NCBI GenBank assembly: GCA_014376935.1
Contig: JACMQO010000043.1
Coordinates: 1 to 45,336 of the forward strand
Reading direction: 5' to 3'
DNA: 45,336 nucleotides
Source: Bdellovibrio sp.
GTDB taxonomy: Bacteria > Bdellovibrionota > Bdellovibrionia > Bdellovibrionales > Bdellovibrionaceae
Positions 1-45,336 of this stretch are shown here, piece by piece (position 1 is the stretch's first letter; every line of letters begins with the position of its first letter). A program made the position numbers and the translations under genes. The notes under the pieces were generated by a model, which was not told the origin of the DNA, did no database searches, and worked only from the letters and a program-made list of their open reading frames with translations.

Positions 1-633
1 GACGTTAAAGATTTCAATATCGTTTTAAAATCAGATGTGAACGGTTCTTTAGAAGCGATTCATGGCATGTTAGCTAAATTAGCTTCAGCTGAAGTTAAAA
101 ATAAAGTGATCCATTCAGCGGTTGGTGGAGTAACTGAAAATGACGTTCTATTAGCCCATACAGCTAAAGGGATCGTGATTGGTTTCAACGTTCGCCCTGA
201 CAACAATGCATTAGCTAAAGCTAAGCAATTGGGTGTGGATATCAGAACGTACTCGATCGTGTACGAAATGATTGATGACGTACGTAAAGCGATGGCTGGT
301 AAATTAGCTCCGCAAATCGTAGAAAAAGTAACTGGTTCTGCCGAAGTTCGTAACATTTTCAGTGTTCCGAAAATGGGAGTTATCGCAGGTTGCGTCGTGA
401 CTAACGGAAAAATTCAGCGTTCAAATATGCTTCGCTTGGTTCGTGATGGCAAAATCGTTTACGAAGGAAAAGTTGGTTCTTTACGTCGTTTCAAAGACGA
501 TGCAAAAGAAGTGGCTGAAGGATTTGAGTGCGGTATCGGTATCGAAGGGTACAACGATATCAAAGTCGGCGATAAAATCGAAGGCTTCATAAAAGAAGAA
601 ATCGTTCGTGAGCTTACGCCGTTAAACGCGTAA
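1..633 (+). CDS. infB: Translation initiation factor IF-2, C-terminal part (5' truncated by window)
   Basis: The frame is open from the first base and ends at a TAA at 631-633. The first visible residues read DVKDFNIVLKSDVNGSLEAI, the typical start of IF-2 domain IV (compare the family pattern 'vvlKaDvqGSlEAi'). The remainder covers the C-terminal region that binds initiator fMet-tRNA, ending in a second beta-barrel (GVIAGCVVTNGKIQR, then the IGIEGYNDIKVGDKIEGF segment). IF-2 is the GTPase that delivers fMet-tRNA to the 30S subunit; its GTPase domain lies outside the window. rbfA follows after 47 bases, the usual bacterial order. An internal ATG at 37 is not the real start, because the upstream residues are conserved. 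Confidence 0.97.
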   Translation, partial: DVKDFNIVLKSDVNGSLEAIHGMLAKLASAEVKNKVIHSAVGGVTENDVLLAHTAKGIVIGFNVRPDNNALAKAKQLGVDIRTYSIVYEMIDDVRKAMAGKLAPQIVEKVTGSAEVRNIFSVPKMGVIAGCVVTNGKIQRSNMLRLVRDGKIVYEGKVGSLRRFKDDAKEVAEGFECGIGIEGYNDIKVGDKIEGFIKEEIVRELTPLNA

Positions 634-680
634 GTGGGGGCGCCAAGCTGTGACCGACTAGGTTTCCTAAAGGTAAAAAT

Positions 681-1094
681 ATGAAAAACGCCGGCGACAA
701 CAATCGCAGAAAAGAAAGAGTTGAACGTGAAGTTCAGCAAATTATTTCTTCGTACCTAATTCAAAATTTGCAGACTGAATTAAATGGTCTTGTAACGGTT
801 AGCCGTGTGCAAATGCCTTTGGATTTTCGAACGGCCAAAGTTTACACAACGTTTTTCTCTCAGGATGGCGAAAATCCTAAGTACATTGATGAATTAAAAC
901 GTTGGGCTCCAGATATACAGCGCGAAATCGATAACAAATTAAAAATGCGTTATTGCCCAAAATTAACTTTCCTCGAAGATGAATCGACCGAAGATATTTT
1001 AAAAATCGAACGTATCATCGCTGAAATCTCTAAAAAAAATGCGTCATCGGCCACAGGGTCTGATTCTGACGACTCTTCGGAAAGCGAAGATTAA
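681..1094 (+). CDS. rbfA: Ribosome-binding factor A
   Basis: A 137-residue protein with the single KH-like fold of RbfA: an N-terminal helix (RKERVEREVQQIISSYL), then a strand region with DFRTAKVYTTFF, and the conserved tail KLKMRYCPKLTFLEDES. RbfA binds the 30S subunit and helps mature the 5' end of 16S rRNA; it is a cold-shock factor in other bacteria. The start is an ATG preceded by AAAGG at a good distance. The C-terminal 20 residues are Ser/Asp/Glu-rich (SSATGSDSDDSSESED) and probably disordered. The TAA stop overlaps the truB ATG by one base (TAATG), indicating translational coupling. Confidence 0.96.
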   Translation: MKNAGDNNRRKERVEREVQQIISSYLIQNLQTELNGLVTVSRVQMPLDFRTAKVYTTFFSQDGENPKYIDELKRWAPDIQREIDNKLKMRYCPKLTFLEDESTEDILKIERIIAEISKKNASSATGSDSDDSSESED

Positions 1095-1996
1095 TGCACG
1101 GCCTATTATTGGTTGATAAACCGCAGGGCCTAACCAGCCATGATGTGGTGGCGCGCGTTCGCCGCTTATTCGGCACCCGCGAAGTTGGGCATTCGGGAAC
1201 GTTAGATCCGTTAGCGAGCGGTTTGATGGTTTTGCTAATTGGTGAAGCCACAAAGCTAAGTCAGTACGTCACCGAAGGCGACAAGTCGTACCAAGTGGGT
1301 TTTACGCTTGGAGTGACGACTGACACTTTGGATATGACAGGGGCGGTCCAATCTGAAAAGCCTGTGACGATTTCACTAGAAAAAATTCAAAATAGCGCTT
1401 TAAATTTAATCGGCGAACTGACTTTGCCGGTGCCGATGTTTTCGGCTAAAAAAATTGAAGGCAAAAAGCTTTACGAATATGCCCGTGAAAATCAAGTGAT
1501 TGAACAACCTAAAAAAGTCATGAAATTCTGGGACGTTAGAAGCTTAGATTCAATTCCTGAGGCCGATCCTATGTTCGAATTGTCGTGTTCGAAAGGCAGC
1601 TTTATTCGCTCATGGGTTAGCATTTTAGGTGAAGAGTTGGGCTGTGGGGCTGCAATGTCTAGCTTGCGCCGAACGGCTTCGCATCAGTTTCATTTAAATG
1701 ATGCAATCACTTTGGAAGCTTTGGAATTAAAAACCAAAGAAGAGCGTATCAGTCTACTTGTTCCGCTCGATCAGGCGCTTAAAGATGTAAAAAGAATTCG
1801 CATTAAAGGCCAGGACCAGGCTCTTATGAAAAATGGTCAAATAAGTCACAATTTGAAAACCCAATTAATTACGACTTTTAATCCCAAGCAGGATCAAATC
1901 ATCCAGATTTTACCTGAAGAAAAAGGTAAAATATTGGCCCTGATCGGTCTAGAAGAAGGCACTGGCTTTAAAATAAAAAGGGTCTTTAACTGTTGA
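1094..1996 (+). CDS. truB: tRNA pseudouridine-55 synthase
   Basis: A 300-residue protein opening with GLLLVDKPQGLTSHDVV and carrying the TruB catalytic motif GHSGTLDPLASGLM, whose Asp is the nucleophile. It isomerises U55 to pseudouridine in the T-loop of elongator tRNAs. KSYQVGFTLGVTTDTLD and CSKGSFIRSW are further family motifs. The last ~80 residues, where other TruB proteins carry a PUA-like extension, are weakly conserved to my eye. The start overlaps the rbfA stop. Downstream lie 167 non-coding bases before rpsO. Confidence 0.96.
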   Translation: MHGLLLVDKPQGLTSHDVVARVRRLFGTREVGHSGTLDPLASGLMVLLIGEATKLSQYVTEGDKSYQVGFTLGVTTDTLDMTGAVQSEKPVTISLEKIQNSALNLIGELTLPVPMFSAKKIEGKKLYEYARENQVIEQPKKVMKFWDVRSLDSIPEADPMFELSCSKGSFIRSWVSILGEELGCGAAMSSLRRTASHQFHLNDAITLEALELKTKEERISLLVPLDQALKDVKRIRIKGQDQALMKNGQISHNLKTQLITTFNPKQDQIIQILPEEKGKILALIGLEEGTGFKIKRVFNC

Positions 1997-2002
1997 AAAC
2001 CC

Positions 2003-2031
2003 TTGAACATTTTTTAAGGGGTTGATAAATA
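2003..2031 (+). promoter_or_regulatory. Putative sigma-70-type promoter for rpsO
   Basis: TTGAAC at 2003-2008 and TAAATA at 2026-2031 are separated by 17 bases. It begins seven bases after the truB stop and would give rpsO-pnp its own transcript with a leader of about 125 bases. Found by eye only; AT-rich sequence yields chance matches. Confidence 0.4.
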
Positions 2032-2039
2032 TCAAGAGC

Positions 2040-2163
2040 TCTGAAATTTATGTCAGCCATGACGATATTTCGGACACCGTTCAAAGCGTGTGTCATGCGG
2101 ACATATTTTTTGAATTAACACTTCGAATTTTAAAATAAAATTCGATCCACAAGGAGAACGTTA
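2040..2163 (+). promoter_or_regulatory. rpsO leader with possible structured elements
   Basis: This untranslated stretch precedes the S15 gene. It holds paired CATGAC/GTCATG hexamers around 2058-2098 and an 8-bp perfect inverted repeat GAATTTTA-AAA-TAAAATTC at 2125-2143, right in front of the AAGGAG ribosome binding site. S15 autoregulates through a structured leader in several bacteria by varied folds; whether this leader does so is inference. Confidence 0.3.
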
Positions 2164-2433
2164 ATGGCCGTTACTAAAGAAAAAACAGCAGAGATCTTAA
2201 AAAAATTCAAAAAATCTGAATTAGACACTGGATCTCCAGAAGTACAAGTGGCTTTGATCACTGCACGTATCAATGATTTAACAACTCATTTTGCGAATCA
2301 CAAAAAAGACAACCACAGCCGTCATGGTTTAATCAAAGGTGTTAATCGCCGCCGTAAATTATTAGATTACTTAAAATCTAAAGATTTAAAAAGATACGAA
2401 GCGCTTATCGCAGCACTTGATATCCGTAAGTAA
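2164..2433 (+). CDS. rpsO: 30S ribosomal protein S15
   Basis: An 89-residue protein matching S15 over its whole length: the conserved [13 protein letters not shown] motif near residue 20, then [11 protein letters not shown] and the basic [12 protein letters not shown] segment, all of which contact 16S rRNA helices. S15 is a primary binder that nucleates the platform of the 30S subunit. The ATG is preceded by AAGGAG. Its pairing with pnp, separated by a hairpin, is the classic rpsO-pnp arrangement. Confidence 0.98.
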
Positions 2434-2459
2434 TCAGATCAAAATTTTAAAACATCACC

Positions 2460-2481
2460 GAAGGCCCAAGAATGGGCCTTC
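2460..2481 (+). terminator. Hairpin between rpsO and pnp
   Basis: GAAGGCCC (2460-2467) and GGGCCTTC (2474-2481) form an 8-bp perfect stem with a six-base loop. It is followed only by CTAAGTTT, so it may act as a leaky terminator or, by analogy with E. coli rpsO-pnp, as an RNase-processed stem. Confidence 0.6.
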
Positions 2482-2503
2482 TAAGTTTAAGGAGATCCCC
2501 TAG

Positions 2504-4600
2504 ATGATCACAACAGTGACAACTTCAATCGCAGGACAACAAATCAAAATCGAAACAGGTCGTATGGCTAAGCAAGCTGATGGTTCTGTTGTTGTTACCT
2601 CAGGTAACAACATGGTTCTTGTGACGGCAGTATCAAGCAAACAACCAAAACCAGATCAAAGTTATTTTCCGCTAATGGTTGAGTACATTGAAAAATTTTA
2701 CGCTATCGGAAAAATTCCGGGTGGTTATTTCAAACGTGAAGGAAAGCCATCGACAGAGTCAGTTCTTGCGGCTCGTATTATCGATCGTCCAATTCGTCCG
2801 TTATTTCCTGAAGGCTACCTTAACGACACGCAAGTTGTGGCTACGGTTTTAAGTTCTGACGGCGCATTCCCAATGGATGTCTTGGCCTCTATTGGTGCTT
2901 CAGCCGCTTTACATATTTCGGATATTCCATTTTTTGGTCCAACAGCATGCTGCCAAGTAGGCCGCGTTGATGGTCAATTTATTGCGAACCCAAATCAAGA
3001 ACAACTAGCTAAGTCTGATATGGACATTCTAGTTTCTGGCACTAAAAACGGTCTATTGATGGTTGAGGGCGAAGCGCAATTCGTTTCTGAAGCTGACGTA
3101 TTAGCCGCTTTAAAATTCGGTCACCAATCTTTGATGCCGTTGTTACAAATTCAAGATGAGCTGCGCGAAAAAACAGGTTCAAAAGCAAAACGTACTTTCG
3201 TAGCTGCTAAAATCGACGCTGATTTCAAACAACAAGCTGAAAAATTAATTACACCGCTTATCGAACACGCTTTATCTTTAAAAATTAAGCAAGATCGTTA
3301 CACGGCATTTGATACGGCTAAATCGACAGCTAAAGAAAAATTAACGGCTACAATCACTGACGACAAATTGCGTTCACAACGTGACAAAGATTTGGCTGTT
3401 GTTATTGAAGAAGTAAAATACAAAGTAGCGCGCGCAACAATTTTAGATAAAGGCTCTCGCATCGACGGTCGTGATTTAAAAACGGTTCGTCCTATTTCTT
3501 CTGAAGTTGGTATTTTACCACGCGCCCATGGTTCTGGATTATTCACTCGTGGTGAAACACAGTGTTTAGGAACAGCAACTTTAGGTACGGCTGATGATGA
3601 ACAAAAAATCGAAACATTACGTGGCGATATCAAAAAACAATTTTTGTTACATTATAACTTCCCTCCGTTCTCTGTGGGTGAAGTCGGTCGTTTCGGCGGT
3701 CAAGGTCGTCGTGAAATCGGTCACGGTAACCTAGCAGAGCGCGCGGTTAAAGCGATCATTCCAAACCACGTTGATTTTCCCTACACGATCCGCATCGTAA
3801 GTGAAGTTTTAGAATCCAACGGTTCTAGTTCTATGGGTTCGGTTTGTGCTTCTACATTAGCGTTATTAGATGCTGGTGTAAAAATTAAGGGTAACGTTGC
3901 GGGTATCGCAATGGGCTTAATTAAAGAAGGCGATAAAGTAGCCGTTCTTTCTGATATCTTAGGTGATGAAGATCATTTGGGCGATATGGATTTCAAAGTA
4001 GCTGGAACATCTGCAGGAATCACAGCATTACAAATGGATATCAAAATCGATTCAGTTAGTTTCGCAGTTATGGAAACAGCTTTAAACCAAGCGCGTGATG
4101 GTCGTATTTTCATTTTAAATGAAATGGAAAAAGTGATGAAAACGCCTCGTGGACAGCTTTCTGAATTTGCTCCAAGAATTGAAACAATCAAAATTAAACC
4201 AGACAAAATCCGTGAAGTTATTGGTTCAGGTGGTAAAGTTATCCGCGGAATCACAGAAGCGACTGGCGTTAAAATTGAAATTCAAGACGACGGAACAATC
4301 AACATTGCTTCTGCTGATCCATTAGCGACTAAAAAAGCGATTGACATGATCATGGGAATTTGTGCTGAAGCTGAAGTTGGAAAAACATACAGCGGCAAAG
4401 TAATGAAAATTGCTGAGTTCGGTGCGTTTGTTGAAATTTTACCAAATCAACAAGGTCTTTTACATATCTCTGAAATCGCTAACGACCGTGTTCGCCAAGT
4501 TTCAGACGTATTAAAAGAAGGCGAAATGATCGACGTTAAAGTTTTAGAAGTTGATCGTGCGGGTCGTATTAAATTATCTCGTAAAGCTTTACTTCAATAA
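2504..4600 (+). CDS. pnp: Polyribonucleotide nucleotidyltransferase (PNPase)
   Basis: A 698-residue protein of normal family length. It has two RNase PH-like domains (about residues 10-210 and 310-540), linked by the all-helical domain. The second carries the active-site region (TRGETQCLGTATLGT and GRFGGQGRREIGHGNLAERA). A KH domain around residue 565 (IREVIGSGGKVIRGITE, with its GxxG loop) and a C-terminal S1 domain (GKVMKIAEFGAFVEILP) follow. The enzyme degrades RNA 3' to 5' with phosphate and is a degradosome component in other bacteria. The start ATG is preceded by AAGGAG at good spacing. The next gene follows within 30 bases. Confidence 0.98.
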   Translation: MITTVTTSIAGQQIKIETGRMAKQADGSVVVTSGNNMVLVTAVSSKQPKPDQSYFPLMVEYIEKFYAIGKIPGGYFKREGKPSTESVLAARIIDRPIRPLFPEGYLNDTQVVATVLSSDGAFPMDVLASIGASAALHISDIPFFGPTACCQVGRVDGQFIANPNQEQLAKSDMDILVSGTKNGLLMVEGEAQFVSEADVLAALKFGHQSLMPLLQIQDELREKTGSKAKRTFVAAKIDADFKQQAEKLITPLIEHALSLKIKQDRYTAFDTAKSTAKEKLTATITDDKLRSQRDKDLAVVIEEVKYKVARATILDKGSRIDGRDLKTVRPISSEVGILPRAHGSGLFTRGETQCLGTATLGTADDEQKIETLRGDIKKQFLLHYNFPPFSVGEVGRFGGQGRREIGHGNLAERAVKAIIPNHVDFPYTIRIVSEVLESNGSSSMGSVCASTLALLDAGVKIKGNVAGIAMGLIKEGDKVAVLSDILGDEDHLGDMDFKVAGTSAGITALQMDIKIDSVSFAVMETALNQARDGRIFILNEMEKVMKTPRGQLSEFAPRIETIKIKPDKIREVIGSGGKVIRGITEATGVKIEIQDDGTINIASADPLATKKAIDMIMGICAEAEVGKTYSGKVMKIAEFGAFVEILPNQQGLLHISEIANDRVRQVSDVLKEGEMIDVKVLEVDRAGRIKLSRKALLQ

Positions 4601-4626
4601 TTGAATACCACGACTGAAACGAATCA

Positions 4627-5910
4627 TTGAGTACATTTAAAAAATCAGTTTTATCGAACGGAGTGCGTGTGGTGACAGAAAATCACACGCATTCAAAGTC
4701 TGTGGCGATTGGTATCTGGGTTTTAACCGGAACACGCGACGAGCCCGAATCTGACGTCGGCATTTCACATTTTTTAGAGCATCTTGTTTTTAAAGGTACA
4801 AAAACTAGAAACGCCTACCAATTAGCAAAATCATTAGAATCTTTAGGTGGCGATTTGAATGCGTACACCACGCGTGAATACACAAATTATCACTGCCAAG
4901 TTTTAAAAGAAGATTGGAAAATTGGATTAGAAATTTTGTCTGATCTAGTTTGCAATATGCAGTTAAAACAAAAAGATTTCGAATTAGAAAAAAAAGTTAT
5001 TCTTCAAGAAATCGCCATGAGCGATGATTCAGATGAAGAAATCATTTACGATTATTTTTACGAAGAAGTTTATAAAGGACACCCGCTAGGGCGTCAGATT
5101 TTAGGTAAAAGCCAAACAATTCAAAAGATGACTCAGAAAAAAGTCGTCGATTATTACAAAACCTACTATCAAGGTAAAAATTTAATCGTCAGTGTGGCGG
5201 GTCCGGTTAATCACGATGAAATCGTGATTGCGGCGCAAAAATTATTTAAAACCCGCAAAAAATTTGAATTAAAAAATGTTCGTAAAGCTCCGAAATGGAA
5301 AGTGTCACGTAAAGTTTTCGAAAAAGAAATGGAACAAGGGCATATCCTGATGGGTCTTCCGGCGACAAGCTTTCCAGATCAATATCGATTTGAAGCTTTC
5401 ATTGTAAATTCGCTTTTGGGTGGCGGTATGACGTCACGGTTGTATCAATCGATTCGTGAAAAGCAGGGTTTAGCTTACAGTGTTTTCTCTTCGTTAAATA
5501 CCAATGTCGATTCTGGGAATTTGACTATTTATGCCGGAACCGATGTTTCAAAAGTAAAAAAAGTCGTTCACATTATTGCCGACGAGCTTTTGAAGCTTAA
5601 AATCGAAGGCTTTAAAGCTTCAGATATTAAATTATTTAAAAAACAGGTTCGGGGCCAATTGGTCATGGGATCTGAAGATACCGAAAACCGAATGAGTTCG
5701 CTGGGCGTGAACGAAATGATTTTTGGTGAATACCGTTCGGTCGAACACGTCATTCAAGCAATTGATTTGGTGACTGAAAAATCCGTTGCGGCCTACATGA
5801 AGGATCATTTTGATCTTTCTCAAGTTTCGGTCGTATTAATGGGACCTAAACTTAAAGTGCATGAAGAGTGGCTTAAAAAGTACGACTTCACCAAAAAACG
5901 AAACGCTTAG
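4627..5910 (+). CDS. M16-family zinc peptidase (mitochondrial processing peptidase-like)
   Basis: A 427-residue single-module M16 peptidase. The inverted zinc motif HFLEH is at residues 48-52, and the third ligand is probably Glu128 (ILQEI), at the spacing expected for HxxEH-x75-E. The C-terminal half has the conserved glycine-rich substrate-clamp segment (NSLLGGGMTSRLYQSIREKQGLAYSV). Small M16 peptidases next to pnp and dut are common in many bacteria; the substrate is not known from sequence. The start is a TTG with no clear Shine-Dalgarno sequence. No signal peptide is seen, so it is probably cytoplasmic. Confidence 0.92.
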   Translation: MSTFKKSVLSNGVRVVTENHTHSKSVAIGIWVLTGTRDEPESDVGISHFLEHLVFKGTKTRNAYQLAKSLESLGGDLNAYTTREYTNYHCQVLKEDWKIGLEILSDLVCNMQLKQKDFELEKKVILQEIAMSDDSDEEIIYDYFYEEVYKGHPLGRQILGKSQTIQKMTQKKVVDYYKTYYQGKNLIVSVAGPVNHDEIVIAAQKLFKTRKKFELKNVRKAPKWKVSRKVFEKEMEQGHILMGLPATSFPDQYRFEAFIVNSLLGGGMTSRLYQSIREKQGLAYSVFSSLNTNVDSGNLTIYAGTDVSKVKKVVHIIADELLKLKIEGFKASDIKLFKKQVRGQLVMGSEDTENRMSSLGVNEMIFGEYRSVEHVIQAIDLVTEKSVAAYMKDHFDLSQVSVVLMGPKLKVHEEWLKKYDFTKKRNA

Positions 5911-5931
5911 TTCATTCTCTTAAGGATTGTT

Positions 5932-6372
5932 ATGAAAGTAAAAGTTAAAAAATTAGCTCATTTTAAAGGTGTCTTACCAGCGTATGAATCAGCAGGGGCC
6001 AGCGGATTTGATATCCGTGCGCAGTTAACTGAAAGCATGACTTTAAGACCGGGTAGTCGCGCCATGGTGCCAACAGGTTTATCTTTTGAAGTTCCGGTTG
6101 GTTTTGAAATTCAAGCGCGTCCAAGAAGCGGTTGGGCCGCGAAGCAAGGCCTTACAGTTCTTAATACACCGGGAACGATCGATGCTGACTATCGCGGTGA
6201 AGTAAAAGTTATTTTAATCAATTTAGGTCAAGAAGACGTTATTATTCACGATCAAGACCGCTGCGCGCAGTTCGTGATTGCGCCGTTCGTTCAGGCTGAA
6301 TTTTTATTGGTGGATGAACTAGGTGATACAGTTCGCGGTGCCGGTGGGTTCGGATCTACGGGTAAAAGCTAA
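5932..6372 (+). CDS. dut: dUTP diphosphatase (dUTPase)
   Basis: A 146-residue trimeric-type dUTPase with its motifs in order: SAGASGFDIRA, RPRSGWAAKQG, LNTPGTIDADYRGEVKVIL (the catalytic Asp region), and the P-loop-like C-terminal RGAGGFGSTGK that closes over the nucleotide. It hydrolyses dUTP to dUMP and pyrophosphate, keeping uracil out of DNA. It sits 21 bases after the peptidase gene with an AAGGA ribosome binding site, so it is probably the last gene of this operon. The gene beyond is convergent; no clear terminator hairpin is visible in the 46-base gap. Confidence 0.98.
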   Translation: MKVKVKKLAHFKGVLPAYESAGASGFDIRAQLTESMTLRPGSRAMVPTGLSFEVPVGFEIQARPRSGWAAKQGLTVLNTPGTIDADYRGEVKVILINLGQEDVIIHDQDRCAQFVIAPFVQAEFLLVDELGDTVRGAGGFGSTGKS

Positions 6373-6418
6373 TTGTTTTAGTTTATAGTTAGCGCCGGTT
6401 AAAAATATTTTCGCCAAA

Positions 6419-6961
6419 TTAATTGCGATTTGTAAACCACGCAATAAGCACTAGCACGAATAGACCGCCGCAAATGGTGTAGGCGCGCTTTTTCTGAACG
6501 TTGAAGTTTTCGCATAATCCAACGATGGCAAGAAGCGCCGTGAACGCAAAGCCGATCAAAGTGATCGGTGCGAAGTATTCAGAAATAATTTGGAATAAGT
6601 AAAACGGGATCGAAGATAAAATCACTAAAATAAAAATTTTACGAAAACTTTCTGATCTGTTTTCAAATAATTGAAAGTAGTAATATAAAAACAAAGCTAA
6701 AAGTAAAGCGGTGACAGTGGTTACGACTGGCATTAAGAAAATTCCGTACAGAACACGGTAAAAATTTAATTTTAATAATCCCGACAAAACACCTGATGCT
6801 AGTGCCAGTAGAATTTGAACTGCGAAAAGTGAAGCCCAATTCCAATCCGGTAATATCGAAATACCTTGAACGGGGTTTTTTACAAACTCGACAAGAAATT
6901 GAATTACTTTTTTAACGTCGACCTTTTTTTGATCAGGAGTTACATCACGCATAAAGTTCAT
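6419..6961 (-). CDS. Yip1-domain-like inner-membrane protein
   Basis: About 180 residues with a short charged N-terminus, then roughly five hydrophobic helices: near WASLFAVQILLALASGVL, VLYGIFLMPVVTTVTALLL, IFILVILSSIPFYLF, LIGFAFTALLAIVGL and AYTICGGLFVLVLIAWF. The FVKNPVQGI phrase near the N-terminus and the helix pattern resemble bacterial Yip1-like proteins, whose function is unknown; this assignment is by pattern only. I place the start at an ATG (6961) inside the end of the upstream gene. A TTG at 6970 and an ATG at 6952 are alternatives. The overlap implies translational coupling with that gene. Confidence 0.7.
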   Translation of the reverse strand: MNFMRDVTPDQKKVDVKKVIQFLVEFVKNPVQGISILPDWNWASLFAVQILLALASGVLSGLLKLNFYRVLYGIFLMPVVTTVTALLLALFLYYYFQLFENRSESFRKIFILVILSSIPFYLFQIISEYFAPITLIGFAFTALLAIVGLCENFNVQKKRAYTICGGLFVLVLIAWFTNRN

Positions 6962-7496
6962 TTTCAGCAAGTTTTACGCAATGGTCAAGAAATCGATCAT
7001 AGTTCGTACGATTAAACGTTGAAAAAGTAGTATCGAACGAACTGGTTTTTGTGTGGTACGCTAAATTAAAAAGCTCATGTAATTTATAATAAAGTGGTTT
7101 TGTTGAACGGCTGCGCGGAACCTTGAAAATAAAAGATTTTTGATTCTCCGAAGATTTTGCATCGACTTCTTGATCATCTGTTAAAATTGTTAAAGTTAGA
7201 ATCTGCGCCTGATTTAATAACGGTTCAAACTCTTGATATGTGATCTGATCCACAATGAAGTGATACGTATGTTCGGTGTGGGTATTCAGCCAGTTTTTTA
7301 AAGCGTACATTCGAAGCGTGTGATTACGAAATGGTAGGCTTAGCACCTGGGTGCGGTAGCCGTGCTCGTAAAGAAATTCGGGCAAAAGTCCAAACGGATT
7401 TTTGTAGAAAAAAAGGCTTCTAGGTCCAGGTACGAAGATCAATTCGCTGGGGGTGATTAAGCAGTTAGGTCTTAAGTCAAGGTTCTTCATATCCAT
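6945..7496 (-). CDS. Hypothetical protein, function unknown
   Basis: A cytosolic-looking protein of about 183 residues that I do not recognise. It lacks a signal peptide and membrane helices. Visible features are LITPSELIFVPGPRSLFFY near the N-terminus and a VDQITYQEFEPLL segment in the middle; the VPGP and alternating strand/helix pattern could suggest an alpha/beta fold. An open frame extends to 7553, but an ATG at 7496 (or 7490) fits better, because the longer form would run into the divergent gene. Its end overlaps the start of the Yip1-like gene by up to 17 bases, so the two form an operon. Confidence 0.6.
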   Translation of the reverse strand: MDMKNLDLRPNCLITPSELIFVPGPRSLFFYKNPFGLLPEFLYEHGYRTQVLSLPFRNHTLRMYALKNWLNTHTEHTYHFIVDQITYQEFEPLLNQAQILTLTILTDDQEVDAKSSENQKSFIFKVPRSRSTKPLYYKLHELFNLAYHTKTSSFDTTFSTFNRTNYDRFLDHCVKLAENELYA

Positions 7497-7541
7497 TGTT
7501 ATAGCATAGAAAAATTGGGAACCCTTTGGCAAACTGATACT

Positions 7542-7979
7542 ATGTTTAGTCATCGTAGATCTTGTTATTGCGCTTTTTGTAAAACTCAGCGAAAAGTTTA
7601 TAAATCTAAAAATTTATCAATCTTTGAAGTGTTGGCACTTATTTTTTTAAGCGTCTTGATCACGCACGTGGTTTATAAATCGTTTGATCCCCGAGGATTA
7701 GCGATTGTTGGGCTTTTCTTATTGGTCGGAGAGATCTTCACCCAAGTGAAATGGCGCGCTTCGATGACGTGTCAAAACTGTGGATTCGATCCCGTGCTTT
7801 ATGTGAAAGATCAAGAGCAGGCGGGGCTTAAAATTAAAGCATTTCTTGAAAGACGGGCTGACTCTCCGGCGCATTTGTTACGGCCTGCCATTAAGTTACC
7901 GACTCAGCGGGCGCCCGCGAAATCGCAAGGTGTCGCAAAGCCTACCGCGCCATCGCAAAATCTTTCTTTAAAAGTTTAA
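7542..7979 (+). CDS. Membrane protein with a split zinc-ribbon
   Basis: About 145 residues. A cysteine cluster near the N-terminus (CYCAFC) and a second pair after the membrane region (CQNC) flank two hydrophobic helices (IFEVLALIFLSVLITHVVY and GLAIVGLFLLVGEIF). The four cysteines could form one zinc ribbon on the cytoplasmic face, with the helices as a hairpin. The C-terminus is Pro/Ala/Lys-rich and probably disordered. The ATG at 7542 is preferred; a TTG at 7515 in frame is an alternative. I know no function for it. The next gene starts 25 bases downstream. Confidence 0.6.
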   Translation: MFSHRRSCYCAFCKTQRKVYKSKNLSIFEVLALIFLSVLITHVVYKSFDPRGLAIVGLFLLVGEIFTQVKWRASMTCQNCGFDPVLYVKDQEQAGLKIKAFLERRADSPAHLLRPAIKLPTQRAPAKSQGVAKPTAPSQNLSLKV

Positions 7980-7990
7980 ACTTTATCCCC

Positions 7991-7996
7991 TATACT
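7991..7996 (+). promoter_or_regulatory. Putative -10 element close to the start of the SH3b-barrel gene
   Basis: TATACT lies eight bases before the ATG at 8005, with TTTAAA 18 bases further upstream. There is no Shine-Dalgarno sequence, so if the element is used, the transcript would start at or near the ATG. Found by eye. Confidence 0.3.
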
Positions 7997-8004
7997 AAAA
8001 ACCG

Positions 8005-8835
8005 ATGATATCTTTGATTCGGCTCCTATTATTAATCTGTCTTTCAACGTCAGTTTGGGCGGCGCAAAAAGGCGTGATCAACAGTGATGAGTCAGACATT
8101 TATTCAAATGCCGATTTTGATTCGGACATTTTAGATAACGTTCGGCGTGGCGAGACCTATTTAATTTCAGATAAAACCTACGGCGCCTTTTATAAAATTA
8201 AATTAAAATCGGGAAAGATCGGCTACATTCCTGATAACGAAGTCGATGTGAATGGTAAACCGTTTAAAGAAAAAGCTTTTCAAGATGAAGCCTTGATCGA
8301 TAAAAAAGGTAAAAAAGTCTCTGCGAAAAATAAAAAAGTCGATGAAGATGTTCAAGCTGAAGGAGATAACGAGCCTTTTGATTTTAATCGCCGTGGTTTA
8401 ACGTTACAGATGATCAATTACCATGAAGACACGATGGGCTCGTTACAAGTCGATGACTTGTTAGCGATCGGTTACAAAAGTATCTCGGATGCTTCGTGGG
8501 AAGTGATTGCGGCGTTTAAAGCTCCGAAATATTACGCTGAAAAAACGGGTGGTTCGGCACAAGGGATACAGCTTTGGGCTGATTACGGAATTAACAACAC
8601 AATTTCAATTTCAAATCGATCTGCCTTACGTTATAGCGGGGCGATCATGACGCATTTTTCACAGGTTAAAGTTTCAGCACCAGCTAAATCGTATGATTTG
8701 CAGGACATGTCGCTAGGATTGGTTCTAGAGGCCGGTCTTATGTTGCAAATTAAGAAAGTGAGCCTGGATTTTTCGGCGAAGTATTTCTTTGATCGAAATA
8801 ATTACGGCGGCCTTGGCCTTTCGTTGCTTTTTTAG
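8005..8835 (+). CDS. Exported SH3b-domain protein with probable C-terminal beta-barrel
   Basis: A 276-residue protein with an N-terminal signal peptide (hydrophobic LLLLICLSTSVWAA, cleavage near residue 19-20). A bacterial SH3-like domain follows at about 22-85: the pattern of a paired strand (SDESDIYSNADFDSDIL), 'RRGETYLI' and 'GKIGYIPDNEV' is typical of SH3b. A Lys-rich linker comes next. The last ~140 residues are alternating strands with aromatic positions, ending in YFFDRNNYGGLGLSLLF, an outer-membrane-like terminus. SH3b domains often bind peptidoglycan; the location in the outer membrane is inferred. A TATACT box lies eight bases upstream of the ATG. Confidence 0.7.
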   Translation: MISLIRLLLLICLSTSVWAAQKGVINSDESDIYSNADFDSDILDNVRRGETYLISDKTYGAFYKIKLKSGKIGYIPDNEVDVNGKPFKEKAFQDEALIDKKGKKVSAKNKKVDEDVQAEGDNEPFDFNRRGLTLQMINYHEDTMGSLQVDDLLAIGYKSISDASWEVIAAFKAPKYYAEKTGGSAQGIQLWADYGINNTISISNRSALRYSGAIMTHFSQVKVSAPAKSYDLQDMSLGLVLEAGLMLQIKKVSLDFSAKYFFDRNNYGGLGLSLLF

Positions 8836-8852
8836 GCGCGTGCCTCTATAAA
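8824..8852 (+). promoter_or_regulatory. Putative promoter directly in front of mutL
   Basis: TTGCTT at 8824-8829 and TATAAA at 8847-8852 are exactly 17 bases apart. The TATAAA ends five bases before the mutL ATG and no Shine-Dalgarno sequence is present, so a leaderless mutL message is possible. By eye only. Confidence 0.35.
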
Positions 8853-8857
8853 AAATC

Positions 8858-10696
8858 ATGTCTATACAAGTTCTTTCTGCCGATGTGGTAAATCAGATTG
8901 CGGCCGGCGAAGTCGTCGAAAGGCCCGCGCATTTAGTTAAAGAGTTAATTGAAAATAGTTTAGACGCAAATGCGACAGAAGTTCACGTCGAGATCGCCCA
9001 TGGTGGTCGCTTCGTGCGTATACTTGATAATGGTGACGGCATATTATCGACAGATCTTTTAAAAGCTTTAATGCCGCATGCGACAAGTAAAATTACCTTA
9101 TCAGATGATTTGTGGAATTTAAATACGTTTGGTTTTCGCGGCGAAGCTCTAGCCAGTATTTCGGCGGTTTCTAAATTAACAATTCAAAGTTTTCATCATC
9201 AAGAAAAAAAGCCAAGCCAAGTGACTTCAAACTTTGGCGTTGCCACAAAAGTTCGTGATAGCTCAAGGTCGATCGGTACTGAAATACAAATCGAAGATCT
9301 TTTTGAAAACGTTCCGGCCCGGTTAAAGTTTTTAAAATCCGATTCAGCTGAATCAACGCAGATTAAACAAATCATAAAATCAGCGGCCCTTTCAAATCCG
9401 CACGTTGAAATTAAGCTGATCCAAGATGGAGAACTTCAATTATTTTATAAAACAAAAAAAACGTTGATTGAACGGGTTCGTGATGTTTTAGAAAAAAAAG
9501 AATTATTCGAATCGAAGCTAACCAAAGGTTCGATGACAGCACATGTCGTGTATTCGTCTCCGCACGAGGTTGCCAAAACTTCGAAGCAGATTTGGGTGTT
9601 TGCGCAAAATCGTTATATTCAAGACCGCGCGTTACAGGCCGCCGTGATGGATGCCTATCGAAGTTTACTGATGCACGGCGAATATCCGTATGCGGTGGTT
9701 AAGCTTCAATGTGCTCCGGCTGAAATCGACGTTAATATTCATCCGACCAAAAGTCAGGTTAAGTTTCAAGATGCTTCGAACGCTTTCAGAGTTGTACACG
9801 GGGCCTTACGCCAAGCTTTAGAGACGGCACCTTGGATTCAAAAACATTTATGGTCGAACTTACAAAATTCGAATCCGAGTTTTGGTGCAGGAACTTCTTC
9901 AGCGAGTGGCTCTTCTTCATCACCATCATTTTTTAATGAACAAACGCCGGCGCAGCAATTTGCCGACTTTCAATCGGGCCTTGATTCGGCAAAAAGTGTT
10001 CATAAAAATTTAAGTTTTCACGATCAGACATTTACGCAGACGCAGTTCAAACAAAAAGACTTTGATATACAAAGTTTATCTGAGCTTCGCATTGAAACGT
10101 CTTCCGTTGGCTATTGGTCATCGCTGCAAGTTCTAGGACAAGCCAATTTAACCTATATCGTTTGTCAAAAAAATGATCGTTTAGTTTACGTCGATCAACA
10201 CGCGGCGCACGAGCGCGTTGTTTTTGAATCTTTAATGCAGTCTTGGAAAATGAAGAAATTTGAAATTCAAGATTACTTATTTCCGATGGCGATTGATTTG
10301 TCAGAAGATAAGATCGAGGCGCTACTTTACATTCAAAAATCAATCGCAGAGCTGGGCATCGAAATTGATCGTTTAGGTCCGCAAGTGATTGGTGTTAAGT
10401 CGGCGCCAAGTTTAATTAAGGAATCAGCCCTTCCGGCGTTATTTGAAAAAATGGCCAATGATCTATTAGAGTACGGTGATAGCTATGCCATTGAAAAAAA
10501 GGTTTCTGATCTTTTTGCTACAATGGCTTGTCATTCGGTCGTCCGCGCGGGGCAAAGTTTAAGTCACCAGCAAATGAAAGAGTTATTAGTTTCCATGGAT
10601 CAGTTCGCGTTATCAAGCTTCTGCCCGCATGGCAGACCCGTATCTGTTGAAACAACTTTCGTTGAATTGGAAAAATTATTTGGGCGCATTAACTAA
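8858..10696 (+). CDS. mutL: DNA mismatch repair protein MutL (endonuclease type)
   Basis: A 612-residue protein with an N-terminal GHKL ATPase (ELIENSLDANAT, DNGDGI and GFRGEAL in order within the first ~100 residues). A Ser/Gly/Gln-rich linker spans roughly 340-410, and a C-terminal dimerisation domain follows. The latter carries DQHAAHERVVFE, which fits the DQHAx2Ex4E endonuclease signature, together with ACHSVVRAG and CPHGRPV; this suggests a nicking MutL, as in bacteria without MutH. It couples mismatch recognition by MutS to strand incision. The gene overlaps the start of miaA. Confidence 0.97.
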   Translation: MSIQVLSADVVNQIAAGEVVERPAHLVKELIENSLDANATEVHVEIAHGGRFVRILDNGDGILSTDLLKALMPHATSKITLSDDLWNLNTFGFRGEALASISAVSKLTIQSFHHQEKKPSQVTSNFGVATKVRDSSRSIGTEIQIEDLFENVPARLKFLKSDSAESTQIKQIIKSAALSNPHVEIKLIQDGELQLFYKTKKTLIERVRDVLEKKELFESKLTKGSMTAHVVYSSPHEVAKTSKQIWVFAQNRYIQDRALQAAVMDAYRSLLMHGEYPYAVVKLQCAPAEIDVNIHPTKSQVKFQDASNAFRVVHGALRQALETAPWIQKHLWSNLQNSNPSFGAGTSSASGSSSSPSFFNEQTPAQQFADFQSGLDSAKSVHKNLSFHDQTFTQTQFKQKDFDIQSLSELRIETSSVGYWSSLQVLGQANLTYIVCQKNDRLVYVDQHAAHERVVFESLMQSWKMKKFEIQDYLFPMAIDLSEDKIEALLYIQKSIAELGIEIDRLGPQVIGVKSAPSLIKESALPALFEKMANDLLEYGDSYAIEKKVSDLFATMACHSVVRAGQSLSHQQMKELLVSMDQFALSSFCPHGRPVSVETTFVELEKLFGRIN

Positions 10697-11609
10697 AGTT
10701 GTTTTTGTAGTCGGCCCGACAGCTAGTGGGAAAAGTGGCTGGGCTTTGGCGCAAGCTGCAAAGCATGGTGGCGTGATCATCAATAGCGATAGCGTGCAGT
10801 TTTACAAAGGTTTGCAAGTGGGGTCTGCGGCTCCGACAAAAGATGATTTAAAGAAAGTGCCTCATTATTTATACTCTTACGTTGAGGCTCCGCTTGAAAT
10901 GACGGCGGGACAATACATCCGTCATTTCTATCAACTGATTGAGTCGGCCAAGATCAAAGGGCCACTATTTATTGTAGGTGGTACCGGTTTTTACATTCAG
11001 GCTTTAGAAAAAGGGATGTATGATGTTGAGCCGATCGGACCTGAAATTCGGTTACAAATCGAAGACGAGCTTAAGAATGTTGGCGCTGAAAAACTATATG
11101 CTGAGCTGAAGGCGGCTGATCCAGGTTCACAAATTCACCTAAACGATCATTTTAGATTAGTGCGCGCCATCGAAATTCTTCGACACAACGGAAAAACGCC
11201 ATCAGTTTTAAAAGCTGAAAGTTTGTCGCAAAAAAATAAGAATAGTTTGCCGTTTCCGTATATCAAGGTTGGCTTCGCTTACGAGAAAGAAAAGGCGTTA
11301 CCGATTGTTGAAAACCGCACACAACTGATGATTGATGGTGGACTTATCGAAGAGACGAATGCTTGCTTAAAGCAGGGCTTTTCGGATTGGGCTCCGCTAG
11401 CCAGTGTGGGCTACAAAGAGGCAGTCGACTATTTGATACATAATAAATCTAAAGATTGGCTTTTTGAAAATATAAACAAAAGTACGATGCAGCTGATTAA
11501 GAAGCAAAAAACTTGGTTTAAAAGAGATTCTACAATACTTTGGTCAGACAATTCGCTAGAATCCGTGTCAAATTTAGATCGCCGTGTGGGTCTGTTTTTA
11601 GCGAATTGA
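10680..11609 (+). CDS. miaA: tRNA dimethylallyltransferase
   Basis: The protein has the P-loop VVGPTASGKSGWALA at its N-terminus, then NSDSVQFYKGLQVGSAAPT, the family's substrate-binding segment, and VGGTGFYIQALEKGMYD. It adds dimethylallyl to the N6 of A37 in tRNAs reading UNN codons. I place the start at the TTG at 10680, eight codons before the strand leading into the P-loop and preceded by GGA, giving ~309 residues. An ATG at 10629 would add 17 residues unusual for MiaA and overlap mutL by 68 bases. mutL-miaA adjacency is common in proteobacteria. Confidence 0.95.
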   Translation: MGALTKVVFVVGPTASGKSGWALAQAAKHGGVIINSDSVQFYKGLQVGSAAPTKDDLKKVPHYLYSYVEAPLEMTAGQYIRHFYQLIESAKIKGPLFIVGGTGFYIQALEKGMYDVEPIGPEIRLQIEDELKNVGAEKLYAELKAADPGSQIHLNDHFRLVRAIEILRHNGKTPSVLKAESLSQKNKNSLPFPYIKVGFAYEKEKALPIVENRTQLMIDGGLIEETNACLKQGFSDWAPLASVGYKEAVDYLIHNKSKDWLFENINKSTMQLIKKQKTWFKRDSTILWSDNSLESVSNLDRRVGLFLAN

Positions 11610-11641
11610 CCGTTGAGCCAAGCTCAAGAGAGAATACAAAA

Positions 11642-12535
11642 ATGAAAAGCATGACAGGTTATGGAATAGCACAAGTTCAAGGGACCGATCTAACAATCGA
11701 AGTTAGTTTTCGCGCGGTGAATGGGCGTTACTTAGAAACGCGTTTTCACACGCCACGTCTTTATTACTCTTTTGAAAGTGAACTGAAAAAGAAATTATCG
11801 TCTGTGATATTGCGCGGAACCGTTGATGTTTACGTTTCGCGAAAAATGAAATCGTCGGCGGCTTCGTCGCGCGTTGTTGGTAACAGTAAATTAGCGTTAG
11901 AATACCTTAAGGTTTTTAAAAAATTATCAACCGACCTTCGTTTGAAAGATCCTGTGCGCTTAGAGCAAATTGCCAAGATGCCAGACGTCATTCACGTTGA
12001 AGATGTGGATACGATCAACGCCAACGAAATCACGATGTTAAAAAAAGCTTTCGATGCGGCCTTGAAAAAAATCGACATTGAAAGACAGCGTGAAGGTCAG
12101 GCGTTAAAAAAAGATTTGATTAAAAATTTAAAGGACTTACAAAAATACGTTTTAAGAATTTCAAAATTACGTGATGAAGCCAATAAAATTTTGCAAGAGC
12201 GTTTTGAAGCCAAGATCAGAGCGCGATTGGCCAAAGATGTTGCCGGAGCTACGGCCGTAGATTCGCAAAGAATTTCGCAAGAAATCGTGATTCAATTAGA
12301 AAAAGCAGATATCAACGAAGAGATCACTCGGTTAGCAGAGCATTTAAAAAATTTCGAAAAGATCATCGAAGCTCCTGTTGTTGAAGGTAAAAAATTAGAC
12401 TTTTATACCCAAGAGCTTTTGCGTGAAGTAAATACGATTGGTTCGAAAAGTCAGGTCGCAGGTATCACTGAAGCCGTGGTTGAATCAAAAACACTTATCG
12501 AGCGTATCCGCGAACAGGTGCAAAATATCGAATGA
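11642..12535 (+). CDS. yicC: YicC-family endoribonuclease
   Basis: A 297-residue protein beginning with the family hallmark MKSMTGYG and continuing with EVSFRAVNGRYLETRF. The C-terminal DUF1732-type region ends in KLDFYTQELLREVNTIGSKS and [18 protein letters not shown], both strongly conserved. YicC proteins have been reported as RNA-cleaving enzymes in other bacteria. The in-frame open stretch reaches 11540, but the MTGYG start and the purine-rich AGAGAGA ahead of it fix the ATG at 11642. It overlaps gmk by four bases (ATGA). Confidence 0.95.
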   Translation: MKSMTGYGIAQVQGTDLTIEVSFRAVNGRYLETRFHTPRLYYSFESELKKKLSSVILRGTVDVYVSRKMKSSAASSRVVGNSKLALEYLKVFKKLSTDLRLKDPVRLEQIAKMPDVIHVEDVDTINANEITMLKKAFDAALKKIDIERQREGQALKKDLIKNLKDLQKYVLRISKLRDEANKILQERFEAKIRARLAKDVAGATAVDSQRISQEIVIQLEKADINEEITRLAEHLKNFEKIIEAPVVEGKKLDFYTQELLREVNTIGSKSQVAGITEAVVESKTLIERIREQVQNIE

Positions 12536-13089
12536 AGACACGTATGATTATTGTGGCCGCTCCGAGCGGTGCAGGTAAAAGTAGTTTCGTTGAAAAGTTG
12601 GCGGTTGAAGACGCTCGGATTCATGACGTCATCACATATACGACGCGTCCGATGCGCCATCACGAAAGTGAAGGTAAGCCTTATTTCTTTATTTCGATTG
12701 AAGAGTTTAACAAAAAAGTTAAAGAAGATTTCTTTATCGAATGGGCCCAAGTTCATACGAATTTTTACGGAACATCCTACGAGCAAATCAATATGGCCTG
12801 GGCGCGCGAAAAATGCGTGATTATGGATATCGACATTCAAGGTGTCATGACGTTTAAAGATAAATACCCTGATGCCAAAACCGTCTTTATTTTACCCCCT
12901 TCGATCGAAGAATTGCGTCGCCGCGTCATTAAGCGAGACGGTGCCCCACCTCCGGATTTAGATATCCGTATGAAGAATGCTGAAAAAGAGATCCTCAAAG
13001 CGGGTGAGTTCGATGTGCAGCTTGTGAACGACGATTTTGAGCGCTCATACGCTGAATTTAAAAAAATGGTTGAGATTTGGCTCACTTAG
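12532..13089 (+). CDS. gmk: Guanylate kinase
   Basis: A 185-residue protein with the P-loop [16 protein letters not shown] at the N-terminus and the GMP-binding segment [18 protein letters not shown] (the TTRxxRxxE hallmark). The IMDIDIQGV strand and the conserved RRRVIKRD lid follow. It phosphorylates GMP to GDP with ATP, and the product feeds both RNA synthesis and the (p)ppGpp pathway encoded just downstream. Translational coupling to yicC through an ATGA overlap is visible. Confidence 0.97.
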
Positions 13090-13144
13090 GGCTATTATCA
13101 GTGACTCATCTTTAAAGATATTCCACTCTCATTGGAGGTTTTCG

Positions 13145-13384
13145 ATGGCTCGCGTAACAGTTGAAGATTGTATGGATAAAGTTCCTAATCGTTTTGCATT
13201 AGTTTTATTAGTCGCTAAGCGCGCTAAACAACTTTTAAAGGGCAGTGATTGCACTGTTGCAATGAGAAACAACAAGTACATCGTGAACTCACTTCGCGAA
13301 GTGGCTATGGGCAACGTTGGTTTTGAATCTAAAATCGATCCAATCACGGCTCAAACTGATATGTTAGCAGACTTAAACAAGTAA
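13145..13384 (+). CDS. rpoZ: RNA polymerase omega subunit
   Basis: A 79-residue protein, [20 protein letters not shown] at the N-terminus, which is the canonical omega signature, followed by the [10 protein letters not shown] helix. Omega binds the beta-prime subunit and helps form the ppGpp-binding site in other bacteria. The open frame reaches back to 13037, but the conserved N-terminus and TTGGAGG ahead of the ATG at 13145 set the start. gmk-rpoZ-rel order is typical. Confidence 0.97.
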
Positions 13385-13453
13385 GCTTAAGCAAGTAGAT
13401 CTTTAACTCGACACAGCTCTTGGTCTGTAATTTAAAACTATTTTCATCTTTAT

Positions 13454-13488
13454 AAAGAACCCGCTTAATAAGCGGGTTCTTTTGTTTT
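13454..13488 (+). terminator. Rho-independent terminator after rpoZ
   Basis: AAAGAACCCGCTT (13454-13466) and AAGCGGGTTCTTT (13470-13482) form a 13-bp perfect stem with a three-base loop, followed by TGTTTT. It ends the yicC-gmk-rpoZ transcript and lies only 12 bases before the rel start codon. Confidence 0.93.
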
Positions 13489-13499
13489 AAAATAACATT

Positions 13500-15722
13500 A
13501 TGTTAGAAATCTCGACAGACGATAGATTACCGCAAAAGCCGATCAAAACTATCGAAGAACTGTGCGAAAAAATAAAAGCCTACCATCCCGATGCACCTTT
13601 GCAATTTATCATCAAAGCGTATCAGTTTTCAGAAAAAGCTCATGAAGGGCAGTTACGTCGCTCGGGCGAACCATATATTTCTCATCCTTTAAATGTGGCC
13701 GGCATTTTGGCTGATTTGCAATTAGACTTAGATACGATCGCAACGGGGTTGTTGCATGACACCGTCGAAGACACCGATGCGACATTAGAAGTTATTAAAA
13801 AAGAATTCGGTGAAACGGTCTCTGCCCTTGTTGATGGCGTTACTAAAATCGGACTTATGAATTTTAGAAATAGCTTTGATAAGCAGGGCGAAAATATTCG
13901 TAAGATGATTGTCGCCATGGGCAAAGACGTGCGTGTCGTTCTGGTGAAGCTAGCTGACCGACTTCACAATATGCGTACGCTGAATCATATGCCTTACGAA
14001 AAACAGGAACGTATCGCGCAAGAAACTCTAGAGATCTATTGTCCGCTAGCGGGCCGTATCGGTATCAGTGCTTTAAAGATTGAATTAGAAGATCTTTGTT
14101 TTAAATACTCAAGGCCAGATAAGTTTTACGAATTAAAACAAATGATCGAAAAGACCGAGAATGAGACTAAGCGCTATATCGATGAAGTGCGCCGGGCGAT
14201 CGGCGAAGTTTTAACGAAATCGACAATTAAAAAATATAAAGTTTACGGACGCGCAAAACATTTATGGTCGGTTTACCGTAAGATGACAGCCCGTAACTTA
14301 ACGTATGATCAAATTTATGACGTCTTAGCGTTTCGTATTACCGTCAGTTCAGTCGTTGAGTGTTACGAAGTGCTGGGTTACATCCATTCGATCTGGAAGC
14401 CGATTCCGGGGCGATTTAAAGACTTCATCGCGATGCCAAAATCAAATAATTATCAATCACTGCATACCACGGTGATTGGCCCCGGTGGTGATCGTATCGA
14501 AGTGCAAATTCGTACTGAAGACATGCACTTGATTGCCGAAAAAGGAATCGCGGCCCACTGGAATTATAAAGAACGCGGTAAATTAGACGACACTGAATTA
14601 CAAAAAACAAATTGGATGCGCGATTTAGTTTCTTTGAACAAATCAGGCTCTGCCGACGAGTTTTTAGATCACGTCAAAACTAATTTGATGGAGCATGACA
14701 TTTACGTATTTACCCCAAAGGGTGACGTGCAAGAGCTTCCAGAAAATGCCACGCCGGTCGATCTTGCTTACGCGATTCATACGTCGTTAGGAAATATGTC
14801 GACGGGTGCGCGTGTGAACGGAAAGATGGTTCCATTAAAGCATAAATTAATTAACGGCGACCGCGTTGAAATTATCACGTCTAAAACGCAAACGCCTTCG
14901 AAAGATTGGCTGAAGTTTGTTGTTACTAATAAAGCTAAATCTAAAATCAGACAGTTCGTTAAAGAAGAACAACGCCGAAACTCGGTGGCGATTGGTAAAG
15001 ACCTTGTTGAAAAAGAATTTCGTAAATTTGGGTTGGGGGCTGCTAAATATTTAAAGGGTCCTGACTTTGATAATTACATGCGTGAAAGTGGTATCACCGA
15101 CGTCGAAGAACTTTTCGCGCGCGTGGGCTACGGAAAGTTTGAACCCAAACATCTGATTGATAATTTAAGTCCGGACGCTATTCAAAAAGAAGTCGAAAAA
15201 AGCGAACAGCCCGAAGCCATTACTTTCTTAGAGAAAGTTGTCAAATCAGCCAAGGCCAAACTTAAGAAATCAAATTCTTTAGTGATCGTCGACGGCATGG
15301 ATGATGTCTTGGTGCATTTTGCAAAGTGCTGCGGTCCGATTCCGGGTGACGCGATCACGGGTTTTATTAGCCGTGGTAAAGGAATCATCATCCATCGTGC
15401 CGATTGCCGTAAGGTGCTAGAGATGGATCAAATGCGTCGGGTTGACGTATCGTGGACTTCGAAATCAGCGGCTGACGGTCAAGAACGTCAAGTTAAACTG
15501 GAAGTCATCAGCCAAGACGTTCCGGGATTATTAAAACTGATGTCTGAGACGTTCTCGGTGCAAGGAATTAATATTGAATCGGCGCAGATTCGAACGACCC
15601 GGGATAAAAAAGCAGTTTGTCAGTTTGAAATCGCTGTCAAAGACGTTGCGCAATTATCGTTAGCTATTTTGGCGCTTCAGAAAATCAAAGGCATTATTAA
15701 TGTTCAGCGTGTGATGGGTTAG
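13500..15722 (+). CDS. rel: Bifunctional (p)ppGpp synthetase/hydrolase (Rel/SpoT type)
   Basis: A 740-residue long RSH enzyme. The N-terminal HD hydrolase domain is intact: SHPLNVAG near residue 61 and LLHDTVEDT with HDxxED at 86-91. The synthetase domain follows (RFKDFIAMPKSNNYQSLHT near 320 and EVQIRT). A TGS domain sits at about 395-460, a helical/zinc-finger segment contains KCCGPIPGD, and a C-terminal ACT domain starts near 665. With both catalytic halves intact it probably makes and removes the alarmone in the stringent response. The ATG at 13500 has no Shine-Dalgarno sequence; a TAAAAT box lies six bases before it. Confidence 0.97.
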   Translation: MLEISTDDRLPQKPIKTIEELCEKIKAYHPDAPLQFIIKAYQFSEKAHEGQLRRSGEPYISHPLNVAGILADLQLDLDTIATGLLHDTVEDTDATLEVIKKEFGETVSALVDGVTKIGLMNFRNSFDKQGENIRKMIVAMGKDVRVVLVKLADRLHNMRTLNHMPYEKQERIAQETLEIYCPLAGRIGISALKIELEDLCFKYSRPDKFYELKQMIEKTENETKRYIDEVRRAIGEVLTKSTIKKYKVYGRAKHLWSVYRKMTARNLTYDQIYDVLAFRITVSSVVECYEVLGYIHSIWKPIPGRFKDFIAMPKSNNYQSLHTTVIGPGGDRIEVQIRTEDMHLIAEKGIAAHWNYKERGKLDDTELQKTNWMRDLVSLNKSGSADEFLDHVKTNLMEHDIYVFTPKGDVQELPENATPVDLAYAIHTSLGNMSTGARVNGKMVPLKHKLINGDRVEIITSKTQTPSKDWLKFVVTNKAKSKIRQFVKEEQRRNSVAIGKDLVEKEFRKFGLGAAKYLKGPDFDNYMRESGITDVEELFARVGYGKFEPKHLIDNLSPDAIQKEVEKSEQPEAITFLEKVVKSAKAKLKKSNSLVIVDGMDDVLVHFAKCCGPIPGDAITGFISRGKGIIIHRADCRKVLEMDQMRRVDVSWTSKSAADGQERQVKLEVISQDVPGLLKLMSETFSVQGINIESAQIRTTRDKKAVCQFEIAVKDVAQLSLAILALQKIKGIINVQRVMG

Positions 15723-15729
15723 CAAAAAA

Positions 15730-16821
15730 TTATTTCGGTTGAAACCAAACGGATTCAGTCCATTTTTTAAATTCGTAAAGATAACCATTTGGTTTTAAAT
15801 CGTCTGAAAATAGAATCTTTTGCGCTTGTTCGATGGCGGTGTCTTTTTCAGACTTTGCTAATTGTCGCTTCAGCGTAATTTCAATATAGTCGAATTCGGT
15901 TTTTTCTGCGTACGGTTCTAGTACTTGAAATGCTTTTTCGGCATAAGCATTTAATGCGATCACTTTTCTCGTGATGTAGTTGGCGTAAAGAGAAGTTGGA
16001 ATTTTTTGTTGTATGAGCTCTTGAGCGGGTACAAAAAAATCACCGGTCGTTAAATGGATGCCAATTGTTTCCATGCCGTTATGCTTTTTATTCAAAACAA
16101 CTTGTGAGTCAGTTTTACTTGGCGTTAAGTTTTTAGCGATACGCAACAGATTTAATAATTTTTCAATGGCGTCTTCGGTGCGTTCTGGATAAAGCATCCC
16201 TTGAAAAGTATAGGTGGCGATCTCTTGCCCCGAAAAATAATTGGCGTAAAGAAAGCTAGCGCGTTCGATTTCAGAGTCGCGAAAATAATAGAATGAAAGT
16301 GGCGTTGCAAGTCCTTGGTAATTTTGATGCGTTAAATACGCGTGTAACAACTCGTGGTAAAGAGTATCGATATCGCCGTGAAGGTCGCGCATGTAAAGGC
16401 GACCTTCGATATTGTTTTTATGAAGTCCTTCAAAGGCTCCGGCGACTTCCTGTGGTAAGTCGGCAGCCATGGTTAGAACCGTTTTCCAGTCTTGGTAAAC
16501 ATGGCAGGCCAAGCGGTTCATACGGTTAGAACCATTCACGTCAATGACGTAGCGAATGAAATCGTACTCGCGGTCTTTGACCTTAATGTATTGCACGTTT
16601 TGTTTTTTTAAATCTTCTTCGATGGTGGTTGAATTGGCTGAAAGATTTAAATCTTTATCTTCTGAAATCGGTGCGAAAACCTGGGCTAAAATCTGGTTCG
16701 GCTCGGCCGTGAACTGTATTTTGCCTAGGGCGCAGTTATCACTGGCTAGAGTGACTTGGGCCATAGTGATGAATGCCAGCAAAGCCAGAGTGTTGATGTA
16801 TTTGACAGAGACGTTCCGCAT
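15730..16821 (-). CDS. Secreted zincin-like putative metallopeptidase
   Basis: A 363-residue protein with an N-terminal signal peptide (hydrophobic LALLAFITMAQVTLA, cleavage near residue 27). The zinc motif HELLH (HExxH) is at residues 156-160, in the context DTLYHELLHAYLTHQ. About 25 residues later RDSEIERASFLYANYF could supply the third ligand or structural Glu. The rest is helical and I recognise no named family. It probably acts in the periplasm or outside the cell; its substrate is unknown. It is convergent with rel, only seven bases apart, and divergent from thiL. Confidence 0.75.
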   Translation of the reverse strand: MRNVSVKYINTLALLAFITMAQVTLASDNCALGKIQFTAEPNQILAQVFAPISEDKDLNLSANSTTIEEDLKKQNVQYIKVKDREYDFIRYVIDVNGSNRMNRLACHVYQDWKTVLTMAADLPQEVAGAFEGLHKNNIEGRLYMRDLHGDIDTLYHELLHAYLTHQNYQGLATPLSFYYFRDSEIERASFLYANYFSGQEIATYTFQGMLYPERTEDAIEKLLNLLRIAKNLTPSKTDSQVVLNKKHNGMETIGIHLTTGDFFVPAQELIQQKIPTSLYANYITRKVIALNAYAEKAFQVLEPYAEKTEFDYIEITLKRQLAKSEKDTAIEQAQKILFSDDLKPNGYLYEFKKWTESVWFQPK

Positions 16822-16926
16822 AGCTTTACCCGTAGCTAATACGGTGCCACGCTAGACGAATTGGATGGTTCTTTGTCGAAGGGTGTTGTTTAATATCCGG
16901 ACAAAGTGACAATTGGCGGGCTAATA

Positions 16927-17910
16927 ATGAAAGAATCAGAAATCATTGATTTATTTAAAATGAAAACGGGTGAAGACGTGATCGTAGGACCAGGCGATGA
17001 TTGCGCCGTTTTACCTGGGGTTAGTTTTGATCAGTACACGGTGGTAACAACCGATATGTTGATCGAAGGCACCCACTTTTTAAAAGATCAAATAACGGCT
17101 AAGCAATTGGCGAAAAAATCGTTGGCTGTTAATTTAAGTGATATCGCCGCCATGGGCGCGCAACCCACTTACGTATTTTTATCGCTGGCACTTCCGAAAG
17201 AAATTTCGGATCAGTGGATCACAGAATTCGCTTTGGCTTTTAAGAATGAATGTCTTCGGCAGAATATTACTTTAGTTGGCGGAGATACAAACCGTTCATC
17301 GAATTTAATCGTTGTTAATCCGGTCGTTCATGGAACAGTTTTAAAAAAACATCTAAAAACAAGATCGGGCGCGCGAAAAGGTGATCTTATTTGCGTTACG
17401 GGCCCGGTCGGTGATTCTAGAGCGGGGCTTCGCTTGCTCCAAGTCCAGTCGTTAACGTCACCAGGTTCAGACAGTTTGATTAAAGCGCATTTTGAGCCGA
17501 CCGCTCAGTTGCAAGAAGGTTTTTTTTTAGGCCGTGAAGCCGCGGTGACGGCGATGATGGATGTTTCTGATGGGGTAGCTGCGGATTTATCTAAGTTGTT
17601 GAAGTCATCAAACTGTGAAGGTTCCATTCAGTTAGAAAAAATTCCGGTTTCAAGTGAGCTTAAAGACTTTTGTTGTCTGACGAAGCAAAACGTTTTTGAG
17701 TTCGCAGCTCTGGGCGGTGAAGATTACGTTTTACTTTTGACGGTGAATGAAAATAATTTTTTGAAGCTACAAAGCGACTTTAGAAGTGAGTGCGGCAAAG
17801 ATTTGATTTGTATCGGTAAAATTACGGACGGTTCGTCTTCGAAAGTAAGCTATTTTTTAAATGGTCAAAATTACCTTTTAAAAAACAGCAGCTTTGAACA
17901 CTTTGAATAA
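16927..17910 (+). CDS. thiL: Thiamine-monophosphate kinase
   Basis: About 327 residues. The N-terminal segment VIVGPGDDCAVL is the ThiL/PurM-like Mg-ATP motif, followed by VVTTDMLIEGTHF, NLSDIAAMGAQP and LVGGDTNRSS, all ThiL hallmarks. DVSDGVAADLSKLL and the late AALGGEDYVLLLTV complete the family pattern. It phosphorylates thiamine monophosphate to the active cofactor thiamine diphosphate. I place the start at the ATG at 16927, with a weak GGCGGG upstream; a GTG at 16906 is in frame. It stands alone, without other thi genes or a visible TPP riboswitch. Confidence 0.96.
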   Translation: MKESEIIDLFKMKTGEDVIVGPGDDCAVLPGVSFDQYTVVTTDMLIEGTHFLKDQITAKQLAKKSLAVNLSDIAAMGAQPTYVFLSLALPKEISDQWITEFALAFKNECLRQNITLVGGDTNRSSNLIVVNPVVHGTVLKKHLKTRSGARKGDLICVTGPVGDSRAGLRLLQVQSLTSPGSDSLIKAHFEPTAQLQEGFFLGREAAVTAMMDVSDGVAADLSKLLKSSNCEGSIQLEKIPVSSELKDFCCLTKQNVFEFAALGGEDYVLLLTVNENNFLKLQSDFRSECGKDLICIGKITDGSSSKVSYFLNGQNYLLKNSSFEHFE

Positions 17911-17934
17911 TTATTTCATATTCTTTGAATAAAT

Positions 17935-18852
17935 TTAAAGTGCCATTCCGACGCCGAAGCGAATCGCCATGATGCTAGCTTTAACCGTGTCTGACGGCAT
18001 GAAAACTTGCTGTTCGATGGAAACCGGAATGAAGTACTTATGGTTGATAAAATAATCCATACCTAAAGCGAAGCCATAAGTCGCTGTCATCTTAATATCG
18101 TCAGTTTTTAAAGCAGTCGATGTTTTTGACATTGGTAACTTCATGGTTCCGCCGACGGCGCCCCAACCTAAAATGGCTTTTGATTTGTAAAAGTCGAAAC
18201 GGCCGTACGCACCAAACGATAAGTAGGTCATCTCGGCCGTACAGTTGGCTGATGATTGGTTGTCGCAGCTTGTGGGATTATACGCGGTGCCGCTGGCTTT
18301 AAAAGGCTCGTAGCCGGCTGTTCCACGTAAAGTGAACCAACCGTTCAGCGGCATATCTAATACGCCCGTGATGCCAAACGAAGAGCCCTTCATCGAAACG
18401 TCTTCGATATTCGGAGTCGGTGATGTTTTGTCGGCTTCTTTTGCCGTCATTGAATTTGAAAATAGATTTAAAACGACACTGACTTTTTTTGAACCGTAGC
18501 GATAAACTTTTCCGGGCGATGCATCACTGGCGACGACGGGGTCGACATCTTCAGAGATCGCTGCTGTTGATCCCGGGTTCAGTTGCAAACTTTCTTTTCC
18601 GGCTGATTTTCCTTTGGTGATTACGGCAATGGCCTTGCCATTTTTAACGATCGAGATTTGAACTAAACCTACTTTTTTAGTTTCTCCGTTCACTAAATAG
18701 TACTCTTGCCCCACCTGAAGGTCGTCGCCTTGGTTGTCGATCATGACTTTGTTGCTTTTAACTTGGGTCACTTGCGCCGAAAAAGCGGGTAGTGCTAGCA
18801 AAGAAATTAAAAGTGGTAAACCGACAACTAACTTACGTCGACTTGAAAGCAC
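17935..18852 (-). CDS. Exported protein with small N-terminal beta-domain and probable outer-membrane barrel
   Basis: About 305 residues. A signal peptide (KLVVGLPLLISLLALPAFSA) is followed by a compact beta-rich region (QVTQVKSNKVMI, QVGQEYYLV, KAIAVITKGKSAG) of about 75 residues. The rest is a series of amphipathic strands that looks like an 8- to 10-stranded outer-membrane barrel, ending in ASIMAIRFGVGMAL. I choose the GTG at 18852 because AAGGAG lies six bases upstream; the longer open frame to 18882 would overlap the upstream gene further. It overlaps the end of the lipoprotein gene by 20 bases and is probably co-translated. Function is unknown. Confidence 0.7.
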   Translation of the reverse strand: MLSSRRKLVVGLPLLISLLALPAFSAQVTQVKSNKVMIDNQGDDLQVGQEYYLVNGETKKVGLVQISIVKNGKAIAVITKGKSAGKESLQLNPGSTAAISEDVDPVVASDASPGKVYRYGSKKVSVVLNLFSNSMTAKEADKTSPTPNIEDVSMKGSSFGITGVLDMPLNGWFTLRGTAGYEPFKASGTAYNPTSCDNQSSANCTAEMTYLSFGAYGRFDFYKSKAILGWGAVGGTMKLPMSKTSTALKTDDIKMTATYGFALGMDYFINHKYFIPVSIEQQVFMPSDTVKASIMAIRFGVGMAL

Positions 18853-19147
18853 AGTATTCTCCTTTTGAATTATCGGATTCAAAATAAGATTGATCGTCGA
18901 TAATATATTCCCAGATAAACTGACTTTCAGATTTTGATTCGCTTTGTAAAACCGTTACTAAGCGCGATGTTGAAGCCTGCGCTTTGATGCTAGTTTCAGA
19001 ACATGCCAACTGTTTTAAATTTTGAACTTTGAAGTTACCTGATTCAGACTCAAAATCTTTACGCTGGGGCGATTTGTAGACCGAGCAGCTGTTTAGTAAA
19101 ACCGAGGCTAAAATTGAAATCAGAAAAGCGGATGGAAATAACTTCAT
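18833..19147 (-). CDS. Small putative lipoprotein
   Basis: A 104-residue protein with a lipoprotein signal (LISILASVLLNSC, acylated Cys at residue 21; LNSC fits the lipobox). The mature part is about 84 residues with two further cysteines (near QLACSE and GEYCAF) that could form a disulphide. I recognise no family. Its 3' end overlaps the next gene, an exported barrel-like protein, so the two may form one envelope complex; that is inference. Confidence 0.65.
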   Translation of the reverse strand: MKLFPSAFLISILASVLLNSCSVYKSPQRKDFESESGNFKVQNLKQLACSETSIKAQASTSRLVTVLQSESKSESQFIWEYIIDDQSYFESDNSKGEYCAFKST

Positions 19148-19177
19148 CCATTTATATTGAATAGGTTTTAAAAAAAA

Positions 19178-19202
19178 GAAAAGGCCTTTATCAGGCCTTT
19201 TC
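19178..19202 (-). terminator. Rho-independent terminator after ssb
   Basis: GAAAAGGCCT and AGGCCTTTTC (19178-19187 and 19193-19202) form a 10-bp stem with a five-base loop. On the minus strand it is followed by a run of eight T residues, as expected for termination of ssb transcription. Confidence 0.9.
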
Positions 19203-19231
19203 TAAATAGATGAAAAATAAGTTCGTTCAAA

Positions 19232-19702
19232 CTAGAACGGGATTTCTTCGCCTTGGTTGAATGTTGGCTCTGGACCAAAGTCAGCGAAATTGAAATCATT
19301 TCCGCCGCCGCCGTTACCAGAAGATTGATTCATTCCGCCACCTTGAGTTGCGTTAGAATTTGCACCTTGTTCAGCGTTAGAACCTAAGAACTGAACTGTG
19401 CTTGCCACGATTTCAGTTGAGTATTTTTTTTGTCCGTTGTCTTCCCAAGAACGTGTTTGAAGACGACCTTCAACGTAAACTTGGCGACCTTTAGATAAAT
19501 ATTTACCGCAGATTTCTGCTAATTTACCCCAAACAACAATGCGGTGCCATTCGGTACGCTCTTGTTTTTGTCCACCTTTATCCACCCAGTTTTCGCTTGT
19601 CGCGACACTTAAGCGAGTTACAGTTGCGCCTTGGCCAACCGCTTTCATCTCCGGATCATTGCCTAAACGGCCAATGACAATTACTTTATTTACTCCAGCC
19701 AT
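19232..19702 (-). CDS. ssb: Single-stranded DNA-binding protein
   Basis: A 156-residue SSB. The N-terminal OB-fold starts [19 protein letters not shown] and includes [20 protein letters not shown] and [10 protein letters not shown]. The Gly/Asn/Gln-rich linker (about 115-145) ends in the acidic protein-docking tip EEIPF. It coats single-stranded DNA and recruits replication and repair proteins through its tail. The start ATG is preceded by the strong GAAGGAGGG. A 174-base gap separates it from the end of the T2SS operon, so it probably has its own promoter, and it ends with its own terminator. Confidence 0.98.
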
Positions 19703-19876
19703 ATACCCTCCTTCTTCTTTTTCTATTGGGGTGCCTTATGAGTCAATCAGGACCTCTGATTTGCTTTAAGAATATGCATGGTGTTGGCCAGCGTCAGATC
19801 AAATTTACGTGTCAGCCGCCACCTTAGCGGTTTGTGATACGGATCGGGCAGAAAAATGAGGTATCAGGTACCTTTT

Positions 19877-20845
19877 TTAGCGAAGGGGAGTAAATTGCGG
19901 GGGCATGCCGGCTGAAGACGCCTGGATTTTAAATTTGTACTGGGTGCCGTCGGCCATTTCAGTTTTATAACCGTCTAAGAAAGTTAAGAAAAATTTCGCA
20001 CGCTCTTTAAAACCGGCCGTCGCTTTTAAATTTAAATCAATGTTGTAACCACCAACGAATGGTGTGATTTGTCCGTTTTGATTTTGAAACGTTAAAGTTA
20101 GATCACCTTTGATGTCGCCGTAAAGCTCGTCTTTATTTGAACCTAATTTTCCGGTTTCAATTGTGAATTTTCCGTTCGCTAATTTTCCTTTAAGTTCAAC
20201 GGCGGCAAATTTTATTTCAGGTAAATTCACTCGGCCCATGTCGCCCAAATTAACTGAGCCACTAGGCATTTCAAACTTTTGAATTGTTAAACTCATTTCG
20301 GCTTCAGGTTGTTCGGTAAAAGTCAGATCAGCTTGAGCGGTCGCGTTTAAATTCAAAGTACCACGTAAAGCCACTGGTAACTGAGCTAACTCGCGGATCT
20401 CTTTGATCCCAAGGCTTTTCGCCTGAATATCTAATCTTGAGCGCGCCAGTCCCGTTTCGGTTTTTGTGCCTGATTTTAAATGAATTTCAACATTTCCTTT
20501 TAAAAAACCGTTGGCGACGATTGTGCCTTCAGGTTGTTTGCTGATCAATGAAGATAACGACGGAGAAACTGAAAGTTCTTGAGAAGTTAAAGCGGGCATG
20601 TTGGCTGATTCAATGAATACTTTATTAACAGTAATGGTAGGGCTGAAAGGGTTTAAATGAAGCTCTTCAAATTGCAAAAAAATTTTATTCTGCGTTAATT
20701 TTGAAACTTGGGCCGAGATCAAATCATTTAAGTCATTAAACGGAAATAAGACGAAAATAAAAATTAAAGTAAACCAAACGGTTAAAATAATTTTCCACTT
20801 GTTTGCGAAAATGAAACGAAATGATTTGATAATTCCGTTCATCAT
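19877..20845 (-). CDS. gspN: Type II secretion system protein N
   Basis: A 322-residue protein with one N-terminal membrane helix (KIILTVWFTLIFIFVLFPF) and a long periplasmic beta-rich region, as in the GspN family (Asp-rich FNDLNDLIS after the helix, then repeated amphipathic strands). GspN is an accessory part of many type II secretion systems; its exact role is unclear. The ATGA overlap with gspM and its place at the end of the operon support the call. The C-terminus is Pro-rich (MPPQFTPLR). Confidence 0.85.
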   Translation of the reverse strand: MMNGIIKSFRFIFANKWKIILTVWFTLIFIFVLFPFNDLNDLISAQVSKLTQNKIFLQFEELHLNPFSPTITVNKVFIESANMPALTSQELSVSPSLSSLISKQPEGTIVANGFLKGNVEIHLKSGTKTETGLARSRLDIQAKSLGIKEIRELAQLPVALRGTLNLNATAQADLTFTEQPEAEMSLTIQKFEMPSGSVNLGDMGRVNLPEIKFAAVELKGKLANGKFTIETGKLGSNKDELYGDIKGDLTLTFQNQNGQITPFVGGYNIDLNLKATAGFKERAKFFLTFLDGYKTEMADGTQYKFKIQASSAGMPPQFTPLR

Positions 20846-21546
20846 TCTCCGGCCTCTTTATCATCCTTGTTTGAAGGTTTGGCATTGCCTTTTTTAGTTT
20901 TAATTTCTGGTTCTGGTAACGGTTCGGGCGTTGGTTCCGGAACGTTCAAAGAGTAAAGTTTATAAGTCACGTCAAAGTACCGCGTGTCTGTCGAATGAGC
21001 CGTGATGACTAAGTCTTTCATTTTAACACTGGGAGAAATGCCGGTGATCGAAGTTCCGATATCAACGATTTGCTTCAGGTTTAATTTCGCTAGTTTTACT
21101 TCTAAAACATGGCTGACTAAACTTTGTGGAATCAGGCGGCCTTCGACCGTGCTTTCGATTGTTCCGACACGTTGTTCGGGAAGTAAATTGGCTCCGTTGA
21201 TGATCGTATCGATCGAAGATTTTAGTATTTCGACAGCAGGGGGGACGGGGATGCTGGCTTGGGCTGACGACTCACGATAGGTTTTAAATAAATCGCGAAT
21301 TAAATTTCTTTTTTCTTCAAAAGAAACCATCAATGCTTGTGAATTTGAAATTTGCGAAAGGGGATAAAATAAAACCAGGCCTGCGGCTAAAACAATGCCT
21401 CCGACCCAAGCCATTTTTTGCGAACTTGGATTTAGAGATTGATAGTGGTCTTGTAACTTTTGGTAGCCTTCTGTTTCTTGAATGGCCGTGCCAATCCGTT
21501 GGCCCGTAGCTTTTAACTGATCTTTTAGTTCATCTAAGCGACTCAT
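20842..21546 (-). CDS. gspM: Type II secretion system protein M
   Basis: A 234-residue inner-membrane protein. A helical N-terminus (LNPSSQKMAWVGGIVLAAGL) leads into one membrane helix near residues 45-65, followed by a coiled-coil (QALMVSFEEKRNLIRDLF) and a small ferredoxin-like periplasmic domain. That layout is typical of GspM, which binds GspL in the assembly platform. The last 40 residues are Pro/Glu/Lys-rich and probably disordered. Translation is coupled on both sides by ATGA overlaps with gspL and gspN. Confidence 0.85.
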   Translation of the reverse strand: MSRLDELKDQLKATGQRIGTAIQETEGYQKLQDHYQSLNPSSQKMAWVGGIVLAAGLVLFYPLSQISNSQALMVSFEEKRNLIRDLFKTYRESSAQASIPVPPAVEILKSSIDTIINGANLLPEQRVGTIESTVEGRLIPQSLVSHVLEVKLAKLNLKQIVDIGTSITGISPSVKMKDLVITAHSTDTRYFDVTYKLYSLNVPEPTPEPLPEPEIKTKKGNAKPSNKDDKEAGE

Positions 21547-23216
21547 TTAACTAAACCTCGATCAGCTTTAAAAGTAATATTGAACGCCACGCGATTTGGA
21601 ATCGAAGCTAAGTTTGCTTGTCCTTGCGTCACGTCACCGCTTGAAGTTAAAGATTTTAAATTTTGCGCTAATAGATTTACTTCGCGCGGAGTATTGGCGT
21701 AGCCGATCATTTGCACTAAGTCGTCTTTAATTTGAAAGGTCATGATATCGACTTTAATTTGTTCTTTACCCGGCGCGGCTTCACTGACTTTTTTCAAAAC
21801 TTCTAAAGCTGAATTCATTTGAGCCACTTGAGCCACTAATTTTAAAGCGTTCGCTTTTTTCTTATTATCACGAATGTATTTTTTAACGCCAGATTCATTG
21901 GCTTGTTTTTTTGGTAACCGCGCGACGGTTTTAGCTTGTGAAATTAACGCTTCGTCACCGCGTTCAGCCAGTGACGCTGTAAAGCTTTCTCTGAATGATG
22001 ACCAAATAAATAGAATCACTAAACTAGCCGCAGCTATTTGTGCAACGGTACCCCATTGCTGCCAAAGAACTTTCAAGCGATTATTTTGTTTTGCAAATTC
22101 GCCTTTAAGTAAGTTCGTGGCTGGGTTTCGTGGTTTTTTGTACGATTCTAATGCGCTACCCAAGGCAACCGTAAAGCGGGCCTCAATGGATTCACTTTTA
22201 TCAGATAGGCCTAACGCCGCAATCGAAGGCGCGTAGGCTTGAAGTAAAGATACGGGGTTACACTTAATTTCTAGATGCTGAGTTAAAAACGCACCTAAGT
22301 TATGAAGTAAGCTTAATCCACCTGTTAAATGAATCTCAGAAATTTCGGCGTTGAATTCACTTTGCAATTCAAGCACGGTCATTTGCACATCGCGAACCAG
22401 TTCACGCAAAGATTTACTTAATAAATCCGAAAGCTGCGTTTGTTCAAAGCTAGCCCCTTGTTTTGACAACAAAAGCTGACCTTGAGTTTGTAGTGTTTTA
22501 GACGCATCTAAAACCGGAACTTGAAAGCGTTTAACGATGTCTTGGATCATTTGGTCCGCGCCCCAGAAAAGACTGCGGGTAAAGATCAAACGATTATCTT
22601 CAAAGACTGTGAATAAAGTTTTACGGTGACCGATATTTAAAATAACTTGTAAGTTTTTTTTCGGTTTTTCAATGTCGTCGATGACGAAGTCATTTTTAAT
22701 ATCAGGCGGAGTTTGATCCCAAGGTTCGACCAGGTTCGCAAAAGCTAAGCCTTCGATCGTGATGATATTTAATTCAATGCCGAAATCAGCGGCCAATGAA
22801 ATAATTTTTTCGACATGCTGTTTGGGAACCGCATTCGCGATCACATCGGCGCTTTGGCCTTGCGTGCGAATCAGTTTTGATTCAAAAACGCAGGCGTCTG
22901 TATCAAATGGAATATCTTCTTCCATTTCAAACGATAAACTTTTTTGAATTTTGTTTTTATCTGAAAACGGAAATGTCTTAAAGCGTGACGTGACTTTGTC
23001 TTGGCGCACGGCCATGACAAATTTTGAATTTGAAAAATCTTGCGACGCCATGAATTCACGCATGAATTCAATCGTCTCAAGTTCGCGATCTTGCGGAGAC
23101 CCATTCGTATTTAAAACTTTTTCTTGAATTTGGTTGATCGCGACAGCTTTTTTATTTTGAATAAGTTCAACAATTTTAACTGAGTATTCACCGATATCAA
23201 TACCGATTGATCTCAT
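21543..23216 (-). CDS. gspL: Type II secretion system protein L
   Basis: A 557-residue protein opening with MRSIGIDIGEYSVKIVEL, the actin-like/PilM-type fold of cytoplasmic GspL. A cytoplasmic domain of ~380 residues follows, then a membrane helix (TVAQIAAASLVILFIWSSF) and a C-terminal periplasmic ferredoxin-like domain with ANTPREVNLLAQNLK. It recruits the ATPase GspE to the membrane. The length is above that of enterobacterial GspL (about 400). It is separated from gspK by a 60-base gap with a good AAGGAG ribosome binding site. Confidence 0.9.
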   Translation of the reverse strand: MRSIGIDIGEYSVKIVELIQNKKAVAINQIQEKVLNTNGSPQDRELETIEFMREFMASQDFSNSKFVMAVRQDKVTSRFKTFPFSDKNKIQKSLSFEMEEDIPFDTDACVFESKLIRTQGQSADVIANAVPKQHVEKIISLAADFGIELNIITIEGLAFANLVEPWDQTPPDIKNDFVIDDIEKPKKNLQVILNIGHRKTLFTVFEDNRLIFTRSLFWGADQMIQDIVKRFQVPVLDASKTLQTQGQLLLSKQGASFEQTQLSDLLSKSLRELVRDVQMTVLELQSEFNAEISEIHLTGGLSLLHNLGAFLTQHLEIKCNPVSLLQAYAPSIAALGLSDKSESIEARFTVALGSALESYKKPRNPATNLLKGEFAKQNNRLKVLWQQWGTVAQIAAASLVILFIWSSFRESFTASLAERGDEALISQAKTVARLPKKQANESGVKKYIRDNKKKANALKLVAQVAQMNSALEVLKKVSEAAPGKEQIKVDIMTFQIKDDLVQMIGYANTPREVNLLAQNLKSLTSSGDVTQGQANLASIPNRVAFNITFKADRGLVK

Positions 23217-23276
23217 ATTATTAAACTCCTTCTATATAAATACTGACCGTCGATTCATTCTTAGGCCCAGAATATT

Positions 23277-24566
23277 TTAATTCTCGGACCAGTATACGAC
23301 ACGGGGTGGACCTTTGGGAAGTGGATCTTGTTTCGGAGCACCAGATGTTTGTCCAGTTGTTCCGCCTGCGCCCGCAGCGCCGGTACCACCTGCACCGGTT
23401 CCTTGTTGGGCTTGGCCCGCTGCTTTTTCTTTATCGACCATTGATTTTACTAAATTCGCCGCACGGCTAAGATCAATCACGACGGTCGTAATTTCTTTAA
23501 CTACGGCGTGTGAGCCGTTACCAAAAATTCCTGTCGATTTGATTTTAAAATTGACGACTTTATCGCAGACCATCGGAATTTGATCAAAACTTGGATCTAA
23601 TCGGGCACCGCGACTTAAAACAAAATCTTTAAAATCTTTCGAACATGCGGCGGCGTCTGTTCCTTTAAACTGCCCACCTAAATCGGGATCGTTTCTGCGC
23701 GCTAAGGCTTCTTTGACAGCTTCATCCGTCATGCCTTTGTCTAAAGATTTTAAAACCTCTTCGGGCGCGGTGTTTGGATTGATCGCCTTCATTCCGTAGA
23801 TGGTGACTTGGCTTTCTAATATTTTGAAAAACTCTTCGGTCATGCCCGGAACTAAACGCATTTCGTCTAAGGTTCTAAAGCCGCGATTAGGAGGATACTG
23901 TTCGCCGAGCGCGCTAAAATATTGTTTTTTACTACCACCGCCAGCGCTGGTATTTTTGTCACTCATCCAGTCGATCATGCGGTTGACTAAATCTTCGAAG
24001 CGAAAGCTTTGATACTCTTTACGAAACTCTTCATCAAACTCTAATTTTCTTTCAAAGATTGTTAGTAATTGCTTTTTAGTAACGTCTTGTAAAGTTTTTG
24101 ACGGCGAAATCAGATCGTTGACGTCGATTTTTGAACCTTCATCGTCAATGGTATGGGTGTATGTTGCGTCCATAAACGATTCAGCCGTAAGCTTTGCGAC
24201 CGAATCTTTAGCCACAGAATTAACTTCTTTAGGAACCGGAATCGGCCAAGCAAACGGAAATTTCCAAATTTGGTCTAACTCTCCGGCCATACCGGGTGGT
24301 AAAGCTAACCGGGATGTCTGCTGAAAAATTTTAACGCGTAACAAAGCTAACTGCATCCCATTGCGGGCGGCGTAGTACGCTTTAAGGCGATTGAGCTCTT
24401 GGCTATTGACGGCAAATTCGATCAAAGAATCGCGTGAAACTTCTTTGGCGATATAGACCATGAATAATAGAATGGTCATGGCCATAATTAAAGCGACGCC
24501 TTTTTTCTTAGCGCGAACCAGTGGATTATAGGTTAGGCGTGATTTTATTTTTTTAAAATCAATCAT
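23277..24566 (-). CDS. gspK: Type II secretion minor pseudopilin GspK
   Basis: A 429-residue pseudopilin. The prepilin-type leader ends in KKKG (residue 23), with a hydrophobic helix following (VALIMAMTILLFMVYIA). Position +5 of the mature protein is Met, not Glu, as expected for GspK, which caps the pseudopilus. A large insertion domain contains NPNTAPEEVLKSLD, a hallmark helix-hairpin-helix-like segment of GspK. The C-terminus is Gly/Ala/Thr-rich (GTGAGGTGAAGAGG), probably disordered. One base separates it from gspJ. Confidence 0.93.
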   Translation of the reverse strand: MIDFKKIKSRLTYNPLVRAKKKGVALIMAMTILLFMVYIAKEVSRDSLIEFAVNSQELNRLKAYYAARNGMQLALLRVKIFQQTSRLALPPGMAGELDQIWKFPFAWPIPVPKEVNSVAKDSVAKLTAESFMDATYTHTIDDEGSKIDVNDLISPSKTLQDVTKKQLLTIFERKLEFDEEFRKEYQSFRFEDLVNRMIDWMSDKNTSAGGGSKKQYFSALGEQYPPNRGFRTLDEMRLVPGMTEEFFKILESQVTIYGMKAINPNTAPEEVLKSLDKGMTDEAVKEALARRNDPDLGGQFKGTDAAACSKDFKDFVLSRGARLDPSFDQIPMVCDKVVNFKIKSTGIFGNGSHAVVKEITTVVIDLSRAANLVKSMVDKEKAAGQAQQGTGAGGTGAAGAGGTTGQTSGAPKQDPLPKGPPRVVYWSEN

Positions 24567-24567
24567 G

Positions 24568-25404
24568 TTAAGTTCCTGGCACTACGCCGGTCGGCGATGC
24601 GGGCATACCGTTAGATGTCGCAGTTGAAGTGGGGGGAGGGTTGTTCGGAAAATGAATCGGCACCACAAATTGCATCGAGTACGTTTTTTTCTTTTTATCC
24701 ACTTCATGAGAGATTCCCAATGTCACCTCAACGACTTCGGGATAACGGCCTTTTGTTGCGCCGTCATTTCCTTTGGTTTGCCACGTGGATACAAAATCTT
24801 GCTTTCCTTCGCCGAAGTAGCGCAATTTAAATTCAGAAACATTTTCTAAAAGAACGGACTCAGTCCCCCCTTCAGTGACGTCGTTATCAATTACAGATTG
24901 AATGCGGCGAAAAAGACATTTGCTAGATTTAGATGGGTCCGTTAAATTTTTACAGTCTTTCAGAGAATAGCCGACTTCGACAAAATCAGCTTGCAGAGCA
25001 TTGGCGGTCGTTCGGCCGTTATTCGAGGTGACAAAGTTCATCTTATCTTCAGCTCCATCAAAATCGGTCACCGGGTCTTCGCGTTTATTTTCACGAGGAA
25101 CGGCTGGCGTTGGAGCTGTTGGCGTGGCCAGCCCGTTGACGGCTTTTGGTTTGGCCACGATATCACTGATTTCTTTTTCGACGTCGCGGTAATGAAAAGC
25201 TAAATTTAAATCGGTGCGAATCAAGCGCATGGTGTCCCGTAAAGAGCTAGCGTCATCGACTTCGGCTTGAATTTTAACTTTAGCTTTTAAAGCGCGGCTT
25301 AATGCTTGTGAAGATAAAACCATAAGCGTCGATAAAATCGTAATGGCTAAAAGCACTTCGATTAAACTGAAACCTTTTTTAGAGTTTGCTTGTGTAAGAA
25401 TCAT
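24568..25404 (-). CDS. gspJ: Type II secretion minor pseudopilin GspJ
   Basis: A 278-residue protein with a short leader ending in KKG (residue 11), cleavage before FSLIEVLLAITILS; Glu is at +5. It should be methylated and processed by the prepilin peptidase, then join the GspI-J-K tip complex. The globular part is longer than usual because of a Pro/Ala-rich insertion (GLATPTAPTPAVPREN). It overlaps gspI by four bases (ATGA). Confidence 0.92.
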   Translation of the reverse strand: MILTQANSKKGFSLIEVLLAITILSTLMVLSSQALSRALKAKVKIQAEVDDASSLRDTMRLIRTDLNLAFHYRDVEKEISDIVAKPKAVNGLATPTAPTPAVPRENKREDPVTDFDGAEDKMNFVTSNNGRTTANALQADFVEVGYSLKDCKNLTDPSKSSKCLFRRIQSVIDNDVTEGGTESVLLENVSEFKLRYFGEGKQDFVSTWQTKGNDGATKGRYPEVVEVTLGISHEVDKKKKTYSMQFVVPIHFPNNPPPTSTATSNGMPASPTGVVPGT

Positions 25405-25943
25405 GAAGGCGGTGCTCCGGCGCCAGGCATTGGTAACGGGCGGTCGTAGTCGACCATGTAGATCGTCACATCAACGCTTAAAGGTTTTTTCTTACCTTCT
25501 TTGTGTGTGACGGTGATCTTGACCTCTTTGACCGATTTTGAAAGATGGTCGGTGAACAATTTCATAATCATTAAAAGATTTGTATTGGCTCCGCCTTCGC
25601 GGCCTACAAGCAGCGGGCTTAAGTCTGGAATTTCTAATTTTCTAGATTTCATCTTCCACGAATAGTTGGGAACATCAGATCCGAAATCATCGGCTTTATC
25701 TTCAGGGATTGAGTCTAGTGATTTACCTTTGTATTCGCGTTCGATTTCACTGACTTTTCTTTCTAAAAGCCCGACGATTTCAACTTGCGTTTGAGTTTTT
25801 CGTAAGCGGCTGTAGGTGCCGGCCCAAGAATTCATTAAAATAAGTAAACCTGAGGCCATGACCATTAAAGCTAAAACGACTTCAATTAAAGTGAAGCCTG
25901 ATTTTGAAAATTGAATTTTCTTAAACCTTACAGTTGGGCTCAA
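25401..25943 (-). CDS. gspI: Type II secretion minor pseudopilin GspI
   Basis: A 180-residue pseudopilin with a basic leader (RFKKIQFSKSG) cleaved after Gly16 before FTLIEVVLALMVMASG; Glu21 is the conserved +5 residue. The start is a TTG with AAGGA five bases ahead. It nucleates the tip complex with GspJ and GspK in other systems. It lies eight bases after the gspH stop, with its ribosome binding site overlapping that stop, and its end overlaps gspJ. Confidence 0.92.
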   Translation of the reverse strand: MSPTVRFKKIQFSKSGFTLIEVVLALMVMASGLLILMNSWAGTYSRLRKTQTQVEIVGLLERKVSEIEREYKGKSLDSIPEDKADDFGSDVPNYSWKMKSRKLEIPDLSPLLVGREGGANTNLLMIMKLFTDHLSKSVKEVKITVTHKEGKKKPLSVDVTIYMVDYDRPLPMPGAGAPPS

Positions 25944-25951
25944 AGCTGTCC

Positions 25952-26578
25952 TTAGCGTGTTAGATCCTTTAGCGTCTTTGCTTCAGGAATAATATCAGAG
26001 TGACCTGTGATGGGATTAAAAACAAGTGTCCAGATATTCTTTTTGTCATCTTCTATTTGAATGGTAGAGGCCTCGATCAGGCCTTGCGGGAAAAAGTGAA
26101 TGTAAGCCGTACCATCTGTTGCTACAAGGTCTTGCGGACCGCTTTCAATGTGTTTAAAACTAAATCCTTTAGGTAGGGTCTGCTCTTTTTTAAAGATCGT
26201 CGTGTCGGGTTGAAACTCTGGCACGGCTTTGCCTTCTTCATCGTCTTTTCTAAAGGTCGACTTCGCGGCATCGCGTTCAGCATCTAATTTTTTCTTATCA
26301 ATAAAAACAACTTTGTTCGACTTTTCAACCCACCACGCTTGCTTATTTTCATCTAATCGAAAAGCTAAGCGATAAGTGATGTTATTTAATTTGGCACGAT
26401 TTCTAAGATCTTTGCCGGCAATGACAAATTCGCGCATTACTTTGCGTGTTTGGGATTTTTTATCAAGTAAACGGGGCAGCACAAGGCCCATGACTGCGCC
26501 GATAATAATAATAACAATGATCATCTCCATCAAAGAGAACCCATTGTTATTATCGGTGTGTTTAAACGGCTTAGTCAG
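25952..26578 (-). CDS. gspH: Type II secretion minor pseudopilin GspH (non-canonical start likely)
   Basis: The mature pseudopilin starts at FSLMEMIIVIIIIGAVMGL, preceded by NNNG, a good prepilin cleavage site with Glu at +5. The first ATG, GTG or TTG in frame is a TTG at 26533, inside the membrane helix and after the cleavage site, so a start there would destroy processing. The frame is open upstream to 26662, inside gspG, with no standard start codon. I propose the CTG at 26578, which gives the leader MTKPFKHTDNNNG, 13 residues with two lysines, the same length as the GspG leader. A purine-rich GGGGA lies about 11 bases before it; ACG (26581) and CTG (26596) are other options. The C-terminal domain is a standard small beta-sandwich. 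Confidence 0.8.
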   Translation of the reverse strand: MTKPFKHTDNNNGFSLMEMIIVIIIIGAVMGLVLPRLLDKKSQTRKVMREFVIAGKDLRNRAKLNNITYRLAFRLDENKQAWWVEKSNKVVFIDKKKLDAERDAAKSTFRKDDEEGKAVPEFQPDTTIFKKEQTLPKGFSFKHIESGPQDLVATDGTAYIHFFPQGLIEASTIQIEDDKKNIWTLVFNPITGHSDIIPEAKTLKDLTR

Positions 26579-26585
26579 CGTGGGG

Positions 26586-27020
26586 TTATTCCCCAGCGCC
26601 TTGAGAGTTTTCAGAGTAAATATCCTTATCGAAACCAGAGCCGCCTTCTTTTTTGTCAGCGCCTAATGATTTCAAAGTGTAACCGGTGTCGGTCGCTTCG
26701 TAAACGAAGTCAGTTCCGAATTCATCGGCAGTTTGTTTTTTGCCTTTTGAATTTGAAGTCCAATTGCGGCATGAAGGATCATCTTCATAAACGAACGATA
26801 ATGATTTCGGGTTTTTTCCGCATTCAGAATTGTATTCGTTAATTTTGTTTTCGATTTCTGACATTTTCATCTTCGTCGTACCAATTTTAGATTTAATTGA
26901 ACCCTCACGAACGCGAGGTAAAATAAAACCGAGTAAGGTTCCGATGATAACTAGAACGATCATGATCTCGGCCAAAGAGAAACCGGCCGAGTTATTTAGT
27001 TTAGATTTTCTGAAAAGCAT
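26586..27020 (-). CDS. gspG: Type II secretion major pseudopilin GspG
   Basis: A 144-residue protein with leader MLFRKSKLNNSAG cleaved after Gly13; the mature start FSLAEIMIVLVIIGTLLGF has Glu at +5. This is the major subunit of the pseudopilus that pushes substrates through the secretin. The C-terminal region has the usual calcium-site-like loop area (SSLGADKKEGGSGFDKDIY-like, residues ~125-140). The gene is 24 bases after gspF, which is the usual order. Confidence 0.93.
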   Translation of the reverse strand: MLFRKSKLNNSAGFSLAEIMIVLVIIGTLLGFILPRVREGSIKSKIGTTKMKMSEIENKINEYNSECGKNPKSLSFVYEDDPSCRNWTSNSKGKKQTADEFGTDFVYEATDTGYTLKSLGADKKEGGSGFDKDIYSENSQGAGE

Positions 27021-27044
27021 AAGATCTCCATTTTTAATATTCTA

Positions 27045-28268
27045 TTATCCGCCCATTAGGGATGTTAATTCAAACATTGGAACAACAACAGAGATGATTA
27101 TGACAAAAATAACGGCCCCAATCAATAAGGTCATGATAGGATTAATAACAGTTGTCAGGTTGTCGACCTTGTCCTTCACTTCGAAGTCGTAGGCATCTGC
27201 GACTAAGGTCAGCATGTTCTCTAAATCACCTGTTTTTTCGCCAATACCAACCATATGAACCACTAATGGCGGAAAATGGCCCGATTTCTTCAGTGGACCG
27301 GCGATTGATTCTCCTTCTGCGATATTACTTTTTGCTTGGTCGATCGCAAGCGCAATAGAATGATTGTCGACAACATTACGCACGATATCTAACGCGTTCA
27401 GCATTGGGACGCCGCCTTGAAGCAAAGTGGCCAGGGTTCGGGTAAAGCGGGCGATGGCGACCATGCGGATGATGTCGCCAAAAATTGGAATTTTTAATGA
27501 AATCGCATCCCAACTTTTTCGCCCTTCGGTCGAATTTTTCCAATTTAAAAATAAGAAAACGGTCGAGATAATACCGCCAAAAAATAAGTACCAGTATTTA
27601 ATCATCACTTTACTGATATCTGAAATAGCTAGCGTATACCAGGGTAAAACCATTCCATCAAAAGACTCAAAAACGCTTAAAATTTCAGGAAGGACTTTGG
27701 TGAATAATCCAAAAATTACGAGCGTGATCACGACAAGCATGATGATCGGGTAGGTCGTGGCACTTTTGATTCGTTGGCGAAGTTCAGCTTGCGCTTCAGT
27801 GAATTCAGCCAGTCGTAATAAAATAACATCTAATGTTCCTGACATTTCACCAGCTTCGGCCATCGATAAATAAATTGTACTAAATATATTTGGGTATTTA
27901 CCTAAAGCTTTGTGTAACGATAAACCTTCGTTCACCATATTTTTTGCGTCAGATAGTGCTTCAGATAACATCGGATTTTCAACTTGTTCGGCGACGGCAC
28001 TTAATGTCTCGACTAGCGGTACGTTGGCTTTAATCAAAGTCGCCAGCTGACGGGTCATTAAGGCTAAATCTTTAACGGGAACAGATCCTGAACGTCCACG
28101 GGCACTTGTTTTTTTTGCGGTCGACGATTTTTTCTTATCCGCAATCGACACGACAAACACGCCGTCTTTTTTTAACTTCATGCGCGCAGCACGTAAGTTT
28201 TCAGAGTCGATCGTGCCCTTCGTATTTTTTCCGTCTTTTGTTAAACCTTTGTACTCAAAAATCGGCAT
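27045..28268 (-). CDS. gspF: Type II secretion inner-membrane platform protein GspF
   Basis: A 407-residue protein of the GspF/PilC family. The N-terminal cytoplasmic segment begins MPIFEYKGLTKDGKNTKGTI, a strong family signature; RQLATLIKANVPLVETLSAV marks the first GspF domain and TRTLATLLQGGVPMLNALDI the second. Three membrane helices are visible (YPIIMLVVITLVIFGLF, WYLFFGGIISTVFLFL, and the final VINPIMTLLIGAVIFVII). It forms the platform that couples the ATPase to pseudopilus growth. Confidence 0.96.
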   Translation of the reverse strand: MPIFEYKGLTKDGKNTKGTIDSENLRAARMKLKKDGVFVVSIADKKKSSTAKKTSARGRSGSVPVKDLALMTRQLATLIKANVPLVETLSAVAEQVENPMLSEALSDAKNMVNEGLSLHKALGKYPNIFSTIYLSMAEAGEMSGTLDVILLRLAEFTEAQAELRQRIKSATTYPIIMLVVITLVIFGLFTKVLPEILSVFESFDGMVLPWYTLAISDISKVMIKYWYLFFGGIISTVFLFLNWKNSTEGRKSWDAISLKIPIFGDIIRMVAIARFTRTLATLLQGGVPMLNALDIVRNVVDNHSIALAIDQAKSNIAEGESIAGPLKKSGHFPPLVVHMVGIGEKTGDLENMLTLVADAYDFEVKDKVDNLTTVINPIMTLLIGAVIFVIIISVVVPMFELTSLMGG

Positions 28269-28302
28269 AGTCCAGCTTCCGCATCCTGCAAGCGTTGCTT
28301 GC

Positions 28303-29994
28303 TTAGATATCCATTTGTGTATTTGAAATTAATTCTTCAAGCGTTGTGATTCCAGCTAAAACCTTTTGAATACCGTGATCACGGAATGTTTTCATTCCAT
28401 TCGCGATGGCTTGTTTTTTAATAGAACTACCGTCTTTGCGCTGCATGATTAAAGAGCGAATGTCGTCGGTGATCGGTAAAATTTCGGCAATTAGCGTTCG
28501 ACCAATGTAACCTTTCTGTCCACACTGTTCACAGCCAATGGGTTTGCAGATATTTCCGCCCGAAAGTTGATCGCGCGTAATTCCAAGAGTCACTAAGTCG
28601 AAATCAGTTGCGACGTGAGGGGCTTTGCAATGGGGGCAAAGAACACGCACTAAACGTTGCGCTAGTACCCCAAGAACTGAAGTTGCAATTAAGAAGGGTT
28701 CACAACCGATATCCATTAAGCGCGGAAAAGCTCCGGCCGCATCATTGGCATGGATTGTCGATAGCACAAGATGTCCCGTTAATGATGAATTGATCGCAAG
28801 TTCGGCCGTTTCTAAGTCACGAATCTCTCCGACCATGATGATGTCCGGATCTTGACGAAGAAACGATCTTAAGCCCGAAGCAAACGTTAAGCCGATTTTG
28901 GCGTTCACTTGAACTTGGCCGACACCGTGAATACGTTGTTCGACGGGGTCTTCGATGGTAAGAATATTAATATCAGGTTTATTTAATTTAGAAACGCAGC
29001 CGTATAGGGTTGTTGATTTACCAGAACCAGTGGGGCCGGTAACGATCAAAATACCATACGATCTGTAAATCAAATCATCTAGTACTCGAATCGTGTCCTC
29101 AGAAAAACCCATTTGATAAAGTTCACGTACCTGGCTTGATTTATCTTGTAGACGCATAACTAAGCGTTCACCGAAAGTGGTGGGAACTGTCGATAAACGA
29201 ATATCGATATCTTTACCGCCGACTTTTAATGGAATACGGCCATCTTGCGGTAAACGTTTTTCAGCGATATTTAAATTGGCCATCACTTTAATACGAGACG
29301 TGATAGCGTTTTGTAATTTTTTAGGTGGTTTGAAAATATCAAATAAAATACCGTCAACACGGTAACGTACGACCATATCTTTTTCGTAAGGCTCAATATG
29401 AATATCGGACGCTTTTTCTTTCACAGCTCTGAATAATAAAGAATTCACTAATTTAATAACCGGAGCATCGTCTTCACCGGCTTCAAGTAAGTCGATGATC
29501 GGATCTTCTAGGTCCATTTCATCTTCGTCGATCTCGTCCATCCCACTTAAATTCGCGGTGCTTTTTTCGTAAACACGATTAATCGCATCTTGCACGCGTT
29601 GGGTGGTGCTGACTAAGGGACGAATGCGTTTACTAAATAAAATACGTAGATCATCCAATGCTTTTGAATTCATCGGATTTGAAGTTAAGGCGACGATCGT
29701 TTCGCCTTCAACACGGTAGGGTAGGATGCCTTGGGTTTTCGCGTAATTGATTGGTAGATCACGAATCAAATCGGCGCTGATATCGTTGACCGGAATATCT
29801 TTAATAAAATCTAAGCCCAACTCGCGGCAAAGATCGGCCACTAAATCATCGGCCGATGAGTAATCTTTTTTACCCAAAGTATCGCCGACAGAGCTAGCCT
29901 GCGAGACAGACGGATTCTTCAGAACAGATTTAATCTGATCTGCCGATAACGACGTCGCTTTAGCTAAGACTCCCGAAATATCTAGTTGGGCCAT
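28303..29994 (-). CDS. gspE: Type II secretion ATPase GspE
   Basis: A 563-residue hexameric ATPase. An N-terminal domain that binds GspL (residues 1-150) is followed by the catalytic domain: ASDIHIEPY, the Walker A GPTGSGKSTTLYG near residue 323, the Asp box TIEDPVEQ, a Walker B region with DPDIIMVGEIRD, and the His box STIHAND. Two cysteine pairs (CPHC near 455 and CEQC near 489) form the zinc-binding module typical of GspE. It powers assembly of the pseudopilus. It is 21 bases downstream of gspD. Confidence 0.97.
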   Translation of the reverse strand: MAQLDISGVLAKATSLSADQIKSVLKNPSVSQASSVGDTLGKKDYSSADDLVADLCRELGLDFIKDIPVNDISADLIRDLPINYAKTQGILPYRVEGETIVALTSNPMNSKALDDLRILFSKRIRPLVSTTQRVQDAINRVYEKSTANLSGMDEIDEDEMDLEDPIIDLLEAGEDDAPVIKLVNSLLFRAVKEKASDIHIEPYEKDMVVRYRVDGILFDIFKPPKKLQNAITSRIKVMANLNIAEKRLPQDGRIPLKVGGKDIDIRLSTVPTTFGERLVMRLQDKSSQVRELYQMGFSEDTIRVLDDLIYRSYGILIVTGPTGSGKSTTLYGCVSKLNKPDINILTIEDPVEQRIHGVGQVQVNAKIGLTFASGLRSFLRQDPDIIMVGEIRDLETAELAINSSLTGHLVLSTIHANDAAGAFPRLMDIGCEPFLIATSVLGVLAQRLVRVLCPHCKAPHVATDFDLVTLGITRDQLSGGNICKPIGCEQCGQKGYIGRTLIAEILPITDDIRSLIMQRKDGSSIKKQAIANGMKTFRDHGIQKVLAGITTLEELISNTQMDI

Positions 29995-30015
29995 TTGTAT
30001 CCTTTATATCAAAAA

Positions 30016-32376
30016 TTATTTCTTCTGAGTAGGTGCTGCTTCGCTTTGCGGCGCGCGGGCCTCACGTTTTAAAAGTTTGTCGACAGTCGCCCCGTAAGGG
30101 TCTTTGCCGCCTTGTTCCTTAACAAACTTAAGACGCTCAGTTGTTTTAGCGGCTAAGTTTTTCTTTTGATCTTCTGAATTACGGATAATTTTCGGAGTTA
30201 AGAAAACTAGCATGTTCACTTTTTTCTTATTTGAACTTTTCCCTTTAAATAACCAACCTAAGATCGGCAGATCACCTAACAGCGGAACCTTTTTGACCGT
30301 TTCTAACTCTTCATCTTTGATCAAACCACCAAGAACCGCGGTATCACCATTTTTCACGATGATTTTCGTTTTAATTTTACGCGTTGATAACGGCTGAGCT
30401 AATCCATCAAAACCTTTAGGAACCGCAATCGTAGAAAGCTGGCCCGCTGATTGTTCAACTTCCATACGAATATTTTCGCTATTCGGTGAAATAATCGGCG
30501 TGATTTTTAAACTTATTTTTGCTTCACCCATTGTTGGGGTAACCGTCGAAGGAGACCCGTTGGTTCCAACTTGAGTTGTGGCGCCGGTGATCACTTGATC
30601 ACCAACTTCGATTTCAGCTGGCTGGTTGTCCATAGCTAAAATTTGTGGTGTTGAAAGAATATTTGTCTTACCAAACGATTTTAATAAATTAAGGTAACCA
30701 ATTAAACTTGGAACCTGAATGGCGGCCTTTGATGAATCTAAAGGATTTGGAATATTAACAAGCCCGCCTGAAGAGAAACCTAAAATCGCAGATCCACCTG
30801 TTAGTGGATTTAAGAAATCGGCCGCACCTGAAGACGATGATGTGAATCCGGCTTTACCGCCGCCATCATTAAATTTCATAAAGCCGGCACTTTGTTCAAA
30901 GCCATCGTTTAAAGCCATCTCCATGATGATACCTTCAACGTAAACTTGATCGCGCGGAATATCTAACTTACGAACGATCGTTAAAACTTTTTCGTAATCT
31001 TGTTGACTGGCTGAAATCACAAGGGCATTTGTATTTTTATCGGCCTTAATTGTAACATCGCCCCCGAACATACCTTCACGAATAGCTGCTTGGCCTTGGG
31101 GTTGTAAACCGAAACCACCCATGCCACCAGCGGCCGGAGCGGCCGCTTTAGGACCCGCATCTTTTGCAACTTCTTGCAAAGTCTGCGCGATTTTTTCAGC
31201 GTCACCATTTTTCATGTAATAAACGTACACTCCGCCTTGGCTTTCTGCGTTTACTTTAAAATCTAATTGCGCGATTAATTTCTTCACGCGGTTGATACCG
31301 GCGCGGTTACCGATCACGATCAAAGAATTGGTACGATCTTCTGGAAACACCATGAAGTAGCTTGCGCCTTGTTGACTGGTTGAACCACCACCACGAGCCG
31401 GGGCCGAGCTAAAACGGGGAACACCCGAAGAAAAGCCGCCACCTGTTGATTGTGTTTTAGCGCCTTTGTTGACGACTTTGTCGATTAAATCAGCGATGTC
31501 TTTTGATTTCGCATATTTCACGCCGATGACTTCTAATTGCTCTTCAAAGCCTGGAACATCTAACTGATTTAAAATTTTCATCACGCGGTCAATGTTGGCA
31601 CCGAAGTCAGAAATGATTAGCGAGTTCGTTTGATTGTAGGCTGCAATTTCGCCGTAACTTGAAGTTAAAAGGCGAAGCTGAGACTGAACAGTGTCAGACG
31701 AAATATGTTTTAAGTGAATGATCTTTGTGATCATTTGATCTGTGTTCGGGTAGTACGAGCCCGAATACGTATCGATATTATCACGTTGTGCAGACCGAGC
31801 ATTTCTGATTTTTAAGAACCCACCACTTGGAACAACCGTGAATCCATTGATCGCTAGTGCCGACAAGAAAGCTTTATAGGCTTCAGCCACCGTAATTTTA
31901 CTAGGAGCAACAATTGTTATTTTACCGCGAACTGTTGAATCGATAATAAAATTCTTACCCGTTAATTCACTGATCGCTTTAATGATGTCGGTGATGTCAA
32001 CGTTTGGAAAATCAAATGATTCAATCGTTTCTGGAAAGTTTTCTGAATTAATATCTTCAGGGGTCGCTTTTGCAAATTTCGATTTCTGCGAATCGGTTAG
32101 GACTCCAGACTTTGAACTTTTAATAGGGGTGATCGTGCGTGAACCGCCCGTTGGGGCTCCGCCAAATGACGACTTTGCAGGTGATGATCCACGACCGAAA
32201 GGTGTGGCGCTTGAAGCCGCAGGATTAGAAGGAATGACCGGAGGTGGTGCTCCCATCGAATCTTCGATAACCGGTGGCGGAGGGGGCGGAAAATCTTCGA
32301 ACTGCGCCACGGCCATTTGTGATGATAGAAGACTTGCCGATGTGGCTAGCGATATCATTTTTTTGTTAAAGGTCAT
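30016..32376 (-). CDS. gspD: Type II secretion outer-membrane secretin GspD
   Basis: A 786-residue secretin. A signal peptide (cleavage near MAVA, residue 24) is followed by an unusual ~90-residue Pro/Ser/Gly-rich stretch (FPPPPPPVIEDSM and onward). The N0 domain begins near residue 120 (FPNVDITDIIKAISELTG). N1-N3 domains follow (TKIIHLKHISSDTVQSQLR, IGVKYAKSKDIADLIDKV and VYVYYMKNGDAEKIAQTL), interrupted by Gly-rich loops. The C-terminal secretin domain carries KVPLLGDLPILGWLFKGK and VFLTPKII. It forms the outer-membrane channel through which folded proteins leave the periplasm. Confidence 0.97.
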   Translation of the reverse strand: MTFNKKMISLATSASLLSSQMAVAQFEDFPPPPPPVIEDSMGAPPPVIPSNPAASSATPFGRGSSPAKSSFGGAPTGGSRTITPIKSSKSGVLTDSQKSKFAKATPEDINSENFPETIESFDFPNVDITDIIKAISELTGKNFIIDSTVRGKITIVAPSKITVAEAYKAFLSALAINGFTVVPSGGFLKIRNARSAQRDNIDTYSGSYYPNTDQMITKIIHLKHISSDTVQSQLRLLTSSYGEIAAYNQTNSLIISDFGANIDRVMKILNQLDVPGFEEQLEVIGVKYAKSKDIADLIDKVVNKGAKTQSTGGGFSSGVPRFSSAPARGGGSTSQQGASYFMVFPEDRTNSLIVIGNRAGINRVKKLIAQLDFKVNAESQGGVYVYYMKNGDAEKIAQTLQEVAKDAGPKAAAPAAGGMGGFGLQPQGQAAIREGMFGGDVTIKADKNTNALVISASQQDYEKVLTIVRKLDIPRDQVYVEGIIMEMALNDGFEQSAGFMKFNDGGGKAGFTSSSSGAADFLNPLTGGSAILGFSSGGLVNIPNPLDSSKAAIQVPSLIGYLNLLKSFGKTNILSTPQILAMDNQPAEIEVGDQVITGATTQVGTNGSPSTVTPTMGEAKISLKITPIISPNSENIRMEVEQSAGQLSTIAVPKGFDGLAQPLSTRKIKTKIIVKNGDTAVLGGLIKDEELETVKKVPLLGDLPILGWLFKGKSSNKKKVNMLVFLTPKIIRNSEDQKKNLAAKTTERLKFVKEQGGKDPYGATVDKLLKREARAPQSEAAPTQKK

Positions 32377-32442
32377 TCCTAAACCCCGCTTTTTAAATTA
32401 ACTTTAAAATCTAAAACTGTTAAAAATCTGCACTCAAAATAA

Positions 32443-33366
32443 TTATTTAATATCGTACGAGTTGGTCTGATCTTTTCCACCACGTTCGATGCCCAATTTA
32501 ATTGAATTTCCATTCTTGAGCGTGTTGTAAAGTTCCATCGCTTTTTGAATGCTATCAACGGGTTCGCCATTCACGCTTTTTAAAACGTCCATACGACTTA
32601 AACCCAATTGACTAAAAATACTGCCTTCTTTCATGTCCAAGATACGGAAGCCATTGATCTCTCCGGTATTTGGGTCACGATTAGGAACGGCACGTGCTTC
32701 CATCAAGACGCTCGATAAATCATTGGTATATTTTAAAAGATCAGCTTTTTTGATAACGAATTGGTTCGGGGCAACTTGTTGAACATCTTTTGAAGCAGCG
32801 CCGGCGACAGGTGTTGAAGGTTTTGAAGCATCAAAAGAAACTTTGTTCGCATTTTTCATTTCGATGTATTCCAGCGCGTTCGTGTTGCTGTTACGGATGT
32901 AAACGATGCCACGTTCTACTTTTTCAACTTTTGCTAAGCCTTCAATTTCAGCGCCGGTGACATATGAGCCCGTTAAATTTTTACTTTTTACTTCGATCGC
33001 GGCAATTGATTTAGCAGGATCTGAGTGCACCAGTGTTCCGATTAAATTCAGCGGTAAAGCAGACGGGACGGGGGCGACCTCGACTTGTGATTCAGTTTCT
33101 TTTTTCGCGGTGATCGCTTCAGGCATAATACCATTTGAGGCAAATAGATTTCTGCTCGTAATTGCGCTGTACTGGCTGCGGTCAACATACGTTGGCGCCT
33201 GCATGTGAGGTTGTTTCTTCGGAGGAGCTTGATTGGGAATCATCAAATCGCGAACATAAATAACGGTTAAGTCGGCGACGACAAATCCCACAAAAAGAAG
33301 CATCGCGTACAACGCAATTTGGGCGATTTTTTTCTGTTTATCAACGGACAGTTTTCCTAGTTTCAT
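32443..33366 (-). CDS. gspC: Type II secretion protein GspC with C-terminal PDZ domain
   Basis: A 307-residue protein with one N-terminal membrane helix (IALYAMLLFVGFVVADL), a Pro-rich periplasmic linker (QAPPKKQPHMQAP), an HR domain (LNLIGTLVHSDPAKSIAAIE) and a C-terminal PDZ domain (FRILDMKEGSIFSQLGLSRM, then DVLKSVNGEPVDSIQKA). GspC links the inner-membrane platform to the secretin N0 domain and helps select substrates. It is the first gene of the operon; the start ATG has no obvious Shine-Dalgarno sequence. Confidence 0.95.
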   Translation of the reverse strand: MKLGKLSVDKQKKIAQIALYAMLLFVGFVVADLTVIYVRDLMIPNQAPPKKQPHMQAPTYVDRSQYSAITSRNLFASNGIMPEAITAKKETESQVEVAPVPSALPLNLIGTLVHSDPAKSIAAIEVKSKNLTGSYVTGAEIEGLAKVEKVERGIVYIRNSNTNALEYIEMKNANKVSFDASKPSTPVAGAASKDVQQVAPNQFVIKKADLLKYTNDLSSVLMEARAVPNRDPNTGEINGFRILDMKEGSIFSQLGLSRMDVLKSVNGEPVDSIQKAMELYNTLKNGNSIKLGIERGGKDQTNSYDIK

Positions 33367-33433
33367 ATTCTAGATTTTAGATTATCAATAGCCCTAGGTC
33401 TCGGGCAGGTTTAATCGGTTAAAAAGCCATAAT

Positions 33434-33473
33434 CTAGACCCAAATTTGATCAACTCAAGCCACTCACTAGACC
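33434..33473. repeat. CTAGACC direct repeats between gspC and the divergent gene
   Basis: CTAGACC occurs at 33434-33440 and again at 33467-33473, 33 bases apart (about three DNA turns). They lie in the divergent intergenic region upstream of the gsp operon and could be regulator sites; no known motif is recognised. Confidence 0.3.
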
Positions 33474-33503
33474 TTGGGCTAAATTTACGCCTTAAGCCCA
33501 GTG

Positions 33504-33532
33504 TTTGCTGGTCCACAGTCTAATTTTATAAT
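33504..33532 (+). promoter_or_regulatory. Putative sigma-70 promoter for the gene at 33549
   Basis: TATAAT at 33527-33532 is a perfect -10 element, with TTTGCT at 33504-33509 exactly 17 bases upstream. It would start transcription about ten bases before the ATG at 33549, leaving a very short leader without a Shine-Dalgarno sequence. Confidence 0.5.
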
Positions 33533-33548
33533 TAAATGAACTTGATAT

Positions 33549-34061
33549 ATGAGTAATGCAGTGACTATGACGGTCATCTACTTCACGGACGGAGCACTCA
33601 TCGAAGATTTACATATTCGTAAATCCCTGCTTCGTATCCCCGAAATCATAACGTGTCTTCGCGAAAATCAAAAAGAGTTTTTGAACTGTGATCTGTTCAT
33701 TGCGATGATGGATCAAAATGTCTTTAATCTTTTAAACTATTATCAAAAACAAAGATTAAAAATGACTTTGCAGCAAGCGCTTTACACGCGTTGGTTGCGC
33801 CAAGGCGTCGAACCAGATTTAATTATCCGCCGCCGCGATTACGAAGACTTTTCGCAAATTGCATCGACATTTGTGAAACTGTCGACTTTAGAAGAAACCC
33901 TTAAGATCGTTACGATCGGTCCCGGTTTTGACGAGCTTGAGCCGTTCTTAAGACTGAAGTTGAAGCTTAAAAGTTCACCATTATTTGACATGATATCCCA
34001 AGATCCAAACCTGGGATGGTTCTGGAACGACGTTAAAAGTGGTTTACAGCTACATTCTTAA
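33549..34061 (+). CDS. Hypothetical cytosolic protein
   Basis: A 170-residue protein without signal peptide or membrane helices that I do not recognise. It opens with a strand-like VTMTVIYFTDGALIEDLHIRK and has a basic central stretch (PDLIIRRRDYEDF). It ends FDMISQDPNLGWFWNDVKSG. It is transcribed away from the gspC operon and is preceded by a good TATAAT promoter. A regulatory tie to secretion is possible only by position. The gene stands alone; the next one starts 124 bases on. Confidence 0.65.
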   Translation: MSNAVTMTVIYFTDGALIEDLHIRKSLLRIPEIITCLRENQKEFLNCDLFIAMMDQNVFNLLNYYQKQRLKMTLQQALYTRWLRQGVEPDLIIRRRDYEDFSQIASTFVKLSTLEETLKIVTIGPGFDELEPFLRLKLKLKSSPLFDMISQDPNLGWFWNDVKSGLQLHS

Positions 34062-34115
34062 CCGTTTTTTATAAGCTGCGCGTAATTTATTCCCTAACAC
34101 AAACCTAACAAATCT

Positions 34116-34133
34116 TTAGAGTTGTCACTCTAA
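34116..34133. repeat. Inverted repeat upstream of the chalcone-isomerase-like gene
   Basis: TTAGAGT and ACTCTAA (34116-34122, 34127-34133) are perfect 7-bp arms around a four-base spacer. It lies 52 bases before the ATG and could be an operator or part of the leader RNA. Confidence 0.3.
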
Positions 34134-34185
34134 TACCTTCATGGTTTTCTCCGTGGGCTAACAAAACCCTTTTAAGGAGAAACTC

Positions 34186-34836
34186 ATGAAATCACTTATT
34201 TTTGCTATGACATTCGCTTCAGCTGTTTTCGCTCAAGCGGCATTATTAACTTTCGAACCAGGTAACTTGCAAATCGAAGGTGTTACTTTAAATAAGACAG
34301 CAACTGTAACGGCACAAGATGGAACTCTGTCGGCGTTAAAAATGGACTTATTGGGTGCGGGTCTTCGTGCAAAAACAGTTTTATTCGTAGCTGCTAAAGT
34401 TTACGTTTTAGAATTATTTGCAGACAACAAAGGCGCATTTACTAGAAACGATAAAGACGCTGTATCTTCAATCGTGAACAATTCAAACTTAGTTGGATTG
34501 AAAATTTCTATGTTAAGAACGGTTGATGCGGCGACTTTAGCAACTTCATTCCGTGAAGCGATTGAAGCTAACGGTTATGTTATCGATGCTGAGCTTACAA
34601 ATTTATTATCGATCGTTGCAAAAGCGGCTGACGGAACAAACGGTAAATCAATCTCTATGTTCATGAAAAAAGATGGAACAAACGTAAATGTGTATTACGA
34701 AGATACAACGGGCGCCGTTAAATCATTCGTAGGATCGCAATCAGTTATGACAAAAATCTTATCAATTTGGTTAGGTAAATCAGCTGATAAAGGTTTAGAA
34801 AAACTAAAAGCGCAATTATTAAACTCAGTTTACTAG
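34186..34836 (+). CDS. Exported chalcone-isomerase-like protein
   Basis: A 216-residue protein with a signal peptide (LIFAMTFASAVFAQA, cleavage near residue 19). The core matches the bacterial chalcone-isomerase-like fold: a leading IEGVTLNKTATV, LLGAGLRAKTVLFVAAKVYV (compare the family 'G.G.R.k....KVYv..LY'), and ISMLRTVDAATLATSFREAI. In bacteria these proteins are not thought to make flavonoids and may bind fatty-acid-like ligands; the role here is unknown. It has a strong TAAGGAG ribosome binding site and a terminator just downstream. The A-ending codons of the gene suggest good expression. Confidence 0.8.
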   Translation: MKSLIFAMTFASAVFAQAALLTFEPGNLQIEGVTLNKTATVTAQDGTLSALKMDLLGAGLRAKTVLFVAAKVYVLELFADNKGAFTRNDKDAVSSIVNNSNLVGLKISMLRTVDAATLATSFREAIEANGYVIDAELTNLLSIVAKAADGTNGKSISMFMKKDGTNVNVYYEDTTGAVKSFVGSQSVMTKILSIWLGKSADKGLEKLKAQLLNSVY

Positions 34837-34858
34837 TTTTTGGCTTGTCTCATTCACA

Positions 34859-34892
34859 AAAGCTTTCTGTAAAAACAGAAGGCTTTTTTTTT
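34859..34892 (+). terminator. Rho-independent terminator after the chalcone-isomerase-like gene
   Basis: AAAGCTTTCTGT and ACAGAAGGCTTT (34859-34870, 34875-34886) pair over 12 bases with one T-G wobble and an AAAA loop, and run into a T tract ending at 34892. The following gene's AAGGAG starts at the next base. Confidence 0.92.
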
Positions 34893-34903
34893 AAGGAGTT
34901 CTT

Positions 34904-35800
34904 ATGAATAAATTTATGAATTTAATGATCTTAGTTGTAGCCGCGTTCGCTTTTTCTTCATGTTCAAAGATCGATAGCGTCATGGATAAGGCGGAAACGA
35001 TTCCAGGAAAAATGGATAGCCTAAATACCAATATGGATGAATTGAAGCGTTTAACCATCGTTGGCGAAATGAAAAAAGAATTAGAAGACACGAAGAACTA
35101 CAAAGTTCTAGCGCCAGTGCCTTTTGATTTAAATGCAGCCGCTAAAAAAGCCGCAGAAAATTTCACAATCGATGAAGTTGTTCCGTGGATTTATAACTTA
35201 TTGCAAAAAATTAACGAAGCTAAGTTTGAAGATAACTTCGGACGTGCGATCAATCCGAATGATCCTCAAGCAGTTGAATTTGAACAAAATAAATTAGGAA
35301 CAATGTCGGCCATTTCAGCCGTTTGTGGATTTTTACCAGAGTCGATGATTAACCAAATGTTAGTCGCAATTGATAATGGTGATGAAGATGCCGCGACAAT
35401 GGTTTCTATGTTTGCGATGCGCGCTTATTTTATTAATAACGTATTGATGAAAGAAAAGTATGCTCCGTCAAAATTGACTTCGATTGGCGCCGTCGAAAAA
35501 GCTATTTTCTACAACAAGCAAGTTGAAAACCTATTACGTCTTCCGTACGCGGATAAAATTAACGTCACGGTGAATGGTTTCGAATTAAATACCGATTTTA
35601 ATGCGGGTATGTCATATGGTTTAGATTTTAATGCGGCTAAAGTAAACTGGAGTGCGATTTCAAACGGCATGGAAAGCTATTTAAAAGTAAATCAATACTC
35701 GACAGATCCAAATCAAGTGAAAAATCAGTTAGCTCGCCAAACAGCCGCTCTTGCTGAAATTCAGCAAGGTCAAGCCGCTTGGGCCAACGTTAAACCGTAA
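34904..35800 (+). CDS. Putative lipoprotein
   Basis: A 298-residue protein with a lipoprotein-type signal (LVVAAFAFSSC, Cys at residue 20; Phe at -3 is a weaker lipobox). The mature part begins with a coiled-coil-prone stretch (KIDSVMDKAETIPGKMDSLN) and continues as mostly helical sequence with many Asn, Asp and Ala. I recognise no family. The AAGGAG ribosome binding site lies directly after the T tract of the preceding terminator, so translation here depends on read-through or a promoter inside that region. Confidence 0.7.
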   Translation: MNKFMNLMILVVAAFAFSSCSKIDSVMDKAETIPGKMDSLNTNMDELKRLTIVGEMKKELEDTKNYKVLAPVPFDLNAAAKKAAENFTIDEVVPWIYNLLQKINEAKFEDNFGRAINPNDPQAVEFEQNKLGTMSAISAVCGFLPESMINQMLVAIDNGDEDAATMVSMFAMRAYFINNVLMKEKYAPSKLTSIGAVEKAIFYNKQVENLLRLPYADKINVTVNGFELNTDFNAGMSYGLDFNAAKVNWSAISNGMESYLKVNQYSTDPNQVKNQLARQTAALAEIQQGQAAWANVKP

Positions 35801-35802
35801 GT

Positions 35803-36402
35803 TTAATCTAACTTCACTCCGACACCCAAATTTTTCCAAAAATCTAAAGTTTTGTTTGAAAAATTTGGGTGCAGTTCCATCGGTAAGATTGAACTGTAGC
35901 CAAGGCGATCGTGACAGATCGTTCCCACTAAATCTTCCATTTGATTTTTTTCATCCAAAGTCACAAGCATCATCGCGCTGTCCACGTCGACGTAACATAA
36001 TGATTCAAAGTCAGCTTTGATCTGATCTTTCTTTTCAGGCGTAAAAAAGTTTAAGAACGTATCATACGAGATCGTCATAAATTTTTTCTCGCGAAAAAAT
36101 TTAGAAACTAAAACAGACTCTACAAACATCGGGTCAGTTTTAAAGATCGATTTAATGTCGGTCACCATCGTGCGTAGCAGCTGTGACTTAGCGCTCGCGC
36201 AGTCTTCGCAGATTGTTTCCTGCAAAATGCATCCGTTTGCGATATTACACGTATCTTGGCAAACGGTTTCTCCGTTCAGGCACGTCATGATCAATCGCTT
36301 ATCAAGTTCGTTCGATTGATTGATGGCGATCTGGCTGCGCAGTTGGTAGCTGAAGGCGGGTAAAGATGAAAATACAAAGATTAAAGCAATTAGATGTTTC
36401 AT
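35803..36402 (-). CDS. Exported cysteine-rich protein of unknown function
   Basis: A protein of about 199 residues with a signal peptide (LIALIFVFSSLPAFS, cleavage near residue 18). Six cysteines are packed between about residues 40 and 72 (CLNGETVCQDTCNIANGC, then CEDC), and two more come later (near SLCYVD and GTICHD); disulphides are likely. I start it at the ATG at 36402, which overlaps the upstream stop by four bases (ATGA) with GAGG upstream; the open frame to 36423 is not needed. It is convergent with the lipoprotein gene, only two bases apart. Its 3' end contains a 14-bp inverted repeat. Confidence 0.7.
   Translation of the reverse strand: MKHLIALIFVFSSLPAFSYQLRSQIAINQSNELDKRLIMTCLNGETVCQDTCNIANGCILQETICEDCASAKSQLLRTMVTDIKSIFKTDPMFVESVLVSKFFREKKFMTISYDTFLNFFTPEKKDQIKADFESLCYVDVDSAMMLVTLDEKNQMEDLVGTICHDRLGYSSILPMELHPNFSNKTLDFWKNLGVGVKLD
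35823..35871. repeat. 14-bp perfect inverted repeat inside the end of a coding region
   Basis: CACCCAAATTTTTC (35823-35836) and GAAAAATTTGGGTG (35858-35871) are perfect arms around 21 bases. It lies at the 3' end of the minus-strand gene and just past the stop of the convergent plus-strand lipoprotein, where it could end or slow transcription from either side. Confidence 0.6.
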
Positions 36403-38945
36403 TTTACAACCTCTTTTTGGCATTTTTGAACAAAGCGTGTCGAATACGATAGATAGAAATTACTTCCGTTTCCTGAACATCGAGTTGCTAATTTAATTTC
36501 TTCATTGCAGCCTTTTACTTTGATGTAAGACATATCGTATTCGTCTTGAGTCGACTCCATACTTTTAGTCATTTCAATTTTTTCGACCTCAAGTCCTGAC
36601 TTTTGTTCGAACTCGCGAACAACTAAAGCCTCACACATATTCGATTGGCAGCGTAAACCTTGTGTTAATAGCGGAACGCAGGCTTCGGGAATGCTGTGAT
36701 ATTTTTTGTAAGCATCTGTTAAGTACTGTTGGTTAATATTGTACTGACGTGGATTGATCGTATCGTCATTTTTAACCGTATAATAACGACTTAAACTAGA
36801 AGCTAGGCGTAAGATAAATCTTAGCGGAGCAAATGACTTGTCAGTCACAAAAGTCGCCGCCTGTTGAAAGTTAATCGAACACTGGCCACATAAAGACGAA
36901 TCTCCAGAAGCAGTCTTTTTAAATGAATCAACCTGTCCGGTCGGTGAATCGATGCGATTCGTTTTATTGCTATGGCATGCATTCACAGTTAAACCGCTAA
37001 ACAAGTAGGGCGTTTGGGCGTCGCTATTATCGTTGCCGGCAATTTGTGAAATATTAATACTACATGGAACATTTAAGAATGAACCAAAGTTTAAAGTTAA
37101 ACTTTTACGTACTTGTTTTTGATCAAAGCCCATATCAAATTTAACTTGTCCATTTTCGATCAGCTTATTGATTGATGTCGGTTGACCTTTCGGTAAGTAA
37201 TTAACATCTAAATAGATCGGTAAACTAGTCCATCCAAATAAAAGTGAACTGCCAACATCAGCTAACAATTTTTTACTATTTAAACGGCTGGCTTCCCAAG
37301 GATCATAAAGACCGCAGGCTACTTTTTCGGCCCGCGCGTTAAAGATCGGAGCCGACGCTAAAGATGTTTTAAAGAAAGTTTTAGAGTGAAGTAAAACTTT
37401 ATTTAATGTCACCATGCCTTCGATCACTTTGCGTGTGCAGTCGATCGAGTCTGAACATTGGCCGTTCACGTAATTTAAATTCGTGGGTGTTACTTGCGCC
37501 AGCTGCGGTGTTTGTTCTGTTTCGAAATCAATATAGTCTTTTAAAATTTTGTAACGACTTAAATAGCTTTTGTACCAAGGACGGTAGTTCAGCCAATTTT
37601 CTTTAACGGCGTCTTTCGAAGTTAAACCTTTATCGAATTCGCCACACGAAGTGATCAAAGAAGGTGATAACTTTTCGTACACGCTCATCATTTCTTCGAC
37701 GGTTAGGCCGTATTTTAAAAATTGGTTTAAGCTGGCACCCTGTTGTTTCATAAAATCTAAATCAAATTTAAATATGCTTAAAGGACGTTCTTGACCAATC
37801 AGGCGCGCTTCGACGCACATGTAGTATAGATTTTCTGAATTTGCCTTATCCGCAAAGGCTGTCTTTAAATCAGCCTTTAACTGCGCCACGCCTTTTTTAG
37901 CTAAAATCGAACTAAATAAAACATTTGTTTGGTTTAATTTATCAAGGTTAGCTTGTGTAAAACCTAAATACGATTTTTGAAAGCTTCTGATCCATTCATT
38001 TTCGCCGGCTTTCATCGCCATTTGTTCCTGAACTTTTTGATCGATGTCATCGTTGTTATCGATCACGTTGTCTTTCATTTCTAAAGTGGAACTTGTTAAG
38101 TCTAATTTTTTACGATCTGTTGTAAATAATGAACGAAGTTCGGTCGAGCTTAAAAAGTCTGAGCTGCATTCTGGTCTAGAAATACTTTTACAACCATTTG
38201 ATAGAATCACCATTTGCTCTTCGATCGGGGCCGCTAAGAAGACGGCGCGGTAAGGGCCTTCGGCAGGATCATTCATTTTTACATTACGCCATGCCCAGCT
38301 TAAATAGATTTTAAATGAGGTCCAAAAATCGTAGCCTTTTTGTTCCCATAATTTTTGATTCTTAATTTTTAAGTCGTAGTTAAAAACAGGATAAAAATCG
38401 GCATCGGCTTTAATCGCGTCCACGCCGCATCCTTTGACACGCGTTGATCCGGCGATAAACTGTTTCGCAAGCTCTTCTAATGTGGATTGGTTAATTCCAC
38501 GAATAAATAGGTGAGAGTAGTAGGTATTGATATCATTGACTTGATAGCACGCGATGGAATCGATCGTTTGTAAGCTGGCCTTATTGGTTAGTGCGTTCCA
38601 ATTTCTTTTAATCTCGGACGGAGCGTTCTTATTGATCGGCGCAAGCTCTCCGGAATCTAAACCACGGATGATTTGTTCGGCTAAGGTGTTAATTTTTAAT
38701 TTATAAAGACGATTTCCTTCTTTGATAAAAGAAGTTGGCTCTTGGCCGATTTGGGGGGCCAACTGTTTTAACATCTGAGCGATATCTCTGAATGTTAAAG
38801 CCAAAAAGACCGAGTTCGTCGGCTTTGACATATCAGCAGCACACTGAGGAGCATTGCTAAACTGCAACCAATCCTCTTGCGCAGAAAAAGCTGACGAAGA
38901 GAAAATCAAAGCGAATGTACATAGGGTGTATTTTAGTTTAGTCAT
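36399..38945 (-). CDS. Large exported protein of unknown function
   Basis: A protein of about 848 residues with an N-terminal signal peptide (YTLCTFALIFSSSAFS, cleavage near residue 22). No family is recognised. The mature protein has many cysteines spread along it, including CGQC in the C-terminal third and CQSNMC near the end, suggesting several disulphides. The N-terminal half is helical (FRDIAQMLKQLAPQIG) and the C-terminal third contains strand-like stretches. I start at the ATG at 38945; an open frame to 38963 exists. It overlaps the next minus-strand gene by four bases, so the pair is co-translated. It is divergent from the plus-strand group starting at 39197. Confidence 0.7.
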   Translation of the reverse strand: MTKLKYTLCTFALIFSSSAFSAQEDWLQFSNAPQCAADMSKPTNSVFLALTFRDIAQMLKQLAPQIGQEPTSFIKEGNRLYKLKINTLAEQIIRGLDSGELAPINKNAPSEIKRNWNALTNKASLQTIDSIACYQVNDINTYYSHLFIRGINQSTLEELAKQFIAGSTRVKGCGVDAIKADADFYPVFNYDLKIKNQKLWEQKGYDFWTSFKIYLSWAWRNVKMNDPAEGPYRAVFLAAPIEEQMVILSNGCKSISRPECSSDFLSSTELRSLFTTDRKKLDLTSSTLEMKDNVIDNNDDIDQKVQEQMAMKAGENEWIRSFQKSYLGFTQANLDKLNQTNVLFSSILAKKGVAQLKADLKTAFADKANSENLYYMCVEARLIGQERPLSIFKFDLDFMKQQGASLNQFLKYGLTVEEMMSVYEKLSPSLITSCGEFDKGLTSKDAVKENWLNYRPWYKSYLSRYKILKDYIDFETEQTPQLAQVTPTNLNYVNGQCSDSIDCTRKVIEGMVTLNKVLLHSKTFFKTSLASAPIFNARAEKVACGLYDPWEASRLNSKKLLADVGSSLLFGWTSLPIYLDVNYLPKGQPTSINKLIENGQVKFDMGFDQKQVRKSLTLNFGSFLNVPCSINISQIAGNDNSDAQTPYLFSGLTVNACHSNKTNRIDSPTGQVDSFKKTASGDSSLCGQCSINFQQAATFVTDKSFAPLRFILRLASSLSRYYTVKNDDTINPRQYNINQQYLTDAYKKYHSIPEACVPLLTQGLRCQSNMCEALVVREFEQKSGLEVEKIEMTKSMESTQDEYDMSYIKVKGCNEEIKLATRCSGNGSNFYLSYSTRFVQKCQKEVVK

Positions 38946-39079
38946 ATAAGTATTACACATCAAAATTCACGCCTGTTTTCTGTTTCAGAACAAGGCAGAC
39001 CGCCCATTCAGCGCAAATATAGTGTTGTTAAAGAATTAATAAGATTTGGATACGCAAAACGCTCAAAGGTGTCGAAGTG

Positions 39080-39109
39080 TTAGTCACTAAACGATAATGG
39101 TATTATACT
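39080..39109 (+). promoter_or_regulatory. Putative promoter for the exported-protein group
   Basis: TATACT at 39104-39109, inside the TATTATACT run, has TTAGTC at 39080-39085 with an 18-base spacer. It would drive the gene at 39197 with a leader of about 80 bases. The -35 match is poor; found by eye. Confidence 0.35.
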
Positions 39110-39146
39110 CATCAGATAAGATTTTTTAATATTGTTCACCAGATTT

Positions 39147-39165
39147 GTTCTATTTGTGATAGAAC
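39147..39165. repeat. Inverted repeat in the leader of the 39197 gene
   Basis: GTTCTAT and ATAGAAC (39147-39153, 39159-39165) are perfect 7-bp arms around a five-base loop, about 30 bases before the start codon. A hairpin or operator are both possible. Confidence 0.35.
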
Positions 39166-39196
39166 TGCAAAACCCAAAAAACACAGGAGAATGAAA

Positions 39197-39736
39197 ATGC
39201 TAAAAATTGCTTTAGTGGCCATCGTCATGACATCAAGCTTCGCTTTTGCTCAACAGAAATCTGATCTAGGTGAACTTGAAGTGGGAGCCGATGCTCAAAA
39301 TTCTTCAGCTTACTTAAGTCAAACCGATGCCGAAGTGATTGCCCATATCAATAAAGAAATTGCTCAAAAGTGTGACGACCATGGTTGTACATTTGTTTCT
39401 CGTGTTGATCAGAAAAAAGGTTGGACGATTACGTTCAATGCTGGAAACGGCCAATCAAATAATGCAAGCGGTTCGACATATTACATCGGTTCAGGAACAG
39501 CATCTCAAGGTAATCAAAACTACTACGGTGTTTCAATTTCTTATACGAACATGACTTGTACTTCTGACTTCAAAATTCAAGAAGACGATTTTACAAACAA
39601 CATTGGTCGTGCTTTGCAAGAGCGTGAAAATAACAGCGTTTTAAATATGAAGCCTTTATCAACAGATATGAAGTTCATCCAGTTGATCAAATTAGAAATT
39701 TATAAGCAATTAGCAGCTGGCGGATGTTTACGTTAA
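39197..39736 (+). CDS. Small exported protein of unknown function
   Basis: About 179 residues with a signal peptide (LKIALVAIVMTSSFAFA, cleavage near residue 18). The mature part has four cysteines: two close together (CDDHGC), one in NMTCTSD and one at the end (GGCLR). A Gly/Ser/Asn-rich middle (NGQSNNASGSTYYIGSGT) looks like a beta-turn-rich loop. I recognise no family. Two ATGs compete: the one at 39191 is only one base after AGGAG, while the one at 39197 is seven bases away and is preferred. It is the first of four exported-protein genes on this strand. Confidence 0.7.
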   Translation: MLKIALVAIVMTSSFAFAQQKSDLGELEVGADAQNSSAYLSQTDAEVIAHINKEIAQKCDDHGCTFVSRVDQKKGWTITFNAGNGQSNNASGSTYYIGSGTASQGNQNYYGVSISYTNMTCTSDFKIQEDDFTNNIGRALQERENNSVLNMKPLSTDMKFIQLIKLEIYKQLAAGGCLR

Positions 39737-39747
39737 TTTTAACGTAA
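39728..39747. repeat. 20-bp inverted repeat over the stop codon of the 39197 gene
   Basis: TTACGTTAA and TTAACGTAA are perfect 9-bp arms with a two-base spacer, covering the TAA stop at 39734-39736. It is AT-rich, lacks a T tract and is not a convincing terminator; it may protect the mRNA end. Confidence 0.4.
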
Positions 39748-39817
39748 GCTCCTTTGATTTAAATTTAATAAAACTAAAAACAAAACAACAACAACACACA
39801 CATAAGTAGGAGATTCT

Positions 39818-40873
39818 ATGAAGAACGTTTTCGCGACAGTATCTCGCGCTTTAGCAACTATTGCTATCGTCGTGACTGCAACTCAGGCCGTATCGGCTCT
39901 TGAGTACCGATTCAAATTTAAAGTCACAAGCTCAGGCCCTGACATGTATGCCTGTAATGCGGGAATGCGTACAACGCCGTTAAATTGCGACGTATGTTAT
40001 AAAGAAAACAGCGATGGAACTAAAACTCCAATCGATCGTCCAGGATCTTGCTCTTCAACGGCAACGAACTGTGGATCTCGTATTAAATGTGTAAGCCGTG
40101 GTGTTAACAACGGTGAATCTTACATGAATTATTTAACAGCTGGTAAACGTGGTTGGACTGACCATTCTCAAGCTCAAGGTCCAAGAACAACCATCAATAT
40201 TCGCAGTACTCCAACGACATTCCAACAAGTTGTTGCTGGTAACGTAGCTATGGATACTAAAATTGAAGACTTATTATTTGAATTGGGTAACGAAACTTAC
40301 TCGGCTCAATACTTCGTTGATATTTGTTACCGCGCTCCTCAGCACGAATACCGCGCTAACGGAATCGATGCGAACTACAACATCTTAGCTAACGTTGGTT
40401 CGACTGATTTCTTATCACAAGGTCAAACTAAAGGTGATAGCGACCGTTCTGGTTTACAAATGTTAAACAACGCCGATTTACAACGTTACACTCAACAAGC
40501 TGGCGTTAAAGTTCAGTCTTACGTTGTTTGTGATCTTCAAGGTCAAGGCGTTTTACAAAATGCGACAAACTCTTCTGGCGTTTACAACACATCTGAAAAT
40601 GAAGCTGACTTCGTTATCGGTGCTGACGGTCTTCCAGTAAGTGGTTTAAACGGAAGCTTCTTCAAAGCCTCTGATTTACGTTCTTTAACTGGCGACGCGA
40701 TCGATATGATCAGCACAAGCGTTTCAAACGCTAGATTCTGTAAAGTTCGTTATTTATTCACAGAAACAAAAGGTCTTTCTTGTAATGGTGGAGCTTCGGT
40801 ATTCCGTGATTGGACTCGTAAAGGCGCAGAAATGTGTACATTTACAGTTATTGACGAACCAGCTGCTGAGTAA
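39818..40873 (+). CDS. Exported cysteine-rich protein of unknown function
   Basis: A 351-residue protein with a signal peptide (IAIVVTATQAVSA, cleavage near residue 27). A compact cluster of six cysteines lies at about residues 46-92 (YACNAG, LNCDVC, GSCSST, TNCGS, IKCVSR), and four more follow in the remainder (near DICYRA, VVCDLQ, RFCKVR and LSCNGG, plus EMCTFT). I recognise no family. Codon choice (AAC, CGT, GGT-rich) looks like that of a highly expressed gene. A good TAGGAG ribosome binding site and a CAA-rich leader precede it; a strong terminator follows. Confidence 0.72.
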   Translation: MKNVFATVSRALATIAIVVTATQAVSALEYRFKFKVTSSGPDMYACNAGMRTTPLNCDVCYKENSDGTKTPIDRPGSCSSTATNCGSRIKCVSRGVNNGESYMNYLTAGKRGWTDHSQAQGPRTTINIRSTPTTFQQVVAGNVAMDTKIEDLLFELGNETYSAQYFVDICYRAPQHEYRANGIDANYNILANVGSTDFLSQGQTKGDSDRSGLQMLNNADLQRYTQQAGVKVQSYVVCDLQGQGVLQNATNSSGVYNTSENEADFVIGADGLPVSGLNGSFFKASDLRSLTGDAIDMISTSVSNARFCKVRYLFTETKGLSCNGGASVFRDWTRKGAEMCTFTVIDEPAAE

Positions 40874-40883
40874 TTGTTAAGTC

Positions 40884-40911
40884 AAAAGCCTTAAGTGTTC
40901 TTAAGGCTTTT
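40884..40911 (+). terminator. Rho-independent terminator after the cysteine-rich gene
   Basis: AAAAGCCTTAAG (40884-40895) and CTTAAGGCTTTT (40900-40911) are a perfect 12-bp stem with a TGTT loop, 11 bases after the stop. The next gene starts 32 bases on, so it may be partly leaky. Confidence 0.92.
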
Positions 40912-40942
40912 ACTCCTTAAACAGTCAAACATGAGGTCGATT

Positions 40943-42487
40943 ATGAAATGGTTTTTTACAACATTCGTTCTAACACCATCAGTGATTTTTGCCTGCGACA
41001 TGCAGCGTTCATTAAGTGAAACTCAGTTCACGATCGACCCCTCTACGAACAAAATGAAATTAGAAACACTCAGTGACAACACGAGAATTCAAGTTTCTAA
41101 ATGTACTCCCGATGAAAAATTTCTTTTAATTAATTTTAATTCTATATACTACCAAGATGATACCTCACGTATTGAATCTATTTCCGGTAACCTGATTCAA
41201 AAAGCTTCAAACTGTTCGATTCAATCAGAAACGCCAGCGCAAAAAATCGATGCTACTTTTTTGCAAACACTTGTGCAATCACGGCATAATTTTTTAAGAA
41301 AATGTGTGCGTTTAGCGATTGTTGATCAGACAGGACAAAAAATTACGACACATCCTCAATCGGCTTGTCAGCTTAAGGCGATTACTGCCGATGGTTCGAC
41401 GGTTGAAACAGACGGTGCTGGTTGTTTGATTGCGGTCAATCCCAATTCAAATATTGCGATGGAAGCCCGCTTAAATCCAGATTGTCTACAGTCTTCATTT
41501 TTATCATCAAACCAGATTCAAGCTCAAGACATTGAATCTGTGATTAAATTATGGCCCGTAGGATCTGAAGCCGGTAAGTTATCGGTTCAAAATCCGATCG
41601 GTTCACGTTACATTCGTCACACTATTTTACCAGCAAAAGATTTTATGCCCAGAACGGTTAAAGACGATCAAGATGATCTTCCGTATATCAGCGCGCTTTC
41701 AACGAACATCAGCGCGGGTCAAATCTCGATGTCATCAATGGGTAAAAATAAAGTTGTTATTCAGCCCACATTCTTCGTTGAAAATATCGCCAAAGAATAC
41801 TGTAAAGGCACCGAATGTGCCCGAGTGTCGGGTTACGTGGCCCCGATTGCAGGCCTTTTAACGTTATCAAAAATTAATTCTGTGAACGGCAAGAAAACAC
41901 AGATCGGAGAATGGCCACACGCTTTAAAAGTTCCTGCCAATTGGACGGGAATGGCTGAATTTAAAACTGAAAATAATTTAACAGGAATGTCTATGGGCGC
42001 TTTGACGGCCAATATAACGTTAACTCCTGGTGATGAATTCGTTTTGGAATCTAAATTCTTTGAACCGCGTTCGTATTTAGACGAGCTAAGTCTAACTCAG
42101 AATTTTTTCGACTTAAATAGCTCATTAGACGCCGAAGGTTCTAGCGAAGACGCTTTGCCGACGCTTCCTAAAGTAGGGCAGTTATTGCCATTACCAAAAA
42201 TGCCAACGTTACCTTCGGTGGGCCTTGGGCGGGCTGGTGTATTGGACTTTAGTGATCGTATGAATATGAAAAAAAACTGGTCGCAAAAATATGACCGTGT
42301 TTGTAATTCTCAAAATTTGAATTGCGTAAAGCTAAGCGGCTTCGGAACACCGTTTGTGACCTTAAAAGCAAAATTCAAAATTGGTCCCAATAAAGAAGTC
42401 ATCGCTGAACACGTAACAAAAAGTTCAGCGGCTTTTGAAAGTTACGATCAAGACGTGACATATTTTACGAAAAAGGTTTGTGAATAA
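40943..42487 (+). CDS. Exported protein of unknown function
   Basis: About 514 residues with a hydrophobic N-terminus (FFTTFVLTPSVIFAC) that could be an ordinary signal peptide or, with IFAC, a marginal lipobox. The mature protein has around a dozen cysteines in pairs (for example YCKGTEC and CNSQNLNC) and is predicted to be mostly beta. A Pro-rich segment (LPTLPKVGQLLPLPKMPTLP) sits near residue 410. No family is recognised. The ATG at 40943 is chosen because GAGG precedes it by six bases; the open frame to 40895 is not supported. The stop codon directly abuts the next start (TAAATG). Confidence 0.68.
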   Translation: MKWFFTTFVLTPSVIFACDMQRSLSETQFTIDPSTNKMKLETLSDNTRIQVSKCTPDEKFLLINFNSIYYQDDTSRIESISGNLIQKASNCSIQSETPAQKIDATFLQTLVQSRHNFLRKCVRLAIVDQTGQKITTHPQSACQLKAITADGSTVETDGAGCLIAVNPNSNIAMEARLNPDCLQSSFLSSNQIQAQDIESVIKLWPVGSEAGKLSVQNPIGSRYIRHTILPAKDFMPRTVKDDQDDLPYISALSTNISAGQISMSSMGKNKVVIQPTFFVENIAKEYCKGTECARVSGYVAPIAGLLTLSKINSVNGKKTQIGEWPHALKVPANWTGMAEFKTENNLTGMSMGALTANITLTPGDEFVLESKFFEPRSYLDELSLTQNFFDLNSSLDAEGSSEDALPTLPKVGQLLPLPKMPTLPSVGLGRAGVLDFSDRMNMKKNWSQKYDRVCNSQNLNCVKLSGFGTPFVTLKAKFKIGPNKEVIAEHVTKSSAAFESYDQDVTYFTKKVCE

Positions 42488-43654
42488 ATGCCGGTCCAGA
42501 TCTTAATAAAATTTTCTTTATTAGCGATTTTGACTTTGGGTTTACAGGCCCAGGCTAGTCTTTGGAAATCGCAAAATGCGTGGAATGAAGACTTTGAAAA
42601 AAAATATTCAGACTGGATCATAAGTTCCGTTCCATCGACTTTTTTTAAAGAGATCAATATAGCGACCGACTGCGCAGATGCACCCATCGTTACAAGGTGG
42701 GTTTTTGCGCGCGAGAATTCTTTGCCCGCAGCGGTTTCTTCAGGTTCGGGGCATATCATTTCTAATTTATCTGGGAATTGGGATTCGTACTCAATAGCGG
42801 CGAATTGGAAAGAGGATAAACGGTTTCTTAAGGCGATCGTTGACGTGATCAATTCAACAAATTCAAAAACTTTATATCAAGATACTTATCCGGTGCAGTT
42901 AAACAGTAAGTACCTGGTTCCGGGAACCTTGTTTATCAATGCAACCCAAACATCAGGTCACGCCGAATGGATTTCGAAGGTTTCATTCGACGGAATGCAG
43001 GCGCCGATCATGTTTAACTCTTCAACCGTTCCGCAGATCGTGCGTGATTTGTTAGTTTATCCCTTTATGAAAATCAAATGGCCGGTCAAAGGCGATAATG
43101 GTTTTGTTAAATTTCGCTGGGCCATTGAGTCGGGTGGATCGGTCAGTTTAAAAAGTGCGGCGTCGATGCCCGGATATAGTTTAGAGCAGTACGAACTTTC
43201 GAAAACACAAAAAATGGACTTCGATGACTTTGTAACCACGCGCTTGATCGGCCATGCGCTGGATGGAATTCATAAATTACAAATCTTAGCCAGTCATTTA
43301 ACCGAGCGTTTTGAAAACCGTGTTCCGGTTGTTGATGATGGTTTTAAAGTTTGCGGTGGCGGAAAGTGCGCTAAAGAGTCTTCGAAGTTTTACGATCACA
43401 GTACGTATTCGCGCGATGGTGCGATTATTTTTATCATTCAAGGTATCTTTGATCTTTTATATTCTGATCGCTACCTAAATGTGGATGATCAAACAGCGGG
43501 GCAAATGACTTTGTACTGGTCTCAGCTTCAAACGGACGTCACCGTCGATATTGAAGGCCGTCCCCATTCTTTGGGCGAGCTTGTTAGTATTTGGAATCAA
43601 GCCTTGTTCTCGTCTGACCCGAACGACAGCGTTCAAAAACGCTGGGGTTTTTAA
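42488..43654 (+). CDS. Exported protein, possible thiol hydrolase
   Basis: A 388-residue protein with a signal peptide (LIKFSLLAILTLGLQAQA, cleavage near residue 23). The segment TDCADAPIVTRWVFARE (Cys62) followed ~95 residues later by TSGHAEWISKVSF (His158) resembles the Cys-then-His spacing of transglutaminase-like or NlpC/P60-like hydrolases. The fold is not proven and I can name no family with certainty. A third polar residue is not clear. Two more cysteines occur late in the protein (KVCGGGKC). The start abuts the upstream stop, suggesting coupling; only a weak AAGG precedes it. Confidence 0.6.
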   Translation: MPVQILIKFSLLAILTLGLQAQASLWKSQNAWNEDFEKKYSDWIISSVPSTFFKEINIATDCADAPIVTRWVFARENSLPAAVSSGSGHIISNLSGNWDSYSIAANWKEDKRFLKAIVDVINSTNSKTLYQDTYPVQLNSKYLVPGTLFINATQTSGHAEWISKVSFDGMQAPIMFNSSTVPQIVRDLLVYPFMKIKWPVKGDNGFVKFRWAIESGGSVSLKSAASMPGYSLEQYELSKTQKMDFDDFVTTRLIGHALDGIHKLQILASHLTERFENRVPVVDDGFKVCGGGKCAKESSKFYDHSTYSRDGAIIFIIQGIFDLLYSDRYLNVDDQTAGQMTLYWSQLQTDVTVDIEGRPHSLGELVSIWNQALFSSDPNDSVQKRWGF

Positions 43655-43787
43655 TTTAGTCCAAATCTGTGTAGCATAATATTTGAACGTCCTGTTTTTT
43701 TGTAATTTCACATTAATTTTTGCAGATTTTGTTAACTTATCAGAAAGATTATCCGAATTAAAGATAACGTTATTTTTGTTTGTTTAG

Positions 43788-43803
43788 CCCTATAGCTATA
43801 GGG
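43788..43803. promoter_or_regulatory. 16-bp perfect palindrome, possible operator or leader hairpin
   Basis: CCCTATAGCTATAGGG reads the same on both strands and lies 39 bases before the ATG at 43843. A shorter palindrome, ATAACGTTAT, is at 43764-43773. Together they could bind a dimeric regulator of the receiver-like gene; no known regulator site is recognised. Confidence 0.5.
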
Positions 43804-43842
43804 TCGGCAGGAATTTGTTACTTAAGGGAGGGGGATAAGAAT

Positions 43843-45222
43843 ATGTCAGATAAGTTTCCTTCTAAAACGATGGTGATATTAAGTGGTGAAAATCGTGTTA
43901 CTGCCGCCGCCGAAACATTTCTAAAAAATAGAGGATGGCAGATCCATTCAACGTCAGATATTAAAGAAGCGTTGTCTTACGCGGCTGAAAACACTACGTC
44001 CTACTTGTTAATAAGTGTCGACCATCCAAGTTCAAAAATAACGATGGTTCCAAAGCTTTTTCAACAAACTCTACAAATCACCGTCATTGCTTTCATCGAA
44101 AAAAACTTACCTGAGTCTGAAGCTAAGTTAACTCAGTTTCATGCGAATTACCGCGTATCTAATCCGACGGGACCCGCGATTGAACGATGTATTCATAAAC
44201 ATCACCGAGAGCTAGAGCAAAAAGATAAAGAGACGGTCGTTAGGTCGAGCATTGACTCGGTTAAACAAGAAGATCAAATTCGCATTAAGTCCGGAGGCTC
44301 TTTAGAAGCAGATATTTACCGTTCGACCAATCAAACAGCGAAGGTAAATGTAAATATTCAAAAAGGTCATCGTGGAGAAATGCTGTCGAACCCCGAACAG
44401 TCAAAAAATTTAAAATCGGGCGCAGTCATTCAAAGTAATAATACAGGGAATATAAAAACTAGAAATTTCAACAATCCAGCCGCAAATGCCGATGCTCGTT
44501 CCGATCGACTTAAGTCAGACGACGAGACGAGTTTATTATCGACCGCCGTTAAAAAATCTTTGGCCGAGGCGAAACTTGTTGTTGGCAGTTCCGCCGAAGA
44601 GGCTGTGCGCAGCAGTCTTGATGATCCGAATGCGGTTTGTATGGTTGTCGATTCGCCTCGATTATCGGGCTATTTGGTGGCCACCCAAGTTGGAAACACG
44701 GTTCCTTCGCCCCAATTTAATACTATATTTCAAGAGAAGGTCGTTCAATTTTTAGCGGAAAAGGGCGAGCAGCTGGCCGAAAAAAGTGGTTATGATGTGC
44801 GGCTTAAAGAAGTTCATTTTGATAGCTGGGCAAAACAGGCCGCGCATTTCTTAGAGTGCTCTGCCTATAATGGAAAAGATATTTCGATCGCCTTTTTTCC
44901 AAGAAAAGACGTTAAAATAAAATTAGAAAATTCTGAAGTTCCAGAGATGGCCAAAGTAAAAATTGATGAGCTGCTGGGTGATCGGATCATCCGTTTTGAT
45001 TTATTCATCTTTTTAAAAGAAAATAATAAACTTATTCTTGTGACGGCCAAGGGGACTATTTTTCGACAAACCCAACGCACACGATTTATAGATCAAGGTC
45101 AAACGCATCTGCATGTTCGTAAGAACGAATTAAATCTTGTCGCTCAATATTTCGCTGAAGCGTATTTAAATGACCTGGTCGATACTTTTCAAAACCAGAT
45201 CAAATCAAGCCAAGCGGGCTGA
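43843..45222 (+). CDS. Protein with degenerate receiver-like N-terminal domain
   Basis: About 459 residues, cytosolic. Residues ~8-120 alternate strand and helix like a response-regulator receiver (MVILSGENRVTAAAETFLK, SYLLISVDHPSS, TVIAFIE), but the acidic pair after strand 1 is missing (SGEN) and the conserved Lys after strand 5 is replaced by Ser in RVSNPTGPAIE. The Asp in ISVDHPS sits where the phosphorylated Asp would be. Residues ~130-240 are polar and probably disordered. The C-terminal ~200 residues hold alternating helices and strands that I cannot name. The ATG at 43843 follows AAGGGAGG; the open frame to 43780 is rejected. Confidence 0.72.
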   Translation: MSDKFPSKTMVILSGENRVTAAAETFLKNRGWQIHSTSDIKEALSYAAENTTSYLLISVDHPSSKITMVPKLFQQTLQITVIAFIEKNLPESEAKLTQFHANYRVSNPTGPAIERCIHKHHRELEQKDKETVVRSSIDSVKQEDQIRIKSGGSLEADIYRSTNQTAKVNVNIQKGHRGEMLSNPEQSKNLKSGAVIQSNNTGNIKTRNFNNPAANADARSDRLKSDDETSLLSTAVKKSLAEAKLVVGSSAEEAVRSSLDDPNAVCMVVDSPRLSGYLVATQVGNTVPSPQFNTIFQEKVVQFLAEKGEQLAEKSGYDVRLKEVHFDSWAKQAAHFLECSAYNGKDISIAFFPRKDVKIKLENSEVPEMAKVKIDELLGDRIIRFDLFIFLKENNKLILVTAKGTIFRQTQRTRFIDQGQTHLHVRKNELNLVAQYFAEAYLNDLVDTFQNQIKSSQAG

Positions 45223-45335
45223 TTATTATTCAGACTTAAATCGTATAAAATATCTCGGTCTGATGTTTCAATGTTATAAAGCCCATACGGCGTTTCGGCG
45301 AAAATACTTCCCTTTGGTGGGCGTTTAGTAAAATC
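45189..45335 (-). CDS. Possible convergent gene, 3' end only (cut by window edge)
   Basis: An open frame of about 48 codons enters from the right edge and ends at a TGA at 45189-45191, overlapping the end of the receiver-like gene by 34 bases. The translation (FTKRPPKGSIFAETPYGLYN, then IETSDRDILYDLSL) has ordinary codon use and looks like the end of a real protein. No family can be named from so little sequence; a chance open frame is the alternative. Confidence 0.35.
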   Translation of the reverse strand, partial: DFTKRPPKGSIFAETPYGLYNIETSDRDILYDLSLNNNQPAWLDLIWF

Positions 45336-45336
45336 A

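Follow-up and report, generated by a model that had tools for sequence, protein, structure and literature searches.

The window analyzed here is the whole 45,336-nucleotide stretch of DNA from Bdellovibrio sp. (contig JACMQO010000043.1, GenBank assembly GCA_014376935.1), and its right-hand part contains six consecutive genes for exported proteins. We assigned the letters A and B to the two minus-strand genes and C, D, E, and F to the four plus-strand genes. An ORF check of the window sequence returned all six genes with the coordinates and strands given in the first-pass annotation, and the two stop/start couplings reported there, ATGA at 36399-36402 and TAAATG at 42485-42490, are both present. 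The genes and associated features are as follows.

35803-36402, minus strand: gene A, 199 aa, exported, eight invariant cysteines, ATGA overlap with gene B (ORF, family alignment, n = 25)
36399-38945, minus strand: gene B, approximately 848 aa, exported, 22 cysteines, marker gene of the module (alignment, n = 34; structural model)
38946-39190, no strand: divergent B/C intergenic region, 245 bp, presumed promoters (sequence)
39191-39736, plus strand: gene C, 181 aa, exported, four invariant cysteines (alignment, codon usage)
39726-39749, plus strand: intrinsic-terminator-like hairpin at the end of C (hairpin scan)
39818-40873, plus strand: gene D, 351 aa, exported, predicted all-beta, eight conserved cysteines, predicted major (abundant) subunit (codon usage, structural model)
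40884-40914, plus strand: strong intrinsic-terminator-like hairpin in the D/E gap, AAAAGCCTTAAG-TGTT-CTTAAGGCTTTT (folding)
40943-42487, plus strand: gene E, 514 aa, exported, 12 cysteines, two predicted Ig-like beta domains (structural model)
42488-43654, plus strand: gene F, 388 aa, exported, DCAD and His158 invariant and suggestive of a cysteine hydrolase, optional module member (alignment)

The refined starts of A and B lie at 36402 and 38945, respectively, and that of E is the ATG at 40943. Two alternative starts of gene B, a TTG at 38963 and an ATG at 38960, are less likely than 38945.

All six proteins had been described as carrying signal peptides, and signal peptide-like N-termini are indeed seen on each of them. 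Using a simple heuristic, 84-100% of the members of each family have such an N-terminus compared to 41% of neighboring ORFs; the heuristic overlooked the window copy of B, whose N-terminus is signal peptide-like by eye. Further membrane segments are few (16% of B members and 0-3% in the other families). The description of most of the proteins as rich in cysteine held for five of them, C only mildly so, and not for F. With the rest of the window as the expectation and a Poisson test, the observed versus expected cysteine counts are 9 versus 1.4 for A, 22 versus 5.6 for B, and 11 versus 2.3 for D (P 1e-5 to 1e-7), and 12 versus 3.4 for E (P 2e-4), with C mildly enriched (4 cysteines, P 0.03) and F at background (3 cysteines, P 0.5). 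Family alignments show that the cysteines of the five enriched proteins are mostly invariant in relatives; in family B, for example, 22 columns are invariant, the majority of them cysteine.

Profile searches agreed with the original impression that the proteins match no known family, as no Pfam or NCBIfam model scored above its cut-off for any of the six window proteins. For these proteins and their relatives together, nothing usable was retrieved from Pfam, NCBIfam, PHROGs, PADLOC, PDB sequence profiles, or Rfam. Pseudopilin, secretin, and ATPase families had no Pfam match among the six window proteins. A Pfam scan of 64 relatives yielded, besides one stray match, only DUF4846 below threshold in two proteins, of which one or both are F-type. 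The cluster itself encodes no usher, outer-membrane secretin, or lipoprotein anchor, nor does it contain an energy source.

We then compared gene neighborhoods across Bdellovibrionota, with relatives taken from whole genomes and named contigs. Here the conservation that the first-pass annotation had proposed to look for is clear: C, B, A, D, and E are co-located in approximately 40 distinct loci, mostly on a single strand, and the loci often add D' (a paralogue of D) and F, giving five to seven exported proteins. Two gene orders predominate: Bdellovibrio-like genomes have C-B-A-D-E-D'-F, and Bacteriovorax-like genomes have D-E-(D')-C-B-A-(F). Among 291 genomes of the phylum, B is present in 60, C in 61, and E in 61, with all three together in 59. 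Pairwise distances in the five families correlate with r of 0.55-0.92, values which include shared species history, and none of 499 permutations gave values as high. Families A through E are a conserved, co-inherited module without annotated relatives, which supports the earlier suggestion of an undescribed envelope or extracellular machine. Since five of the six families belong to such a module, the independent occurrence of the genes in unrelated contexts, which would have spoken against a common system, does not apply to A through E and was observed for F only.

The arrangement in two divergent groups is real in the window but is not found in most relatives, in which all genes run in the same direction. 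The window and its sister genome G009 are without D' and have B-A inverted, and a divergent layout is seen in part also in loci L102 and L103. Because the window and G009 share the inverted B-A while most relatives are co-directional, the divergent layout is a derived inversion of B-A.

Gene F is an optional member from a broader family, as it is more widespread than B (F is found in 28 of 60 relatives, B in 13) and also occurs within exported proteins of approximately 950-1000 aa. It is found outside the module both alone and as part of these large proteins, examples of which lie at 8067-10967 of L065, 11146-14007 of L066, 7422-10406 of L067, and 9080-12001 of L068. The alignment of the F family contains an invariant D61-C62-A63-D64 together with H158, and on the basis of these residues F may be a cysteine hydrolase. 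NlpC/P60 and CHAP gave no match for F, and the DUF4846 match in the F homologue of L086 (E 1e-4) is below the cut-off.

The distribution of the module is patchy, with two of the 10 listed genomes of the window's own genus carrying it. A scan of named genomes with two short B peptide patterns, which could miss rare occurrences elsewhere, recovered Bdellovibrionota or similar unclassified MAGs and nothing else; named carriers include Halobacteriovorax and Bacteriovorax. Bdellovibrio bacteriovorus HD100 (which we take genome G123 to be) has two loci, at 708.5-717.1 kb and 2835.5-2843.1 kb, in which D lies at 712.2-713.2 kb and 2838.0-2839.2 kb and C at 716.6-717.1 kb and 2842.6-2843.1 kb, respectively. 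B. bacteriovorus kdesi has three copies of B, two of them with full clusters. B, C, D, and E are all absent from G013 and from Pseudobdellovibrio exovorus JSS (presumably G002). Because the predator JSS and G013 are without these genes, the cluster is dispensable for predation as such. A complete genome of the Bdellovibrio family has a C homologue on its own, with neither B nor E (G149:C1:3206558-3206968), which is probably a decayed cluster. In one divergent lineage (L100, L108, and L111), several exported genes with CxxCH (cytochrome-like) motifs flank the cluster, and an extra gene of approximately 370 aa follows A, as it likewise does in L105 and L107.

The first-pass annotation also noted a type II secretion system (T2SS) operon near the cluster. 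In the window this operon does lie approximately 5 kb from the cluster, but the comparison does not support a general association: a secretin is located within 10 kb of the cluster in just four of 14 genomes (the window, G009, G025, and G043) and elsewhere in the other 10, HD100 included. The secretin positions in these 14 genomes rule out the T2SS operon as a general partner, and its proximity in the window is local synteny. Clustering of the flanking genes likewise revealed no recurrent accessory genes beside the clusters beyond lineage-level synteny. Between the T2SS operon and the cluster, the plus strand at 34186-35800 encodes two proteins, an exported one of 216 aa whose chalcone-isomerase-like match is weak and a putative lipoprotein of 298 aa. 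Both have homologues in G009 only among the compared loci.

These positions bear on the possibility that C, B, A, D, and E form a secreted disulfide-rich predation or digestion complex, released into prey through Sec plus T2SS or vesicles and acting by matrix binding or enzymatically, with F as a cysteine hydrolase. The signal peptides, the disulfide-type cysteines, the invariant Cys-His pair of F, and the T2SS near the cluster in the window would all suit such a complex. There is also a precedent in Bd1399, a secreted disulfide-locked beta-sandwich of the DUF4360 family with 168 residues and two disulfides (PDB 8OKH), which two screens implicate in predation by Bdellovibrio (PMC10792529). The cluster resembles Bd1399 in encoding exported disulfide-type, predicted beta proteins in related organisms; DUF4360 has no match in the window proteins, D, E, and C included, or in their relatives, and these gave no PDB sequence match. 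Nevertheless, we consider a predation complex unlikely, given that A through E match no enzyme family, that the secretin linkage extends to so few genomes, that F is optional, and that the cluster is missing from some predators.

To compare the proteins at the level of structure, we used AlphaFold2 models. The model of B, based on 34 sequences (pLDDT 70, pTM 0.66), is an alpha/beta structure without a beta-barrel. It had no Foldseek match at E <= 0.001, and the Z-scores of a second look reached 6.2, which is in the range of unrelated folds. D and E were modeled as one read-through chain (45 sequences, pLDDT 75), in which the linker of approximately 25 residues is artificial. D is predicted to be all-beta except for the signal peptide and short helices, and E is predicted to contain two Ig-like domains, with pLDDT mostly above 80 over E. 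The best second-look match for E was WxLIP (Z 9.4, 221 residues, 6.1 Å, two-domain, 10% identity), followed by common Ig-like domains at Z of approximately 7, among them CfaE at Z 7.0 and FimC at Z 6.8 (181 residues, 5.9 Å). Because this fold is widespread, these matches do not demonstrate homology of E to WxLIP, FimC, or CfaE, and the modeled likeness would represent a very common shared fold, short of homology. In the case of the Enterococcus WxLIP, the model of E aligns over two Ig-like domains, but WxLIP is a Gram-positive protein and no WxL partner is seen.

The FimC and CfaE alignments, weak as they are, raise the question of whether the cluster is a known secretion or pilus system that has diverged beyond the reach of sequence profiles. 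Chaperone-usher fimbriae such as type 1 and CFA/I would be similar in their workings, with an over-expressed major subunit, minor Ig-like proteins, and variable subunits beside a conserved assembly part. However, the cluster has no usher, PapD-family, or pilin matches and has many conserved cysteines. No usher (PF00577-type barrel) was found by Pfam in the window proteins and 64 relatives, nor is B modeled as a barrel. As for a PapD-like chaperone, E does have two predicted Ig-like domains, but its FimC Z-score is below the level that separates homologues and no chaperone Pfam model matches. F-type conjugation offers a second comparison, as TraN, TraU, TraW, and TraH are exported, cysteine-rich proteins of roughly the sizes found in the cluster, and the sizes and cysteine counts are reminiscent of TraN and TraU in particular. 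In contrast to an F-type T4SS, the module has no match to any Tra family, no transfer genes recur beside the clusters, and Pfam detected no usher, pilin, TraN, TraU, or TraH among 64 members. With no recurrent partner genes beyond local synteny either, descent from one of these systems appears improbable.

Codon usage, hairpins, and gene spacing single out gene D. Codon statistics were drawn from neighboring genes and ribosomal loci, and D, followed by C, has ribosomal-protein-like codon usage. For D, the z-score is 2.5 in the window, and in four genomes, each with its own ribosomal-locus reference, the gene is 2.5-6.0 s.d. above its neighbors; the corresponding values for C are 2.0 and 1.7-5.3 s.d. 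The remaining cluster genes in the four genomes are mostly near background, with the exception of the Bacteriovorax-type G066, in which all are raised. With averaged references, D has the highest value of its cluster in 35 of 39 cases, and C ranks first or second in 34. Terminator-like hairpins occur downstream of D in 14 of 41 clusters and of C in 9 of 46, but downstream of A, B, and D' in only 1 of 41, 1 of 43, and 1 of 21, respectively. Both hairpins, after C and after D, are present in the window, where the region 40865-40930 folds at -18.8 kcal/mol (z -4.2). A directly follows B in 41 clusters with a median overlap of -4, and the B-A and E-D' junctions are tight or overlapping, whereas D is set off by approximately 30 nt on each side. 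Sigma-70-like matches in the B/C intergenic region are weak and no more common than in shuffled sequences. Taken together, the codon, hairpin, and spacing pattern is the one expected of a major-subunit gene within an operon, and it predicts that D is abundant.

A further property of the module emerged from comparing close Bdellovibrio strains. At locus 2 of HD100 and Tiberius (the latter presumably G018), protein identity is approximately 94% for C and 93% for B but 56% for D, 43% for E, and 40% for D'. The DNA identity ends 135 nt into D and returns 74 nt past the end of D'; the flanks are 82-87% identical, and the stretch between the breaks retains no more than short patches of weaker similarity. 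Locus 1 of HD100 and kdesi provides an independent second case (C 93%, B 73%, and E 33%), in which the break lies approximately 131 nt into D and the block runs through F and the next small gene. The edge of the cassette thus falls just behind the D signal peptide. Because the identity breaks bracket D-E-D' between conserved flanks, these genes are apparently transferred as a unit, and the D-E-D'(-F) block is replaced between close Bdellovibrio strains as a sharply bounded cassette. In the majority of other strain pairs the identity does not jump, and D is there among the best-conserved proteins. Silent D cassettes elsewhere in the genome were searched for and none was found in 10 genomes. Such a swap would fit an exposed, co-adapted part under diversifying selection, and it also fits phage-receptor or toxin-like systems.

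The exchange also bears on a quite different reading, namely that the genes are a periplasmic stress or envelope-maintenance set, for redox or protein folding, rather than a surface structure. Although the cysteines are many and an ECF sigma factor is found near Bdellovibrio locus 1 and the G025 cluster, no thioredoxin-like or redox family was found in the window proteins and 64 relatives. A high expression signal and a strain-level replacement of D-E-D' would also be unusual for housekeeping periplasmic proteins, and we regard such a set as very unlikely.

The codon and hairpin pattern, the predicted beta folds, and the cassette replacement instead point to a surface structure, and the inheritance of the genes as a unit with a strain-swapped outer half argues for an abundant one. 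As such, our tentative reading, to which we give slightly less than an even chance, is that the cluster is one exported system building an abundant, disulfide-stabilized structure at the cell surface or beyond it. The conserved, slowly swapped base or assembly part would consist of C, B, and A. D would be the major subunit, made in excess by means of its optimized codons and the terminator behind it, while E, plus D' and F where present, would be minor subunits serving as chaperone, anchor, tip, or processing enzyme. D-E-D'(-F) would be the exposed, specificity-bearing block, which strains would exchange through homologous recombination in the conserved genes on either side, and disulfides would stabilize a polymer or coat of D-E-D'. 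The polymerization of D, the extracellular location, the functions of the individual proteins, and any role toward prey, phages, or surfaces are what we infer from these patterns. A more specific version, which is possible but doubtful, is a new class of surface appendage or sheath in Bdellovibrio-like predators, in which a disulfide-stitched D polymer would be built by a B-A-C base unrelated to ushers, type IV pili, or curli and the swapped D-E-D' cassette would serve prey or surface recognition or escape from phages.

Surface fibers are already known in B. bacteriovorus in the form of the MAT chimeric fibers for prey recognition, which are single self-assembling proteins (PMC10769870), whereas the cluster is a multi-gene module. 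The main text of the MAT fiber paper mentions neither operons nor the estimated cluster locus tags, and no description of the cluster was found in open-access main texts using HD100 locus tags, all of which except Bd0742, Bd0743, and Bd0745 were estimated from positions. The novelty of the module rests on having no family match and no description found, and not on a demonstrated mechanism. HD100 is the model predatory bacterium, and the module is compact and tractable there, with two HD100 loci, a predicted abundant subunit, and natural swapped alleles. If it does encode a surface polymer, that polymer would belong to a new assembly class and could mediate strain-specific interaction with prey or phages.

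Several neighbors of the clusters are worth recording. In the window, the plus-strand gene directly downstream of F (43843-45222) has a VpsR-type N-terminal domain just below the cut-off (PF20161, E 1.4e-4), and its product has no homologue in the other fetched loci. HD100 locus 1 has a dgcB-type FHA-GGDEF gene upstream of the cluster (L115, 108-1040, plus strand), the syntenic Tiberius locus 1 has an ECF sigma factor (L053, 4640-5260, plus strand), and the G025 cluster is adjoined by an ECF sigma factor with an NrsF-type anti-sigma factor (L052, 15331-16555). Because the FHA-GGDEF and ECF sigma neighbors agree with Bd0742 and Bd0743, they support our assignment of G123 to HD100. Bd0742 is dgcB, the loss of which abolishes predation (PMC6561027), and Bd0743 is an RpoE-like sigma factor (PMC3464611). 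Upstream of C at Bdellovibrio locus 2 lies a gene for an exported protein of approximately 1000 aa with long (GNN)n collagen-like repeats (PF01391), which is located at 12299-15391 on the minus strand of L116 and is found also in L055, L117, and L073.
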